IMG/VR virus record: IMGVR_UViG_3300005613_000086
Location: 1 to 52,009 of that record
Direction: 5' to 3' (one strand)
Source of the DNA: a virus
Length of the DNA: 52,009 nt
Part shown: one piece after another, positions 1-52,009 of the stretch
Layout: every line of letters starts with the position of its first letter
Numbering within the stretch: position 1 is the first letter of the stretch
Position numbers and translations under genes: made by a program
The notes under the pieces: model-generated
Database searches by the model: none
What the model was told of the DNA's origin: nothing
What the model saw: the letters and a program-made list of their open reading frames with translations, nothing else

Positions 1-1
1 T

Positions 2-790
2 AATTTAAATAATGATGATATTGAATTTATTAAAACTACTATAAGTGGATCAACTAACGCAGATGTTGCAATGTTTTTTGCAAATGCACTAGTTAACTCA
101 AACAATTTCCTAAATAGTGAATTTAAATGGGATAATGGAGATTTTTCTGATAATGAACTTAAATATCCTAATAATGTAGAGTTTTCTGGTGAAACTAAAG
201 CGTATCAGATAAGTAGTGATGTTATCTCAGAATCAAACAATGAATATTTCACATATACACCTACTACTACTGCAACTACAACTAGTTTTGAAAGTCAAGA
301 AATTGCATATTTTTATCAACAAACACCAACTGATTTAATTGAATATGAACAAGTTGATTTTGATACTGAAGGTAAAATAACTACAGATTTAGATAGTTTA
401 AAGTATTATAACGTTTTTCAAGGAGACGAATATATGTATCGACCAGTAGGGTTCTTATATATGATAGGTAGAAAACAATATTTTGATTTGTTTGGTTCGG
501 ACGCAATTAATTCACCACAAAGTTATTACCAACCACCATTTCAAAGAAGTTTTGAAATTGCATATAAAGTTTGGACAAATATAAAAGATGGAAGTGGTAA
601 TACTGGATCAAAATATTCAAAGAATAGTAGAGGAGGTAGGTTAGGTTCGTTTACTTCGTTTAATCAATCTAGATTAGCGTCACAACAGTTTAAACTTAAA
701 AGTATTGAGGAATCCGCAAAAGTTTTTCAAAAAGTATTAAATAAATTCACTTATGAAGGTGAACCACTAATCGATTTCTTTAATCCTTAA
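2..790 (+). CDS. 3' part of a GH19-like (chitinase/lysozyme-type) protein
   Basis: The frame is open from base 2 with no stop, so the gene begins upstream of the window and only its last 262 codons are visible; the ATG at 71 is internal. Around bases 431-496 the protein reads YMYRPVGFLYMIGRKQYF-DLFG. This resembles the RGRG-IQLTGR-NY-FG signature of glycoside hydrolase 19 enzymes, which cut the glycan backbone of peptidoglycan or chitin. The preceding stretch is Thr/Ser-rich and low in complexity. A phage would use such a domain as an endolysin or as a tail-associated lysozyme. The catalytic glutamates expected upstream cannot be placed with confidence, so the coding call is firm but the enzyme assignment is tentative. 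Confidence 0.6.
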   Translation, partial: NLNNDDIEFIKTTISGSTNADVAMFFANALVNSNNFLNSEFKWDNGDFSDNELKYPNNVEFSGETKAYQISSDVISESNNEYFTYTPTTTATTTSFESQEIAYFYQQTPTDLIEYEQVDFDTEGKITTDLDSLKYYNVFQGDEYMYRPVGFLYMIGRKQYFDLFGSDAINSPQSYYQPPFQRSFEIAYKVWTNIKDGSGNTGSKYSKNSRGGRLGSFTSFNQSRLASQQFKLKSIEESAKVFQKVLNKFTYEGEPLIDFFNP

Positions 791-791
791 T

Positions 792-821
792 TTGTTTTTC
801 ACAAAAAAATTATTATATTTG
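792..821 (+). promoter_or_regulatory. Bacteroidota-type promoter, TTG-N19-TATATTTG
   Basis: The -33 element TTG lies at 792-794 (TTTG from 791) and the -7 element TATATTTG at 814-821, with 19 bases between them. This matches the known Bacteroidota consensus TTG-N17-23-TAnnTTTG. The ATG at 826 is only 4 bases past the -7 box, so the transcript should begin at or next to the start codon. Confidence 0.75.
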
Positions 822-825
822 TAAT

Positions 826-1428
826 ATGTATGTTGGAAATATAGTAACAAGTTCTAATTTGGAATTAGAAAACTTTAAGATTTGTCGTAAGTTAGATACC
901 ATTGACGATAGGTTACCTACGTTAATTATAGGTTGGGAAAAAACAAAAGAACTTGTTGAACACGGTGTATCCATTTTACACAAACAAATTAATTCTAAAT
1001 TATTTTGGACTTTCACCACAAAAGAAAGAAAATCAGATTATGAAACTGATTTAGATTCATTTATTTCCTTTTGTTATAATTCTTTTGGGGAAAACATCCC
1101 ATATGTTTATTTGGATATATTATATGGTAAAAAAATGGTAAACTTTAGAATTATAAGAAAAATATTGAGTTTAAAAAACCCAACTACGTATATTTCACCC
1201 AATGATATGATTTATATATATGGTGAAAACTTAATATTTGGTATAGATTTGAATGTTTTATCTTTAATTGAAGGTAAAAAAGAAAAAATAATTAAAACGA
1301 TTAAAAACTTATCGAATAATACTTTGATAGATTCTGAGATATTTAATAAATGTAAGGATTTTATTTATAAAATAAAAAACAAAAACAGATACATCCCTTA
1401 CATTTATACTTATGGAATCGAACAATAA
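826..1428 (+). CDS. hypothetical protein, 200 aa, probably translated from a leaderless mRNA
   Basis: I do not recognise the family. The protein is soluble-looking, with no signal peptide or long hydrophobic segment, and has a Lys/Ile/Asn-rich C-terminal half. It follows a very good Bacteroidota-type promoter, and its ATG lies just 4 bases past the -7 box, so the mRNA is probably leaderless. The next gene starts inside its last 17 bases, indicating co-transcription and translational coupling. The strong promoter and the position away from the structural block suggest an early gene. Its function cannot be inferred. Confidence 0.8.
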   Translation: MYVGNIVTSSNLELENFKICRKLDTIDDRLPTLIIGWEKTKELVEHGVSILHKQINSKLFWTFTTKERKSDYETDLDSFISFCYNSFGENIPYVYLDILYGKKMVNFRIIRKILSLKNPTTYISPNDMIYIYGENLIFGIDLNVLSLIEGKKEKIIKTIKNLSNNTLIDSEIFNKCKDFIYKIKNKNRYIPYIYTYGIEQ

Positions 1429-1822
1429 AATTATAACGCTAGCGTCTTTTGTATATTTGGATAAAATAGATAGTTTTAAAAAATATCTATATAACAGATT
1501 TAAAATATTAGATAAGAACATTTTCCAATATACTTTTAACGAAGAAGACAAAAAGATTTTAACCTTTATGGTTAAATTAAACCAAGGACAAAGAATTGAC
1601 ACAAATTCATTTTACCCATCTACGATTATTGTACACAAAAAAGGAGAATGTTTCTATACAATCAACGCACTTAACCAATTAATTGAAAATATAAGTGATG
1701 CGGATCGTGGTAACATAAATCATAAAAATGTAAAAATAGATTGGGATAATTATCAAAATAAAATTTTAATTATTAAAAATGAAGAACTAAAAATATTGAC
1801 AATTAATAGAGATTTTTCCTAA
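1412..1822 (+). CDS. hypothetical protein, 136 aa
   Basis: The ATG at 1412 overlaps the end of the preceding gene by 17 bases in another frame, so the two are likely translated together. The protein is Lys/Asn/Ile-rich, with alternating predicted strands and helices (TLASFVYLDKIDSF near the N-terminus, KILIIKNEELKILTI near the C-terminus) and no membrane segment. No motif is recognisable. It probably works with its upstream neighbour, but this is inference from the overlap only. Confidence 0.78.
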   Translation: MESNNKIITLASFVYLDKIDSFKKYLYNRFKILDKNIFQYTFNEEDKKILTFMVKLNQGQRIDTNSFYPSTIIVHKKGECFYTINALNQLIENISDADRGNINHKNVKIDWDNYQNKILIIKNEELKILTINRDFS

Positions 1823-1830
1823 TTTCTTAA

Positions 1831-1844
1831 TATTTATTAATAAA
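1831..1844 (+). promoter_or_regulatory. TATTTATTAATAAA motif, candidate late promoter or operator
   Basis: TATTTATTAATAAA lies 7 bases before the ATG at 1852. It contains the perfect 12-base palindrome TTTATTAATAAA and has no -33 TTG at the right distance. The identical 14-mer recurs at 33521, and relatives occur before several other genes. Confidence 0.5.
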
Positions 1845-1851
1845 AAGTATT

Positions 1852-2037
1852 ATGGAAATTAAAAAAGATACTAAAGAAAAAGAAACTTTGACTAATAAAT
1901 TAGATAATTTTCTTAACGATACCAATACACAAAAGGAATGTGAAGGCGAAGAGTGTATGATTAATGATGGAAAAGAAATCGTTGAGAGAGTAAACAAAGT
2001 TTATAAGACTAATGATGGTAGACAACTATTAATGTAA
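1852..2037 (+). CDS. small hypothetical protein, 61 aa
   Basis: This is a highly charged small protein, rich in Lys and Glu, with a Cys-containing acidic patch (KECEGEEC) at residues 28-35. It has no signal peptide or membrane segment. It begins just after the TATTTATTAATAAA motif and ends one base before the ATG of the acidic 250-aa protein, so the two form a small operon that ends at the terminator at 2812. If the motif is a late promoter, this pair would be expressed late and could belong to the virion or prohead core. I do not recognise a family. Confidence 0.7.
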   Translation: MEIKKDTKEKETLTNKLDNFLNDTNTQKECEGEECMINDGKEIVERVNKVYKTNDGRQLLM

Positions 2038-2038
2038 T

Positions 2039-2791
2039 ATGAGTAAGAAAAATTTATTATCCGAAGATTTAAAAAGATATAGACAGTTATTGGAATATAC
2101 TTTCTATGTGCCAGAAGAAGATGACCCTAAAGATGTTAATGGTGATTTACTTTTGGACGATATGTTAACAGAACAAGATCCACCTGCGGAAGAAGAAGAT
2201 CCTTTTGCAGATACTGAAGAGACACCAGAAGAAGTAGAGGATACTACTACAGACACTGAAGAAGAAACTTTAGAAGATCCATTTGGTGACGTTGAAGGTG
2301 AAACAGAGTTAGGTGCAGATACTGAGGGTGAAACCGATCCTTTTGGTGATACTGAGGTAGAAGATGAATTTGCAACTGAAGAACCATTAGGTAGTGAAGA
2401 TACTGTAGAAGTAGATGTTACAGACATTGTTGATAAAACTGAAGAAACTAAAAATTCTGTAGATGGTGTAAGTACTAAGATGGATGATTTACTATCTAAA
2501 TTATCTGAATTAGAGTCACAAGTTTCAGGTATGGATAACGTTATTAATAAAATCGATGACTTAGAAAAAGAAATCGAAAGACGAAATCCTACACCTGTGG
2601 AGAGGTTAGAAATGAGATCGATGGATTCATTCCCTTACAGTGTTAAATTAACTGATTATTGGAAAGATAAAGAAGGTTATGATGAAACAGAGGTGGAAGA
2701 AGAATTTACATTAACACAAAGTGATGTTGATAATTTTGATGAAAAAGAAATAAGGGCATCCTTTGGTTCAGAAAAAGAAGAAGAAAAATAA
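2039..2791 (+). CDS. very acidic protein with DPFGD-type repeats, candidate internal virion or scaffold protein
   Basis: The 250-aa product starts with a short basic/hydrophobic segment (KKNLLSEDLKRYRQLLEY). A long Glu/Asp/Thr-rich region follows (about residues 22-145) with repeats of the form DPFAD-TEE, DPFGD-VEG and DPFGD-TEV. A predicted coiled coil at about 150-190 (MDDLLSKLSELESQVSG and onward) leads to a short acidic tail. The N-terminal LL-S-E-D pattern recurs on several other proteins here and resembles a capsid-targeting/prohead-protease signal. Acidic coiled-coil proteins with such signals are common among phage core or internal proteins; that role is inference. The gene is followed directly by a strong terminator. 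Confidence 0.8.
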   Translation: MSKKNLLSEDLKRYRQLLEYTFYVPEEDDPKDVNGDLLLDDMLTEQDPPAEEEDPFADTEETPEEVEDTTTDTEEETLEDPFGDVEGETELGADTEGETDPFGDTEVEDEFATEEPLGSEDTVEVDVTDIVDKTEETKNSVDGVSTKMDDLLSKLSELESQVSGMDNVINKIDDLEKEIERRNPTPVERLEMRSMDSFPYSVKLTDYWKDKEGYDETEVEEEFTLTQSDVDNFDEKEIRASFGSEKEEEK

Positions 2792-2811
2792 TTTATTATA
2801 TAATATCTAAT

Positions 2812-2837
2812 AAAAACCCCACATAAGTGGGGTTTTT
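2812..2837 (+). terminator. intrinsic terminator after the acidic protein gene
   Basis: A-rich AAAAACCCCAC pairs with GTGGGGTTTTT around the loop ATAA, giving an 11-bp stem that ends in a T run. It separates the acidic-protein operon from the gp32 operon. Confidence 0.9.
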
Positions 2838-2908
2838 CTTTTACTACCTATTGACTTTTTGAAAAACTATACGTAATATTATATATTATTAATTAAAAAA
2901 TATATACA

Positions 2909-3814
2909 ATGAGTAACAGTTTAGATGCTATTTTGGCTCAGTATGAAAAAAACACTGAACCAATTAAAAGTGGAAACAAAATGTCTAGTGAAGACAGACT
3001 TAAGAAGTATTTCACAGAAAAATTACCTAAAGGGGTAAAAACACAAACAAAAACTTTCAGAATCTTACCTACTAAAGATGGTAAGTCTCCATTTACTGAA
3101 GTTTACTATCACGAAAAAAATGTAAACGGAAAATGGGAAAAAATCTATTGTAACCATTTAAATGATGGTGAACATTGTCCATTGTGTGAAGCAAAAGACG
3201 CTTTATATGAAGATGGTTCTGAGAAAGCTAAATCTTTGGCGAAAGAATTCATCCCTAGAAAATTCTATGTAGTTAAAGGAATTGATAGAGAGAATGAGGA
3301 TCACGGAGTTAAGTTTTGGAGATTTAAACACAAAAAGACAGGAGATGGTGTAATGGATAAACTAATCCCTGTGTTTAAACTTAAAGGTGATATCACTGAT
3401 CCTAGAGAGGGTAGGGATATCATTATTACTTCAGGTAGGAATGATAAGAATCATAGTGTAGTTAATTCTATTATGACGGATGATGTAACTATTCTTACTG
3501 AGAATAAAGAATATGCAAACGAATGGTTTAATAATGAAGAAACCTATAAGGATGTATATGCTAAGAAATCTAATGAATATTTAGAAATAGTTGCCACTAA
3601 CAAAACACCTATTTGGGATTCTGAACAAAAGAAATATGTTGCGGAAGAGGATAAAGAAGAAAAAGAAACCGCTTCATTGTCTGAAGAAATAAATATGATG
3701 AGAACTGAAAGTACAAAATCTTTTGAGTCTGAATATAACAATGGTAACAATGAAAATATTAATAATGATGTTGAAGTATCATCCTTAGATGATGACGATG
3801 AACTACCATTTTAA
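2909..3814 (+). CDS. gp32: gp32-like single-stranded DNA-binding protein
   Basis: The 301-aa length equals that of T4 gp32, the protein that coats ssDNA and organises replication and recombination. The zinc-ribbon ligands are visible as C81-x-H83-x6-C90-x2-C93 (reading CNHLNDGEHCPLC). A basic N-terminal segment comes first and an acidic, low-complexity tail starts near residue 240. The tail ends in LDDDDELPF, which looks like the acidic Pro-Phe tip of bacterial SSB rather than the usual gp32 end. The gene leads a block followed after 7 bases by UvsX, then the exonuclease and helicase, as expected for a replication operon. A weak promoter (TTGAC near 2851 with an AT-rich -7 region) may precede it. 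Confidence 0.9.
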   Translation: MSNSLDAILAQYEKNTEPIKSGNKMSSEDRLKKYFTEKLPKGVKTQTKTFRILPTKDGKSPFTEVYYHEKNVNGKWEKIYCNHLNDGEHCPLCEAKDALYEDGSEKAKSLAKEFIPRKFYVVKGIDRENEDHGVKFWRFKHKKTGDGVMDKLIPVFKLKGDITDPREGRDIIITSGRNDKNHSVVNSIMTDDVTILTENKEYANEWFNNEETYKDVYAKKSNEYLEIVATNKTPIWDSEQKKYVAEEDKEEKETASLSEEINMMRTESTKSFESEYNNGNNENINNDVEVSSLDDDDELPF

Positions 3815-3821
3815 TTAAAGT

Positions 3822-4874
3822 ATGGCAAAGAAACCACTAAAGAAAAAAGCATCTGATTTTTCGTCTATAAGAAAGAAGTTTTCCTCTAGTGATAAGTACA
3901 AAGAACAAAAGTACTTTGATCTAGGGGAAGCCTTTCAGAAGGCGACAGGGATACCAGGTCCTGCTATGGGTCAGATTAATATGCTTTTAGGACACTCAGA
4001 TACTGGAAAAACAACCGCACTAATCAAAACTGCGGTTGATGCACAAAGAAAAGGTATTTTACCTGTTTTTATCATTACAGAACAAAAATTTAGTTTTGAA
4101 CACGCTAAACAAATGGGTTTAGAAACTAACTATGTTGAAGAGGTTGATGAAGAAACAGGTGAAGTTATCGGTTATTGGGATGGATTTTTATTATATAAGT
4201 TAGGGTTTGATTATATTGAACAGGCATTTGACTATGTGACAGAAGTTCTAAACGCACAAAAAAATGGTGAGATACCACATGATATTGTATTTTGTTGGGA
4301 CTCTATTGGGACTATCCCTTGTGAAATGTCATATAATGGAAAAGGAGGAAACCAACATACTGCTAGGATTATATCAGAAAAATGGGGTATGGGTATGGCA
4401 CAGAGAATAACGTCTTCTCGTAAAGTAACATCAGACTATACCAATACTATGGTATTTGTAAACCAACCTTGGGTAGAGTTGCCTGATAACCCATTCGGAC
4501 AACCTAGAATACAACCAAAGGGGGGTCAGTCAATTTACTTATCTTGTGCTTTAGTATTCTTATTCGGAAACCAAAAAAGTTCAGGAGTCTCAAAACTAAA
4601 TGCGACTAATAAGGGTAGAAAAGTTAATTTTGCAATAAGAACTAAAGTAGGTATCCATAAAAACCATATGAATGGTTTGGGTTATGCGGATTGTAGAATT
4701 CTCGCAACTACACATGGGTTTGTTGAAGACGATAAGAAGGCAATAGATCAATATAAAAGTGATTATAAAGATTATTGGGCAGAAGTTTTCGACTCAGTAG
4801 GTGATGATGTTATGTCTTTTGATATTGTAGAAGGAGACGCAATTGAAACACCCGTTGATTATTCAGATAATTGA
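3822..4874 (+). CDS. uvsX: UvsX-like RecA-family recombinase
   Basis: The 350-aa product is a RecA/UvsX strand-exchange ATPase that forms filaments on ssDNA for recombination-dependent replication and repair. Walker A is G57-HSDTG-K-T64. The Walker B strand is IVFCWDS at about 155-161. A RecA-like core follows with the FVNQPW segment and a Gly/Gln-rich region (KGGQSIY), then a C-terminal acidic tail. It lies 7 bases after the gp32 gene, its usual partner, in the start context TTAAAGTATGGC. No UvsY-like mediator gene is recognisable in the window. Confidence 0.92.
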   Translation: MAKKPLKKKASDFSSIRKKFSSSDKYKEQKYFDLGEAFQKATGIPGPAMGQINMLLGHSDTGKTTALIKTAVDAQRKGILPVFIITEQKFSFEHAKQMGLETNYVEEVDEETGEVIGYWDGFLLYKLGFDYIEQAFDYVTEVLNAQKNGEIPHDIVFCWDSIGTIPCEMSYNGKGGNQHTARIISEKWGMGMAQRITSSRKVTSDYTNTMVFVNQPWVELPDNPFGQPRIQPKGGQSIYLSCALVFLFGNQKSSGVSKLNATNKGRKVNFAIRTKVGIHKNHMNGLGYADCRILATTHGFVEDDKKAIDQYKSDYKDYWAEVFDSVGDDVMSFDIVEGDAIETPVDYSDN

Positions 4875-4899
4875 TTGTTTAACGTTTAATCAATGATGA

Positions 4900-5943
4900 G
4901 TGAGAATTCCAAGTAAGAAAAAAAGAATCCAAAGAACATTATTAGTTGACGGAGACTCGTTGTTAAAAACCGCCTATTATGGGGCTAAAAATCTTTACTA
5001 TAAAGAAACCCATATAGGTGGTATTTTTCAATTCTTAACTATGGTTCGTAAAATGTTGAATGAAAACAAATTCGACAGAGTATATGTATTTTGGGATGGA
5101 CAATTTAGTGGTAGACTAAGATACGATATATACAAAGACTATAAGTCTAATAGAGACAAAGATTTCTACAACGAACAACCACCATCAGAAATAGATTTAT
5201 ATTTACAGAAAGAAAGATTATATTCTTATCTTGAAGAGTTATTTATAAGACAATACAGAGATGATATTGTTGAGGCGGATGATTCTATAGGTTATTATGT
5301 AAATAATATCTCTGAGGACGAAAGAGTGGTTATTATGACAAGAGATAGAGATCTTTGTCAACTAATCAATGAAAAAGTTTCAGTTTACGATTTAAATCTT
5401 AAAAAGATAGTTACAGAAGAAAACTATTTAGTAGATTTTGATCACCACCCATCAAATTTAAAACTTATAAAAATGATAACTGGAGATGTTAGTGATAACA
5501 TTAAAGGTATTGTTGGTGTAAGTGAAAAAACATTGGTGAAATTTTTTCCTGAAATAATGGAAAAAACTTTGACTTTGGAATATATTTTTAGTAAAATTGA
5601 AGAAATACAAAAAGAAAGGAAAACAAGATTGAAAACATTAGATAACATATTAAATAAAGTTACCAAAGGATCACAAAAAGAAATGATTTATGAGGTGAAC
5701 GAAAAATTAATAGACTTATCTAATCCACTATTAACTGAAGAGTCTAAATCAGATTTAGATCACTTATTTAGTACTACTATGGATCCTGAAGGTAGAGACA
5801 CTAAGAATGTGATTAATATGATGATAGAGGATGGGTTAATGTGGGCAATACCAGGTGGTAGAGAAGGTTATATAAAGTTTTTACAACCATTCCTATCTAT
5901 AATTAAAAAAGAGAAAATTTATTATAAAAAAGTAAATGTATAA
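4900..5943 (+). CDS. rnh: FEN-family 5'-3' exonuclease / RNase H
   Basis: This is a 5'-nuclease of the T4 RNase H/FEN type, which removes RNA primers and 5' flaps during lagging-strand synthesis. The conserved metal-binding acids are in place: LVDGDS (D17, D19), VFWDG (D66) followed by the arch residues Y78-KDYKSNR, E125-A-D127-D128, and TRDRD (D149, D151). The helix-3-turn-helix TGDVSDNIKGIVGVSEKTL lies at 194-212. An in-frame TGA immediately precedes the GTG at 4900, so GTG is the first possible start; two nearby ATGs at 4893 and 4896 open only a few codons in another frame. The product is somewhat longer (347 aa) than T4 RNase H (305 aa). Confidence 0.9.
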   Translation: MRIPSKKKRIQRTLLVDGDSLLKTAYYGAKNLYYKETHIGGIFQFLTMVRKMLNENKFDRVYVFWDGQFSGRLRYDIYKDYKSNRDKDFYNEQPPSEIDLYLQKERLYSYLEELFIRQYRDDIVEADDSIGYYVNNISEDERVVIMTRDRDLCQLINEKVSVYDLNLKKIVTEENYLVDFDHHPSNLKLIKMITGDVSDNIKGIVGVSEKTLVKFFPEIMEKTLTLEYIFSKIEEIQKERKTRLKTLDNILNKVTKGSQKEMIYEVNEKLIDLSNPLLTEESKSDLDHLFSTTMDPEGRDTKNVINMMIEDGLMWAIPGGREGYIKFLQPFLSIIKKEKIYYKKVNV

Positions 5944-5946
5944 AAT

Positions 5947-6423
5947 ATGAAAAAGAAGTATAAAAGTTACCCTTATGAATTTCTGTTTATGATTAATGGA
6001 AATCCTATTGTTGGAAGAAACTTCCCAGTAAACAATTTCAATAAAGAATCTTTAAAATCTTATGAAATAAAGGAACTAGTTAGTGGGGTATCAGATATGA
6101 TTAGAAATTTGTTTAAAGAACGTACCTACGATTATATGGAAAGATATAGTAATTATTATTCTACTAGTACTGAAGAAGAAACAAAAAGTGTAGACATTTA
6201 CGAAAATGAAGATTTCTTTTCTATACAGATTAAGTATAAAGGTAGAGTGGTTGCGGAAAGAATTTTTAGTGGTAATGACTACCCACCTAATGTTAGATAT
6301 GATGTCGACATAAGAAAAATTATACCTAAAATCATCGATTATTTGCAACAGGGGTTGAGTGATAAAAATTATACAAAAAATTATTGCGGTTATCAACTTG
6401 ACGACATATTTATTAATAACTAA
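5947..6423 (+). CDS. hypothetical protein, 158 aa, between exonuclease and helicase
   Basis: The protein starts with a basic segment (KKKYKSYPYEF), then alternating strands and helices with many aromatic residues and no membrane segment or known motif. It begins 3 bases after the exonuclease stop and ends 12 bases before the helicase, so it is translated within the replication operon. A helicase loader (gp59) could be expected at such a place, but I see no resemblance to gp59 and do not assign that role. Confidence 0.8.
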   Translation: MKKKYKSYPYEFLFMINGNPIVGRNFPVNNFNKESLKSYEIKELVSGVSDMIRNLFKERTYDYMERYSNYYSTSTEEETKSVDIYENEDFFSIQIKYKGRVVAERIFSGNDYPPNVRYDVDIRKIIPKIIDYLQQGLSDKNYTKNYCGYQLDDIFINN

Positions 6424-6435
6424 ATCAGATAAAGA

Positions 6436-7824
6436 ATGGCGAAAAATGAGAGTTTAAATTTAGGTTATTTAGGATATAGTTTTCAAGTAAAATTAGTAAA
6501 ACAATTAGTAGAGGATCATAAGTTTTCAGAGAGTATTATTTCTATTATCGATCCTAATTATTTCGACAACGAGTACATGAGACTCGTTGTTGCATCTATA
6601 AAGGATTACTATGAAAAATATGAAACCATTCCGTCTTATGAGACTATCTTTAATATAATAAAGAGTGAAGTTAGAAGAGAAATTGCCAGAGAATCTGCTA
6701 CTGAACTTATTAAAGAGGTTAGAGAATCTGAAAATAGAGACTGTTTACACACACAAGATGTTGCCATTAAGTTCTGCAAACAACAAGAACTTAAGAAGGC
6801 TACTCAGAAAATCCAAAAAATTCTAGATGTTGGAGATTTTGATAGATATGATGAATGTGAAGAATTAGTTAAACAGGCTATATCGGTAGGAACAGAAAAA
6901 GACGAGGGTGTAGATATCTTTCACGCTATTGAGGACGTTTTAGCTGATGATTTTAGAGATCCTATACCGACAGGATTGGTGGGTATCGATAACCTTATGG
7001 GTGGAGGTTTATCTAAAGGTGAGTTGGGTGTTATACTTGCGGCGTTCGGTGTTGGTAAAACGACATTAATTACTAGAATGGCGAATACTGCGTATTTAGA
7101 GGGTAAAAACGTAGTACAAATTTTCTTTGAGGATAATGTTAAGGTTATCCAAAGAAAACACTTAACATGTTTTACTGAGATAGAACTAAGTGAGTTGGGA
7201 GAAAGAAAGGAAGAAGTAAAAGAACTACTACCTAGATTCCAAAACTTAGAGGGTAATCTTATACTTAAGAAGATGTCAAGTGATGGTACTACTATCCCAC
7301 ATATCAAACAATATCTACGTAAATTAATTTCTAGTGGTATTAAACCAGACATAGTATTCGTTGATTACATTGATTGTATCCAACCCACTAAACAATTCAA
7401 AGATGAGTATAGTGGAGAAGGAAATGTGATGAGACAATTTGAAACTATGTTATCGGAGTTAGATATTGCTGGGTGGACTGCGGTACAAGGTAACAGAAGT
7501 GCAATTGGTGCAGACTTAGTAGAGGCGAATATGATGGGTGGTTCTATTAAGAAAGGACAAATAGGACACTTTATTTTATCAGTTGCTAAGACATTAGATC
7601 AAAAAGAAGAGGGGAGAGCAACATTAGCCATCTTAAAATCTCGATTTGGTAGGGACGGAGTTGTTTTTGACGACATTGTATTTGACAATGGTACGTTAAC
7701 TATCGACACTAGTGAAAGTACAGATGTATCACTATTACAACATGGAAAAGGACAGAAAAGGAAAGAGTCTGATTTCATTAGTGAGACGATAGCGAAGAAG
7801 AGGAGTTCAGTAAATAATAATTAA
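6436..7824 (+). CDS. gp41: DnaB/gp41-like replicative DNA helicase
   Basis: The 462-aa product is a hexameric 5'-3' replicative helicase of the DnaB/gp41 family. An N-terminal helical domain (about 1-150) is followed by the RecA-like motor. Within the motor are Walker A LAAFGVGKTT (201-210), the FFEDN motif-1a region near 230 with the catalytic acid, Walker B DIVFVDYID (305-313), and the AVQGN-like sensor strand. The TGLVGIDNLMGGGLSKGE lead-in is typical of the family. It would partner with the TOPRIM primase at 37849 and with gp32. A 90-base gap with no obvious terminator separates it from the reductase gene. Confidence 0.92.
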   Translation: MAKNESLNLGYLGYSFQVKLVKQLVEDHKFSESIISIIDPNYFDNEYMRLVVASIKDYYEKYETIPSYETIFNIIKSEVRREIARESATELIKEVRESENRDCLHTQDVAIKFCKQQELKKATQKIQKILDVGDFDRYDECEELVKQAISVGTEKDEGVDIFHAIEDVLADDFRDPIPTGLVGIDNLMGGGLSKGELGVILAAFGVGKTTLITRMANTAYLEGKNVVQIFFEDNVKVIQRKHLTCFTEIELSELGERKEEVKELLPRFQNLEGNLILKKMSSDGTTIPHIKQYLRKLISSGIKPDIVFVDYIDCIQPTKQFKDEYSGEGNVMRQFETMLSELDIAGWTAVQGNRSAIGADLVEANMMGGSIKKGQIGHFILSVAKTLDQKEEGRATLAILKSRFGRDGVVFDDIVFDNGTLTIDTSESTDVSLLQHGKGQKRKESDFISETIAKKRSSVNNN

Positions 7825-7914
7825 AATTAGTAAAAGGGTATTTTTTGAATGGTTTACACACATAAATCATAAAGGGAAAGACACCCTCTAAAAAAAAGGA
7901 AAAAAATTAAAAAA

Positions 7915-9774
7915 ATGGAGTTATCAAACAAAATTTTATCAGACATTACCGTACATATGAAGTACGCAAAATTTCTCCCAAAAGAAAATAGGAGAGAGAC
8001 ATGGGAAGAGTTAGTTACTAGAAATAAAGAAATGCATCAAAGGAAATATCCAAAGATTAAGGATGATATTGAAGAGGTGTATAAAATGGTATATGATAAG
8101 AAAATATTACCTTCTATGAGATCATTACAATTTGGTGGTAAACCTATTGAAATATCTCCTAACAGAGTTTATAATTGTGCATATTTACCTATTGATCATG
8201 TTGACGCATTTTCAGAAACAATGTTTTTATTATTAGGTGGTACGGGTGTAGGGTTTTCAGTACAGAGACATCACGTTGAGTCTTTACCTGATATTAAGAA
8301 ACCAAACCCAAAAAGAAGTAGAAGATATCTAATAGGTGATTCTATTGAAGGATGGGCAGATGCAATTAAAGTTTTAGTAGAGTCTTATTTCGGTGTTAAA
8401 TCATCTACACCTATATTTGACTTTTCAGATATTAGACAAAAAGGTGCGTTGTTGGTTACTTCAGGTGGTAAAGCACCAGGACCTCAACCACTAAAAGATT
8501 GTATTCATAATATTAAAAAGGTATTAGATGCAAAATCAGATGGTGATAAACTTACACCTATTGAGACACACGATATTATATGTCATATTGCAGACGCAGT
8601 TTTAGCGGGTGGTATCCGTAGAGCGGCGTTGATTAGTTTATTTAGTGCAGATGACGATGAAATGATTTCTTGTAAGTCAGGTGCGTGGTGGGAACTTAAC
8701 CCACAAAGAGGTAGAGCTAACAATTCAGCGGTATTACTAAGACATAAAGTAACTAAAGAGTTTTTCTTAGATTTATGGAAAAGAATTGAACTAAGTGGTG
8801 CAGGTGAACCAGGAATTTATTTCTCTAATGATAAAGATTGGGGTACTAATCCATGTTGTGAGATAGGTTTACGACCTTATCAGTTCTGTAACCTATGTGA
8901 AGTAAATGCTTCAGATATAGAGTCACAAGAAGACTTTGAGAAAAGAGTTAGAGGTGCAGCGTTTATAGGTACATTGCAAGCAGGATACACAGACTTCCAT
9001 TATCTTAGAGATGTATGGAAAAGAACTACACAAAAAGACGCATTAATCGGTGTAGGGATGACTGGTATCGGATCAGGTGTAGTATTAGGTTATGATATGA
9101 AATCTGCGGCGAAAGCGGTTAAAGAAGAAAATGTAAGAGTTGCTAAGTTGATAGGTATTAATAAAGCTGCTAGGACAACTACAGTTAAACCATCGGGTAC
9201 GTCATCTTTAGTTTTAGGGACATCTTCTGGAATCCATGCGTGGCATAATGATTATTATATCAGAAGAATCAGAGTTGGTAAGAATGAAGCAATTTATGAT
9301 TATCTTTCTATAAATCATCCAGAGTTGGTTGAGGATGAAATTTTCCGCCCACATGACACTGCAGTCATATCTATTCCACAGAAGTCTCCTGAAGGTTCTA
9401 TTGTAAGATATGAATCGGTATTTCAGATGTTAGAAAGAGTTAAAAAAGTTTCGCAAGAATGGGTTAAATATGGTCATAGAAATGGACAAAACACACACAA
9501 CGTATCAGCTACTGTATCTATAAAAGAAGATGAGTGGAATTTAGTTGGTGAATGGATGTGGAATAATAGAGAACATTATAATGGTTTATCTGTATTACCA
9601 TATTCTAACCATACTTATAAACAGGCTCCTTATGAAGATTGTACTAAAGAAGATTATGAAATGTTACTAACAACTTTAAAAAATGTTGATCTTACAAAAG
9701 TTATAGAATTACAAGATAACACTGATTTGAGTGGAGAATTGGCTTGTTCTGGAAATCAATGTGAAATTGTTTAA
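7915..9774 (+). CDS. nrdJ: adenosylcobalamin-dependent (class II) ribonucleoside-triphosphate reductase
   Basis: The enzyme makes deoxynucleotides for phage DNA synthesis. The residues match the monomeric class II type: first redox Cys C88 (YNCAYLPI), thiyl-radical Cys and Glu in N312-P-C314-C-E316, partner Cys C325 (FCNLCEVN, 11 residues after C314), and a C-terminal redox pair C611-x4-C616 (ACSGNQCEIV). These spacings agree with Lactobacillus RTPR (C119, C408/E410, C419, C731/C736). At 619 aa it is about 120 residues shorter than RTPR. No small-subunit gene follows, as expected for a class II enzyme, so activity should depend on host B12. An HNH endonuclease gene lies directly downstream. 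Confidence 0.9.
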   Translation: MELSNKILSDITVHMKYAKFLPKENRRETWEELVTRNKEMHQRKYPKIKDDIEEVYKMVYDKKILPSMRSLQFGGKPIEISPNRVYNCAYLPIDHVDAFSETMFLLLGGTGVGFSVQRHHVESLPDIKKPNPKRSRRYLIGDSIEGWADAIKVLVESYFGVKSSTPIFDFSDIRQKGALLVTSGGKAPGPQPLKDCIHNIKKVLDAKSDGDKLTPIETHDIICHIADAVLAGGIRRAALISLFSADDDEMISCKSGAWWELNPQRGRANNSAVLLRHKVTKEFFLDLWKRIELSGAGEPGIYFSNDKDWGTNPCCEIGLRPYQFCNLCEVNASDIESQEDFEKRVRGAAFIGTLQAGYTDFHYLRDVWKRTTQKDALIGVGMTGIGSGVVLGYDMKSAAKAVKEENVRVAKLIGINKAARTTTVKPSGTSSLVLGTSSGIHAWHNDYYIRRIRVGKNEAIYDYLSINHPELVEDEIFRPHDTAVISIPQKSPEGSIVRYESVFQMLERVKKVSQEWVKYGHRNGQNTHNVSATVSIKEDEWNLVGEWMWNNREHYNGLSVLPYSNHTYKQAPYEDCTKEDYEMLLTTLKNVDLTKVIELQDNTDLSGELACSGNQCEIV

Positions 9775-9783
9775 AAAAAGTAT

Positions 9784-9824
9784 TACCGAATAGTGAAAAA
9801 ATTTAAATAACTCACTATTCGGTA
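9784..9824. repeat. perfect 13-bp inverted repeat between reductase and HNH genes
   Basis: TACCGAATAGTGA (9784-9796) and its exact complement TCACTATTCGGTA (9812-9824) flank a 15-base AT-rich loop. It could act as a transcript-end hairpin for the reductase gene, but no T run follows; the right arm runs straight into the AT motif before the HNH start. It could also be a binding or processing site. Confidence 0.8.
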
Positions 9825-9836
9825 TATTTATAAATA
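9825..9836 (+). promoter_or_regulatory. TATTTATAAATA motif at the HNH start
   Basis: TATTTATAAATA ends on the A of the HNH start codon and contains a T4-late-like TATAAATA (9829-9836). There is no TTG at the -33 position. It belongs to the same AT motif family seen before the gp25 gene and others; in this orientation a transcript would begin inside the gene, so it may not be the working promoter. Confidence 0.3.
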
Positions 9837-10384
9837 TGGGTAAAAAAGGTACGACAAAATATTTTAATTCATTTTCAAAAGGACAAAGATTCGGTAAATA
9901 TGAAGTGATTGACGGTAATGTTACTATAGATAAGGAAGCTAAAGTTTCTTGTGTTTGTGATTGTGGAAATATAAGTAATGTTTCTTGTTATACTTTATTA
10001 AAAGGTACAAGTAAAGGGTGTAAGGTATGTAGACAATCTAAACCTAAAGAATTAAATCCGGCTTGGAAAGGATATGGTAAAGTGCCAGGTAAAAAATTAT
10101 CAAGAATAATAATAGGGGCGAAAAATAGAGACATAGACGTAAATATAGATTTAAAATTTTTATCTGAATTGTATGAAAACCAGAACGGTAAATGTTTTTA
10201 TACTGGTTTACCAATTAATTTTGATGATAGTTCTGCATCATTAGAAAGAATTGATAGTAATTTAGGGTATGTAGAAACAAATGTTGTATGGGTACATAAA
10301 AATGTTAATATTATGAAAAGAGATTTAACATATGAAGAATTTTATGAAGTCTGTAAATTAGTTGTTGAAAATAAAAAAAAATAA
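9836..10384 (+). CDS. free-standing HNH endonuclease (homing-type)
   Basis: The 182-aa protein has a Cys-rich, zinc-binding-like N-terminal module (C39, C41, C43 and C62-x2-C65). A C-terminal HNH nuclease core follows, reading CFYTG at 120, SLERIDSNLGYVETNV at 135-150, then VWVHKNVNIMK with H154. This architecture is common for stand-alone phage homing endonucleases, which cut a cognate allele and spread by recombination. Its position right after a ribonucleotide reductase gene fits the habit of such genes to sit beside conserved nucleotide-metabolism genes. It is probably a mobile passenger rather than part of the replication machinery. Confidence 0.85.
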   Translation: MGKKGTTKYFNSFSKGQRFGKYEVIDGNVTIDKEAKVSCVCDCGNISNVSCYTLLKGTSKGCKVCRQSKPKELNPAWKGYGKVPGKKLSRIIIGAKNRDIDVNIDLKFLSELYENQNGKCFYTGLPINFDDSSASLERIDSNLGYVETNVVWVHKNVNIMKRDLTYEEFYEVCKLVVENKKK

Positions 10385-10385
10385 A

Positions 10386-10601
10386 ATGACTGTAAATGCA
10401 AGTAACGATTGGATACAACAATTATATGTGAGAGAATTTGGTAATAAATTACTACCAACGGACTACTATTACGATAGAGAAGGTAGAATGGTTATGACTG
10501 AATCATATCATATAAGAAGAGGTAGATGTTGTGGTAATGGATGTTTACATTGTCCGTATGACCCAAAACACGAAAGAGGAAATACTAATACAACAAAGTA
10601 A
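10386..10601 (+). CDS. small DUF5522-like cysteine protein, 71 aa
   Basis: The ATG at 10386 follows the HNH stop by one base. An upstream TTG at 10362 would also open this frame but overlaps the HNH gene, so ATG is preferred. The C-terminal part reads RRGRCCGNGCLHCPYDP, with C48, C49, C53 and C56, matching the CCG-GC-HCPY signature of DUF5522, a small domain known from bacteria and phages with no firm function. The four Cys suggest metal binding. A terminator follows at 10628, closing the replication block. Confidence 0.82.
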   Translation: MTVNASNDWIQQLYVREFGNKLLPTDYYYDREGRMVMTESYHIRRGRCCGNGCLHCPYDPKHERGNTNTTK

Positions 10602-10627
10602 GTTTAAAATCTTATAAAGTATTTAAC

Positions 10628-10655
10628 AAAGTCAGACTAAGTTCTGACTTTTTTT
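10628..10655 (+). terminator. intrinsic terminator at the end of the replication block
   Basis: AAAGTCAGA pairs with TCTGACTTT around the loop CTAAGT, and the right arm runs into seven T. It separates the DNA-metabolism genes from the structural block that starts at 10705. Confidence 0.9.
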
Positions 10656-10691
10656 ATTTTACCATTTCTTTTAAAAAAATATATAGTACAA

Positions 10692-10701
10692 TATTTATAT
10701 A
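10692..10701 (+). promoter_or_regulatory. TATTTATATA motif before the gp25 gene, candidate late promoter
   Basis: TATTTATATA lies 3 bases before the ATG at 10705 and directly after the terminator at 10628. It is therefore the only visible candidate to start transcription of the structural block. No -33 TTG is present. Confidence 0.45.
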
Positions 10702-10704
10702 CAA

Positions 10705-11088
10705 ATGGCAAAGACTAGATATATAAATATTGATTTTCCTTTTAAAGATAGTAGAAAGGGTTTTTACTTTCAATTAAATCAAACTGATCGAGATGCAATT
10801 AGGGCGGATTTATTACATTTATTATTAACTAATAAAGGTGATAGGTTATATTTACCTGATTTTGGTAGTGATTTAAGAAAATTCATATTTGAGCCTAATG
10901 ATACTATAACACACGATGAGATTAAAAAAAGTTTAAACGATAGTATAAGTAGATATATACCTAATTTAATAGTTAATAGTATTAATTTTAGGAACGATGA
11001 CATTGAAGAATTAATAATTGTAGAATTAACTTATACTGTGACAGATGGAACATTCCAAAGTTCTGATACAGTAACATTAACATTTTAA
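10705..11088 (+). CDS. gp25: gp25-like baseplate wedge protein
   Basis: The 127-aa protein has the GPW/gp25 fold signature: a central LLLTNKGDRLYLPDFGSDLRK segment (about residues 29-52), an amphipathic helix around DEIKKSLNDSI, and a final strand-rich part ending in DTVTLTF. In T4 and related contractile systems gp25 forms the baseplate wedge core and nucleates the sheath; the length agrees with T4 gp25 (132 aa). The gp6-like gene starts 3 bases downstream, the normal wedge pair, so this call is secure. Confidence 0.9.
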   Translation: MAKTRYINIDFPFKDSRKGFYFQLNQTDRDAIRADLLHLLLTNKGDRLYLPDFGSDLRKFIFEPNDTITHDEIKKSLNDSISRYIPNLIVNSINFRNDDIEELIIVELTYTVTDGTFQSSDTVTLTF

Positions 11089-11091
11089 AGT

Positions 11092-12921
11092 ATGGCTAAA
11101 AAGATAGATTATAATGCTAGGAATTTCTCAGATGTTAGACAACAACTTGTAGAGTTCATTAAAAAATATTATCCAGAAACGTTTTCAGATTTTAACGATG
11201 CATCTGTTGGTATGATGTTATTAGAATTAAACGCTGCGGTAGGTGATATGTTAAGTTTCCATACTGATAGAATGTTTAATGAAACTCAGATTAATTATGC
11301 GCAAGAAAGGTCATCATTATTAGAATTGGCTAGGACTTTTGGTTTAAATATTCCGGGTAAAAGACCTAGTATTACTTTAGTAGATTGGACAGTTACTAAT
11401 ATACCTGTAAAGGGTGATACTTTTGATGAAAGTTACGCACCTAAAATATTAAAAGGTTCACAAGCATCAGGGGCGGGTAAAATATTTGAGTTGTTAGAGG
11501 ATTGTGACTTTTCATCACCATTTGCAACAGGTGGGATACCTAATAGACTTATCATACCTAATATTGATGGTAATGGTATAATCCAAAGTTATTCACTTAC
11601 TAAAAGAGAGATAATGTTAAATGGGTTTACTAAAATTTATAAAAAGACTTTAGGGGCGTCTGATTTTAAACCATTTTTAGAGGTTATTTTACCTGAAGAT
11701 AATGTATTGTCTATTGAAAATATTATAACTAAAGAAGGTACAAATTTAACAACAACACCTACGGAAGAAGAATTTAGTAATTTCGACTTAAATTGGTATG
11801 AGGTACCTGCATTGGCACAAGGTGAAGTATATACAGTTGATGAAAATACGGTTTCTGACAATGAAGGTATTGTAGTGGGTAAATGGAAAAACGCACCACA
11901 AAGATTTATTAAAGAATATACTGATAATGGTTTCTGTAAAATAACTTTTGGTGCGGGAGATGAAGATATTTCAGAATTAAACGAATTTGTTGGTTGTAGA
12001 GGACAAATAGATAGAATTGGGAATATAGTTAACAACCTTTCTTTAGGTGAAATACCGTCACCAAACAATACATTATATGTGAGATATAGAGTTGGTGGTG
12101 GTGAGGATACTAATATTGGTCCAAATACTATTAATGGGTTAGGTGTTATTAGTTCTGTCGTTAATGGTGATGATGAAGATATAAATAGAGTTATAAGAAA
12201 TAGTATTAGTGTTAATAACCCAATACCAGCGTTAGGGGGGAAAGAAGAACCATCAATAGAAGAAATAAGAAATTTAGTAAAATATAATTTTTCCGCGCAA
12301 GAAAGATGTGTAACGATAAAAGATTATCAGAGTAGGGTACCTTTAATGCCTGGTAGATTTGGTGTACCATTTAGAACTGGTGTTTGGGAAGAAAGAAATA
12401 AAATCAATGTTTCTATTTTAGCGTTAGATGCAAATGGGAAACTTACAACACAATCTACGTCAACATTAAAACAAAATATTGCAGAATATTTGGCAGATTA
12501 TAGAATGATTAATGACTATGTGACTATTAAAAATGGTAAAGTATTTAATTTAGGTTTTGAAATAGATGTTTTTGCGGATAAGTCAGTACCTAAAGGAGAT
12601 GTGATTAGTGGTGTTATTAATAGTGTTAAAAATTATTTCGATATCAACAGGTGGGATATGGGGGACAATATCTATATTTCTCAGTTAGTTGAAAACATTA
12701 ATAATGTTGGTGGCGTATTAAATGTTACAGATTTGAGGGTATTTAACAAAGTTAATGAAAATGGTAAATATTCTTTAAATGAAGTTGCACAACCATACAT
12801 TGATGAGGAAACAAGACAAATTGATCTTTTAGGTAGATATACATTATTTGGTGAACCTAATGGTATGTTTGAAATAAAATACCCTAATAAAGATATTAAA
12901 GTAACAATTTCTACTTCATAA
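11092..12921 (+). CDS. gp6: gp6/J-like baseplate wedge protein
   Basis: The 609-aa protein starts with a helical region typical of gp6-type wedge proteins: FNDASVGMMLLELNAAVGDM (about 37-56), then LSFHTDRMFNETQINYAQ and a following ERSSLLELARTFG segment. A strand-rich middle and a baseplate-J-like C-terminal part follow (APALGG-like repeat EEIRNLVKYNFSAQERCVTIKDY near 400). In T4, gp6 dimers join neighbouring wedges into the baseplate ring; this protein is similar in length to T4 gp6 (660 aa). The start context TTTTAAAGTATGGC matches several other genes here. Confidence 0.88.
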   Translation: MAKKIDYNARNFSDVRQQLVEFIKKYYPETFSDFNDASVGMMLLELNAAVGDMLSFHTDRMFNETQINYAQERSSLLELARTFGLNIPGKRPSITLVDWTVTNIPVKGDTFDESYAPKILKGSQASGAGKIFELLEDCDFSSPFATGGIPNRLIIPNIDGNGIIQSYSLTKREIMLNGFTKIYKKTLGASDFKPFLEVILPEDNVLSIENIITKEGTNLTTTPTEEEFSNFDLNWYEVPALAQGEVYTVDENTVSDNEGIVVGKWKNAPQRFIKEYTDNGFCKITFGAGDEDISELNEFVGCRGQIDRIGNIVNNLSLGEIPSPNNTLYVRYRVGGGEDTNIGPNTINGLGVISSVVNGDDEDINRVIRNSISVNNPIPALGGKEEPSIEEIRNLVKYNFSAQERCVTIKDYQSRVPLMPGRFGVPFRTGVWEERNKINVSILALDANGKLTTQSTSTLKQNIAEYLADYRMINDYVTIKNGKVFNLGFEIDVFADKSVPKGDVISGVINSVKNYFDINRWDMGDNIYISQLVENINNVGGVLNVTDLRVFNKVNENGKYSLNEVAQPYIDEETRQIDLLGRYTLFGEPNGMFEIKYPNKDIKVTISTS

Positions 12922-12970
12922 TAATTACTTTTTTAAAAAATGAGTTAGTTTTATAATAAAAATTAAAGTT

Positions 12971-13345
12971 ATGGGATGTAGTACGTGTAAACAATCAAAT
13001 TCGGGTGTAGTGAGTGATATACCTTCAGAAGAAACATTAAAATTATTACCTTCAGATTTAACAGGAAGTAGTTTCTTATTTAGACTAATTGCGTTTTTTG
13101 TTATAATAATTGCAATACCTTTAGTGATAATAGTATTAGTGGGACAAATGTTTTTCGCTTTCTTTTTACCAAAAAAACTTGATAAAGTTAGTAATAAGTT
13201 TAAAAGTTTTTTAATGGGTATATTTACTAAATACGGGAAATTCAAAGTGAAAAGAGAACTGAAAAAAAGAGAAAAACAATTCAGTAAAACTAAAGAATAT
13301 GCAACTAATAATATTGAAGATATTGAAGTATACGATAATAAGTAA
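12971..13345 (+). CDS. small single-pass membrane protein with N-terminal CSTCK motif
   Basis: The 124-aa protein begins MGCSTCKQSNSG and has one long hydrophobic segment at about residues 35-66 (LFRLIAFFVIIIAIPLVIIV and on). A strongly basic region follows (KLDKVSNKFKSF to KRELKKREKQF) and then a short acidic tail. The N-terminal Cys pair comes before the membrane segment, so it is not a lipobox. It lies between gp6 and a 1496-aa structural gene, so it may be a minor tail or virion membrane-interacting protein, but that rests on position alone. Confidence 0.78.
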   Translation: MGCSTCKQSNSGVVSDIPSEETLKLLPSDLTGSSFLFRLIAFFVIIIAIPLVIIVLVGQMFFAFFLPKKLDKVSNKFKSFLMGIFTKYGKFKVKRELKKREKQFSKTKEYATNNIEDIEVYDNK

Positions 13346-13363
13346 AAAAATGATAATTAAATT

Positions 13364-16300
13364 ATGTCTAAGTCATATAGAATTAGGACAACACCAGGTG
13401 AAGACAATGGATATTTAAAGGTTAATGTTGATCTTAATCAAAACTATGATCACTTAGAAATATTAAGTTTAAAAATATCACAAAAAGACGATTATCAGAA
13501 TTTCTGTGCGGATTATGGTGTTGTTGCGGGTAGAGTAATAGTAAATGGTGGTTTTGGTGTCCCTAATGTAAAAGTATCTATATTTGTACCTGTAGAAGAT
13601 TCGGATTTACAAGACCCTGTAAAGTCATCTATATATCCATATACAGAACCATTTCCCGATCAAAAGAATTCTAATGGTTTAAGATATAATGTTTTACCTA
13701 AAAACCAACAGAAATTAGATCATACTCCTGTTGGTACATTTCCTAAAAAGAGAGAAATATTAGATGACAGGACTACTTTAGAAATTTATGAAAAATATTA
13801 TAAGTATACTACCACAACTAACGAATCTGGTGATTATATTTTATTTGGTGTACCTGTAGGTGAACACTTCTTACATTATGATATGGATGTTAGTGACATT
13901 GGATTCATTTCGACTAGACCTTTTGAATTAATTGATCAAGGATATAGTGATAATCTTTTTAAGAGTAAATTTAAATTTAAAGGTTCTAACAATTTAAATA
14001 GTTTACCACAAATATTTTCAGAAAATATTCCAATAACAGTCGAACCCTATTGGTGTGATAGTTTAAGTGTTGGTAGTGCGTTAGGTATTAATAGATATGA
14101 TATTGAACCTAATTTTGAGGTTACCCCGACTTCTATTTTTATGGGTAGTATTTTTTCTGATGATGAAAAAGATTCATTAAATAAAAATTGTAAGCCTGCC
14201 AGAGAGATGGGTAAACTTAATGAGGTTATTACGGGTGGTGGTAAGTTAGAGGCAATAAGAAGAACTGTTGACGGTAATGTAGAAATTTTTAATTTTAAAG
14301 AAGACTCTATAGATGATAATGGTAACTGGTCAATTTTAGTTCCAATGAACCTAAGAAAAGTAGTTACCGATGAATTTGGTAATTTAGTACCTTCACCTGA
14401 TGGTATTAAAGGAATTGCTACTGAAGGTGATTATAGGTTTAGAATATCTATGGATGCCACATCTAATGATAAAAGACTTAGAGAAAGGGCAAAATATTTA
14501 GTTCCTAATACAAACAACAATTTTAATTTTGGTGAATATACACAAAAAGAACTTAAGGAAAAACAAATATTTACTAAAAATGAACAACTTAGTGATATAA
14601 CTATAGGTACACCTTATGAAAATGACGTTACTAATCAGTATAATTATTTAGAAGAATTTTTCCCATTTAGGTGGAAAAAAGTATATACCGTAAAACAGTA
14701 TATAGGTAGAATGCAAAAAATCAAAAATGATGAGGCGAGAGGTTTTATTGGTATAAAAGATATTATAAACGCTGAGGGCGTAAATAAATTCCCAACCAAT
14801 AGAATAGATACTAATTTTAATCCGTTATATACGATAATATGTCTATTATTAACATTCTTCGCAATTGTAGTAGGATTTATTAATGGTATTTTAAATGTAA
14901 TAAATGGATTAATTAGTGCAATATGCAATAAACAATTACCTGTGGGGATTTGTATTATATCTAACAAAGGTAGTAGGGCTAGATTTCAAGTCCAAACTCA
15001 GGCATGGGATGATGGTGATGGTTGTTGGAAAGAACAAAAAGATAATGGTGACCCTAAAACAACTGCAGATTGTGATACTATAAGGTCAGACAATGATGGG
15101 AATTTAAGTGGTTTAATTTCTGGTGGTGAAAACCCTTATAGTGCATGTATTGATGTTAATAATAGATCAATACCTGCAAGTGATGAAAATTCAGGTAGTT
15201 GTGAATATATTAATTATGATGATATGGCGGGTCCTGCTTCCGGAACAATACCGTCAGTCATTGATGCGGTAAATAGTGTTAATAATCCGGGCACTGGACC
15301 CGTACAAAGTCCACCAGATACTGACGTTACCGATTGGTATTATAATTATGGGTCGTGTGCCTCTTCACCTGCTGCGGGATGTAGAAGGTATAGGGTAGGA
15401 GACGGAATCAATTGGTATGGTGGATTAGAATGTGAAGAATGCGACTTAACTCAACCATGTCCAGAAGGTATTAAGATATTAGGTAATTGTATAACTTTTA
15501 AATTTACGTGTTTGTTTGGTGGGCTACTTTGTAAGAAATGTAAAGATGTCTGCGGGTTAAACCAACATAGTTGTTGTTCTAACCCTGAATATGGTTGTCC
15601 AGATAATACGTCAAATTGTGGCAGTGAATCTGAATGTTGTACTAAATGTTGTGCAAAAATCCCATTAATTCCATTAAAATGTGCAGATGAAGGTAAAGAA
15701 TATAGGATATCATTAATTAAAACTCCTTTTGGTGATGATTTAGGGTGTAACGCAACTTATGTTAAAATAGGTAGTTGTGTTAATTGTGGAGGTACCCAAA
15801 CACCTGGAATAAAAGATTGGGTTTCTTGTGTTATGGAACCTGTTGCTGTATTCTTAAGAATGTTGAAATTTGATTTCTACAATGATTGGGTAGGGGGTTC
15901 TTTATATTTTCCATTAATTAAAAGAAAGTATAAGTTAAAAAAATCTAAAAGAAAATTTGGTCAAATAAAAAAAGATAAGTTTTGTGATTTTGAGTGTAGA
16001 GAAAGAGGAAGTGATAGTAATTTTCAAGGTAACCCAACATATAAACAATGGAGAATAAAAATACCATCTATCATATTTAGTAATCCATCTATAACAGTTG
16101 GTGGTTGTACTACTAAAATTAAAGGTAAAAGAGTGACTGACTGGTATGGTACACCTGAAAACGATTTAGAGGTACCTAATTTAGATCAGGCAGTTAAAGA
16201 GTTAGAATTTAATGGGACTAACCAATCTTTTGATGGGTGTAAAATAGTTTTTGAAAATTTCTCTTCTTTTCAAGATACATTTAATTCACAGGAAATTCCA

Positions 16301-17854
16301 TTTATTGTTAAAGATAGAGATGTTGAGGGTGATCATGGTAAACCTGAATATGTGGAAACTGAGGACACTAATGGATTTTCTACATGGGATAATATTGGTG
16401 GACATGGACACCATAGGAATATATGTGATAATACTAGAATGGTGGAGAGAAAGGAATATTTTAAAAATTCATTAGATTGTGTACCTGACGCTTCATTTGT
16501 CCCACCAGCAGAATTTATTGAGGACGACTTTTTTGGTGATATTGAAGAACCAGTATCGGAATCTGATACATCGTCTAGTTTAGAATGTGAAACTTATGGA
16601 TGTACACCTGATTGTGGTACTAACGGTGTTAGACCTTGTGTATACCCAGGAAGTGAATATGAAAATTATGTTGGCATTGTAAAACATGGTTTGATAAGTT
16701 GGGATAAAGGTGACATTTACTATACACCTTTTATACCTAATGATGATGTAAAATATAATAATATTGAATATAAGGCTAATTTAATGTTACCTACTACTAT
16801 AATGGAGTTAGGGAGTAGTGTTTATTGTGATATTGACGATGTACCATTCATTATGGATCAATTACCACCTACAACATTTAATGTTAGTTATGAAGATATT
16901 AAGTATAAGTTTGAAAATTCACCTAGTCCATACACAGGATTAGAAGGTTTGGGTATTAAAAAAACTATTAAAAAATATGATGATAAAAAAGATATATCAT
17001 TAAACCTAAGAGCATATGTGGAATTTTCTTGTAGTGATACTGTTTGTTCTAATATTTCCGCAACAGTAAACCAATCACAAATTGGTGTTGAAATTATTGA
17101 TAAAAACGACATTGGTATAGAAATAGGGAGTTGTTTCTTAAGATTTGATCATGATGAAGACATAAGAAATTATTTCTGTAGGAGGTTTAATGGGTATAAA
17201 GGTGACGATTTAAGTTTTCATCACCAAAAACCAGGAAGTGTTCAGTTTGAGAATAAGTATAATACCTATCCTGAAATAACGTTATCTGATGGTACAAATT
17301 TATATTATCAATTACCTGATGAGGATGGTGGTGAGATTGTATATTCGGAATATAATGATGGAGATTCTTTTATTCCTGGTGACGGATGTGGTTATGTGGG
17401 GGCAAAGTCAAATGGGGATACAGATTATTTTTATGGTTTAGCGCCGGGACAAACTTCAGGATTTATACCTTATCCTAATGGTGATGATACAATTGATTTT
17501 GGACAAACTGCGCAGGGAGATAATATAGATGAAATTTTCGATGGTAATTCATTAAATAACGATTTAAATAACGGAAGTGAGGCAATTAAAGGTGTTAAAT
17601 TCAATAGGACTCAGACACCATATTATTTATATTTTGGTTTAGTACCTGGTAAAACTGCATTACATAAAACAGTTTCTAATTTCTTTGCAGATAGAATTAA
17701 TGAGGTTACTTTACAAGGTTTAGGTGCGAGTAATGATTCTGTGGAAGAAAATATTAATAATTCACCCAACATCAATAATGGTATTGATAATCCATTCACA
17801 ATATATAAAACTTGCTTAGGTGAAACATTAGTTGAAAAAGTGAAAGTACAGTAA
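13364..17854 (+). CDS. large Cys-rich structural (baseplate/tail) protein, 1496 aa, with carboxypeptidase-regulatory-like segment
   Basis: The N-terminal 180 residues contain VAGRVIVNGGFGVPNVKVSI and later TTTNESGDYILFGVPVGEHF, together resembling a carboxypeptidase-regulatory-like beta-sandwich. A hydrophobic stretch at about 487-521 (YTIICLLLTFFAIVVGFING and onward) could be a membrane or membrane-piercing helix, unusual inside a tail protein. A Cys-rich zone follows (roughly 520-870) with clusters such as CCTKCCAK and C-x2-C pairs, suggesting metal sites or disulfides, then long strand-rich regions. It sits in the baseplate block after gp6 and is probably a virion component. I do not recognise a T4 counterpart. 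Confidence 0.82.
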   Translation: MSKSYRIRTTPGEDNGYLKVNVDLNQNYDHLEILSLKISQKDDYQNFCADYGVVAGRVIVNGGFGVPNVKVSIFVPVEDSDLQDPVKSSIYPYTEPFPDQKNSNGLRYNVLPKNQQKLDHTPVGTFPKKREILDDRTTLEIYEKYYKYTTTTNESGDYILFGVPVGEHFLHYDMDVSDIGFISTRPFELIDQGYSDNLFKSKFKFKGSNNLNSLPQIFSENIPITVEPYWCDSLSVGSALGINRYDIEPNFEVTPTSIFMGSIFSDDEKDSLNKNCKPAREMGKLNEVITGGGKLEAIRRTVDGNVEIFNFKEDSIDDNGNWSILVPMNLRKVVTDEFGNLVPSPDGIKGIATEGDYRFRISMDATSNDKRLRERAKYLVPNTNNNFNFGEYTQKELKEKQIFTKNEQLSDITIGTPYENDVTNQYNYLEEFFPFRWKKVYTVKQYIGRMQKIKNDEARGFIGIKDIINAEGVNKFPTNRIDTNFNPLYTIICLLLTFFAIVVGFINGILNVINGLISAICNKQLPVGICIISNKGSRARFQVQTQAWDDGDGCWKEQKDNGDPKTTADCDTIRSDNDGNLSGLISGGENPYSACIDVNNRSIPASDENSGSCEYINYDDMAGPASGTIPSVIDAVNSVNNPGTGPVQSPPDTDVTDWYYNYGSCASSPAAGCRRYRVGDGINWYGGLECEECDLTQPCPEGIKILGNCITFKFTCLFGGLLCKKCKDVCGLNQHSCCSNPEYGCPDNTSNCGSESECCTKCCAKIPLIPLKCADEGKEYRISLIKTPFGDDLGCNATYVKIGSCVNCGGTQTPGIKDWVSCVMEPVAVFLRMLKFDFYNDWVGGSLYFPLIKRKYKLKKSKRKFGQIKKDKFCDFECRERGSDSNFQGNPTYKQWRIKIPSIIFSNPSITVGGCTTKIKGKRVTDWYGTPENDLEVPNLDQAVKELEFNGTNQSFDGCKIVFENFSSFQDTFNSQEIPFIVKDRDVEGDHGKPEYVETEDTNGFSTWDNIGGHGHHRNICDNTRMVERKEYFKNSLDCVPDASFVPPAEFIEDDFFGDIEEPVSESDTSSSLECETYGCTPDCGTNGVRPCVYPGSEYENYVGIVKHGLISWDKGDIYYTPFIPNDDVKYNNIEYKANLMLPTTIMELGSSVYCDIDDVPFIMDQLPPTTFNVSYEDIKYKFENSPSPYTGLEGLGIKKTIKKYDDKKDISLNLRAYVEFSCSDTVCSNISATVNQSQIGVEIIDKNDIGIEIGSCFLRFDHDEDIRNYFCRRFNGYKGDDLSFHHQKPGSVQFENKYNTYPEITLSDGTNLYYQLPDEDGGEIVYSEYNDGDSFIPGDGCGYVGAKSNGDTDYFYGLAPGQTSGFIPYPNGDDTIDFGQTAQGDNIDEIFDGNSLNNDLNNGSEAIKGVKFNRTQTPYYLYFGLVPGKTALHKTVSNFFADRINEVTLQGLGASNDSVEENINNSPNINNGIDNPFTIYKTCLGETLVEKVKVQ

Positions 17855-17858
17855 TATA

Positions 17859-19871
17859 ATGGAAAAAACAAATAAAATATTATTAAATAGTGTGAAGTTA
17901 CCAGACAATGTTAATGTGACTACGCAGATACAATTAGGTTTGGAGAACACTAATAAACCAATACCACTAAATGATATTGATACTACTGTCAGTCAATTTG
18001 AACAATTCGAAAAAGAAAGAAAAGAAAGTACAATATATAGATTTTATGGTGTGATTAAACCTGTTATTAGTAATCCTATATTCAATGAAAATATTAAAAT
18101 TTACGAAGACAACCAAAACAATATAAAAACTAAAACAATTTTAAGTGCGGGAATTTTCGAAAAGGACGGTTGGATAGGATATTATAATGATGAACCAGAT
18201 GAAGATGCGTTACAATTTAATGACAATAAAAGTGCGTTATGTGATTTTTTCCCTTTTGATCCGGGATACGATAGATTAAGAATGTTAGATAGTGATGGTA
18301 AACAAAACTACCTATTAAAGATTACTTATCCATTTGAAAAAAAGGATATACAAATAGTTAAAAATAATTTAGGAATAACATTAAAAGATGGTATACCTGT
18401 TATTGAACAATTTGAGATTGAGATTAATGGTAGAATGTATGTTGGGTTTAGAACCGCAATGAATCACGGTTTAAATCAAGGTGATAAGATACAATTAAAT
18501 AATTTTATTGATTTAACTGCGAATAACACACTTAATTTAGATGATAAATTTTATAGGGTATTTAAGTTAGGTAACCAAACTAACAATAAAAAACTAAGAA
18601 CTTTTATCATTGATATTGACCCTTCAGAGATAGGGTTTAACATAGGAACATCAACAGTTAAAAGAGTTATAAAAGATAAACCATCACAATACTATGTTAG
18701 AAGATTTAAATCTTTAACGATAGATTATAAAGACTATGATTTATATCCTGCGGCGTATGGTGTAACATATTTTAATGATGATGTTGCAGCATTTAATTTT
18801 AAGACTGATATTGATGTAAAAAATCTTATAGATAATTTAGGGAGACCATTAAGTGAATTATACCTAACAATTATAAAAAATGACAATGATAGTGATCCAA
18901 CATCTGTTAACTCGCAGTACTGGTTAGAACAACAACAAAATTTAAGTAGTACAATTAACACAAGATTTTGGACTCCTATATCGGGTGGGTATGATTTAGA
19001 AAATGATGTGAACATTAATTATAATATACGTTCATATAAAGATCCTAACTATGTCGGTTCTTTATATTATGAAAACATAGATGGGTCCGATGAGTTTTTT
19101 GATGGTGATATTGTAGAATATAATGAAAATGAATTATTAGAAAGAAGATTAGAGGTTGTTTATCATAGAATTAATACTATATATAGAGAGTTTTTAAATT
19201 CTATTGATAGTAATAAAGAGAATAAAAATGAGGGTTATATTTATACACCATTTAATTTAATACAAATAAGAGAGTATTCGAACTATATAAATCCTTTAGT
19301 AAATCTACAAACAATAATTGATAAATTTAACATTACAAACCCAATAGATATTGTGGAATTAAGAAAATCATTTCAGATACCTGATTACGCCACTGAGATT
19401 GCGACTAATGTTTATAAATGGAGAGATTTATTAGATATTGGATTTGTAGATAGTAGTGGAGGAGGAGTTGATTACCCATTTGAAAGTGGTACACATTATA
19501 TATATTTGGATAAACGTTTTTACTTAGAGAGACAAGACCCACCATGTAACTTTTTATTAATATCAGAAGATATAACATTAGGTGCATCCGATATAGATAA
19601 CATACAACAAGATAAATTTTTAAAACTTTTAAGTGATCCAACATTTTTAAGGTACACATTTGTTAGTGGACCACAAATATCTTCCTTAATTGGTAGTAGT
19701 GGGGTAGATGGTGTGTATAACATAGTAAATTATAATGGGGTGGATGATTTAGATTTAGAAGTTACATTGGCGGATTACAGTGGCGAATATGAATTAGGTA
19801 AGAGAGATATTGCGGGTGGTTGTGTTGATTTCTCTACGTTAGATCAAAATGAAATAGACGATGTTTGTTGA
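17859..19871 (+). CDS. structural-block protein, 670 aa, unknown
   Basis: The protein is Asn/Asp/Ile/Tyr-rich, without Cys clusters or membrane segments, and strand-rich throughout, as expected for a tail or baseplate component. Its ATG is 4 bases past the previous stop, and its last 11 bases overlap the next gene, so it is tightly coupled with both neighbours. The N-terminal part carries a charged segment (QFEQFEKERKESTIYRFYG). No known family is recognisable; assignment to the virion rests on context. Confidence 0.82.
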   Translation: MEKTNKILLNSVKLPDNVNVTTQIQLGLENTNKPIPLNDIDTTVSQFEQFEKERKESTIYRFYGVIKPVISNPIFNENIKIYEDNQNNIKTKTILSAGIFEKDGWIGYYNDEPDEDALQFNDNKSALCDFFPFDPGYDRLRMLDSDGKQNYLLKITYPFEKKDIQIVKNNLGITLKDGIPVIEQFEIEINGRMYVGFRTAMNHGLNQGDKIQLNNFIDLTANNTLNLDDKFYRVFKLGNQTNNKKLRTFIIDIDPSEIGFNIGTSTVKRVIKDKPSQYYVRRFKSLTIDYKDYDLYPAAYGVTYFNDDVAAFNFKTDIDVKNLIDNLGRPLSELYLTIIKNDNDSDPTSVNSQYWLEQQQNLSSTINTRFWTPISGGYDLENDVNINYNIRSYKDPNYVGSLYYENIDGSDEFFDGDIVEYNENELLERRLEVVYHRINTIYREFLNSIDSNKENKNEGYIYTPFNLIQIREYSNYINPLVNLQTIIDKFNITNPIDIVELRKSFQIPDYATEIATNVYKWRDLLDIGFVDSSGGGVDYPFESGTHYIYLDKRFYLERQDPPCNFLLISEDITLGASDIDNIQQDKFLKLLSDPTFLRYTFVSGPQISSLIGSSGVDGVYNIVNYNGVDDLDLEVTLADYSGEYELGKRDIAGGCVDFSTLDQNEIDDVC

Positions 19872-20745
19872 TAGAAGAAAAATATTGATAGGTAATATTG
19901 GTACTGGTACCACTATAGATATACCACTTAAAACAAATTTCTTTCCTGTGGATAACGCAGAATTAATAGAAGATAAATTTGTAAAAGATGAGATAGAAAA
20001 ATCTATAAACCCTATTGTTGATTACAAAAAAGTAATATTTAAACCTGAAGATAATAATGGTAATCTTATAGATAAATTTAAGATTAACCTTAATTTTTAT
20101 ACACCTGCAAGTATTAATTTAGGTTCCCCACAACATAGAGGTAGTGGTGCAGAATCAGGTGTATATGAAGACATTAATTTTACGTTTGATGATGTTTTTT
20201 GTAGGACAAATAGATTTATAAATAGTTTTATTCGTTTCTCTTTATATGATACGCCTAATAGTGGACAAAATGAATTATTAACATTTTCAGACATTTATAC
20301 GCAAGTTGGTACTGAACAAGAGAACCAGTTTGGATTTACATTACCGATAGATGAATGTCCTATAACGTTTATTTTAGGGGATCCTGTGACACAACCTGAA
20401 GAGGTTCATGAAGGATTTCACATTTATTGGTTCAAAGACCTAGTAGACAATGCACCAAATCAAGAATATGAAGTTTATGGTGTATTACAATTTAATAATG
20501 CATCTAATGGTAGGGTTTATGAATTAGCCCCGTCAAAAGATTTTGACCCCAATAATATAACAATAAGTAATTTAGAAGGAGAAAATGGGATATTGTACTT
20601 AAAAATAATTTTAAGAAATGATAATGGTGTGTATAAATACAGATTTTCACCTAATAGTAGACAATCCTTAGTACCACCAGGCGTTAATTTAAACCCTAGT
20701 GGTGGTGGTATACCTACTTTAACATTTTGGCAAACTACAATTTAA
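19861..20745 (+). CDS. structural-block protein, 294 aa, unknown
   Basis: The start ATG lies within the last codons of the 670-aa gene (11-base overlap, different frame), indicating translational coupling. The sequence looks beta-rich, begins VDRRKILIGNIGTGTTIDIP, and ends with a Pro/Gly-rich tail (PPGVNLNPSGGGIPTLTFW). No signal peptide, membrane segment or motif is visible. It is probably a baseplate or tail component by position only. Confidence 0.8.
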   Translation: MFVDRRKILIGNIGTGTTIDIPLKTNFFPVDNAELIEDKFVKDEIEKSINPIVDYKKVIFKPEDNNGNLIDKFKINLNFYTPASINLGSPQHRGSGAESGVYEDINFTFDDVFCRTNRFINSFIRFSLYDTPNSGQNELLTFSDIYTQVGTEQENQFGFTLPIDECPITFILGDPVTQPEEVHEGFHIYWFKDLVDNAPNQEYEVYGVLQFNNASNGRVYELAPSKDFDPNNITISNLEGENGILYLKIILRNDNGVYKYRFSPNSRQSLVPPGVNLNPSGGGIPTLTFWQTTI

Positions 20746-20747
20746 TG

Positions 20748-20755
20748 TATTTATA
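20748..20755 (+). promoter_or_regulatory. TATTTATA motif before the 291-aa structural gene
   Basis: TATTTATA lies 8 bases before the ATG at 20764 in an 18-base gap between two structural genes. No -33 TTG is present. It could be an internal late-type promoter, but the match is short. Confidence 0.3.
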
Positions 20756-20763
20756 TTTAAGTT

Positions 20764-21639
20764 ATGAAATATATTAGAAAAAAAATAAATTTAGAGAATT
20801 TCACTATTAGGTCTATACCGAAAAGTGTTCTTATAAAAAATTCTGAGGGTAAAACTGTTATTGATGAGAGTAACCCCAAATATTATTATGGTACTATTCC
20901 TGAATTTAAAATCGACAAAGAAGGTAATTTCAAACTAAACTCATTTGGGCAAAAAATACCTAATACTATAGATGTTAGTCTATTTATTACACAAAAAATA
21001 GACGATATGGGTATTTTTACTGATAACCCATATACCCCAAAAACAGAAACTCTAACTACAAAACCACAAGGGTTTAATTCGTTTACATATGGGAGATTGG
21101 CAGGCGCACCTGTAGAATTTTATTATAAAGATAATATTAATATATCGGGGTATACAGATGACAGTTTGTTAAGTCAAGTTAAATCATATCGAAAAGATGT
21201 TTCGGGTGATGATATATACGTACCTAATCTTAATACTTCCGATGATACTACAAATATTTTTAATGGTGTTATTTCTGAAGATATCGAAAAAACCATATAT
21301 AAAATCGGTGCAAATGTTAATGATATAAATAATACTGGAATAAAATACACTACATTTAAAAATAAATATACTAAAAAAGTTGATGATTTTGGTAAAAATA
21401 CATCTTATAAAACTACAATTTTTGAGACAGGTAATGGTGGATGGAATGAATTTAATACATCATTAAGTGCGACAACAAAAAAAGAAGAATATTTAGGTGT
21501 TGTTTTTAAACCAGAAGTTGATAGTGTAGTATTTATTAATAGGGGTATTGCAGATATATTTGAGAGACATGCGTTATTGTCGGAAATAAAAACAACTAAT
21601 GATATTGACACAAATAGAGGTGGATTTATAAGAATTTAA
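20764..21639 (+). CDS. structural-block protein, 291 aa, unknown
   Basis: The protein starts with a basic segment (KYIRKKINLENFTIRSIPKS), followed by alternating strands and Thr/Asn-rich loops. It has no Cys clusters, signal peptide or membrane segment. It lies in a run of five medium-to-large genes between gp6 and the 2635-aa giant. The start context TTTAAGTTATG is shared with several neighbours. Its function is unknown; a baseplate or tail-hub role is the simplest reading of the location. Confidence 0.8.
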   Translation: MKYIRKKINLENFTIRSIPKSVLIKNSEGKTVIDESNPKYYYGTIPEFKIDKEGNFKLNSFGQKIPNTIDVSLFITQKIDDMGIFTDNPYTPKTETLTTKPQGFNSFTYGRLAGAPVEFYYKDNINISGYTDDSLLSQVKSYRKDVSGDDIYVPNLNTSDDTTNIFNGVISEDIEKTIYKIGANVNDINNTGIKYTTFKNKYTKKVDDFGKNTSYKTTIFETGNGGWNEFNTSLSATTKKEEYLGVVFKPEVDSVVFINRGIADIFERHALLSEIKTTNDIDTNRGGFIRI

Positions 21640-21649
21640 AAAAAAAGTT

Positions 21650-22552
21650 ATGGCAACAGGAAATTATGGAACAATAAGACCAGCAGACGTATCAATAAAC
21701 GATGTTGAGATATTTTATAGTTATACCCCTAATAGGGAATTAATAACAGATGTACAATTAATCCCTTTAGATCCTGCGGAGGTATTAATTCCTGCGTCTA
21801 ACCCAAACAACACAAATGAGATATTCGGTGGACTATATACGTTAAAATTACCGACTAATGTTTTTGGTGCAAAGGGATTTTTCAATATTATAATTAGACC
21901 TAGACAAATTAGAACTACAATACAAGACTGTAGTGTTTTAATTGATAATCAAGATGTAAAAGGAATTGTATTTGACATAAATCAGATACCTTTAGATTTA
22001 CAAGATAGATTTGAAAATGGTAATTTAGTTGGTTATAGAGTTGAGTATCTTAAAGAAGAAACTGGTACTGGGCAAGATAAAATACAAAATTTATTTAGAA
22101 TTATTACCTCTAATAATAGAGCATTGCCTGTTACACAAAATCAAGGAAACTCTAATGCATCTGTTGCATATACATTTAATGATAACTCCACAAGTGTTTT
22201 TTGTACGGTATCTCCTTCATCGGCACCATCAATAAAACCTAACGCAATACCATTCATTGGTAACCCACAACAGGGGGTTATTATAACAAATACATTTTTT
22301 GATCCTGTTATGTTAGAGATTGAAATGGTTGAGTTCGATGATGAAACTTTAGCATATGCATTGTTCTCTAACCAAACAAAATCTTTAGAAGATGGTATTT
22401 ATACTATATACAACTTCGGTAACCAAATATACAGACAATATAACTTATATGAAGTTAAAGATCAGTTTACAGGTAAACCATTGTTTGAAGTTAGGGAACA
22501 GAAGTTTACTATTGACCCAACTAAAGATTTTGATGATATAACTGACTTTTAA
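21650..22552 (+). CDS. structural-block protein, 300 aa, unknown
   Basis: The protein looks beta-rich. It begins with a short linker (ATGNYGTIRPADVSINDVEI) that could be a docking segment to the tail, and ends in a conserved-looking strand-turn-strand (FEVREQKFTIDPTKDF). It lacks membrane segments and Cys clusters. It starts 10 bases after the preceding stop in the AAAAGTTATGGC context and ends 8 bases before the giant gene. The family is unrecognised; the position suggests that it joins the giant protein to the baseplate, which is inference. Confidence 0.8.
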   Translation: MATGNYGTIRPADVSINDVEIFYSYTPNRELITDVQLIPLDPAEVLIPASNPNNTNEIFGGLYTLKLPTNVFGAKGFFNIIIRPRQIRTTIQDCSVLIDNQDVKGIVFDINQIPLDLQDRFENGNLVGYRVEYLKEETGTGQDKIQNLFRIITSNNRALPVTQNQGNSNASVAYTFNDNSTSVFCTVSPSSAPSIKPNAIPFIGNPQQGVIITNTFFDPVMLEIEMVEFDDETLAYALFSNQTKSLEDGIYTIYNFGNQIYRQYNLYEVKDQFTGKPLFEVREQKFTIDPTKDFDDITDF

Positions 22553-22560
22553 AGAGATAA

Positions 22561-25500
22561 ATGGCGAACAATAATAGAATAAAAATTGCAGGATACGCAA
22601 AAAGAATATTTTTCAATGACAACATTGAATATAGGAATTTCAGTCCTGATTTAGTAGGGTTCCAACTTACTAGTGAGGGGGGTACTACATTATTTACTAA
22701 TGGTAACTTTTCGATATCTGTTAATTTAGACCCAAAACCAAATGTCTTATTCACTCAGGGTACTAAATCTAAATTTTTTACTTTAGATGACATTAGTACA
22801 TCTGGTGACACACAATCAACCATTCAAAGTAATGTTAAGGCTAAACTTAACATAGACATTACAAATCCTTTGAGTTATATATGGTATGGATCTTCTAGTG
22901 AGATGATTAGAGCATCTTTAATAGATATACAGGAGAATTGGCCTGCCGCAATATACGTAGATAATAAAGTTGGTAGCGTTACAGGTAATAATATTACTGA
23001 CTATGTTTATGATATCTCTAGTGACGAATCAACATTTAAAGTTAATAGTAATTTCTTTAATAATCCATATGCAATAAAATATACTGAAGATTCTAAGTAT
23101 GTTGCGACAAATAGTGAAGAAAATCCTTTAAGGAATTTTACTTTAAAATATGGGTCATATGTTATAGAACACAATGGAATAGTAAAAAATATTAAAAGTA
23201 TAACACCGGCAACACAAAAAACTAATTCGGAGTTAACTTTGGTTGTAGATGGTAATCCATTTCCTGAACTTACTGGTATCTATATACCACAATATAGCTT
23301 TTTAAGTAACAATGTAGATGCTTCTATCCCTTATTTTATAAAACCTAATGAGTCTGAAATTGAGAAGTTCTTTAGTGGGTTAGATGATTTTCAGAGAACA
23401 ATACTAAATAGAGATATTACTCCAATATATAGGGCAGAGATTATTAGTAGTAATTATACTGATGATGGTGTATTATTAACTAGTAAAAAAGTATACGATT
23501 TCCCTTTAATGGATGATGGGTATAACCTTAATTTCTTCGACACCTTTTATATCGCTTATCTTAATAAATTGACGAAATTGGGTGAGGGATTAGATCAAAC
23601 AAATACTGACATCATATTTAGAAAATATACTACTGAAGCAATAAATAGTTTTGACACCTTACCAAAGGCAGATGGAGAAGATTTAACATTAAATGGTGAA
23701 AAGGCGACTAAATTGGTTAGGATATATGGTGTTGAATTTGATTATGTTAAAAAATATATTAATGGTATTAAGTTTGCACATGTTGTAACATATAATAAAA
23801 GAAATAATTTACCGGACGTTTTAGTGAAGGATCTAGCATTTATGTTAGGATTAGAACCGATTAATTTTATTAGTGACACATCATTTTCTAAACTATACTT
23901 ACCGAGTAATGGTGGTGGACAATTTAGTGGAACATCAACAAATCTTACAAAAGAACAAATTGATGTTGAGTTATACAGAAGATTGATTCTTAATATTGCT
24001 TGGTTATGGAAAAGTAAGGGTAGTAGGAAAGCGGTTGAGTTTTTATTTAGATTTATTGGTGCGCCTGAGTCATTAGTTAATTTTAATGAATATATTGTAG
24101 TTGTAGATAAACCATTAGACATCGAAGAAATAAAAAGGTTGTTATACATTTATACTGGTGAAGTTGATTTGTCTAATATACCTTATGATGATGATGGGTT
24201 CCCATTACCACCAGTTAATGGTGACTTAGTAATTAGTAACTTTATTGATCCCGAAACTGGAGAAGTTGTAGAGAATGGTATTACAGATATGTATTTCCAA
24301 AAAGCGGGTGGTTGGTATAGAGAAACTTATGGTAGTAATGTATTAACAGTATTAAATGGTAATAATCCACATGTTGGTCCTTATGATGGTGGTAGTGAAT
24401 ATCTACAATATTTTAGTAGATGTTATATACCTAATTTCGATAATGAACCTACCGTAGTTATAACTGCAGACACTATAAGACAAAATTATTTTGTAAATTA
24501 TAATTATGGTATTTTTAATGGTATTCCTACAGGAACGACATTCTATACTACACAATTAACATACAATAGTAATACAAATAATTACCAACCTATAGATAAT
24601 TGTTTGAATGTTAATTACTCTATTATTGAAACTCCGTTACAAAATGATGGAAAGACGACATTACAACAAGCATTTGCAGAGGCGGAAGCAGAATATAATG
24701 CATTTTTAGAGTTAATACAAAAAGATAGTTATTTAGTTTATTCTCCAGAATGGCAGATTATTAAAAATAATTATGAATTATCATTAAAAAATTGTTTAAA
24801 TGAAATCTCTACTGAAGATTGTGATACTAATAAAACTTTGGAGATTTGTTTAAATGGGGTAGAAGTAGAAACCACCCAATATAGTTGTGATAATCTTTCA
24901 TTAAAAGAGTGTTCTCCATTTTTATATTATGAAGATGAAAATGGGAATAAAGTTAGTTTCGATAAATTTCCACAATGTTGTGGAAATAATAATGGTAATT
25001 TTGTATCGTATGTTAATGAATATGGTAGACTTACGGAATATTGTACAACAAAGGCGCCTTGTGTTGGTAAACCTTTAGAACCATTAGAAAATGGTATAGT
25101 ACCATTTTTAATGACTGAGAATACAGTACCTGATAATATTTTTCAGTTATACGATAGATGTTACCAATATATTTATGAACAAACAATACCATTATCAGAA
25201 TTTGAGGTTGTGATTGGATACACTCCACAAGAAATTATTAACTCATTTTTATCGGGAGATTATCAGTTATCTATCTCTTTTGAAACATTATTTAGTTATG
25301 TTTCATGTGATATTACTTCGGTAGTGAGTAGTCCTGAGTGTTGTGCATATTATGGGATGAACTATACGATTGTAAATGATGGTCAAAAAGAATATATAGT
25401 ATGTTTGAAAAATAATTTGAATGGTTTAAGTGATGAACAAGTCCCTCAGTTTACTTTGCAAGATAGGTTAAGTTTGGGTAATTATACGATGCCGAATATT

Positions 25501-28500
25501 GATGAACAAATTAATACAACATATTATGATTTACAAAATCCAATAGGTAGTGTATATAATTATTATTCTACAAATATCTTTGGGGATTGTTTTAATGAAT
25601 CAATTTTAGTAAAAGAAGTTGTAAATACGAATAATAATATTATTGCAACCCCTAATTCTATTTTAGATGACCCTTCACTTATGAATCCTTCTAATTGGGA
25701 GGTTCATGCAATTGATGAGTATGGGAGAGTTAGTTTTGAACCTATTATTTATGATAATAATTTTATTATTGATTGGGATAGTACGGAGGAAGTTAGTAAT
25801 TTATATCAGTTAATTGCAGAATTCTACGATTATCAGTTTGGGTATTTTACTATTGATCAAAACAGTGGTAAATTAATAACATATAAAGGTGAAAATCCTT
25901 ATTCTAATAACCCTAATACTATATTTAGTGCGGCGGTTGACCCTAATAGGGTTGGATGTGATGATTTTAATAATGTTTCAGTTGTATTCGGAAGTGAGAA
26001 TTGGCAGGGTTTTAAATTACCTGAATTAGAAGATTGTAGTTGTACAATAGATTTCTCTTTTGATTATATGTTAAAATATGATGCCGGCAATTTGATTGAT
26101 TGTGCGAATAATATATCTTGTAATCCTGCAATTATACATGACAATACAATTAGTAATATTAATTGTTTAAATTTCGTTGCGTTTACAAATAGTATAGATG
26201 AGTCGCAAACATTACAAGGTAATTTTAACGATAGAGAGGATGTAACAGAAGAGTATATTATTTGGCAAAATACCAATGTGTTAGAACCAAATGTAGAATG
26301 TTGTAACGCACTGGGTGGAAATGTTGTGTCAGTAACACAATGGGCGTCTGTGAATCAAAATTGGGTTTCGCAGATAAACACAACTTATGGGGAATTATTT
26401 ATTAATCCTTCGCAAGATTTGTTAGCAACATTAAACTTTAATACGGGAGAGATATTACAGTTCATTGAAAAATATAAAAATATTAAGTCGAATGTGGAGA
26501 ATGAAATATCGGGTTGTTTTAATTTAACCCTACTATTCCCAACTTGTGACATACAATATAATAATTATATAACAACACAAAGTATATGTAATTTAGAAGT
26601 ACCATTAGAGTGTGGTATATGGTCTAAATTATTGACAGATTATAAGACATTAGAAAGTGCGATAATGAATGTTATCGGACAATATAATTCATTATGTGCG
26701 GAACCATTAAATGGTACTATTTCACAAATAGACGTTATTAAAACTTTTAATGGATTAACCACTCAAGAAATAACTGAATTAGAAAAATTAAAAAGTAGTG
26801 AAGATAAACTTAATGAACAAATCCTATTAATAGAAAATGATATTAGTAAAAAAAGTGGGGATAATATTATCATTGAAAAAGCAATTACTAATGTAGATAA
26901 CCCATTAGATTGCTCCGTTTATCAAAATAAAATAAATGAAATAAGAAACTTTGACTATAATTCGTATTGTAATAGTTTAATTTACGGTGATATTAACTCT
27001 AATGATGGTACTAAACAAAATGAATTTAATGTTTGTATATCGACAAAAACATTAGAAAATCAGAATGAAGAATTGGTATATTCTCAACTATTAGAAGATT
27101 GTTTTACTAAAAATAGATTAAATGAAGAACTAAATAACGCAAAATTTGATAATAATCAAACCTTAATTAGTGAAATTGAAAGTCAGCTATTAGATGTTAA
27201 TAATGACATCAATAGATTAACTACAGATTATAATAACACTATTAGTTACGATGAATCTAAGCAGTCGTCAATAATAGAAAATAATGATACGCAAAATACA
27301 ATTATTAAAACTGCGGAATTATTAAATACTAATACTGAAAATATTACTGACAATTCGGGTAATTTAGTTTTAAGTGATACACAAAAAATAGAACTAGACA
27401 TTATCTACAATAAAAATATATCACAAATAAGTGATTTATCGGTAGAACTTGAAGAAACAAATATTCTATTAAATCAAAACTTAATAGAACAAAATACGAT
27501 AATATCGGGTACTAAGATTGAACAAAATAATATTGGTAATACTGTATTAGAACCACTATCTGGTGGAACATTAGGTACTGGAGATGGTATATGTGATTTT
27601 ATTGACCCATCATTATTAACCTCTTCACTATCAGGTGCGTTATTATACAACGGTTTAAATATCCCATTAGAATGTTGTAATTCCAATGTAATTCAATTAG
27701 ATGGTACATTTACTTTTATTGGTAGAGAATGTTTTTATAGTAGTAAACAGGAGGAAATAAAAAATTGTTGTGATGTAATCGATACATTAGTAATTGAACA
27801 ATCACTAGAAGAACTACAACAAGAGATACCAACTATTGAACAAAAAACCCAAGAATGTTATGATAATTGGTACAGCAAATTGGTAGGGGATTATGAAGTT
27901 TATGAAGAAGAAAATAATAGTAATTTTGATTCATATTTAAATAAATTAAAAGTTAATTTTAAATTATTTGTTAATAATACAAATGATGATACTCAGACAA
28001 ATATAGACACAGGTTTAACTTATTTGCCATATACACAAGGGGTTAACCCAATATGGGAATGGGATCCTACTAATGGGTATACTGGAGTTATTTTAGAAGG
28101 TACAGAACAAGAGATTGCGGTAATTGAAGATGGTATATTTAATCACCTATCACAATTAAATGTACCATATAACTCAGAGATGTTTGAACCTGAGTGGCAA
28201 ACATTTAATTTTACGATACCAGAGTGTGTATGTGATGATTTACGAAGATTATATCCAAACAAAGAATTATTCTTCTCTATTGGTATAGAGAATTATGAAT
28301 GTTCATTGTGTTTATTGGTTGATAATATACAAGTTAATGTTTCTGATTGTCAAACAAATAGAATACTATCAATAAATGATTGTATGGTACCACAATTAAG
28401 TTGTGTTATAGACAATAAAAAATCTTGGGTTTATTATGATGGTGGGGTAGTTAAACAAACAATATACCCTAATGGTGATTGTAATACTGGTTCTACATCT

Positions 28501-30468
28501 AATTATGAAATAGTTAAATTAGGTGCGCAACAAGAAAGACTATGGTTAGATTTAGAATATAGATATACAGATTATGATGTTAACCATTCTGATTTAATAT
28601 TAAATGTTAAAAATGCAACTTTCAGTATTGATCCTGCGAAGGCAATAGAATGTGACGTATTTAATTATTGGAAAAATATTGATTGTAATAATTGTATAAA
28701 TAGTTGTACATCTGCAAATACAGTTATATTTAGTGGGCAAGTTTATAGTTCTACTACATTAGAAAATTATACTTTAGATTTATCGGCATCAACATCAGGA
28801 TTAACATTTAGTTGTTCTACGTTTACAGATTTATTAGAAAATCAAGTATTAGAATTGAAAAATAATTACTATACACTAACCTCGAATTATACTACATCAC
28901 TAAATGCGTCTTATTATGAATTATTAAATTTAGGTTCTTCACTAAGTAAATTTAGTATACAAAAAAATAATTGTGGTACTGATACTTTAATATTAAATAA
29001 TAATCGAGAAATTGATAATTTATTTGGGTTAATTACCGAAAATTATGATGGTACTATATCATTTTATGAATCTTATATTTACACAGGTAGTACACCATAT
29101 ACTGGTGGTACTTTGGTTGAAGTTTTAAGTGGTATAACTGCGCAAACATTCAACCAAACCCCATTTGTAAATTCTGGTTGTTGTAAAACAATTAATAATT
29201 TACTTAATAGTGAAGGTGTGGGCGGTTTAGATTTAGGTAAGAACTATCAATGGGATAGTAACATCAGCGCCTGTGTTTGGAAACCAATAAATGGTTGTTC
29301 TAATTGCAATGGGGATTGTGAATATTGTGGTACATTAAACGAGTGTTCTAATGGTTTTTATACGGGTACTTCTTATAATGTCTGTATTAATCCATTAGAT
29401 TATTTAGATATACAACCATCAGAGATTAATATTAAAGCAGTATTTGATCAATTAGTACAAACTAATTTAATTGACGTTAAGAGTAGACAAACAATTAGTG
29501 ATTATCCATTATTAAGGTTGTTCTATGAATTATACCTAAACGCAAGTAATTGTGGTAAAGACTTATCTGGTAAATATACATACGACACTATGTTTGAGTT
29601 TATGGATAAGATTGGTGACTATTGGTTAGACTTATTAGAACAAGTTGTACCTGCAACTACTATATGGGAAGGGTGTGATAATTCTGGAAAGATATATAGA
29701 AATACTATTTTTGATAACAATAAGTTTAACTATAAGAGATATAGTTTGAATTTCATAGATGTTGAAGTTGATTGTCCATTATCTGCACAAACAGACTTTA
29801 GTATTGGTTCTGAAACTAAACATTCATTAGTAGAACAAAAACCTATATATCCATCAAGTCCTGAAATAACACAACTTAAGACTAACATATTAAATAAAGA
29901 GTTGGAGATTGTCCTACTTAAGAAACAAATTTCTGTTGAACAAAGTAAGTTATGTGCAATAAGACTACAAGATTTAGACACACCAAACCTACAAGATTTA
30001 ATTGATTCACAACAAAGTCAAATTGATTTACTTAATAGTGAGTTAGATAAATTAAATCAACAATTAGTAGAATTAAATAATCAATTAGGTACATTAGAAA
30101 ATGAGTATTTACAACAACAACAAAATTATTATATGAACTTTATGAGTTGTAGTGGTATAACTCAAAACCTAATAAATGCACAAAATAATTTATCTGGATT
30201 TACACAAGGTACTACCGCATATGAAACACAAAGAAACTTTATTGCGGGACTTAGAGATAAATATAATAAGTGTGTTAGAAAGGCGAATACGTTAGTAAGT
30301 GATTATAATACAGTGTTTATAACACAAATATATGACAGTAATGAATATGAGGGTAATGTAGAGATATTTGGGGATCCTGATTTTGATATACCTAATTTCA
30401 CTAAAACATTACCACCAGAACAATTATCTGGATGGTATTATAATCAAGAATTGATACATAATTGTTAA
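22561..30468 (+). CDS. giant Cys-rich tail/baseplate protein, 2635 aa
   Basis: This is by far the largest gene in the window. Residues about 470-515 (LYRRLILNIAWLWKSKGSRK and onward) resemble a segment found in baseplate/tail proteins such as the tail protein I family. At least five Cys-Cys modules recur with the form E/Q/G-C-C followed by a Gly or Asp a few residues on: C806-C807, C927-C928, C1247-C1248, C1705-C1706 and C2207-C2208, each with a further Cys about 15-35 residues downstream. Two coiled-coil zones are visible, at about 1400-1650 and 2440-2535. It is likely a very long tail or fibre-type structural protein that meets the cell surface. The frame is intact throughout. Confidence 0.85.
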   Translation: MANNNRIKIAGYAKRIFFNDNIEYRNFSPDLVGFQLTSEGGTTLFTNGNFSISVNLDPKPNVLFTQGTKSKFFTLDDISTSGDTQSTIQSNVKAKLNIDITNPLSYIWYGSSSEMIRASLIDIQENWPAAIYVDNKVGSVTGNNITDYVYDISSDESTFKVNSNFFNNPYAIKYTEDSKYVATNSEENPLRNFTLKYGSYVIEHNGIVKNIKSITPATQKTNSELTLVVDGNPFPELTGIYIPQYSFLSNNVDASIPYFIKPNESEIEKFFSGLDDFQRTILNRDITPIYRAEIISSNYTDDGVLLTSKKVYDFPLMDDGYNLNFFDTFYIAYLNKLTKLGEGLDQTNTDIIFRKYTTEAINSFDTLPKADGEDLTLNGEKATKLVRIYGVEFDYVKKYINGIKFAHVVTYNKRNNLPDVLVKDLAFMLGLEPINFISDTSFSKLYLPSNGGGQFSGTSTNLTKEQIDVELYRRLILNIAWLWKSKGSRKAVEFLFRFIGAPESLVNFNEYIVVVDKPLDIEEIKRLLYIYTGEVDLSNIPYDDDGFPLPPVNGDLVISNFIDPETGEVVENGITDMYFQKAGGWYRETYGSNVLTVLNGNNPHVGPYDGGSEYLQYFSRCYIPNFDNEPTVVITADTIRQNYFVNYNYGIFNGIPTGTTFYTTQLTYNSNTNNYQPIDNCLNVNYSIIETPLQNDGKTTLQQAFAEAEAEYNAFLELIQKDSYLVYSPEWQIIKNNYELSLKNCLNEISTEDCDTNKTLEICLNGVEVETTQYSCDNLSLKECSPFLYYEDENGNKVSFDKFPQCCGNNNGNFVSYVNEYGRLTEYCTTKAPCVGKPLEPLENGIVPFLMTENTVPDNIFQLYDRCYQYIYEQTIPLSEFEVVIGYTPQEIINSFLSGDYQLSISFETLFSYVSCDITSVVSSPECCAYYGMNYTIVNDGQKEYIVCLKNNLNGLSDEQVPQFTLQDRLSLGNYTMPNIDEQINTTYYDLQNPIGSVYNYYSTNIFGDCFNESILVKEVVNTNNNIIATPNSILDDPSLMNPSNWEVHAIDEYGRVSFEPIIYDNNFIIDWDSTEEVSNLYQLIAEFYDYQFGYFTIDQNSGKLITYKGENPYSNNPNTIFSAAVDPNRVGCDDFNNVSVVFGSENWQGFKLPELEDCSCTIDFSFDYMLKYDAGNLIDCANNISCNPAIIHDNTISNINCLNFVAFTNSIDESQTLQGNFNDREDVTEEYIIWQNTNVLEPNVECCNALGGNVVSVTQWASVNQNWVSQINTTYGELFINPSQDLLATLNFNTGEILQFIEKYKNIKSNVENEISGCFNLTLLFPTCDIQYNNYITTQSICNLEVPLECGIWSKLLTDYKTLESAIMNVIGQYNSLCAEPLNGTISQIDVIKTFNGLTTQEITELEKLKSSEDKLNEQILLIENDISKKSGDNIIIEKAITNVDNPLDCSVYQNKINEIRNFDYNSYCNSLIYGDINSNDGTKQNEFNVCISTKTLENQNEELVYSQLLEDCFTKNRLNEELNNAKFDNNQTLISEIESQLLDVNNDINRLTTDYNNTISYDESKQSSIIENNDTQNTIIKTAELLNTNTENITDNSGNLVLSDTQKIELDIIYNKNISQISDLSVELEETNILLNQNLIEQNTIISGTKIEQNNIGNTVLEPLSGGTLGTGDGICDFIDPSLLTSSLSGALLYNGLNIPLECCNSNVIQLDGTFTFIGRECFYSSKQEEIKNCCDVIDTLVIEQSLEELQQEIPTIEQKTQECYDNWYSKLVGDYEVYEEENNSNFDSYLNKLKVNFKLFVNNTNDDTQTNIDTGLTYLPYTQGVNPIWEWDPTNGYTGVILEGTEQEIAVIEDGIFNHLSQLNVPYNSEMFEPEWQTFNFTIPECVCDDLRRLYPNKELFFSIGIENYECSLCLLVDNIQVNVSDCQTNRILSINDCMVPQLSCVIDNKKSWVYYDGGVVKQTIYPNGDCNTGSTSNYEIVKLGAQQERLWLDLEYRYTDYDVNHSDLILNVKNATFSIDPAKAIECDVFNYWKNIDCNNCINSCTSANTVIFSGQVYSSTTLENYTLDLSASTSGLTFSCSTFTDLLENQVLELKNNYYTLTSNYTTSLNASYYELLNLGSSLSKFSIQKNNCGTDTLILNNNREIDNLFGLITENYDGTISFYESYIYTGSTPYTGGTLVEVLSGITAQTFNQTPFVNSGCCKTINNLLNSEGVGGLDLGKNYQWDSNISACVWKPINGCSNCNGDCEYCGTLNECSNGFYTGTSYNVCINPLDYLDIQPSEINIKAVFDQLVQTNLIDVKSRQTISDYPLLRLFYELYLNASNCGKDLSGKYTYDTMFEFMDKIGDYWLDLLEQVVPATTIWEGCDNSGKIYRNTIFDNNKFNYKRYSLNFIDVEVDCPLSAQTDFSIGSETKHSLVEQKPIYPSSPEITQLKTNILNKELEIVLLKKQISVEQSKLCAIRLQDLDTPNLQDLIDSQQSQIDLLNSELDKLNQQLVELNNQLGTLENEYLQQQQNYYMNFMSCSGITQNLINAQNNLSGFTQGTTAYETQRNFIAGLRDKYNKCVRKANTLVSDYNTVFITQIYDSNEYEGNVEIFGDPDFDIPNFTKTLPPEQLSGWYYNQELIHNC

Positions 30469-30511
30469 TGATTTAAGTTAATTTTTTAATATATATAATA
30501 AAAAGAAAAAG

Positions 30512-30589
30512 ATGGTATTAAAAGGATATAACAACACAAAATATATTAATCATAATGAACTAATTGATTTATCATATAAGTTAATATAA
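30512..30589 (+). CDS. possible 25-aa peptide in the gap before the propeller gene
   Basis: The 128-base gap after the giant gene holds an ATG frame of 25 codons (MVLKGYNNTKYINHNELIDL and five more residues) ending 7 bases before the next start. It follows an AT-rich TTAATATATATAATAAAAAG stretch that resembles the candidate late motif. It may be a real small peptide or an upstream leader; the evidence is weak. Confidence 0.25.
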   Translation: MVLKGYNNTKYINHNELIDLSYKLI

Positions 30590-30596
30590 TTTAAAT

Positions 30597-33503
30597 ATGG
30601 CAGGAATTAGAGGTAAAATAGTAAATCCAATATCAATAGGAGGTGAAGTTATAACTGAAATTGAATCACCTATTAACTTAAATATAGGTACTGATATGAA
30701 TTATCAGGCATCCTCTATGTCTACATTTTTAAAAACAGAAAAATCATTATTCCTACCTACAGATTTATCTAAAATAGATGATATATTTTTAATATCTAAA
30801 CCTGATAAATACGGACAATCCATATTTAGAAATAGATTAACAGAAAAAACAATACCATTAAATTTTTCAGGTAACGTAAGTGACTCGAATTCTGAGATAG
30901 AAATTACTGAGAATAATGAAATACTTTATATAGATAATGGTAAAAAATATCAGTTACTTTCTAGTAGAAATGAAAGTAATAACTATGGTTGGGAACCTGT
31001 AAGTAATAGGGCGAAATATAATCATATAGAAAGATCGGACTTTGATAGTTTTGATTTCCCACAAGTTACGATAAGAGGTGTTAGAAAAATCCCTACCACT
31101 ACCGCAGATACTTTATGTGGTCCAGTAACATATACTGGTGAAACATATGATAGAATGAATTATAATTGGTTCTTTGGTAAAAATTCAGGGATTTCATTTA
31201 ACCCTATACAAAGTGGTGGAACGCCAGTTATATTAAGTGGGGCGATGGAATCACAAGAAGGTGTTGCCTCATTATCTAATAAAGAGGGGAAACTATTATT
31301 CTATACAAATGGTGAAACGGTTTATACTAGCGGAAACACAGTTATGTCTAATGGTACGGGTTTATCTAGTTCGGGAACCTCAACACAATCAGTTGTTATT
31401 GTCCCTAAACCTGAATCTGATAAGTATTATTTGTTTACTACAGATTATAACGGTAATCCTAATGGATTTGAATATTCTATAGTTAATATGGGATTACAAA
31501 ACGGAGATGGTGTAGTTGAAACAAAAAACATTAAACTTATTAATTCACCATTAACTGAAAAAGTAACTGCGTGTAGTAATACAACTGAAGACTCTTATTG
31601 GGTTATAACACATACAAGTGGTGATACATCATATTATACGTATAAATTATCTTCTACAGGATTAAGTGGACCGATAATCACAAATATCGGTTCTACACAC
31701 AATACTGCGAGAGGTTATATGAAGACATCGCCTGATTGTTCTAAATTAATATCTTTATTATATGATGAGGATATTATAGACATTTTTGATTTTGATTCCA
31801 CAGGTGGTACGTTAAGTAATTTTATATCATTAACGGGAATGACTTTTGATATTGGACCTTATGGGTTGGAGTTTTCTTCAGATTCTTCTAAGTTTTATGT
31901 TAGTGAAGGTGCAGGTGAAAAAGTATATCAATTGGATTTAACTTATACCTCTTCTACTGAAATGATAGACAATGTAATTGAGGTAGGTAACATTAGTGGG
32001 GCGAGTTTTGGGGCACTACAATTAGCACCTGATGAGAGAATCTATCTTGCAGATTATAACAATACTAATTTACATATTATACATAGACCGAATGGTTTGG
32101 GTGTACAATGTAATTTTGAAAGTGATGGTTTATCTTTAACTAATAGTGGTATCACCGGTACATCTTCATATTGGGGATTACCTAATGTTATAACGGACAA
32201 ATCTATTTCTTGTGATAGATCAGTTTATATTATACCTAAAAGTAGGACAGGATACTTATTTGACGTTTTAGTGAATAATGTTAATAACGTAGTTGAACCT
32301 AAAAAACTTTCATTATTTGGTGAGGTTTATAGATACGAACAAAGTATTGGTGAATTTACTAAATCCGCATTATCTAATTTTGTTATAGATTATAAAGATT
32401 TAACTGCTAATACAAGTAATAACATTTATATACCTACATTAAATATAGGTGAGGGTGAATTTTTAATAAAATCTTACTGGACTTATAATGTAAACACGTT
32501 ATTGGCGAAGAAACAAAAAGTCACAAAAAATACTATTAATACATATAAAAGAGGTGAATTATATGGTTTATATGTTCCCGAAACGGATTGGTATTTTATA
32601 TCTTTGTTTGAATCACAAAAACCACTATTTAATAGTTCTACCGCACCTCAACCTCAAGACATAGGTAATTTAGTAGTACAAAGTAGGTTTACTGAAAGTG
32701 GTACTACTGAGTACGTAGTAAATGGTTTATCTGACCCAATAGTCTCATATAATGGTTCTGTATTGGCTAAGAATATTGAATATAGTGCAGTTACCTCTGC
32801 AACTACACCATATATTAAATTATTATTTAATCCATTACCTAATCAAGTTTTAACATATGCATATATTAATAATGGAGGTAGTGACGATTTATTGGCGGAT
32901 TTATATACGATATCTACAACAATAAAAAGTGGCTCAACTAGTACACAATCCTCTACAGATAGAGTATTTTATAATACCACACAAAATAAATATGAATTTT
33001 ATTTGACTAGTGTCCCTAATAGTGATGTTGTTTTATCTTTAAATGGGACAATATTAAGTAAAGATATTGAATATTACTTATCTTTATCTGATAGTAGAAG
33101 AATTATATTTGAAGATGATTTAGTTGTTGGCGATATAATAGAAGCGTTTTATGTTCCTACTGCCGCGATAAATGGGTTAGTACCTAATAATACGCCTACA
33201 ATTAGCTGGTCTATCAACGATGCACCAACACAAACATTTGGTAGGTTTACAATAGAAGTGACTGATCCTACTGATGAATTTTTTGAATCAATAGAATATA
33301 GTTTTGTTGTTGACTATATTATAGGACAAAAAACATATAGTGATACTATAACATTGACAAATGCAGTCGCAGGTGATAAATTTATATATAGGGTTAAAAA
33401 TGAAAAATTTTATACCCCTATTATTGGTGAAACTATTTATAGTGTAAACTATAGTGATGTAAATAATATAGAAATACAATTTAATAGTGGGCAATCATAT
33501 TAA
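30597..33503 (+). CDS. tail/fibre protein with an embedded Bacteroidota-type beta-propeller, 968 aa
   Basis: Residues 1-185 look like a phage attachment part. Residues about 189-530 match a beta-propeller typical of flavobacterial gliding/T9SS proteins: YNWFFGKNSGISFNP, GKLLFYTNGETVY, VMSNGTGL-STQSVVIVPKP, YGLEFSSDSSKFYVSE, GALQLAPDERIYLADYN and WGLPNVI occur in the canonical order. Two copies of a fibre-like module follow, at about 712-760 (SYNGSVLAKNIEY) and 810-855 (SLNGTILSKDIEY). There is no signal peptide and no T9SS sorting tail. It is probably a virion surface protein whose propeller was taken from a host gene and may bind a surface receptor. Confidence 0.8.
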   Translation: MAGIRGKIVNPISIGGEVITEIESPINLNIGTDMNYQASSMSTFLKTEKSLFLPTDLSKIDDIFLISKPDKYGQSIFRNRLTEKTIPLNFSGNVSDSNSEIEITENNEILYIDNGKKYQLLSSRNESNNYGWEPVSNRAKYNHIERSDFDSFDFPQVTIRGVRKIPTTTADTLCGPVTYTGETYDRMNYNWFFGKNSGISFNPIQSGGTPVILSGAMESQEGVASLSNKEGKLLFYTNGETVYTSGNTVMSNGTGLSSSGTSTQSVVIVPKPESDKYYLFTTDYNGNPNGFEYSIVNMGLQNGDGVVETKNIKLINSPLTEKVTACSNTTEDSYWVITHTSGDTSYYTYKLSSTGLSGPIITNIGSTHNTARGYMKTSPDCSKLISLLYDEDIIDIFDFDSTGGTLSNFISLTGMTFDIGPYGLEFSSDSSKFYVSEGAGEKVYQLDLTYTSSTEMIDNVIEVGNISGASFGALQLAPDERIYLADYNNTNLHIIHRPNGLGVQCNFESDGLSLTNSGITGTSSYWGLPNVITDKSISCDRSVYIIPKSRTGYLFDVLVNNVNNVVEPKKLSLFGEVYRYEQSIGEFTKSALSNFVIDYKDLTANTSNNIYIPTLNIGEGEFLIKSYWTYNVNTLLAKKQKVTKNTINTYKRGELYGLYVPETDWYFISLFESQKPLFNSSTAPQPQDIGNLVVQSRFTESGTTEYVVNGLSDPIVSYNGSVLAKNIEYSAVTSATTPYIKLLFNPLPNQVLTYAYINNGGSDDLLADLYTISTTIKSGSTSTQSSTDRVFYNTTQNKYEFYLTSVPNSDVVLSLNGTILSKDIEYYLSLSDSRRIIFEDDLVVGDIIEAFYVPTAAINGLVPNNTPTISWSINDAPTQTFGRFTIEVTDPTDEFFESIEYSFVVDYIIGQKTYSDTITLTNAVAGDKFIYRVKNEKFYTPIIGETIYSVNYSDVNNIEIQFNSGQSY

Positions 33504-33520
33504 AATAATAACATTTGATA

Positions 33521-33534
33521 TATTTATTAATAAA
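33521..33534 (+). promoter_or_regulatory. TATTTATTAATAAA motif, candidate late promoter
   Basis: This 14-mer is identical to the one at 1831 and includes the palindrome TTTATTAATAAA. It lies 11 bases before the ATG at 33546, which in addition has an SD-like AGAGGAA. No -33 TTG is present. Confidence 0.5.
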
Positions 33535-33545
33535 TAAAAGAGGAA

Positions 33546-35786
33546 ATGAGTTACATTAATAAACAAGATACTACCTTAGTAAGAGTTAAACTAACTGATA
33601 TTGGTAGAGAACAATTAGCAAAAGGACAATTAACCTTTACTAATTATATGATTGGAGATTCAGAAGTCGACTATAATTATGTTAAAGGATGGAGTGAATT
33701 TGTACCCAATGAAGGTGCAGCGACAGGACAATTTTGGTTTCCTGAAGCGGATGGTAATATAGATAAAAATATATTTTCAAAAGTACTAAGACCAAAAGAC
33801 GACAACCCATTTTTTTCTTCATTCCTTTTAAACCAAAGTAACCAATTCATATTTCCTCTAAACCAACAAAGTAATATACAATTAATAAAAGGTATAGTTA
33901 CTAATGAGGCAGATGATAGAGGATTCTTTTCTGGATCCACAGTAGACACAGGATTGATACCACAAACAGGAACAGATTTCATTAAAGAAACTGGTACAAT
34001 AGATTTAGTTAATTTTGATGGAGTTATAGATGTTACTACTTTCACACAAGGTGTGTTATCTGGTATTACGTTAACTAACACAGAAGTTAATGATTATATT
34101 ATATTTAGATTTACAAACCCAACATTAGGTAGTCAAACTGGATCAACAATGACTGCGGCGACAATAAATACTACATATAATATTACATCTATTAGTGGTT
34201 CTACAATTAAAGTAGATAGAGTTTTACCAACATTAAACGCATATTCAGGAACAATTATTACATATTATACTTTACCTGGTGGTGATAACCCTACAGATGA
34301 TTACTATGGGACTAATTCATTGGCTGCGTATTGGAATACTGGTACATTATCATTTGATAGTAGTTGTGATATATGTAATGAAAATATCCCAGTGTGGAAT
34401 ATGAATAATGTGTGGACAGAAAACCCCGCGGGACTTTACAAAGATTCTCCCGTTAATTATCACGAACATAATTTATTCGGTTCAGAACAATTCACAGGTT
34501 CTAAACAATATTTAGGTTATAATGAAAATTTAGTTTGTAACACAAATGATGCGACATCAATATGTGGTACCGATCAACCTATAAGTTATATTGATCCTTA
34601 TAAGAAATCAATATCTATCTTACATTATTCTAATAGTTGTATATCTAATTTCTACGGAGAACAATTTTATATCGATGAGGAAACAGGTAAATTATTGAAT
34701 TTAGATATTCCTGTTATGTGGCACAGAAGAAATGATGTTGGTACTGCGAGTGGTACTACATTAGGTATGAGATTTACTTCAGATACAATTAAGAAAACAT
34801 TGTCATCTAATAATGATGTTGAGTATTATGATTTAATTGAATATAGTGGTATGTCGGTAACTCCGACAATGCCATTAGTAGTTGGTAAAATATTCCCACA
34901 ATTAAAAATTGTTGTTATTGATAATGAGGAGTTAGTTGCTGCGATGTCATATAAATCGAATAGAAACTATACACTACCTGACTTATCTGCAGAATTAGTT
35001 ACATCAGTTAATGGTAATTGTACTGGAGTGTTAAAGGCGGGTGAAACATTGTTTATGACTTATTGGTTAGAAAATGTTGGTACAGGATCGACAGGTACGA
35101 CAACAGTGACTACACCTACACTACCTTGTCAGAGACATACTGTTATCGACAACAAAACAAGTTCTGATAAAGATGTTCAGTTTAGAATTAGTAACGTAGA
35201 TCATTTACCATATATGAGAAAAAGGGAAGATTCTGGATATGATGGTTATGGTTTCTTTGCGGATTCATTTAAAGTTCTAGCACAAGTAATAAATAGAGAT
35301 ACACAAAATAGACCTTCTCCATCGGGATGGAAGGTTGTTGACTTTACATCTACAAACATCACAGGAAATAGTGGTGAAACAATTAACCCACTATTACTAC
35401 AGAACCAAAATCCAAACACAACAGGATTTATTTTAACAGGTTCTTTATATACTGGTGGTACACAATTTAATTTAGGTGAAGAATTAGATATGTCAACCGC
35501 ACAATATTATGGTAAGATGACTTTTGGAGATGAAAGATTATTCTATGGTAATTTAAGAACACATATCGCGGCGACAATATATAAATCACTATTTAATATT
35601 AACATAGATGGTGCAACAATTGCATCTAGTAGTAATACTACATATGACTTTGGTTTAGATAGATATGTTAGTGAGATAGGTGTGTTAGATAATAACAATA
35701 ATTTAGTATTGGTTGGTAAGTTGTCTAGACCTATTAGATTGGCAGATTCTACTACCGCATCAATAGAATTAACAATAGACTTTTAA
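33546..35786 (+). CDS. tail-fibre-like protein, 746 aa, paralogue of the next gene
   Basis: The N-terminus (VRVKLTDIGREQLAKGQLTF-TNYMIGDSEVDYN) resembles the phage tail-collar fibre N-terminal domain, which attaches fibres to the baseplate. The C-terminus (YVSEIGVLDNNNNLVLVGKL) matches the corresponding end of the following gene, so the two are paralogues that differ by an inserted, Thr/Asn-rich middle region of about 300 residues. Fibre proteins of this type recognise host surface structures. The gene has its own candidate promoter, and an SD-like AGAGGAA lies just before the ATG, unusual in this window. Confidence 0.8.
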   Translation: MSYINKQDTTLVRVKLTDIGREQLAKGQLTFTNYMIGDSEVDYNYVKGWSEFVPNEGAATGQFWFPEADGNIDKNIFSKVLRPKDDNPFFSSFLLNQSNQFIFPLNQQSNIQLIKGIVTNEADDRGFFSGSTVDTGLIPQTGTDFIKETGTIDLVNFDGVIDVTTFTQGVLSGITLTNTEVNDYIIFRFTNPTLGSQTGSTMTAATINTTYNITSISGSTIKVDRVLPTLNAYSGTIITYYTLPGGDNPTDDYYGTNSLAAYWNTGTLSFDSSCDICNENIPVWNMNNVWTENPAGLYKDSPVNYHEHNLFGSEQFTGSKQYLGYNENLVCNTNDATSICGTDQPISYIDPYKKSISILHYSNSCISNFYGEQFYIDEETGKLLNLDIPVMWHRRNDVGTASGTTLGMRFTSDTIKKTLSSNNDVEYYDLIEYSGMSVTPTMPLVVGKIFPQLKIVVIDNEELVAAMSYKSNRNYTLPDLSAELVTSVNGNCTGVLKAGETLFMTYWLENVGTGSTGTTTVTTPTLPCQRHTVIDNKTSSDKDVQFRISNVDHLPYMRKREDSGYDGYGFFADSFKVLAQVINRDTQNRPSPSGWKVVDFTSTNITGNSGETINPLLLQNQNPNTTGFILTGSLYTGGTQFNLGEELDMSTAQYYGKMTFGDERLFYGNLRTHIAATIYKSLFNINIDGATIASSSNTTYDFGLDRYVSEIGVLDNNNNLVLVGKLSRPIRLADSTTASIELTIDF

Positions 35787-35796
35787 ATAATAAAAA

Positions 35797-37092
35797 ATGG
35801 GATTTATAGATAGTGCAACTACGGTAACAATCAGAGCGAGATTAACTAATCTTGGTAGAGAGAAGATATTGACAAATAACAATACTATCTTCACTCATTT
35901 TATTTTGGGTGACTCTGATGCAAATTATAACACAAGTGAAAAACTAACAACTGGAAAGATACCTACAAATAGTGGTAATTTAGGTGTGAATAGTACAACT
36001 AATGATAACATATTTGAAAATGTGGGTATTGGTAGTAAATTATTTGTGACTGTTGCACCTACTACTAAAAAATTAGTGGAGAAAAATTCTAATAAAATTA
36101 ATATGGAAATCGCAAAAGTAGGTGTAAACACAGTTAGTGGTAGTTCCCTTACTTATGTACAATTAGATAGGGCAGACACTAGTAGTGTTAACACTAACTA
36201 TTTTAAAAGTTTATCTTTACCGATAAAAAAAGCAGATGTTAATGTATTTACAGGTACTACGTCACAAAACGGTGGTTGGTCAGATACACCATTTAGCGGT
36301 TTAGGTGTGAGTAATGTACTTATGGGTGTAATCGATAACGACAAATATGGTGAGATTATAGATGGTAAGTCAGTTAAATTAGAGATACCTGTTTATACTG
36401 GTTACACAACAGGAGGTACACCTACTGGATTAACTTCATATACATTATATTCTACATATCCTAAAACTACAATACCTAAAACTGATTTAGATTCAGATTA
36501 TATTGATAGAAGTAGTTACCCACAAACATTATTTAGAAGAAAAATTAATGTATCTTATTTAGTTTCTGATGATATACAAAAACCTAACAATGATTCTTCT
36601 AAGAGTTGGTCAACTGGGTATGATTCATTTAAACCATTTAGTTTAAACAATAAAGAATTAATAAATGTACAAACTATTTCATCTACAGGTATAAATGCAG
36701 ACAAAATTGCGGGTGTGGTTTATTTAGATAAAGGTATTTTTGCAATTACAGATCAAACCATTGTTAATAATGTTGCAACTAATTTTAGCGGTGATCCTGA
36801 AACTACAACAGTAAATAATTCATTAGGACTTTACTATTATACTGGTGGTAGTTATAATTGTGTTGTAGATAGTGTACAAAAAGATTTAGTTCAGAACATT
36901 GTATGTATTGCGGCGAGAGGTGAGTTTTACAATTCACAAAATGAAACTCTAACTGTTACTGACGATGTTAGAATTAGTGAAGTGGCTATTACAGATGTGG
37001 CTGGTAATGTTTTAGCGATTGGTAAAACAGACAGACACATAGTTAAAAAGAAGAACGATTTTGTAGTCTTTGACGTACAAATTGTTATATAA
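35797..37092 (+). CDS. tail-fibre-like protein, 431 aa, paralogue of the previous gene
   Basis: The N-terminus (IRARLTNLGREKILTNNNTI-FTHFILGDSDANYN) aligns with that of the 746-aa protein (LT-GRE, GDS, YN in the same places). The C-terminus (VRISEVAITDVAGNVLAIGK) aligns with its end. It is therefore a shorter paralogue from a tandem duplication, probably another fibre or fibre-base protein. It begins 10 bases after its neighbour, so the two are co-transcribed. The middle region differs and is Thr/Ser/Asn-rich. It is the last structural gene before the second nucleic-acid block. Confidence 0.8.
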   Translation: MGFIDSATTVTIRARLTNLGREKILTNNNTIFTHFILGDSDANYNTSEKLTTGKIPTNSGNLGVNSTTNDNIFENVGIGSKLFVTVAPTTKKLVEKNSNKINMEIAKVGVNTVSGSSLTYVQLDRADTSSVNTNYFKSLSLPIKKADVNVFTGTTSQNGGWSDTPFSGLGVSNVLMGVIDNDKYGEIIDGKSVKLEIPVYTGYTTGGTPTGLTSYTLYSTYPKTTIPKTDLDSDYIDRSSYPQTLFRRKINVSYLVSDDIQKPNNDSSKSWSTGYDSFKPFSLNNKELINVQTISSTGINADKIAGVVYLDKGIFAITDQTIVNNVATNFSGDPETTTVNNSLGLYYYTGGSYNCVVDSVQKDLVQNIVCIAARGEFYNSQNETLTVTDDVRISEVAITDVAGNVLAIGKTDRHIVKKKNDFVVFDVQIVI

Positions 37093-37112
37093 TAGTAAGA
37101 AAAAAGTTTTTT

Positions 37113-37745
37113 ATGAGTAGAATATTGGGATTAGATGTCTCAACCAAAACAATAGGTATATCGTTATTCGAAGACAATGGTGATAGTGGTAAACTACAGA
37201 TGTTAACACACATCACCCCAAAGGTAAAACCAAGACCACAAGATAACATTGAATTGTTAATTAAAAAGGTACAAATATTTCAGTTTGAGTTTTTAGAGAA
37301 GTATGGTGATATTGATATCAGTAGAGTTATTATTGAGGAACCATTGGTGAGATCCAATAATGTAAACACTGTGGCGACATTATTAAGATTTAATGGTATG
37401 ATTTGTAGGTCAGTGTATGAGGTATTAAACATCATCCCAGAATTCATTTCATCTTATGACGCTAGAAAGTACGCATTTCCTGAATTAATGGAAATAAGAA
37501 AGTTCAATAAAAAAGGTGAACCATATAGTGAAAAGGAAATAGAAAATAAACAACCTGTTTTATTTGGTGGACATTCTTGGGATGTGGATAAGAAACAAGT
37601 TATATGGGAAAAGGTAAATGAAAGAGAACCACAAGTTGTATGGTTATATAACAAACACCAAAAACTAACTAAAGAAAATTATGATATGACTGACGCATAT
37701 GCGTGTGTTTTAGGTCAGATGAGGAAAGAAGGTAAGTGGGTATAA
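37113..37745 (+). CDS. RuvC-like Holliday junction resolvase/nuclease
   Basis: The 210-aa protein has an RNase H-fold, RuvC-type active site: D8 in ILGLDVSTKTIG, E75/E76 in RVIIEEPL, and D191/D194 in YDMTDAYACVLG near the C-terminus. RuvC-like phage nucleases cut branched DNA before packaging or during recombination; T4 uses the unrelated endonuclease VII, so this is a functional substitute. It is translated from TTTTTTATG right after the fibre genes and is closed by a strong terminator at 37769. An insert at about 115-180 is longer than in bacterial RuvC. Confidence 0.85.
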   Translation: MSRILGLDVSTKTIGISLFEDNGDSGKLQMLTHITPKVKPRPQDNIELLIKKVQIFQFEFLEKYGDIDISRVIIEEPLVRSNNVNTVATLLRFNGMICRSVYEVLNIIPEFISSYDARKYAFPELMEIRKFNKKGEPYSEKEIENKQPVLFGGHSWDVDKKQVIWEKVNEREPQVVWLYNKHQKLTKENYDMTDAYACVLGQMRKEGKWV

Positions 37746-37768
37746 TGTAAATGTTATAGTTAATTGCG

Positions 37769-37801
37769 AATATCGATCTGAAAGGGTCGATATTTTTTTT
37801 T
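37769..37801 (+). terminator. intrinsic terminator after the RuvC-like gene
   Basis: AATATCGA pairs with TCGATATT; the inner TCT/GGG pairs are weaker and close on a GAAA loop. A run of nine T starts at 37793. It ends transcription of the structural block plus the resolvase. Confidence 0.9.
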
Positions 37802-37811
37802 ATCTAAAAAT

Positions 37812-37841
37812 TTGTTTATTTAAAAAACTTGCGTATATTTG
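37812..37841 (+). promoter_or_regulatory. Bacteroidota-type promoter before the primase gene
   Basis: TTG at 37812-37814 (TTTG from 37811) and TATATTTG at 37834-37841, with exactly 19 bases between them. It follows a strong terminator and precedes the primase ATG by 7 bases past the -7 box, so the mRNA should be leaderless or nearly so. Confidence 0.8.
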
Positions 37842-37848
37842 TATTTAA

Positions 37849-38793
37849 ATGTCGGAATTAATAGTTGAAATATTAGAAGGGATATTGGGTGAATCCAAAA
37901 ACCATTATGAAAACAAAGGACAAATATCTTTTGATTGTCCCGTATGTTCTCACGAAATAAAGGGTTTGGATAAGGGTGATGGTAAAGGTAACTTAGAAGT
38001 CAACTATGGATATCATGTATATAAATGTTGGGCGTGTTCAGAAACACACGATACACATGGTACATTATATAAACTAATAAAGTCTTATGGGACTAAAGGT
38101 GACCTAAAAAGATATCGTTTAGTAAACCCTAACATAGAGATAAAAAAGAAAGAAGTAAAAGAGATAAAAGGTTTACCAAAAGATTTTATACCTTTATCTG
38201 AAGAGAATGGTAGTTACGAATATAAAAAAGCATTAGAGTATCTAACCAAAAGGAACATTGGTATGGATATTATTGAAAAATATAATATTGGTTATTGTGA
38301 AAAAGGTGATTATTCACATAGGGTAGTATTCCCATCTTATGATATTCATAACGATATTAATTATTTCTTAGGTAGAAGTTATGAAAAGTACACTAAACTA
38401 AAATATAAGAATCCAGAGATACCTAAAACAGAAATCATTTTCAATGAAGGTAAGATTAATTGGGATTCTAATATCTATATTGTTGAAGGTGTTTTTGACC
38501 ATATAGTAGTACCTAATAGTATACCTATGTTGGGTAAAGTTATTAGTGATGACTTATTTTCTAAGTTAGTTAAAAACGCTGAGTGTAAAGTTATAATACT
38601 TTTAGATTCTGACGCTTATTCAGATGCACTTAAGTTGTATAAAAAACTAAACTCTACTAAATTACATAATAGGGTTTATATAATTAAATTACCTAAAGGA
38701 TATGATATTTCAGATGTCAATCAAAAGTTAGGTAGTAAAGGAGTGTTAAGTGTTTTGTCTTCCGCCAAAAAGATTAAAGAAAGTTTAATTTAA
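37849..38793 (+). CDS. gp61: TOPRIM DNA primase
   Basis: The 314-aa protein makes RNA primers for lagging-strand synthesis. An N-terminal zinc ribbon (C30-x2-C33 in FDCPVCSHE and C60-x2-C63 in YKCWACSE) is followed by a catalytic TOPRIM domain with E213 (IYIVEGVFD) and D253-x-D255 (ILLDSDAYSD). The size is close to that of T4 gp61 (342 aa), and the expected helicase partner is at 6436. It is transcribed from a very good Bacteroidota promoter and is probably expressed early or in the middle period. Two small genes follow, with 5-base spacing and a 4-base overlap. Confidence 0.9.
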   Translation: MSELIVEILEGILGESKNHYENKGQISFDCPVCSHEIKGLDKGDGKGNLEVNYGYHVYKCWACSETHDTHGTLYKLIKSYGTKGDLKRYRLVNPNIEIKKKEVKEIKGLPKDFIPLSEENGSYEYKKALEYLTKRNIGMDIIEKYNIGYCEKGDYSHRVVFPSYDIHNDINYFLGRSYEKYTKLKYKNPEIPKTEIIFNEGKINWDSNIYIVEGVFDHIVVPNSIPMLGKVISDDLFSKLVKNAECKVIILLDSDAYSDALKLYKKLNSTKLHNRVYIIKLPKGYDISDVNQKLGSKGVLSVLSSAKKIKESLI

Positions 38794-38798
38794 TATAT

Positions 38799-39062
38799 AT
38801 GTACAGTCAAAGAACGATAAAAAACAAAATGTTAGTTGGTTTAAGAAAAGTAGGATTTATAAAAAAACAAACTACTATAAAACCTATGAAGTGTAGGACT
38901 ATTACTAACTATACTCCATATGAGTCAGATATAGTCGCTCAACAACATGTTTACATCCAAAACAAGTTAAGTGTTAAGAAAAACTGTAAGTTTGATGTTG
39001 AGACAAGAACTTGTGTTTGTGGTAGTGATTTAGATGGTTTTTTAAATAATAAATGTAAATGA
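38799..39062 (+). CDS. small basic Cys-containing protein, 87 aa
   Basis: A basic N-terminal half (RTIKNKMLVGLRKVGFIKKQ) is followed by a C-terminal part with Cys at C31, C67, C76, C78 and C86 (TCVCG and NNKCK), possibly a small metal-binding unit. It starts 5 bases after the primase stop and overlaps the next gene by 4 bases (ATGA), so it belongs to the primase operon. No family is recognised; a DNA- or RNA-binding accessory is possible from its charge. Confidence 0.75.
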   Translation: MYSQRTIKNKMLVGLRKVGFIKKQTTIKPMKCRTITNYTPYESDIVAQQHVYIQNKLSVKKNCKFDVETRTCVCGSDLDGFLNNKCK

Positions 39063-39439
39063 AAGTATTTTTAGATGATGTAAGAGTTCCATATGATGTT
39101 TTTAGGTTAAATATAAATCCATTGTATGAAAAAAACGAAGATTGGGTAATAGTTAGAAATTATTATGAGTTTATAAATTATATTACTAAGTTTGGATTAC
39201 CTGAATTTGTATCTTACGATCATGACTTATCTTTCGATCATTATTTAGAAGAAAACCAAAATGACATAGATTATGAAAACTTAGAAGAAAAAACGGGATA
39301 CGATGCGTGTAAATGGTTATGTGAATATTGTTTAGAAAACAATTTACCTATACCTAATTATTATGTCCATTCCGCAAATCCTGTTGGGAAGAAAAATATA
39401 GAGTGTTACTTGGAAAATTTTAAAAAATACAATATATAA
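39059..39439 (+). CDS. cyclic-phosphate-processing receiver (cREC) domain protein
   Basis: The 126-aa protein matches the family named cyclic-phosphate processing receiver domain: LDDVRVPYD at 5-13, W29 with VR, the DHDLSFDHY segment near 55-63, TGYDACKWL near 78-86, and VHSANPVGKKNI near 103-114. The domain is a degenerate receiver proposed to act in processing cyclic nucleotide or RNA 2',3'-cyclic phosphate ends, although its activity is not firmly known. In a phage it could help repair RNA ends or counter host nucleotide-signal defences. It is coupled to the upstream gene by ATGA and is the last gene of the primase operon before two minus-strand genes. Confidence 0.82.
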   Translation: MKVFLDDVRVPYDVFRLNINPLYEKNEDWVIVRNYYEFINYITKFGLPEFVSYDHDLSFDHYLEENQNDIDYENLEEKTGYDACKWLCEYCLENNLPIPNYYVHSANPVGKKNIECYLENFKKYNI

Positions 39440-39456
39440 AAAAGTATTTCGGTTGC

Positions 39457-40083
39457 CTATTTAGATAGGTCTCTGACGAAAGCTCGGATTTTAACCTTAT
39501 CCCAATTTTTTAAATCCCCACCGTTATCACCTAATAGTAATATGGACATAGTACGATGCCAACCTTCAATCAATTCATATTTACCATTAGGTTTTTTCTC
39601 CACAATGACAGGCTCGTTCATACCAGTAGATTTGGCGAGCCTTCTTTGTGTTTGTGTTCTTTCTTCGTCATCAGGTACTTGATATGCATCTATATTACCG
39701 AAGTCTCTTTCTAAGAACGCATTTACTGTCCTATCATCGAAGTCTTCTGGATTTACATTTAAAATTTCTAATTTCCAAGGACCTTTTAAAAATTCACCCC
39801 AATAACCTCTTGTCACCAACAATGGATCCCCATAATATTCTTTTTCTATAGTTTCAAATCCATCAACAATATTATTGTAGAAAAAATCTTTAAGAACGTA
39901 TTCGGGTGTCATAGGGAAAGCCTTTCTTAACCTTTCATACATTTTCTTACCTAAGTTATGATCTTTGTAAATAGGGACATCTTCTACAATACCCATTTCA
40001 TATTCATCACTATTAGGAGAGGCGTTAGATACTCTCCAATACTCTAAGTCTTCTTTTAATATTTTCCTAATTAAATTTTTCAT
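39457..40083 (-). CDS. ParB/Srx-like domain protein, 208 aa
   Basis: Near residues 156-182 the protein reads NEPVIVEKKPNGKYELIEGW followed by HRTMSIL, the core of a ParB/sulfiredoxin-like fold (compare the GxRR/H-type box of ParB nucleases and CTPases). The N-terminus (KNLIRKILKEDLEYW) carries the I-L-x-E pattern shared with several other proteins here. The start overlaps the stop of the 151-aa gene by 4 bases (ATGA), so the two minus-strand genes form one operon. The domain could be a nuclease, a ParB-like clamp or an ADP-ribosyl-type modifier; the sequence does not decide. Confidence 0.8.
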   Translation of the reverse strand: MKNLIRKILKEDLEYWRVSNASPNSDEYEMGIVEDVPIYKDHNLGKKMYERLRKAFPMTPEYVLKDFFYNNIVDGFETIEKEYYGDPLLVTRGYWGEFLKGPWKLEILNVNPEDFDDRTVNAFLERDFGNIDAYQVPDDEERTQTQRRLAKSTGMNEPVIVEKKPNGKYELIEGWHRTMSILLLGDNGGDLKNWDKVKIRAFVRDLSK

Positions 40084-40535
40084 TCTTTTACTTCTATTCT
40101 CGTTTCATAATCCCAAGTGTCAAATATGTCAGTGTCTACATGATCCTCATTTATTATATATTCATCTATCATATATTCTAACATTATTGGTATATATGTT
40201 TTATGTGAATAATATTCATCATATCTTACAGTCGCATAATAAGTGCGAATACCCCTCATCTCTTTCAATTTAGATATATCTATTTGTTCGGGAGATATTG
40301 TCAATATTTTATCCCCCCATTTATTTACATTCTCATAAAAACACGCATAGATAAAATCTACTTCATTTTCGTCTTTATGTCCCATAGTATCTTGAATGTG
40401 TCTGAAAATTGTTTCATATGTTTCATGTTGACTATCTAAATCACTAATACTAAATTTATTATTGCGAATAAATTGTGAATATAATAACTGACAAACTTTT
40501 AAAATATATTTTTTATTAACGTTTAATTTTGACAT
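40080..40535 (-). CDS. hypothetical protein, 151 aa
   Basis: No family is recognised. The protein has a basic N-terminus (SKLNVNKKYILKVCQLLYSQ), a middle part with His and Asp, and an acidic C-terminal tail. It is the first gene of a two-gene minus-strand operon whose promoter should lie in the 51 bases shared with the divergent nuclease gene. The only minus-strand operon in an otherwise plus-strand window suggests an independently regulated accessory pair. Confidence 0.78.
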   Translation of the reverse strand: MSKLNVNKKYILKVCQLLYSQFIRNNKFSISDLDSQHETYETIFRHIQDTMGHKDENEVDFIYACFYENVNKWGDKILTISPEQIDISKLKEMRGIRTYYATVRYDEYYSHKTYIPIMLEYMIDEYIINEDHVDTDIFDTWDYETRIEVKE

Positions 40536-40570
40536 AATTTGTTTTTTTAAATAAAAATGCTTATTATTGT

Positions 40571-40578
40571 TATAAATA
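40571..40578. promoter_or_regulatory. TATAAATA motif in the divergent intergenic region
   Basis: TATAAATA is the exact T4 late-promoter box and lies 8 bases before the plus-strand ATG at 40587. On the minus strand the same site reads TATTTATA, in a stretch (ACAATATTTATA) very like the one before the gp25 gene. The 51-base divergent region holds no good -33/-7 promoter for either gene, so this motif may serve one or both. Confidence 0.4.
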
Positions 40579-40586
40579 TTGTATAA

Positions 40587-41501
40587 ATGGATTTAATTAA
40601 AGAATTATCTAAATTTAATCATATAAAATATTATGATGAACCACATAAATATTACATAGATGGTGTTCAGACAATATCATGTACTGGTTTTATACATAGA
40701 TTTGAAAATGATTTTGAGGATGGTATTTCTAAACCCGATAAGTGGGCAGAAAAACAGGGACATTTCTATGAAGCCAAAAGTATGGCGGATAGATATGCAC
40801 ATAAACAGAATTTTTATCCGATGGAAGGGGATCCTTATGGTAGACCAGATTACTCTAAACCCAAACCATTGAATGAGTGTATTACAGAAGAAGATGTTAA
40901 TCGAGAATGGTTATATAAAAACCATCACGCAACATATGAAGGTTCTACATTACACGATTATATTGAAAATTATCTTAACAATAAGATTAAACCAGAACCT
41001 AAAGAAAGTCCTGAAGGTTTAAAATTTGAGGAGATATCTGAAACATATGAAATTATGAAGGGACATTTTCATAACTTCTATGATGATACTGTCGCAAAAG
41101 GAAAACTAATACCTGTGAAGTCTGAGTTGGTTGTTGGTGATAGGGATCTGATGTTGTGTGGGATGGTTGATCAATTGTTCTGGAATGAGAGACATCAGTG
41201 TTTACAGATTTGGGATTGGAAAACCAATACTAAATTAAGGATGAAGAATGACTTTGGTAATAAGATGAAAGATATCTTATGGATGATGGATGATTGTGAA
41301 TTCAACACCTACTCATTACAGTTGTCTATATATAAAGAAATAATTGAAAGAAACACCAATTTAAAATTGGGCAGTTGTCATTTAGTATGGTTTAATGAAG
41401 AAAATGATAATTATAAAGTAATTAACTGTGAAGATTATAGTCATTACGTTAAGTCTATGTTTGAACTATTATTGAACGAAAGAAGTCAATTAGTAAAATA
41501 A
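40587..41501 (+). CDS. PD-(D/E)XK (RecB-like) nuclease
   Basis: The 304-aa protein carries the RecB-family nuclease motifs: an H-motif (YEGSTLHDYIENYL, H123), E180 in KSELVVGD, D195 in GMVDQLFW, D210-W-K212 in IWDWKTN, and a final QLSIYKE (Q245, Y249). Such enzymes degrade or process DNA ends. It stands before the SbcD/SbcC-like pair, so a role in end processing during recombination or in host DNA degradation fits. The N-terminal 100 residues look like a substrate-recognition insert with a Trp-rich start (EPHKYYIDG). It is separated from the SbcD gene by a new promoter. Confidence 0.85.
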   Translation: MDLIKELSKFNHIKYYDEPHKYYIDGVQTISCTGFIHRFENDFEDGISKPDKWAEKQGHFYEAKSMADRYAHKQNFYPMEGDPYGRPDYSKPKPLNECITEEDVNREWLYKNHHATYEGSTLHDYIENYLNNKIKPEPKESPEGLKFEEISETYEIMKGHFHNFYDDTVAKGKLIPVKSELVVGDRDLMLCGMVDQLFWNERHQCLQIWDWKTNTKLRMKNDFGNKMKDILWMMDDCEFNTYSLQLSIYKEIIERNTNLKLGSCHLVWFNEENDNYKVINCEDYSHYVKSMFELLLNERSQLVK

Positions 41502-41503
41502 AT

Positions 41504-41533
41504 TTGTCTTTTTGAAATAAAATCGTATATTTG
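41504..41533 (+). promoter_or_regulatory. Bacteroidota-type promoter before the gp47/gp46 operon
   Basis: TTG at 41504-41506 (TTTG from 41503) and TATATTTG at 41526-41533, with exactly 19 bases between. The ATG at 41538 is 4 bases past the -7 box, so the transcript should be leaderless. The -33 element starts 2 bases after the nuclease stop codon. Confidence 0.8.
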
Positions 41534-41537
41534 TATT

Positions 41538-42359
41538 ATGGTAAAAAAGTTGTTTCACATTGCGGACTTACATTTCAGAACATATAAAAGATTAGATGAG
41601 TCTGAAATTGTCTGTCAAAAGTTTATTGAAGAAGTAACTAACTATGTAGAAGAAAATAATCTTAATTATGATGAAGTTAGAATTGTTATTGCGGGTGATA
41701 TAGTACACCAGAAAATAACTATTTCTAATGAGTTATCTGTATTAGTTAGTAATTTTTTAGATGATTGTACTAAGATATGTCCTGTAATAATAATTGCAGG
41801 TAATCACGATCTATTGGAAAATAATAAAGATAGGATAGATTCTCTAACACCTGTTATAGAAAAGAGGACTTTCTCAGATAAGGTATCTTACTTTAAAGAA
41901 AGTAAGTGTTATTTGGATGATAATATTGTTTGGTGTGTTTATTCTATTTTTGAAGAAAACCTAAAACCTAATATTAAGGAGGCGAGAAAAAAATATGGTA
42001 AAGATAAAAAATATATAGGTTTATTTCACGCACCTGTTAATGGGGCAATAACATCTGTAGGGTTTGAGTTTGAAGAACATGCGGAGTTAGAACAATTTGA
42101 TGGGTGTGATGCGGTATTGATGGGTGACATTCATCATAGACAAAACTTTGTGAGAAAAGGTGTGAACATTACATATTGTGGTAGTTTAATACAACAAGAC
42201 TTTGGTGAAAGAGTAAATGGGCATGGATATCTTATATGGGATGTAGAACATTTAGATTATAGTGAACATAATATTGTTACTGACTACGGATACTACGTAT
42301 TCAAAATAAACTCTTTGGTGGATATCGACAACCAAAGAGAGTACTTAACAAACGCATAA
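41538..42359 (+). CDS. gp47: SbcD/gp47-like recombination nuclease subunit
   Basis: The 273-aa protein is a calcineurin-like Mre11/SbcD phosphoesterase. Metal ligands are visible in order: D10-x-H12 (FHIADLHF), G53-D54 (IAGDIVHQ), G88-N-H-D91, H164 (GLFHAP), and GDIHHRQ at 196-202. With the SbcC/gp46-like ATPase it processes DNA ends for recombination-dependent replication. Its stop overlaps the next start (TAATGG), coupling it to the coiled-coil gene. It is shorter than bacterial SbcD (about 400 aa), as T4 gp47 is, with a reduced cap. Confidence 0.9.
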   Translation: MVKKLFHIADLHFRTYKRLDESEIVCQKFIEEVTNYVEENNLNYDEVRIVIAGDIVHQKITISNELSVLVSNFLDDCTKICPVIIIAGNHDLLENNKDRIDSLTPVIEKRTFSDKVSYFKESKCYLDDNIVWCVYSIFEENLKPNIKEARKKYGKDKKYIGLFHAPVNGAITSVGFEFEEHAELEQFDGCDAVLMGDIHHRQNFVRKGVNITYCGSLIQQDFGERVNGHGYLIWDVEHLDYSEHNIVTDYGYYVFKINSLVDIDNQREYLTNA

Positions 42360-42946
42360 TGGAAATCCCTAAAAAGTTAAAAGACGAAATATGGGAATAT
42401 TGTCGCTTAAATGATATATCTAATATAGAAGATTTTATTATTAAGATGGTTCGACAGGGTTATACTGTTGAAAAATTTGGTGCCACACCATTGGGTACAG
42501 GTGAAGTTAAAGAAGTGGAAAAGGTGGTTGAGGTAATTAAAGAAGTACCAGTTGAAAAGACTATTGAAATAATTAAAGAAATACCCGTTGAAAAGATAGT
42601 AGAGAAAGAAGTTTATATCACTGATGATAAAGAAGTAGAAAAATTAACTAAAGAATTAGAGTCTGTTAAGAAAAATGAAAGTGTACACTTAAAGGGGTTA
42701 AGAAAAAAAGTTAACGAACTAAATGAAAAAGATGGTGAGATAGATACACTTAATCGAAAAATTACCGATTTAAATAATAAAATTTTACAATTAGAAGGTG
42801 ATTTGAGGGAGAAAAAAATTGAAATAGATGAACTTAATGCAGAGATCACCAAATTAGAAGAAGAAAATAAAAAGAATAATAAAGACATTTATGATGATGA
42901 ACGAAGGGGTGGTTGGTTCGGATCTAATTTATTAAATAGAAGATAA
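42359..42946 (+). CDS. coiled-coil protein between gp47 and gp46, with VPVEK repeats
   Basis: The 195-aa protein has an N-terminal globular part (to about 45). A repeat region follows (about 50-85) with units such as VIKEVPVEKTIE, IIKEIPVEK and IVEKEV, then a long coiled coil (about 95-180, with KIEIDELNAEITKLEEENKK) and a short C-terminus (GGWFGSNLLNRR). Its start overlaps the gp47 stop and its end overlaps the gp46 start by one base each, so all three are translated as a unit. This suggests a role with the SbcCD-like complex, perhaps as a tether or adaptor. No known family is recognised. Confidence 0.8.
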   Translation: MEIPKKLKDEIWEYCRLNDISNIEDFIIKMVRQGYTVEKFGATPLGTGEVKEVEKVVEVIKEVPVEKTIEIIKEIPVEKIVEKEVYITDDKEVEKLTKELESVKKNESVHLKGLRKKVNELNEKDGEIDTLNRKITDLNNKILQLEGDLREKKIEIDELNAEITKLEEENKKNNKDIYDDERRGGWFGSNLLNRR

Positions 42947-45321
42947 TGGAAAAGGTTATTGATAAAAAAACTAAGTTGGTTGACGTACCATCTAAAGCTC
43001 AGATAAGAGTTGATTGGCAGGATTATCCTGAGAACAGAACAATTGATAGTGTTAATCGAGTTAAGACATACTTCTCTGATAAATATGGTGTACCTAAGAC
43101 ATCAATAAAAATTAACTTTATACCAATCCTCAAAAATAATGCGGGTAAAGTAATTGACTTAAGTGATGGTATCATAGATAATATTATGGATACTGCATAC
43201 CAAAGAGGGTTATTTAGAGAATGGTTAAAGTTAAATGATGTCACAATAGATTATGAAAGATTATGTAGATTAGATGATAAAATTAATGAAATATTAATTG
43301 ATAGAGAAGAAGAGGATATCAGATATAGAAGATGGAGTATTAAAAAACTTTGGTTGAATAACTTTTTATCTTTTGGTGAAAATAATGAGATAGAGTATAA
43401 AAACTTAAATGGTTTATCTGTAGTAAATTCATTACCTGCGAATCAAGGAGGTAAAACTATTTTTACCATAGACTCTTTATTATTCTTATTTTTTGGTAAA
43501 ACAACTAAAACTGAAACAAATTCTGAAATTTTTAATACTTTCACAAATAAAGATGAAGTACTGGTTGGTGGACATATTGAGATTGATGGTGACGAATATA
43601 TTATAGAACGTAAGTTAAATAGAAAACTGTCTAAGTCGGGTGATTATAAAGTTACTTCTAAATTAGAGTTTTATAGAATTCTTGCGGATGGTACTGAGGA
43701 AAATTTGGAGGGTGAACAAAGAAGAGAAACAGATAAATTAATTGCCGATACTATAGGATCTTACGATGATTTTATGTTAACTATTGTTGCAACATCTAAA
43801 AATTTAGAAGATTTAATGGAAACAAAACCTACACATAGAGGTAGGTTATTAACTAAATTTATAGGGTTAGAGGTTATTGAGAAAAAAGAAGAGATTAATA
43901 AATCGTTAATGTCTGACTTTAAAAGTAAGATGAAGTCTAATGTATATAATACAAAAGAGTTAGAATTAGAAATTGAAGACTTTAAAAATACCATAAGTGA
44001 AAATAGAATCACCAACAAAGAAAACGATAAAATATTAAATGAAAAGATACTAAAAATAAAAGAGGCGCAAGAAAAGAAAGAAGACTTATTAGGTAAGAGG
44101 TATAGTATTGATGAAGAAATCAAAGAAGTTAATCCTGTCACTCTAAAAAAGGAGATTGGAGATTTAACTAATACAGGTGTAGAGTTAAAAGAGAAGTTAG
44201 AAGAAATTACATCTCAGATAAAAGACATTCCTAAGTTTTCATATGATGAAGATGTTCACGAAGAATATCGTACTGAAGAAAAGAATCTTTTAGTAGAAAA
44301 GAATGGTATTGAATCATCCATAACTACTATTGAGAAACTAATTAAAGATTTAAAAGAAGGTGAAATATGTCCTACATGTAAAAGGGCATTAGATGAGGTT
44401 GATCATAGTTCTGAAATAAAAGATAATGAAAAATTATTAAAAGAAAAACAAAAAGAACTTAAGAAAATTGTAACAAATATTGACAAAATTTGTGACAAAC
44501 TCACTAAGATATCTGAACAGAAAAAGAATTCTGATTTATATGATAAGTTAGGTTTGAGTAAAGATAAGACTGAGATTGAAATCGACAGAATGAGAGTTGA
44601 TTATAGAGAGAAAACATCTTTACTTAAAGATTATGAAAGGAATTCTACCTTTATTGATGAAAATCGTAAGTTAGAAAGTAAAATATTAGGGTATAATCAG
44701 TTAATTGAAACATTAGAAACTGAAAAAGACAATATTAAAACTCAAATTCAGAATATTAATAATGATACTACCAATAAAGAAGAAAAAATTACTGAGAATA
44801 CTAATCTGATTGAACAAATTAAGAGAGAAGAGGAAGTATTAAAGATATTTGATGTATATAATCGTATGATAGGTAAAAATGGTATCTCTAAGTTGGTTTT
44901 ATCTTCGGTAATACCTATAATTAATCATGAACTAAATAGATTATTGGATGAGGTATGTGACTTTGAGATTCAATTGGAAATGAACGATAAAAATGAAGTA
45001 GACTTTCTCCTTATTAAAAATGATGTTGTTAAAAAATTAAAAAGTGGTTCTGGTTTAGAGACAACATTAGCGTCATTGGCGTTAAGAAGTGTTTTGGGTA
45101 GGGTATCTACATTACCAAAACCTAATACTATTGTATTTGATGAAGTTTTAGGTAAAGTTGCTAATATTAATTTGGATCAAGTTAAGATATTTTTTGATAA
45201 GATTAAGAAGATGTATGAAATTATATTTTTAATCAGTCATAACCCTATTGTACAAGATTGGGCAGACAAAATTATCACAATTGAGAAAAATAATGACATT
45301 TCTTCTTTGCAGATTAACTAA
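42946..45321 (+). CDS. gp46: SbcC/gp46-like ATPase with N-terminal extension
   Basis: The 791-aa protein is the SMC-like ATPase of the SbcCD/gp46-47 complex. An extra region of about 125 residues precedes the usual SMC start (WSIKKLWLNNFLSFGENN at 130-147). Walker A is N166-QGG-K170-T171. Two long coiled coils flank the zinc hook C475-PT-C478. The ABC signature S700-GSGLE705 and Walker B/catalytic IVFDEVLG (D732-E733) come near the C-terminus. T4 gp46 is 560 aa, so this is considerably longer, due to the extension and longer coils. The start is coupled to the coiled-coil gene by a TAATGG overlap. Confidence 0.9.
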   Translation: MEKVIDKKTKLVDVPSKAQIRVDWQDYPENRTIDSVNRVKTYFSDKYGVPKTSIKINFIPILKNNAGKVIDLSDGIIDNIMDTAYQRGLFREWLKLNDVTIDYERLCRLDDKINEILIDREEEDIRYRRWSIKKLWLNNFLSFGENNEIEYKNLNGLSVVNSLPANQGGKTIFTIDSLLFLFFGKTTKTETNSEIFNTFTNKDEVLVGGHIEIDGDEYIIERKLNRKLSKSGDYKVTSKLEFYRILADGTEENLEGEQRRETDKLIADTIGSYDDFMLTIVATSKNLEDLMETKPTHRGRLLTKFIGLEVIEKKEEINKSLMSDFKSKMKSNVYNTKELELEIEDFKNTISENRITNKENDKILNEKILKIKEAQEKKEDLLGKRYSIDEEIKEVNPVTLKKEIGDLTNTGVELKEKLEEITSQIKDIPKFSYDEDVHEEYRTEEKNLLVEKNGIESSITTIEKLIKDLKEGEICPTCKRALDEVDHSSEIKDNEKLLKEKQKELKKIVTNIDKICDKLTKISEQKKNSDLYDKLGLSKDKTEIEIDRMRVDYREKTSLLKDYERNSTFIDENRKLESKILGYNQLIETLETEKDNIKTQIQNINNDTTNKEEKITENTNLIEQIKREEEVLKIFDVYNRMIGKNGISKLVLSSVIPIINHELNRLLDEVCDFEIQLEMNDKNEVDFLLIKNDVVKKLKSGSGLETTLASLALRSVLGRVSTLPKPNTIVFDEVLGKVANINLDQVKIFFDKIKKMYEIIFLISHNPIVQDWADKIITIEKNNDISSLQIN

Positions 45322-45336
45322 TTTTATGTATATTTG
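45307..45336 (+). promoter_or_regulatory. Bacteroidota-type promoter before the UVR/sigma operon
   Basis: TTG at 45307-45309 lies within the last codons of the gp46-like gene, and TATATTTG is at 45329-45336, with exactly 19 bases between. Here the ATG (45389) is 52 bases past the -7 box, unlike the leaderless cases. A second AT motif lies between. Confidence 0.75.
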
Positions 45337-45369
45337 TCATAAATCATCTAAATGTATGATTTTTGTTAA

Positions 45370-45384
45370 TATTTATTAAATAAA
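45370..45384 (+). promoter_or_regulatory. TATTTATTAAATAAA motif before the UVR-motif gene
   Basis: TATTTATTAAATAAA, a one-base expansion of the 14-mer at 1831 and 33521, lies 4 bases before the ATG at 45389 and downstream of a Bacteroidota-type promoter. The operon may thus have two start points or an operator. Confidence 0.45.
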
Positions 45385-45388
45385 AACT

Positions 45389-45877
45389 ATGGATAATCCT
45401 AATTTTATTAGAAAGTTCTGTATCATTGGGTTAGGTAATACAGAAGAACTAAAAGAAGACCTAACTGTGATATCAGAAACTAGTGTAAACTTTGTAAGTG
45501 GTGAAGGGTTGATTATTGCGACTTTTGAAAGTGCGTTTGCATTACCTGAGATAGAAGAATTACTTAATATGAGTAATCGTTCTTATATCATTTTTGAAAT
45601 GACAATGGGGTTCTATTCTGCCAATATAGAAAACAAAGAATTCCAAAACGCATTGTTCGGAGGTGACATTTATAGTAGTAATACGTCATATATTATGATG
45701 TTGGAAGCCATTAAGAAAGTAAGGGAAGGACTTTTCTTCACACCTGAACAAGCAAAGGATATACTGGAGGTTAAAGAAACTAAAAAGAGTGTTGAAGAAT
45801 TATTACAAGAGGCGATAGATAATGAGGATTATGAAACCGCAGCTAAGTTAAGAGATAAATTAAACAGTAAAGATTAA
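45389..45877 (+). CDS. UVR-motif protein, 162 aa, upstream of the sigma factor
   Basis: The C-terminal residues 134-158 (EELLQEAIDNEDYETAAKLR) match the UvrB/UvrC (UVR) motif, a small helical hairpin that mediates protein contacts in UvrB, UvrC, ClpC partners and McsA-type proteins. The N-terminal 120 residues are not recognised (GEGLIIATFESAFALPEIEE). The sigma-factor gene starts 3 bases after its stop, so the two are co-expressed; the UVR protein may therefore modulate the sigma factor or RNA polymerase, but that is inference from position. Nothing suggests DNA excision repair here. Confidence 0.85.
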   Translation: MDNPNFIRKFCIIGLGNTEELKEDLTVISETSVNFVSGEGLIIATFESAFALPEIEELLNMSNRSYIIFEMTMGFYSANIENKEFQNALFGGDIYSSNTSYIMMLEAIKKVREGLFFTPEQAKDILEVKETKKSVEELLQEAIDNEDYETAAKLRDKLNSKD

Positions 45878-45880
45878 TAT

Positions 45881-46675
45881 ATGACAAATTATTTAAATTT
45901 AAAAGAAGATTCTCTATCTTTTTATATGAGAGAAGTAAGGAAGTGTGACCCAATAACCGCAGAAAGGGAAGTAGAACTAGGAAAAAGGATACAAGAGGGA
46001 GATAAGAAAGCGTTAGATGAGTTAGTAACATCAAATCTTAGGTTTGTAATTAAAATTGCTAAAAAGTATCAGAACAAAGGAATTCCAGTGGCGGATTTGA
46101 TTAATGAGGGTAATTACGGACTTACTGTTGCGGCGACTAAATTTGATCATACAAAAGGTTTTAAATTCATATCTTATGCGATATGGTGGATTAAACAATC
46201 CATTCTACAATGTCTAAATGAAAATTCTAGAACTGTTAGATTACCAGGTAATATAATTACAAAACTAGCACAAATTAAAAAAGAGATAGATGCCTTCGAA
46301 AAAGAGTTTCATCGTAGCCCTAATGAGGGTGAGGTTGAACAAATTGTGGTACCATCTTGTGGTTCATTGAATGCGATGATAAATGATGATGGTGATGAGT
46401 TAGTTAATATCTTAGAAGATAATATGTTTAATAGTCCCGATGTTTTAGATACTGAAGAGGAAACTCTTAGGAATAATGAAATGAAAAGGGCGATGAAAAA
46501 TTTAAGTGATAGAGAGATAAAAATACTAAATAACTATTTTGGTATTGGTGGGGAACCTATGACATTAGAAATGATAGGAGAAGAAGTAGGATTGACTAAA
46601 GAGAGGGTGAGACAAATAAAAGAATCTGCAATAAGAAAAGTTAGGAATAATTTAGGTGGTATTTTTGACATATAA
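45881..46675 (+). CDS. RpoD-like sigma-70 family sigma factor
   Basis: The 264-aa protein has region 1.2 (about 8-45, YMREV-ITAEREVELGKRI), region 2 (46-118) with DLINEGNYGL and the -10-binding stretch GFKFISYAIWWIKQSI (93-108), a shortened region 3 (120-165, RLPGNIITKLAQIKKEI), and region 4 (200-258) with the DNA-binding HTH MTLEMIGEEVGLTKERVRQI. It is close to the compact Bacteroidota RpoD (about 287 aa) rather than to T4 gp55. It probably binds host RNA polymerase core and redirects it to phage promoters. It lies last in an operon with the UVR-motif protein and is followed by a terminator. Confidence 0.92.
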   Translation: MTNYLNLKEDSLSFYMREVRKCDPITAEREVELGKRIQEGDKKALDELVTSNLRFVIKIAKKYQNKGIPVADLINEGNYGLTVAATKFDHTKGFKFISYAIWWIKQSILQCLNENSRTVRLPGNIITKLAQIKKEIDAFEKEFHRSPNEGEVEQIVVPSCGSLNAMINDDGDELVNILEDNMFNSPDVLDTEEETLRNNEMKRAMKNLSDREIKILNNYFGIGGEPMTLEMIGEEVGLTKERVRQIKESAIRKVRNNLGGIFDI

Positions 46676-46695
46676 TTAAATAAAAATATTAATTT

Positions 46696-46728
46696 AAGGG
46701 GGAAGGTAAAACTTCCCCTTTCTTTTTT
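46696..46728 (+). terminator. intrinsic terminator after the sigma factor gene
   Basis: GGGGAAG pairs with CTTCCCC around the loop GTAAAA, with extra A-T and G-T pairs outside, followed by TTTCTTTTTT. It closes the UVR/sigma operon. Confidence 0.92.
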
Positions 46729-46756
46729 CTATTGACTATATTTGTTAAAATCATTA

Positions 46757-46768
46757 TATTTATATAAA
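46757..46768 (+). promoter_or_regulatory. TATTTATATAAA motif before a membrane protein gene
   Basis: TATTTATATAAA lies 10 bases before the ATG at 46779. Reading it instead as TATATTTA (46755-46762) with TTGAC at 46732 and 20 bases between would give a near-consensus Bacteroidota promoter, so the class is ambiguous here. Confidence 0.5.
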
Positions 46769-46778
46769 AATAGATATT

Positions 46779-47087
46779 ATGAAAAAATTTATTGAACTAG
46801 TAAAAAAATACAAAATTTACATATTAAGTGTATTATTAATATTTTTCTTTTTTAAATCTTGTGGTAAATCAACAGATATTAAAAGATTGGAAAGGATAAC
46901 TGAAACACAAAAGAAAGAACTGGATAGTCTAAATAATAAATTAGATAGTATTCCTGAGATAATTAGAGTAGAAAAGATTAATATTCATTTAGACTACGAT
47001 AATTGGATTTCATCGAAAGACAGAGGACAACAACTAATGGAACTACACCAGATAGTAAAAACTAATATAAAAGACTTACAAAAATAA
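46779..47087 (+). CDS. small single-pass membrane protein with coiled coil, 102 aa
   Basis: A positive N-terminus (KKFIELVKKYK) precedes one strongly hydrophobic segment (about 12-28, IYILSVLLIFFFF). FKSCGK follows, then a coiled-coil region (about 35-60, RITETQKKELDSLNNKLD) and a charged C-terminus. This N-in, C-out layout resembles an inner-membrane spanin or a small holin accessory, but the size and lack of a partner overlap leave it open. The Cys after FKS is a poor lipobox. It heads a run of small genes with ATGG/ATGA overlaps. Confidence 0.75.
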   Translation: MKKFIELVKKYKIYILSVLLIFFFFKSCGKSTDIKRLERITETQKKELDSLNNKLDSIPEIIRVEKINIHLDYDNWISSKDRGQQLMELHQIVKTNIKDLQK

Positions 47088-47251
47088 TGGGAAACCGAAA
47101 AGAACATCAGTTACTTGAGTTATTATATAAAGTAGAAGAACTTTTAATGGAACTTAGATCTGGTGGGAAAGAAAGTCAAGACTATAAAGATTTAGTAAGA
47201 ATAATAGTGAATTTAGAAAACCATCTAAAGGATCAACAAGATATAATGTAA
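47087..47251 (+). CDS. small helical protein, 54 aa
   Basis: The ATG shares one base with the preceding stop (TAATGG), so translation is coupled. The product (MGNRKEHQLLELLYKVEELL and onward) is mostly helical, with two amphipathic stretches split by RSGGKES, and has no membrane segment or Cys. No family is recognised. The tight spacing and lack of alternative frames support a real gene. Confidence 0.65.
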   Translation: MGNRKEHQLLELLYKVEELLMELRSGGKESQDYKDLVRIIVNLENHLKDQQDIM

Positions 47252-47262
47252 AATATGAAATT

Positions 47263-47430
47263 ATGATTAATTGGATAAACTCTTGGAAAAGTGGAAATAA
47301 AAAAAACAAATATAGTATAACTCTAAGGTTAGGTAAATTAACTTTATTTGAAATAAAAGTATGTCCTTGTGATAATGAAGGATGTAGTAAGTTTAGATTT
47401 ATGATACTAAATTTAGGATTTGAATTATGA
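47263..47430 (+). CDS. small protein, 55 aa, with a short Cys motif
   Basis: The reading frame (MINWINSWKSGNKKNKYSIT and onward) ends in an ATGA overlap with the next gene at 47427. It contains VCPCDNEGC at about 33-41, three Cys that may bind metal, and a hydrophobic end. A shorter frame starting at 47255 (3 codons) is not a gene. It is plausible from the overlap but of unknown role. Confidence 0.6.
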   Translation: MINWINSWKSGNKKNKYSITLRLGKLTLFEIKVCPCDNEGCSKFRFMILNLGFEL

Positions 47431-48419
47431 AACAGATTTGGAATTGGATAAAAAATAACCCTAATAGGGCGATGTTCTTAGTACCAATTTTATTGGTGGC
47501 AGGGATATCTATATCTCACGTTGTTACATGGTATGATATGGCAAACCCTATTAATTGGGCAATATATCTTTCTATCGCTATTGAGGTTGCTGCAATCACC
47601 GCATTAGTTGCCGCAACAAATAAAATCAAAGGGGGTATATGGTTTATGTTTGGTATTGTCACCTTCATTCAGATGGTAGGTAACATATTTTTTTCATATA
47701 AAGAGATTGACGCTAATGGTGAGTTATTTAAATCTTGGGTAGAGTTAACAGGACCAATATGGGAACTTATGGGAACTGAATTAACTGATGTTGTTGGGAT
47801 GAAAAGATGGTTGGCGTTTTTAGAAGGTGGATTGTTACCTATCATATCTTTAACATCACTACATTTCTTTGTTAAGTATGAGAAACCTGAAGAAAAGAAT
47901 GGTATTGAACTCACAGATGAGGATAGGGATAGTATCAATACTATGATCGAAGAGGAACCCCCTAAAGAAGAGGAAAAGGTAGAAAGTAGGGTATTTAATA
48001 TTGAGGTAAAGGATTTACCTACTAAAGAAGAACAAGAGGAGTACGTTAAAGAGATTACAGAAAAATTTAAAGAACCCATCGAGTTCGCAGAAGAACCTAA
48101 AATAAATCCAATGGGAATGACAGAAGATGATAATTACTTTGATGATTACCCTATTCCTGTGAAAGAAGAGGAAAACACCGAAGAGGAAATTTTAGATGCA
48201 CAATCCGAACTAGAAAAACAAATGAACAAAGAGGTTAGTGAAACTGTGGAGAAAGTAGATAATGAATTAATAGAAAATGCATTAAAGAAATATAAAGAGT
48301 CTAGAGGTGAGTCTATGGAAAAAGTAACACCTAAAGAATTAAAAGAAAGAATCGAAAACAAAACCACTGTTAACCAACCAATAAAATCGGGTAAAACTAA
48401 TATTAAGAGAATTGATTAA
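47427..48419 (+). CDS. multi-pass membrane protein with a long acidic tail, 330 aa
   Basis: Four hydrophobic segments can be seen at about 14-34, 42-64, 68-88 and 128-148, followed by a charged, Glu-rich cytoplasmic-type tail (about 150-330) ending in a basic stretch (KSGKTNIKRID). No holin family or transporter signature is evident, and at 330 aa it is large for a holin. Its position before the amidase-like and lysozyme-like genes suggests a membrane function in the late phase, but the sequence does not prove this. It starts within the ATGA overlap of the previous gene. Confidence 0.78.
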   Translation: MKQIWNWIKNNPNRAMFLVPILLVAGISISHVVTWYDMANPINWAIYLSIAIEVAAITALVAATNKIKGGIWFMFGIVTFIQMVGNIFFSYKEIDANGELFKSWVELTGPIWELMGTELTDVVGMKRWLAFLEGGLLPIISLTSLHFFVKYEKPEEKNGIELTDEDRDSINTMIEEEPPKEEEKVESRVFNIEVKDLPTKEEQEEYVKEITEKFKEPIEFAEEPKINPMGMTEDDNYFDDYPIPVKEEENTEEEILDAQSELEKQMNKEVSETVEKVDNELIENALKKYKESRGESMEKVTPKELKERIENKTTVNQPIKSGKTNIKRID

Positions 48420-48421
48420 GT

Positions 48422-49036
48422 ATGTTAATTGATAATGAAAAATATATATTAGATGAAAAGAATTTTTACCCCACTGAGTTTGAGAAAAGACAAATAGTTT
48501 TAGCGAACACTTTTTCAGAAAAAGATAATCACATAAAAGGTTGGAAAAAAAGAATGTCGGGTGAATATAAAAAAACTTCACCCTTCACTGTTTTTAGGAA
48601 CGGTGATATTGTCCAACATTATGACTCAACAAAGTACTCAGACTTTTTAGGTAGTAAGTCTGTAGATAAAAAAGTGATTGTTATATTATTAGAAAATCAA
48701 GGGTGGTTAGAAAAAGATTTATTAAAAGATTCGTACTTTAATTGGGTTGGTAATATTTATAAGAGAAGAAAGAGTGTTTACGAAAAACGATGGAGAGGGT
48801 TTACATACTGGGATTCATATACCAACAAACAAATCACTTCTACTGTAGAATTAGTTAAACACTTATGTGAGTTACATAATATACCTAAAAAATGTGTAGG
48901 ACACAATACTTTTATAGATAGTGTTGAATATTTTGAGGGTGTGGTATATAGGAGTAACTATTATAAAGAAAGTACCGATTTAAATCCTAGTTGGGATTTT
49001 AAAAAGTTTAAAAAACTTATTGAAGATGAAAAATAA
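48422..49036 (+). CDS. amidase_2/PGRP-fold protein with altered zinc site, 204 aa
   Basis: The fold of N-acetylmuramoyl-L-alanine amidases is visible: RQIVLANTF (24-31), PFTVFRNGDIVQHYD (54-68), VIVILLENQGW (85-95), TSTVELVKHLCELHNIP (139-155), VGHNTF (159-164) and TDLNPSWDFKKF (185-196). Aligned to T7 lysozyme, the first zinc His (H17) falls on A28, the second His is kept as H161, and the Cys/Asp ligand (C130) falls on N188. Two of three ligands are therefore changed. It may be inactive and bind peptidoglycan only, or use a different chemistry. It lies directly before the lysozyme-like gene. Confidence 0.78.
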   Translation: MLIDNEKYILDEKNFYPTEFEKRQIVLANTFSEKDNHIKGWKKRMSGEYKKTSPFTVFRNGDIVQHYDSTKYSDFLGSKSVDKKVIVILLENQGWLEKDLLKDSYFNWVGNIYKRRKSVYEKRWRGFTYWDSYTNKQITSTVELVKHLCELHNIPKKCVGHNTFIDSVEYFEGVVYRSNYYKESTDLNPSWDFKKFKKLIEDEK

Positions 49037-50216
49037 ATTATTAGTGGAAGAACTTAATAGGTTTAAAAGGATACTTAATTATGACCCTAAAAATCCTATG
49101 ATTAATGAAGATACTGAAAGTGTCATATCTAAAGAAATTGTTGATAAACTTAAACCAGATTTACCATTAAATGACACTAGTGACACAATAGAGTCTATAT
49201 TATTATTACAGAAAACTTTAGTAGCTTTAGGTAAACTTAATAAAAGTTATGGGATAGATAGTGATGGGGTAGATGGTGATTTTGGTAACGACACTAAAAA
49301 TGCTTTAATGTCAACTATTAACTCTAAAGAATTATCTGATGATAATATTAATCGGTTTGAAGGTGTTTTAGAAAAAAATAAATCTAAAATAACTAATATT
49401 TTAACTGATTACGAAGATTTTATTAAAAGATTTAAAGAAATGGGTGGTGTAACACCTAATAGAATGGAAATATGTAAAAAAGGTAGTGACAAATATTATC
49501 CTGATTTACCATATGTATTAAAAAGAAAAAGATGTGTTAGTAAAAAAGATATGGCTAAGGCGATAGAAAAAACATTTAAAGATCTAAGTATTTTGGGTAA
49601 ATCTGCAATACTATCAGTAATGATAAAAGAACAAGGTAGTGGAGATAAAATATGTGGACCTAATTACAATTATTCTGGAATACAAACAGATTCAGGTAAG
49701 TGGGGTGAAGGGAAAGATGAAAAAATAACAGGTATGTTTTGTTCTAAAGATGCGGAAGGTGTTAGGTCATTTGCATCTTTCGATACTTTAGAAGATGGTG
49801 TATCATTTATGAAAAAATCTTTTGATGATAAAGAGTGGTTTATTAAATTATTAAAAGATGTAAATGAAGATGAAGTAGAAAAAGAAGGTTTTAATTTAGA
49901 GGAAGTTTCAGAAAAAAATGCAGATATTTGGCAAACAAATTGGAATTTAAAACTTAGTGGTGAAGTTTATGAAAATTTTAAAAAATATGGGTATAACCCA
50001 AGTATAAAAGATAGTACTTTTACAGATAAAAAAGGGATATATACAAAGGACGTTGAAGATTTAACAGAAGAAGAATTAACAAAACATAATAGTAATATAC
50101 GTAATTTTAGAAGTCCTGAAAAAATTAAAAATAGTTTAAATTCGATGAGTACTTTCTTTAAGAAATCTTTCGATATATTTAAAGAGATAAGTAATAGTGA
50201 TAATATAAGTGTGTAA
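49026..50216 (+). CDS. peptidoglycan-binding/lysozyme-like protein, 396 aa
   Basis: The ATG at 49026 is preferred over the in-frame TTG at 49020. The N-terminus (KNKLLVEELNRFKRILNYD) carries the shared LL-x-E-E pattern. Residues about 58-95 resemble a peptidoglycan-binding repeat (LLLQKTLVALGKL then VDGDFGNDTKNAL). From about 190 to 270 a glucosaminidase/lysozyme-like segment follows, with a likely catalytic Glu in IKEQGSGDKICG and the stretch FASFDTLEDGVSFM. The rest is Lys/Asn-rich. It probably cuts peptidoglycan as an endolysin or a virion-borne lysozyme; the N-terminal motif favours a virion location. The first bases overlap the amidase-like gene by 11. Confidence 0.75.
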   Translation: MKNKLLVEELNRFKRILNYDPKNPMINEDTESVISKEIVDKLKPDLPLNDTSDTIESILLLQKTLVALGKLNKSYGIDSDGVDGDFGNDTKNALMSTINSKELSDDNINRFEGVLEKNKSKITNILTDYEDFIKRFKEMGGVTPNRMEICKKGSDKYYPDLPYVLKRKRCVSKKDMAKAIEKTFKDLSILGKSAILSVMIKEQGSGDKICGPNYNYSGIQTDSGKWGEGKDEKITGMFCSKDAEGVRSFASFDTLEDGVSFMKKSFDDKEWFIKLLKDVNEDEVEKEGFNLEEVSEKNADIWQTNWNLKLSGEVYENFKKYGYNPSIKDSTFTDKKGIYTKDVEDLTEEELTKHNSNIRNFRSPEKIKNSLNSMSTFFKKSFDIFKEISNSDNISV

Positions 50217-50227
50217 ATTAAAAAGAT

Positions 50228-50746
50228 ATGAGTCAACACGATGAAACGAAAAGAATGTTAGGATTAATAAGAGAATCTATTAACACAAATAAAAAAAATG
50301 TAAGGTTACTTAGAGAACAAAGTGAACCTACAGAAGATAAAGATTTAGGTGAAGATGATCCTGCGGCTTTAGTAGAGGAAGAAAAGAAGTTTAGGGATAC
50401 TGTGACACCTAGAGTAGAATTCAATAGGTTCAAACTATACCCTAAAGCACAAAACGTAGAATTTAGTGGTAAGTTTACATCTAATAACTTAGAATGGTTT
50501 TATTCTTTAGATGATACTAATGGTGTATACATCACCGCAGACTTATTACAATTAAATCAGTCTACATTAGAACAGATTCAGAAGTTAGTTGCGTATTATG
50601 ATACTTGGTCAAATGAATGGGCAACAAAAATTGCGGAAGAGTATAAAAATGATGTGACTGATGAAGAAAACGCAGAAGAAGGTCCAGAACCTTTAGAAAC
50701 TGAAGAAAATACTGAAGAAGAGTTTGGTGGAGAAGGAGAATTCTAA
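50228..50746 (+). CDS. acidic protein with shared N-terminal motif, 172 aa
   Basis: The N-terminus (TKRMLGLIRESINTNKKNVR and LLREQ) has two hydrophobic-x-E sites like those on several other proteins here. An acidic linker follows (EPTEDKDLGEDDPA), then a compact middle domain (about 60-140, RVEFNRFKLYPKAQNVEFSG and onward) and an acidic C-terminus (EENTEEEFGGEGEF). The layout resembles that of the acidic protein at 2039. An internal virion or core protein is likely; the family is unrecognised. The next gene starts 1 base after its stop. Confidence 0.78.
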   Translation: MSQHDETKRMLGLIRESINTNKKNVRLLREQSEPTEDKDLGEDDPAALVEEEKKFRDTVTPRVEFNRFKLYPKAQNVEFSGKFTSNNLEWFYSLDDTNGVYITADLLQLNQSTLEQIQKLVAYYDTWSNEWATKIAEEYKNDVTDEENAEEGPEPLETEENTEEEFGGEGEF

Positions 50747-50747
50747 T

Positions 50748-51116
50748 ATGTTTAAATTTAATATAGATATTAAAACTGTTTTTATAATAGTATTAGGTTT
50801 AATAGTTGTTCTTATGATACTATTTAGACCTTCTAAAGATATTAATTATTACGAAGAAGAAATAAACCTTCTAAACGAGAAGAATGTCCTATTGTTAAAA
50901 TCAAATGATAGTATCATATCAATAAATAATAATCTCCAGAAAGAAATAGATATCCTAAATCAAAGTGTTGATTCAGTAAATTTAGTTTTAAATAAAAATG
51001 AAGAAGAGATTAATAAATTAAAAAAGAGAAAAGGTGAAGTATTTGATCGTGTTAACAATATGGATGTTAATGGTGTTACCCGCAATCTCACAGACTACCT
51101 TAAACGGAACCATTGA
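50748..51116 (+). CDS. inner-membrane spanin-like protein, 122 aa
   Basis: The ATG at 50748 is preferred; an upstream in-frame start at 50724 would overlap the previous gene. One N-terminal transmembrane helix (about 9-27, TVFIIVLGLIVVLMILF) is followed by a long periplasmic-type coiled coil (about 35-105) and a short C-terminus. This is the topology of an i-spanin. The next gene begins inside its last 83 bases in the +1 frame, as in Rz/Rz1-type pairs. It probably spans the periplasm in the last step of lysis; another membrane-anchored role cannot be excluded. Confidence 0.75.
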   Translation: MFKFNIDIKTVFIIVLGLIVVLMILFRPSKDINYYEEEINLLNEKNVLLLKSNDSIISINNNLQKEIDILNQSVDSVNLVLNKNEEEINKLKKRKGEVFDRVNNMDVNGVTRNLTDYLKRNH

Positions 51117-51492
51117 GAGTGTAGTAAATAAAGATGGTGATACATTAGTAATTATGAGTTTGTCTGATGTAAAACTCATACTATCTGATTTATTAGAATA
51201 TGAAATTACAGATAGTTTATTAAATGTCTATGTTGAAAGGGATAGTTTAAATTCCGAAAAAATTATTTTAAAAGATAGTATAATAGAAAAATTAGAGTTA
51301 CAGAATAAAAACAAAGATGAAATCATAAAAAATCTTAATGATATTATTACTAATAAGATAAAAGAAATAGATTATAAAGATTTAACAATAGAGGAACAAC
51401 AAAAAGAAATAAATAAACAAAGAAACCTTAAAAGATTGGGATTTGTTGGTTCTGTAGTTCTACCTATAATAACATTAATTTTATTATTGTAG
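51034..51492 (+). CDS. secreted/membrane partner overlapping the spanin-like gene, 152 aa
   Basis: The GTG at 51034 opens a frame with a clear signal peptide (KYLIVLTIWMLMVLPAIS, cleavage before Q20) that overlaps the previous gene by 83 bases. A strand part (NGTIESVVNKDGDTLVIMSL), a coiled coil (about 65-130) and a hydrophobic C-terminal segment (about 136-152, GFVGSVVLPIITLILLL) follow. There is no lipobox Cys, so it is not a standard o-spanin; it could be anchored by the C-terminal helix. The overlap and topology suggest that it works with the upstream protein in lysis. A later ATG at 51064 would lose most of the signal. Confidence 0.7.
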   Translation: MKYLIVLTIWMLMVLPAISQTTLNGTIESVVNKDGDTLVIMSLSDVKLILSDLLEYEITDSLLNVYVERDSLNSEKIILKDSIIEKLELQNKNKDEIIKNLNDIITNKIKEIDYKDLTIEEQQKEINKQRNLKRLGFVGSVVLPIITLILLL

Positions 51493-51511
51493 ATTTTTGT
51501 AAAATTCTTAA

Positions 51512-51525
51512 TATTTATTTATAAA
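51512..51525 (+). promoter_or_regulatory. TATTTATTTATAAA motif, candidate late promoter
   Basis: TATTTATTTATAAA lies 8 bases before the ATG at 51534. It differs from the 14-mer at 1831 and 33521 by one base and has no -33 TTG at the proper distance. Confidence 0.45.
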
Positions 51526-51533
51526 GATATTTT

Positions 51534-51794
51534 ATGGATGATTTACGTCTTAAACAAATAATTAAAGAAGCTTTAACGAAAACCGATGAAAATAAAATCG
51601 GTGTGATGATTCGTAAAGAAATTAAAGATGCGTTTGGGAATGACCTTGAAAAGAAGGTTCTTAAGATAATCGAAAAGGAACTTAAAGGAAGTAAATTCAA
51701 AAAAGAAATAGTAGAAATAAATAAAGACGTTCTCGTTAAACTCTATAGAGAGTTATGGATGAGAAGACAATTTTGGGTAAGTGCGATAAAATGA
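51534..51794 (+). CDS. small basic helical protein with shared N-terminal motif, 86 aa
   Basis: The protein begins DDLRLKQIIKEALTKTDENK, a close relative of the LKQII-x-E-x-L N-termini common on many T4-like marine phage proteins. The remainder is helical and Lys-rich (VLKIIEKELKG, then VDVLVKLYREL-like segments), ending in WMRRQFWVSAIK. The next gene overlaps its stop (ATGATGA). A capsid-targeted internal protein is possible; I do not recognise a domain beyond the motif. Confidence 0.72.
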   Translation: MDDLRLKQIIKEALTKTDENKIGVMIRKEIKDAFGNDLEKKVLKIIEKELKGSKFKKEIVEINKDVLVKLYRELWMRRQFWVSAIK

Positions 51795-52009
51795 TGAATA
51801 GCGAAAAAATGAAAGGTGATTATGAAAGAACTAGAGAGGTAATTCTTTCATGTCAGAATATGGATCAACTTAAGGTAGGTATTAAAATGTACAATCAATT
51901 AAATAAATTACATGAGTTACCTGAAAAAGATTTAGATAAATTAGAAAATTTAATTGGTTTAATGAAAATTAAATGTAGGGCTGAAGATATGAACGAAGAA
52001 CGTTCTTCT
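51791..52009 (+). CDS. 3'-truncated helical protein, first 73 codons
   Basis: The frame opens with ATGATG inside the previous stop and runs to the window edge without a stop. The visible part (NSEKMKGDYERTREVILSCQ and onward) is helical and charged, with no membrane segment. The overlap with the preceding gene supports coupled translation. Its function is unknown and the rest lies outside the window. Confidence 0.7.
   Translation, partial: MMNSEKMKGDYERTREVILSCQNMDQLKVGIKMYNQLNKLHELPEKDLDKLENLIGLMKIKCRAEDMNEERSS

Follow-up and report, generated by a model that had tools for sequence, protein, structure and literature searches.

A beta-propeller of Bacteroidota T9SS surface-protein type in a modular slot of a T4-like phage tail-cluster protein

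The window analysed here, that is, the whole 52,009-nucleotide stretch of the virus record IMGVR_UViG_3300005613_000086, encodes a tail-cluster protein of 968 amino acids (30597-33503, on the plus strand, as are the other window genes and protein parts given with coordinates below), which carries an internal beta-propeller of the type found in Bacteroidota surface proteins that are exported by type IX secretion (T9SS). The propeller (residues 189-530; 31161-32186) occupies a modular slot in this protein. It was most likely acquired by the phage, and probably serves as a module for adhesion, displayed by the virion.

Fold and bacterial relatives of the propeller

The interval 31161-32185, singled out in an earlier sequence-only reading as a host-type propeller embedded in a phage tail protein, lies in frame with the 968-aa open reading frame and corresponds to residues 189-530, in which all of the propeller segments quoted in that reading are present. 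AlphaFold2, run on an alignment of 82 rows, gives a pLDDT of approximately 90 across residues 190-530, and the model has six four-stranded blades and possibly a seventh, completed by strands from the N-terminal side. The modelled structure, searched with Foldseek, and the HMM of the family, searched against PDB profiles, both match the YVTN surface-layer propeller 1l0q and propellers of the lactonase type, with the YVTN propeller outscoring the lactonases in the profile search. The domain is thus a confidently predicted beta-propeller, as the earlier reading had anticipated.

The homology to the N-terminal domain of T9SS-secreted Bacteroidota surface proteins is far above chance and spans the whole domain of approximately 340 residues. 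When the propeller was searched against plasmids (tblastn), four Hymenobacteraceae genes were recovered at E values of 5e-22 to 4e-13, covering 89-99% of the query, together with a fifth at E 0.02, and most of these matches are annotated as, or split from, proteins with a “gliding motility-associated C-terminal domain”. A single profile scan across the genomes of bacteria and archaea recovered 213 relatives, and the E values in searches of individual genomes fall as low as 5e-68. The identity of the phage propeller to its bacterial relatives is mostly 34-45%. By their titles, all of the 79 loci listed belong to the Bacteroidota, Chlorobiota, Ignavibacteria, or Kapaibacteria, except for one phage contig (QCKH01000004.1, 83,794 bases), which is filed as a Prochlorococcus single-cell genome. 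This contig holds the phage tail module, at 53% identity, and is probably a Bacteroidota phage that was co-sorted with the cell or is a contaminant. In the Flavobacteriaceae, 182 of 300 genomes have the propeller at E values up to 1e-10, with a best identity of 45%.

The bacterial propeller mostly starts some 24-40 residues into the protein, after an apparent signal peptide, and is followed by PKD or Ig domains and a CHU_C or Por_Secre_tail domain. It is a very common N-terminal domain among the surface proteins of the Bacteroidota, and the full-length homology, together with the fold, places the phage propeller in this family of T9SS cargo. The two kinds of protein share the same domain from end to end, with 69 of the 93 positions that are conserved in the bacterial family being kept in the phages. 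The phage protein differs in having no signal peptide, PKD repeats, or sorting signal, and in the fusion of its propeller into a tail-cluster protein. The sequence-only reading had linked the propeller to flavobacterial surface proteins of the gliding and T9SS systems. The relationship to T9SS cargo stands, but the link to the gliding apparatus over-reads the annotation, because “gliding motility-associated” names the C-terminal sorting domain and not the propeller. In the bacteria, the part of the protein related to gliding and T9SS is the separate CHU_C or Por_Secre_tail domain, which the phage protein lacks, and many relatives are devoid of the “gliding motility-associated” domain, as in Hymenobacter, where the propeller is a stand-alone protein of approximately 362 residues.

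The tail gene cluster and its modular slot

The window is a fragment of a T4-like phage, probably one of the Bacteroidota. Matches to PHROGs include the T4-like myovirus markers gp25 (baseplate wedge; 10705-11088; PHROG 261/43, E 3e-20), gp6 (baseplate wedge; 11092-12921; PHROG 10646/219, E 2e-20), UvsX, a DnaB/gp41-like helicase, and an SbcC-like gp46, in addition to a weak gp32-like match (E 3e-4). The GC content is 29.5%. Shine-Dalgarno motifs are present at only one of the 34 gene starts, which are A-rich, and several starts have the promoter-like pattern TTTG-N19-TATATTTG immediately upstream, this pattern being observed seven times against an expectation of 2.9, and equalled in three of 100 shuffles. 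A-rich starts without Shine-Dalgarno motifs, together with a TTTG-type promoter, are the pattern typical of the Bacteroidota, and a Bacteroidota host is therefore likely.

The 968-aa reading frame sits in a cluster of large genes downstream of gp25 and gp6, in an order that is kept in the sister phages, and a position of this kind, in a tail or baseplate cluster, is one that a receptor-binding protein or adhesin would be expected to have. It is flanked upstream by a cysteine-rich protein of 2635 residues (22561-30468) and downstream by a protein of 746 residues (33546-35786), which is syntenic in all of the groups and approximately 40% identical in the sisters that lack the propeller. The 2635-aa protein contains 71 cysteines, none of them in its first 600 residues, varies more than any other neighbour that was aligned, and is often broken into several reading frames in the relatives. 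It is a candidate for the main adhesin or host-range protein.

No useful family was recovered for the 968-aa protein by searches of Pfam, PHROGs, and NCBIfam, or by single-sequence searches of the PDB. Its sole Pfam match at E values up to 1 was an insignificant one to DUF6799, neither CHU_C nor Por_Secre_tail, the C-terminal sorting domains of T9SS, appeared at the same threshold, and a match to a virion RNA polymerase (E 0.13) was dismissed as chance. Inspection revealed no signal peptide ahead of the propeller, the N-terminus being MAGIRGKIVNPIS and the propeller beginning only at residue 189. Residues 1-132 (30597-30992) are found, by their N-terminal profile, only in the propeller-bearing phages, and are modelled at low confidence (pLDDT 30-50). 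The C-terminal part (residues 531-968; 32187-33500), which is common to phages with and without the propeller, is predicted to form a chain of Ig/FnIII-like beta-sandwiches (AlphaFold2 pLDDT 80, and Foldseek); some sister rows of the structure alignment made over the full length have their first residues misplaced into propeller columns, which affects few residues. This part, considered as a candidate T4 gp10-like baseplate protein, has no sequence match in the PDB; Foldseek matches it to a 607-aa baseplate chain of the Klebsiella phage KP1 at E 1.2e-4, with a TM of only 0.15, and unrelated beta-sandwich chains reach similar scores.

The same fusion was found in 29 viral contigs, with propeller identities of 57-96% and neighbouring genes that are identical in kind in those contigs that were examined, which rules out an artefact or a misassembled host gene. 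The isolated phages (50,697 phage records) provided no convincing match. A further 43 loci, from sister phages, contain the C-terminal part at 31-38% identity, with no propeller, and are followed by the same downstream order as in the window (the 746-aa protein, a 431-aa protein, a RuvC-like protein, and a primase). This conservation, with synteny, in phages that lack the propeller marks the C-terminal part as phage-type, in agreement with the sequence-only reading, which had described phage-type flanks around the domain.

Most of the sister proteins have 473-491 residues, with a short N-terminus that ends in the conserved motif NVNMSSDICVF..PLF..SGASKIDC and leads directly into the C-terminal part. 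In the other sisters, approximately 150, 270, or 430 additional residues, unrelated to the propeller, follow directly after this motif. Two near-identical phages (L136 and L139), with flanking DNA of 90% and 85% identity, are separated at this site by one insert of approximately 1.24 kb. Since the sisters have either nothing or unrelated inserts at the same place, and these two phages differ by a single insert, the propeller occupies a modular slot. In the tree of the C-terminal part, the propeller-bearing phages lie on one side of a branch with a support of 100, and ten changes of slot content are needed across the tree. A comparison of profiles places the sister motif at residues 133-168 of the window protein (the YNHIERSDFDSFDFPQVTIRGVRKIPT region; 30993-31100), shortly upstream of the propeller, and these residues may be its counterpart, a correspondence that is only suggestive because the match (E 7.7e-4) has a probability of only 25%.

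The inserts of four sister proteins (L131, L135, L136, and L167) contain CxCPxGY motifs and have a lectin- or PA14-like look (WDxNGSxxxGRLNN...EWIGFxxCI), with no match in Pfam. The insert of approximately 430 residues found no match in 150 Flavobacteriaceae genomes, a search by one query that says little. The length of the propeller itself hardly varies among nearly all members of its group; the protein at L198:7473-11129 has approximately 230 additional residues within it, near the last blade.

Conservation and origin of the propeller

The propeller is better conserved than the rest of the protein, with a mean pairwise identity of 68%, against 51% for the N-terminal and 55% for the C-terminal part, and it ranks first in 98 of 105 pairs, which are not independent of one another. 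It is under purifying selection, with a dN/dS of 0.08-0.16 in the pairs computed, and the family-conserved residues kept by the phages include E221, Q264, K310, N311, E321, K322, and H339. A diversified binding tip, as expected of a receptor-binding protein, was therefore not observed, and such a high level of conservation would be unusual for a receptor-binding tip. Together with the retained residues, it points to a conserved function or ligand and argues against a specificity tip that diversifies quickly. More variation than in the propeller is seen in the 2635-aa neighbour, which is more likely than the propeller protein to be the determinant of host range. Unlike the sequence of the propeller, the content of the slot varies between clades.

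The phage propellers group in a single clade (SH-aLRT 99-100) within a far deeper bacterial diversity. The trees are unrooted and derive from quick searches, with SH-aLRT support only, and are insufficient by themselves to give the direction of transfer, but the breadth of the bacterial family, the native T9SS architecture, and the existence of sisters that lack the propeller indicate that a Bacteroidota host was its most likely source, and the ancestor of this T4-like clade its recipient. The absence of the domain from the sisters could be due to loss. An ancestral domain of T4-like phages without host relatives, which would have been the undoing of the earlier reading, is ruled out by the sisters that lack the propeller and by its abundance in the bacteria.

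Possible roles and other viral propellers

Under the preferred reading, the ancestor of the T4-like clade would have acquired the propeller of a type IX-secreted Bacteroidota surface protein, and this domain would now fill the slot that separates the short N-terminal region from the conserved beta-sandwich C-terminal part in a tail protein associated with the baseplate or a fibre. Exposed on the virion, it may bind a host-cell partner that is itself conserved, either a glycan or a surface protein, which is perhaps the ligand of the bacterial propellers. This binding would aid the first or the second step of adsorption, and the strain range would be set by neighbours that evolve faster, the 2635-aa protein among them. 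Receptor binding by the propeller is plausible. The adhesion role is supported further by the position of the window cluster after gp25 and gp6 and, in another viral contig, by the overlap between a propeller gene and a collagen-like tail-fibre gene. It is possible, if tentatively so, that the propeller has kept its original specificity, with the virion and the bacterial protein competing for one conserved ligand, and that Bacteroidota phages have taken up the family more than once, in the tail slot, in a secreted propeller-PKD gene, and in a gene adjacent to a fibre gene. A search of open-licence papers found no ligand for any member of the T9SS propeller family.

The conservation of the propeller would also fit a structural role, in which it serves as a spacer or assembly module of the baseplate or fibre, through bracing, symmetry, or contact with the 746-aa or 2635-aa protein, without binding the cell. 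Purifying selection of the kind seen in structural tail parts, and the nearly fixed length of the domain, speak for this role, which nevertheless appears doubtful, given that sisters which share the C-terminal part and the neighbouring genes manage without the propeller, that assembly does not need a filled slot in the two phages that differ by another insert, and that polar residues conserved across the bacterial family have been retained. Binding or mimicry of the gliding or T9SS machinery, by which the propeller would attach the virion to mobile adhesins of the cell surface or compete with T9SS cargo, is quite unlikely. The bacterial relatives are indeed T9SS cargo, two of them near PorP/SprF genes, and in Flavobacterium columnare the phage receptors are considered likely components of the gliding machinery, a proposal also made for F. 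johnsoniae (PMC7345892). Type B cargo, however, contacts the machinery through a C-terminal domain that is bound to PorP-like proteins (PMC9143113). The phage protein lacks this domain, and many of the bacterial relatives either have type A signals or stand alone.

An enzymatic role, as a lactonase-like module that cleaves or modifies a surface polymer, is highly improbable. The nearest solved folds include propellers of the 6-phosphogluconolactonase type, and one bacterial relative (L068) lies barely above the Pfam cut-off for lactonases, but the better score of the YVTN propeller, the lack of any catalytic residues identified in the domain, and the generic nature of propellers as a scaffold all weigh against it. 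The decoy function entertained in the sequence-only reading is also unlikely, because the propeller is fused into a conserved protein of the tail cluster, and this protein lacks a signal peptide.

Host-type domains in the tails of Bacteroidota phages, propellers in receptor-binding proteins, and contractile systems with swappable domains are already known. The receptor-binding protein of the Staphylococcus phage phi11, for example, contains a beta-propeller, and resembles the window protein in this respect, although it comes from a phage of another host phylum, is not of the T9SS type, and has no sequence match to the window propeller. The phi11 protein serves in host recognition (PMC4901313). 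The BACON domains of crAss-like phage tail proteins, which have spread horizontally and are proposed to bind the host (PMC6949934), are likewise Bacteroidota-type domains in tail-associated proteins, but they are small Ig-like carbohydrate-binding repeats, tandem and recombining, whereas the window has one large, conserved, single-copy propeller in a T4-like phage. The fibres of extracellular contractile injection systems (eCIS) combine a conserved baseplate anchor with exchangeable, horizontally acquired binding domains, including beta-propellers (PMC12923769). The design is similar, but the anchors are different, and in the window protein the slot is internal, with the conserved C-terminal part behind it. 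The open-licence literature searched contained no case of a T9SS-type propeller placed in the tail slot of a T4-like phage. The propeller in the tail protein is likely to represent a new type of attachment module among uncultured phages of the Bacteroidota, and the series of sisters with an empty slot, the propeller, or other inserts provides a natural experiment on domain swapping in tail proteins. As it keeps the family-conserved residues, the phage propeller could serve as a compact soluble probe for the ligand of the T9SS propellers.

Other viral contigs also carry members of the family. A second phage lineage (L205-L219 and L221; for example, L209:7923-9299 and L221:7935-9332) encodes a predicted secreted protein with a signal-peptide-like N-terminus, the propeller, and mostly a PKD domain, without a T9SS sorting domain, and this protein may act in the periplasm or at the surface, as a decoy or in exclusion. 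In L221 the gene is surrounded by genes for DNA polymerase and helicase, and in L209 it is near a gene for a head-protease-like protein. Joining the two main viral propeller lineages costs 20 log-likelihood units (AU p 0.129), so that a single viral origin is disfavoured, at a p value that does not reject it. A divergent propeller gene without a signal peptide (L226:7968-9500) overlaps the end of the collagen-like tail-fibre gene (L226:6385-7986), and is possibly a third phage acquisition. Five further viral contigs (L227-L231), of 34-89 kb, contain open-ended reading frames of approximately 3000 residues, each with two weak matches to the propeller family.
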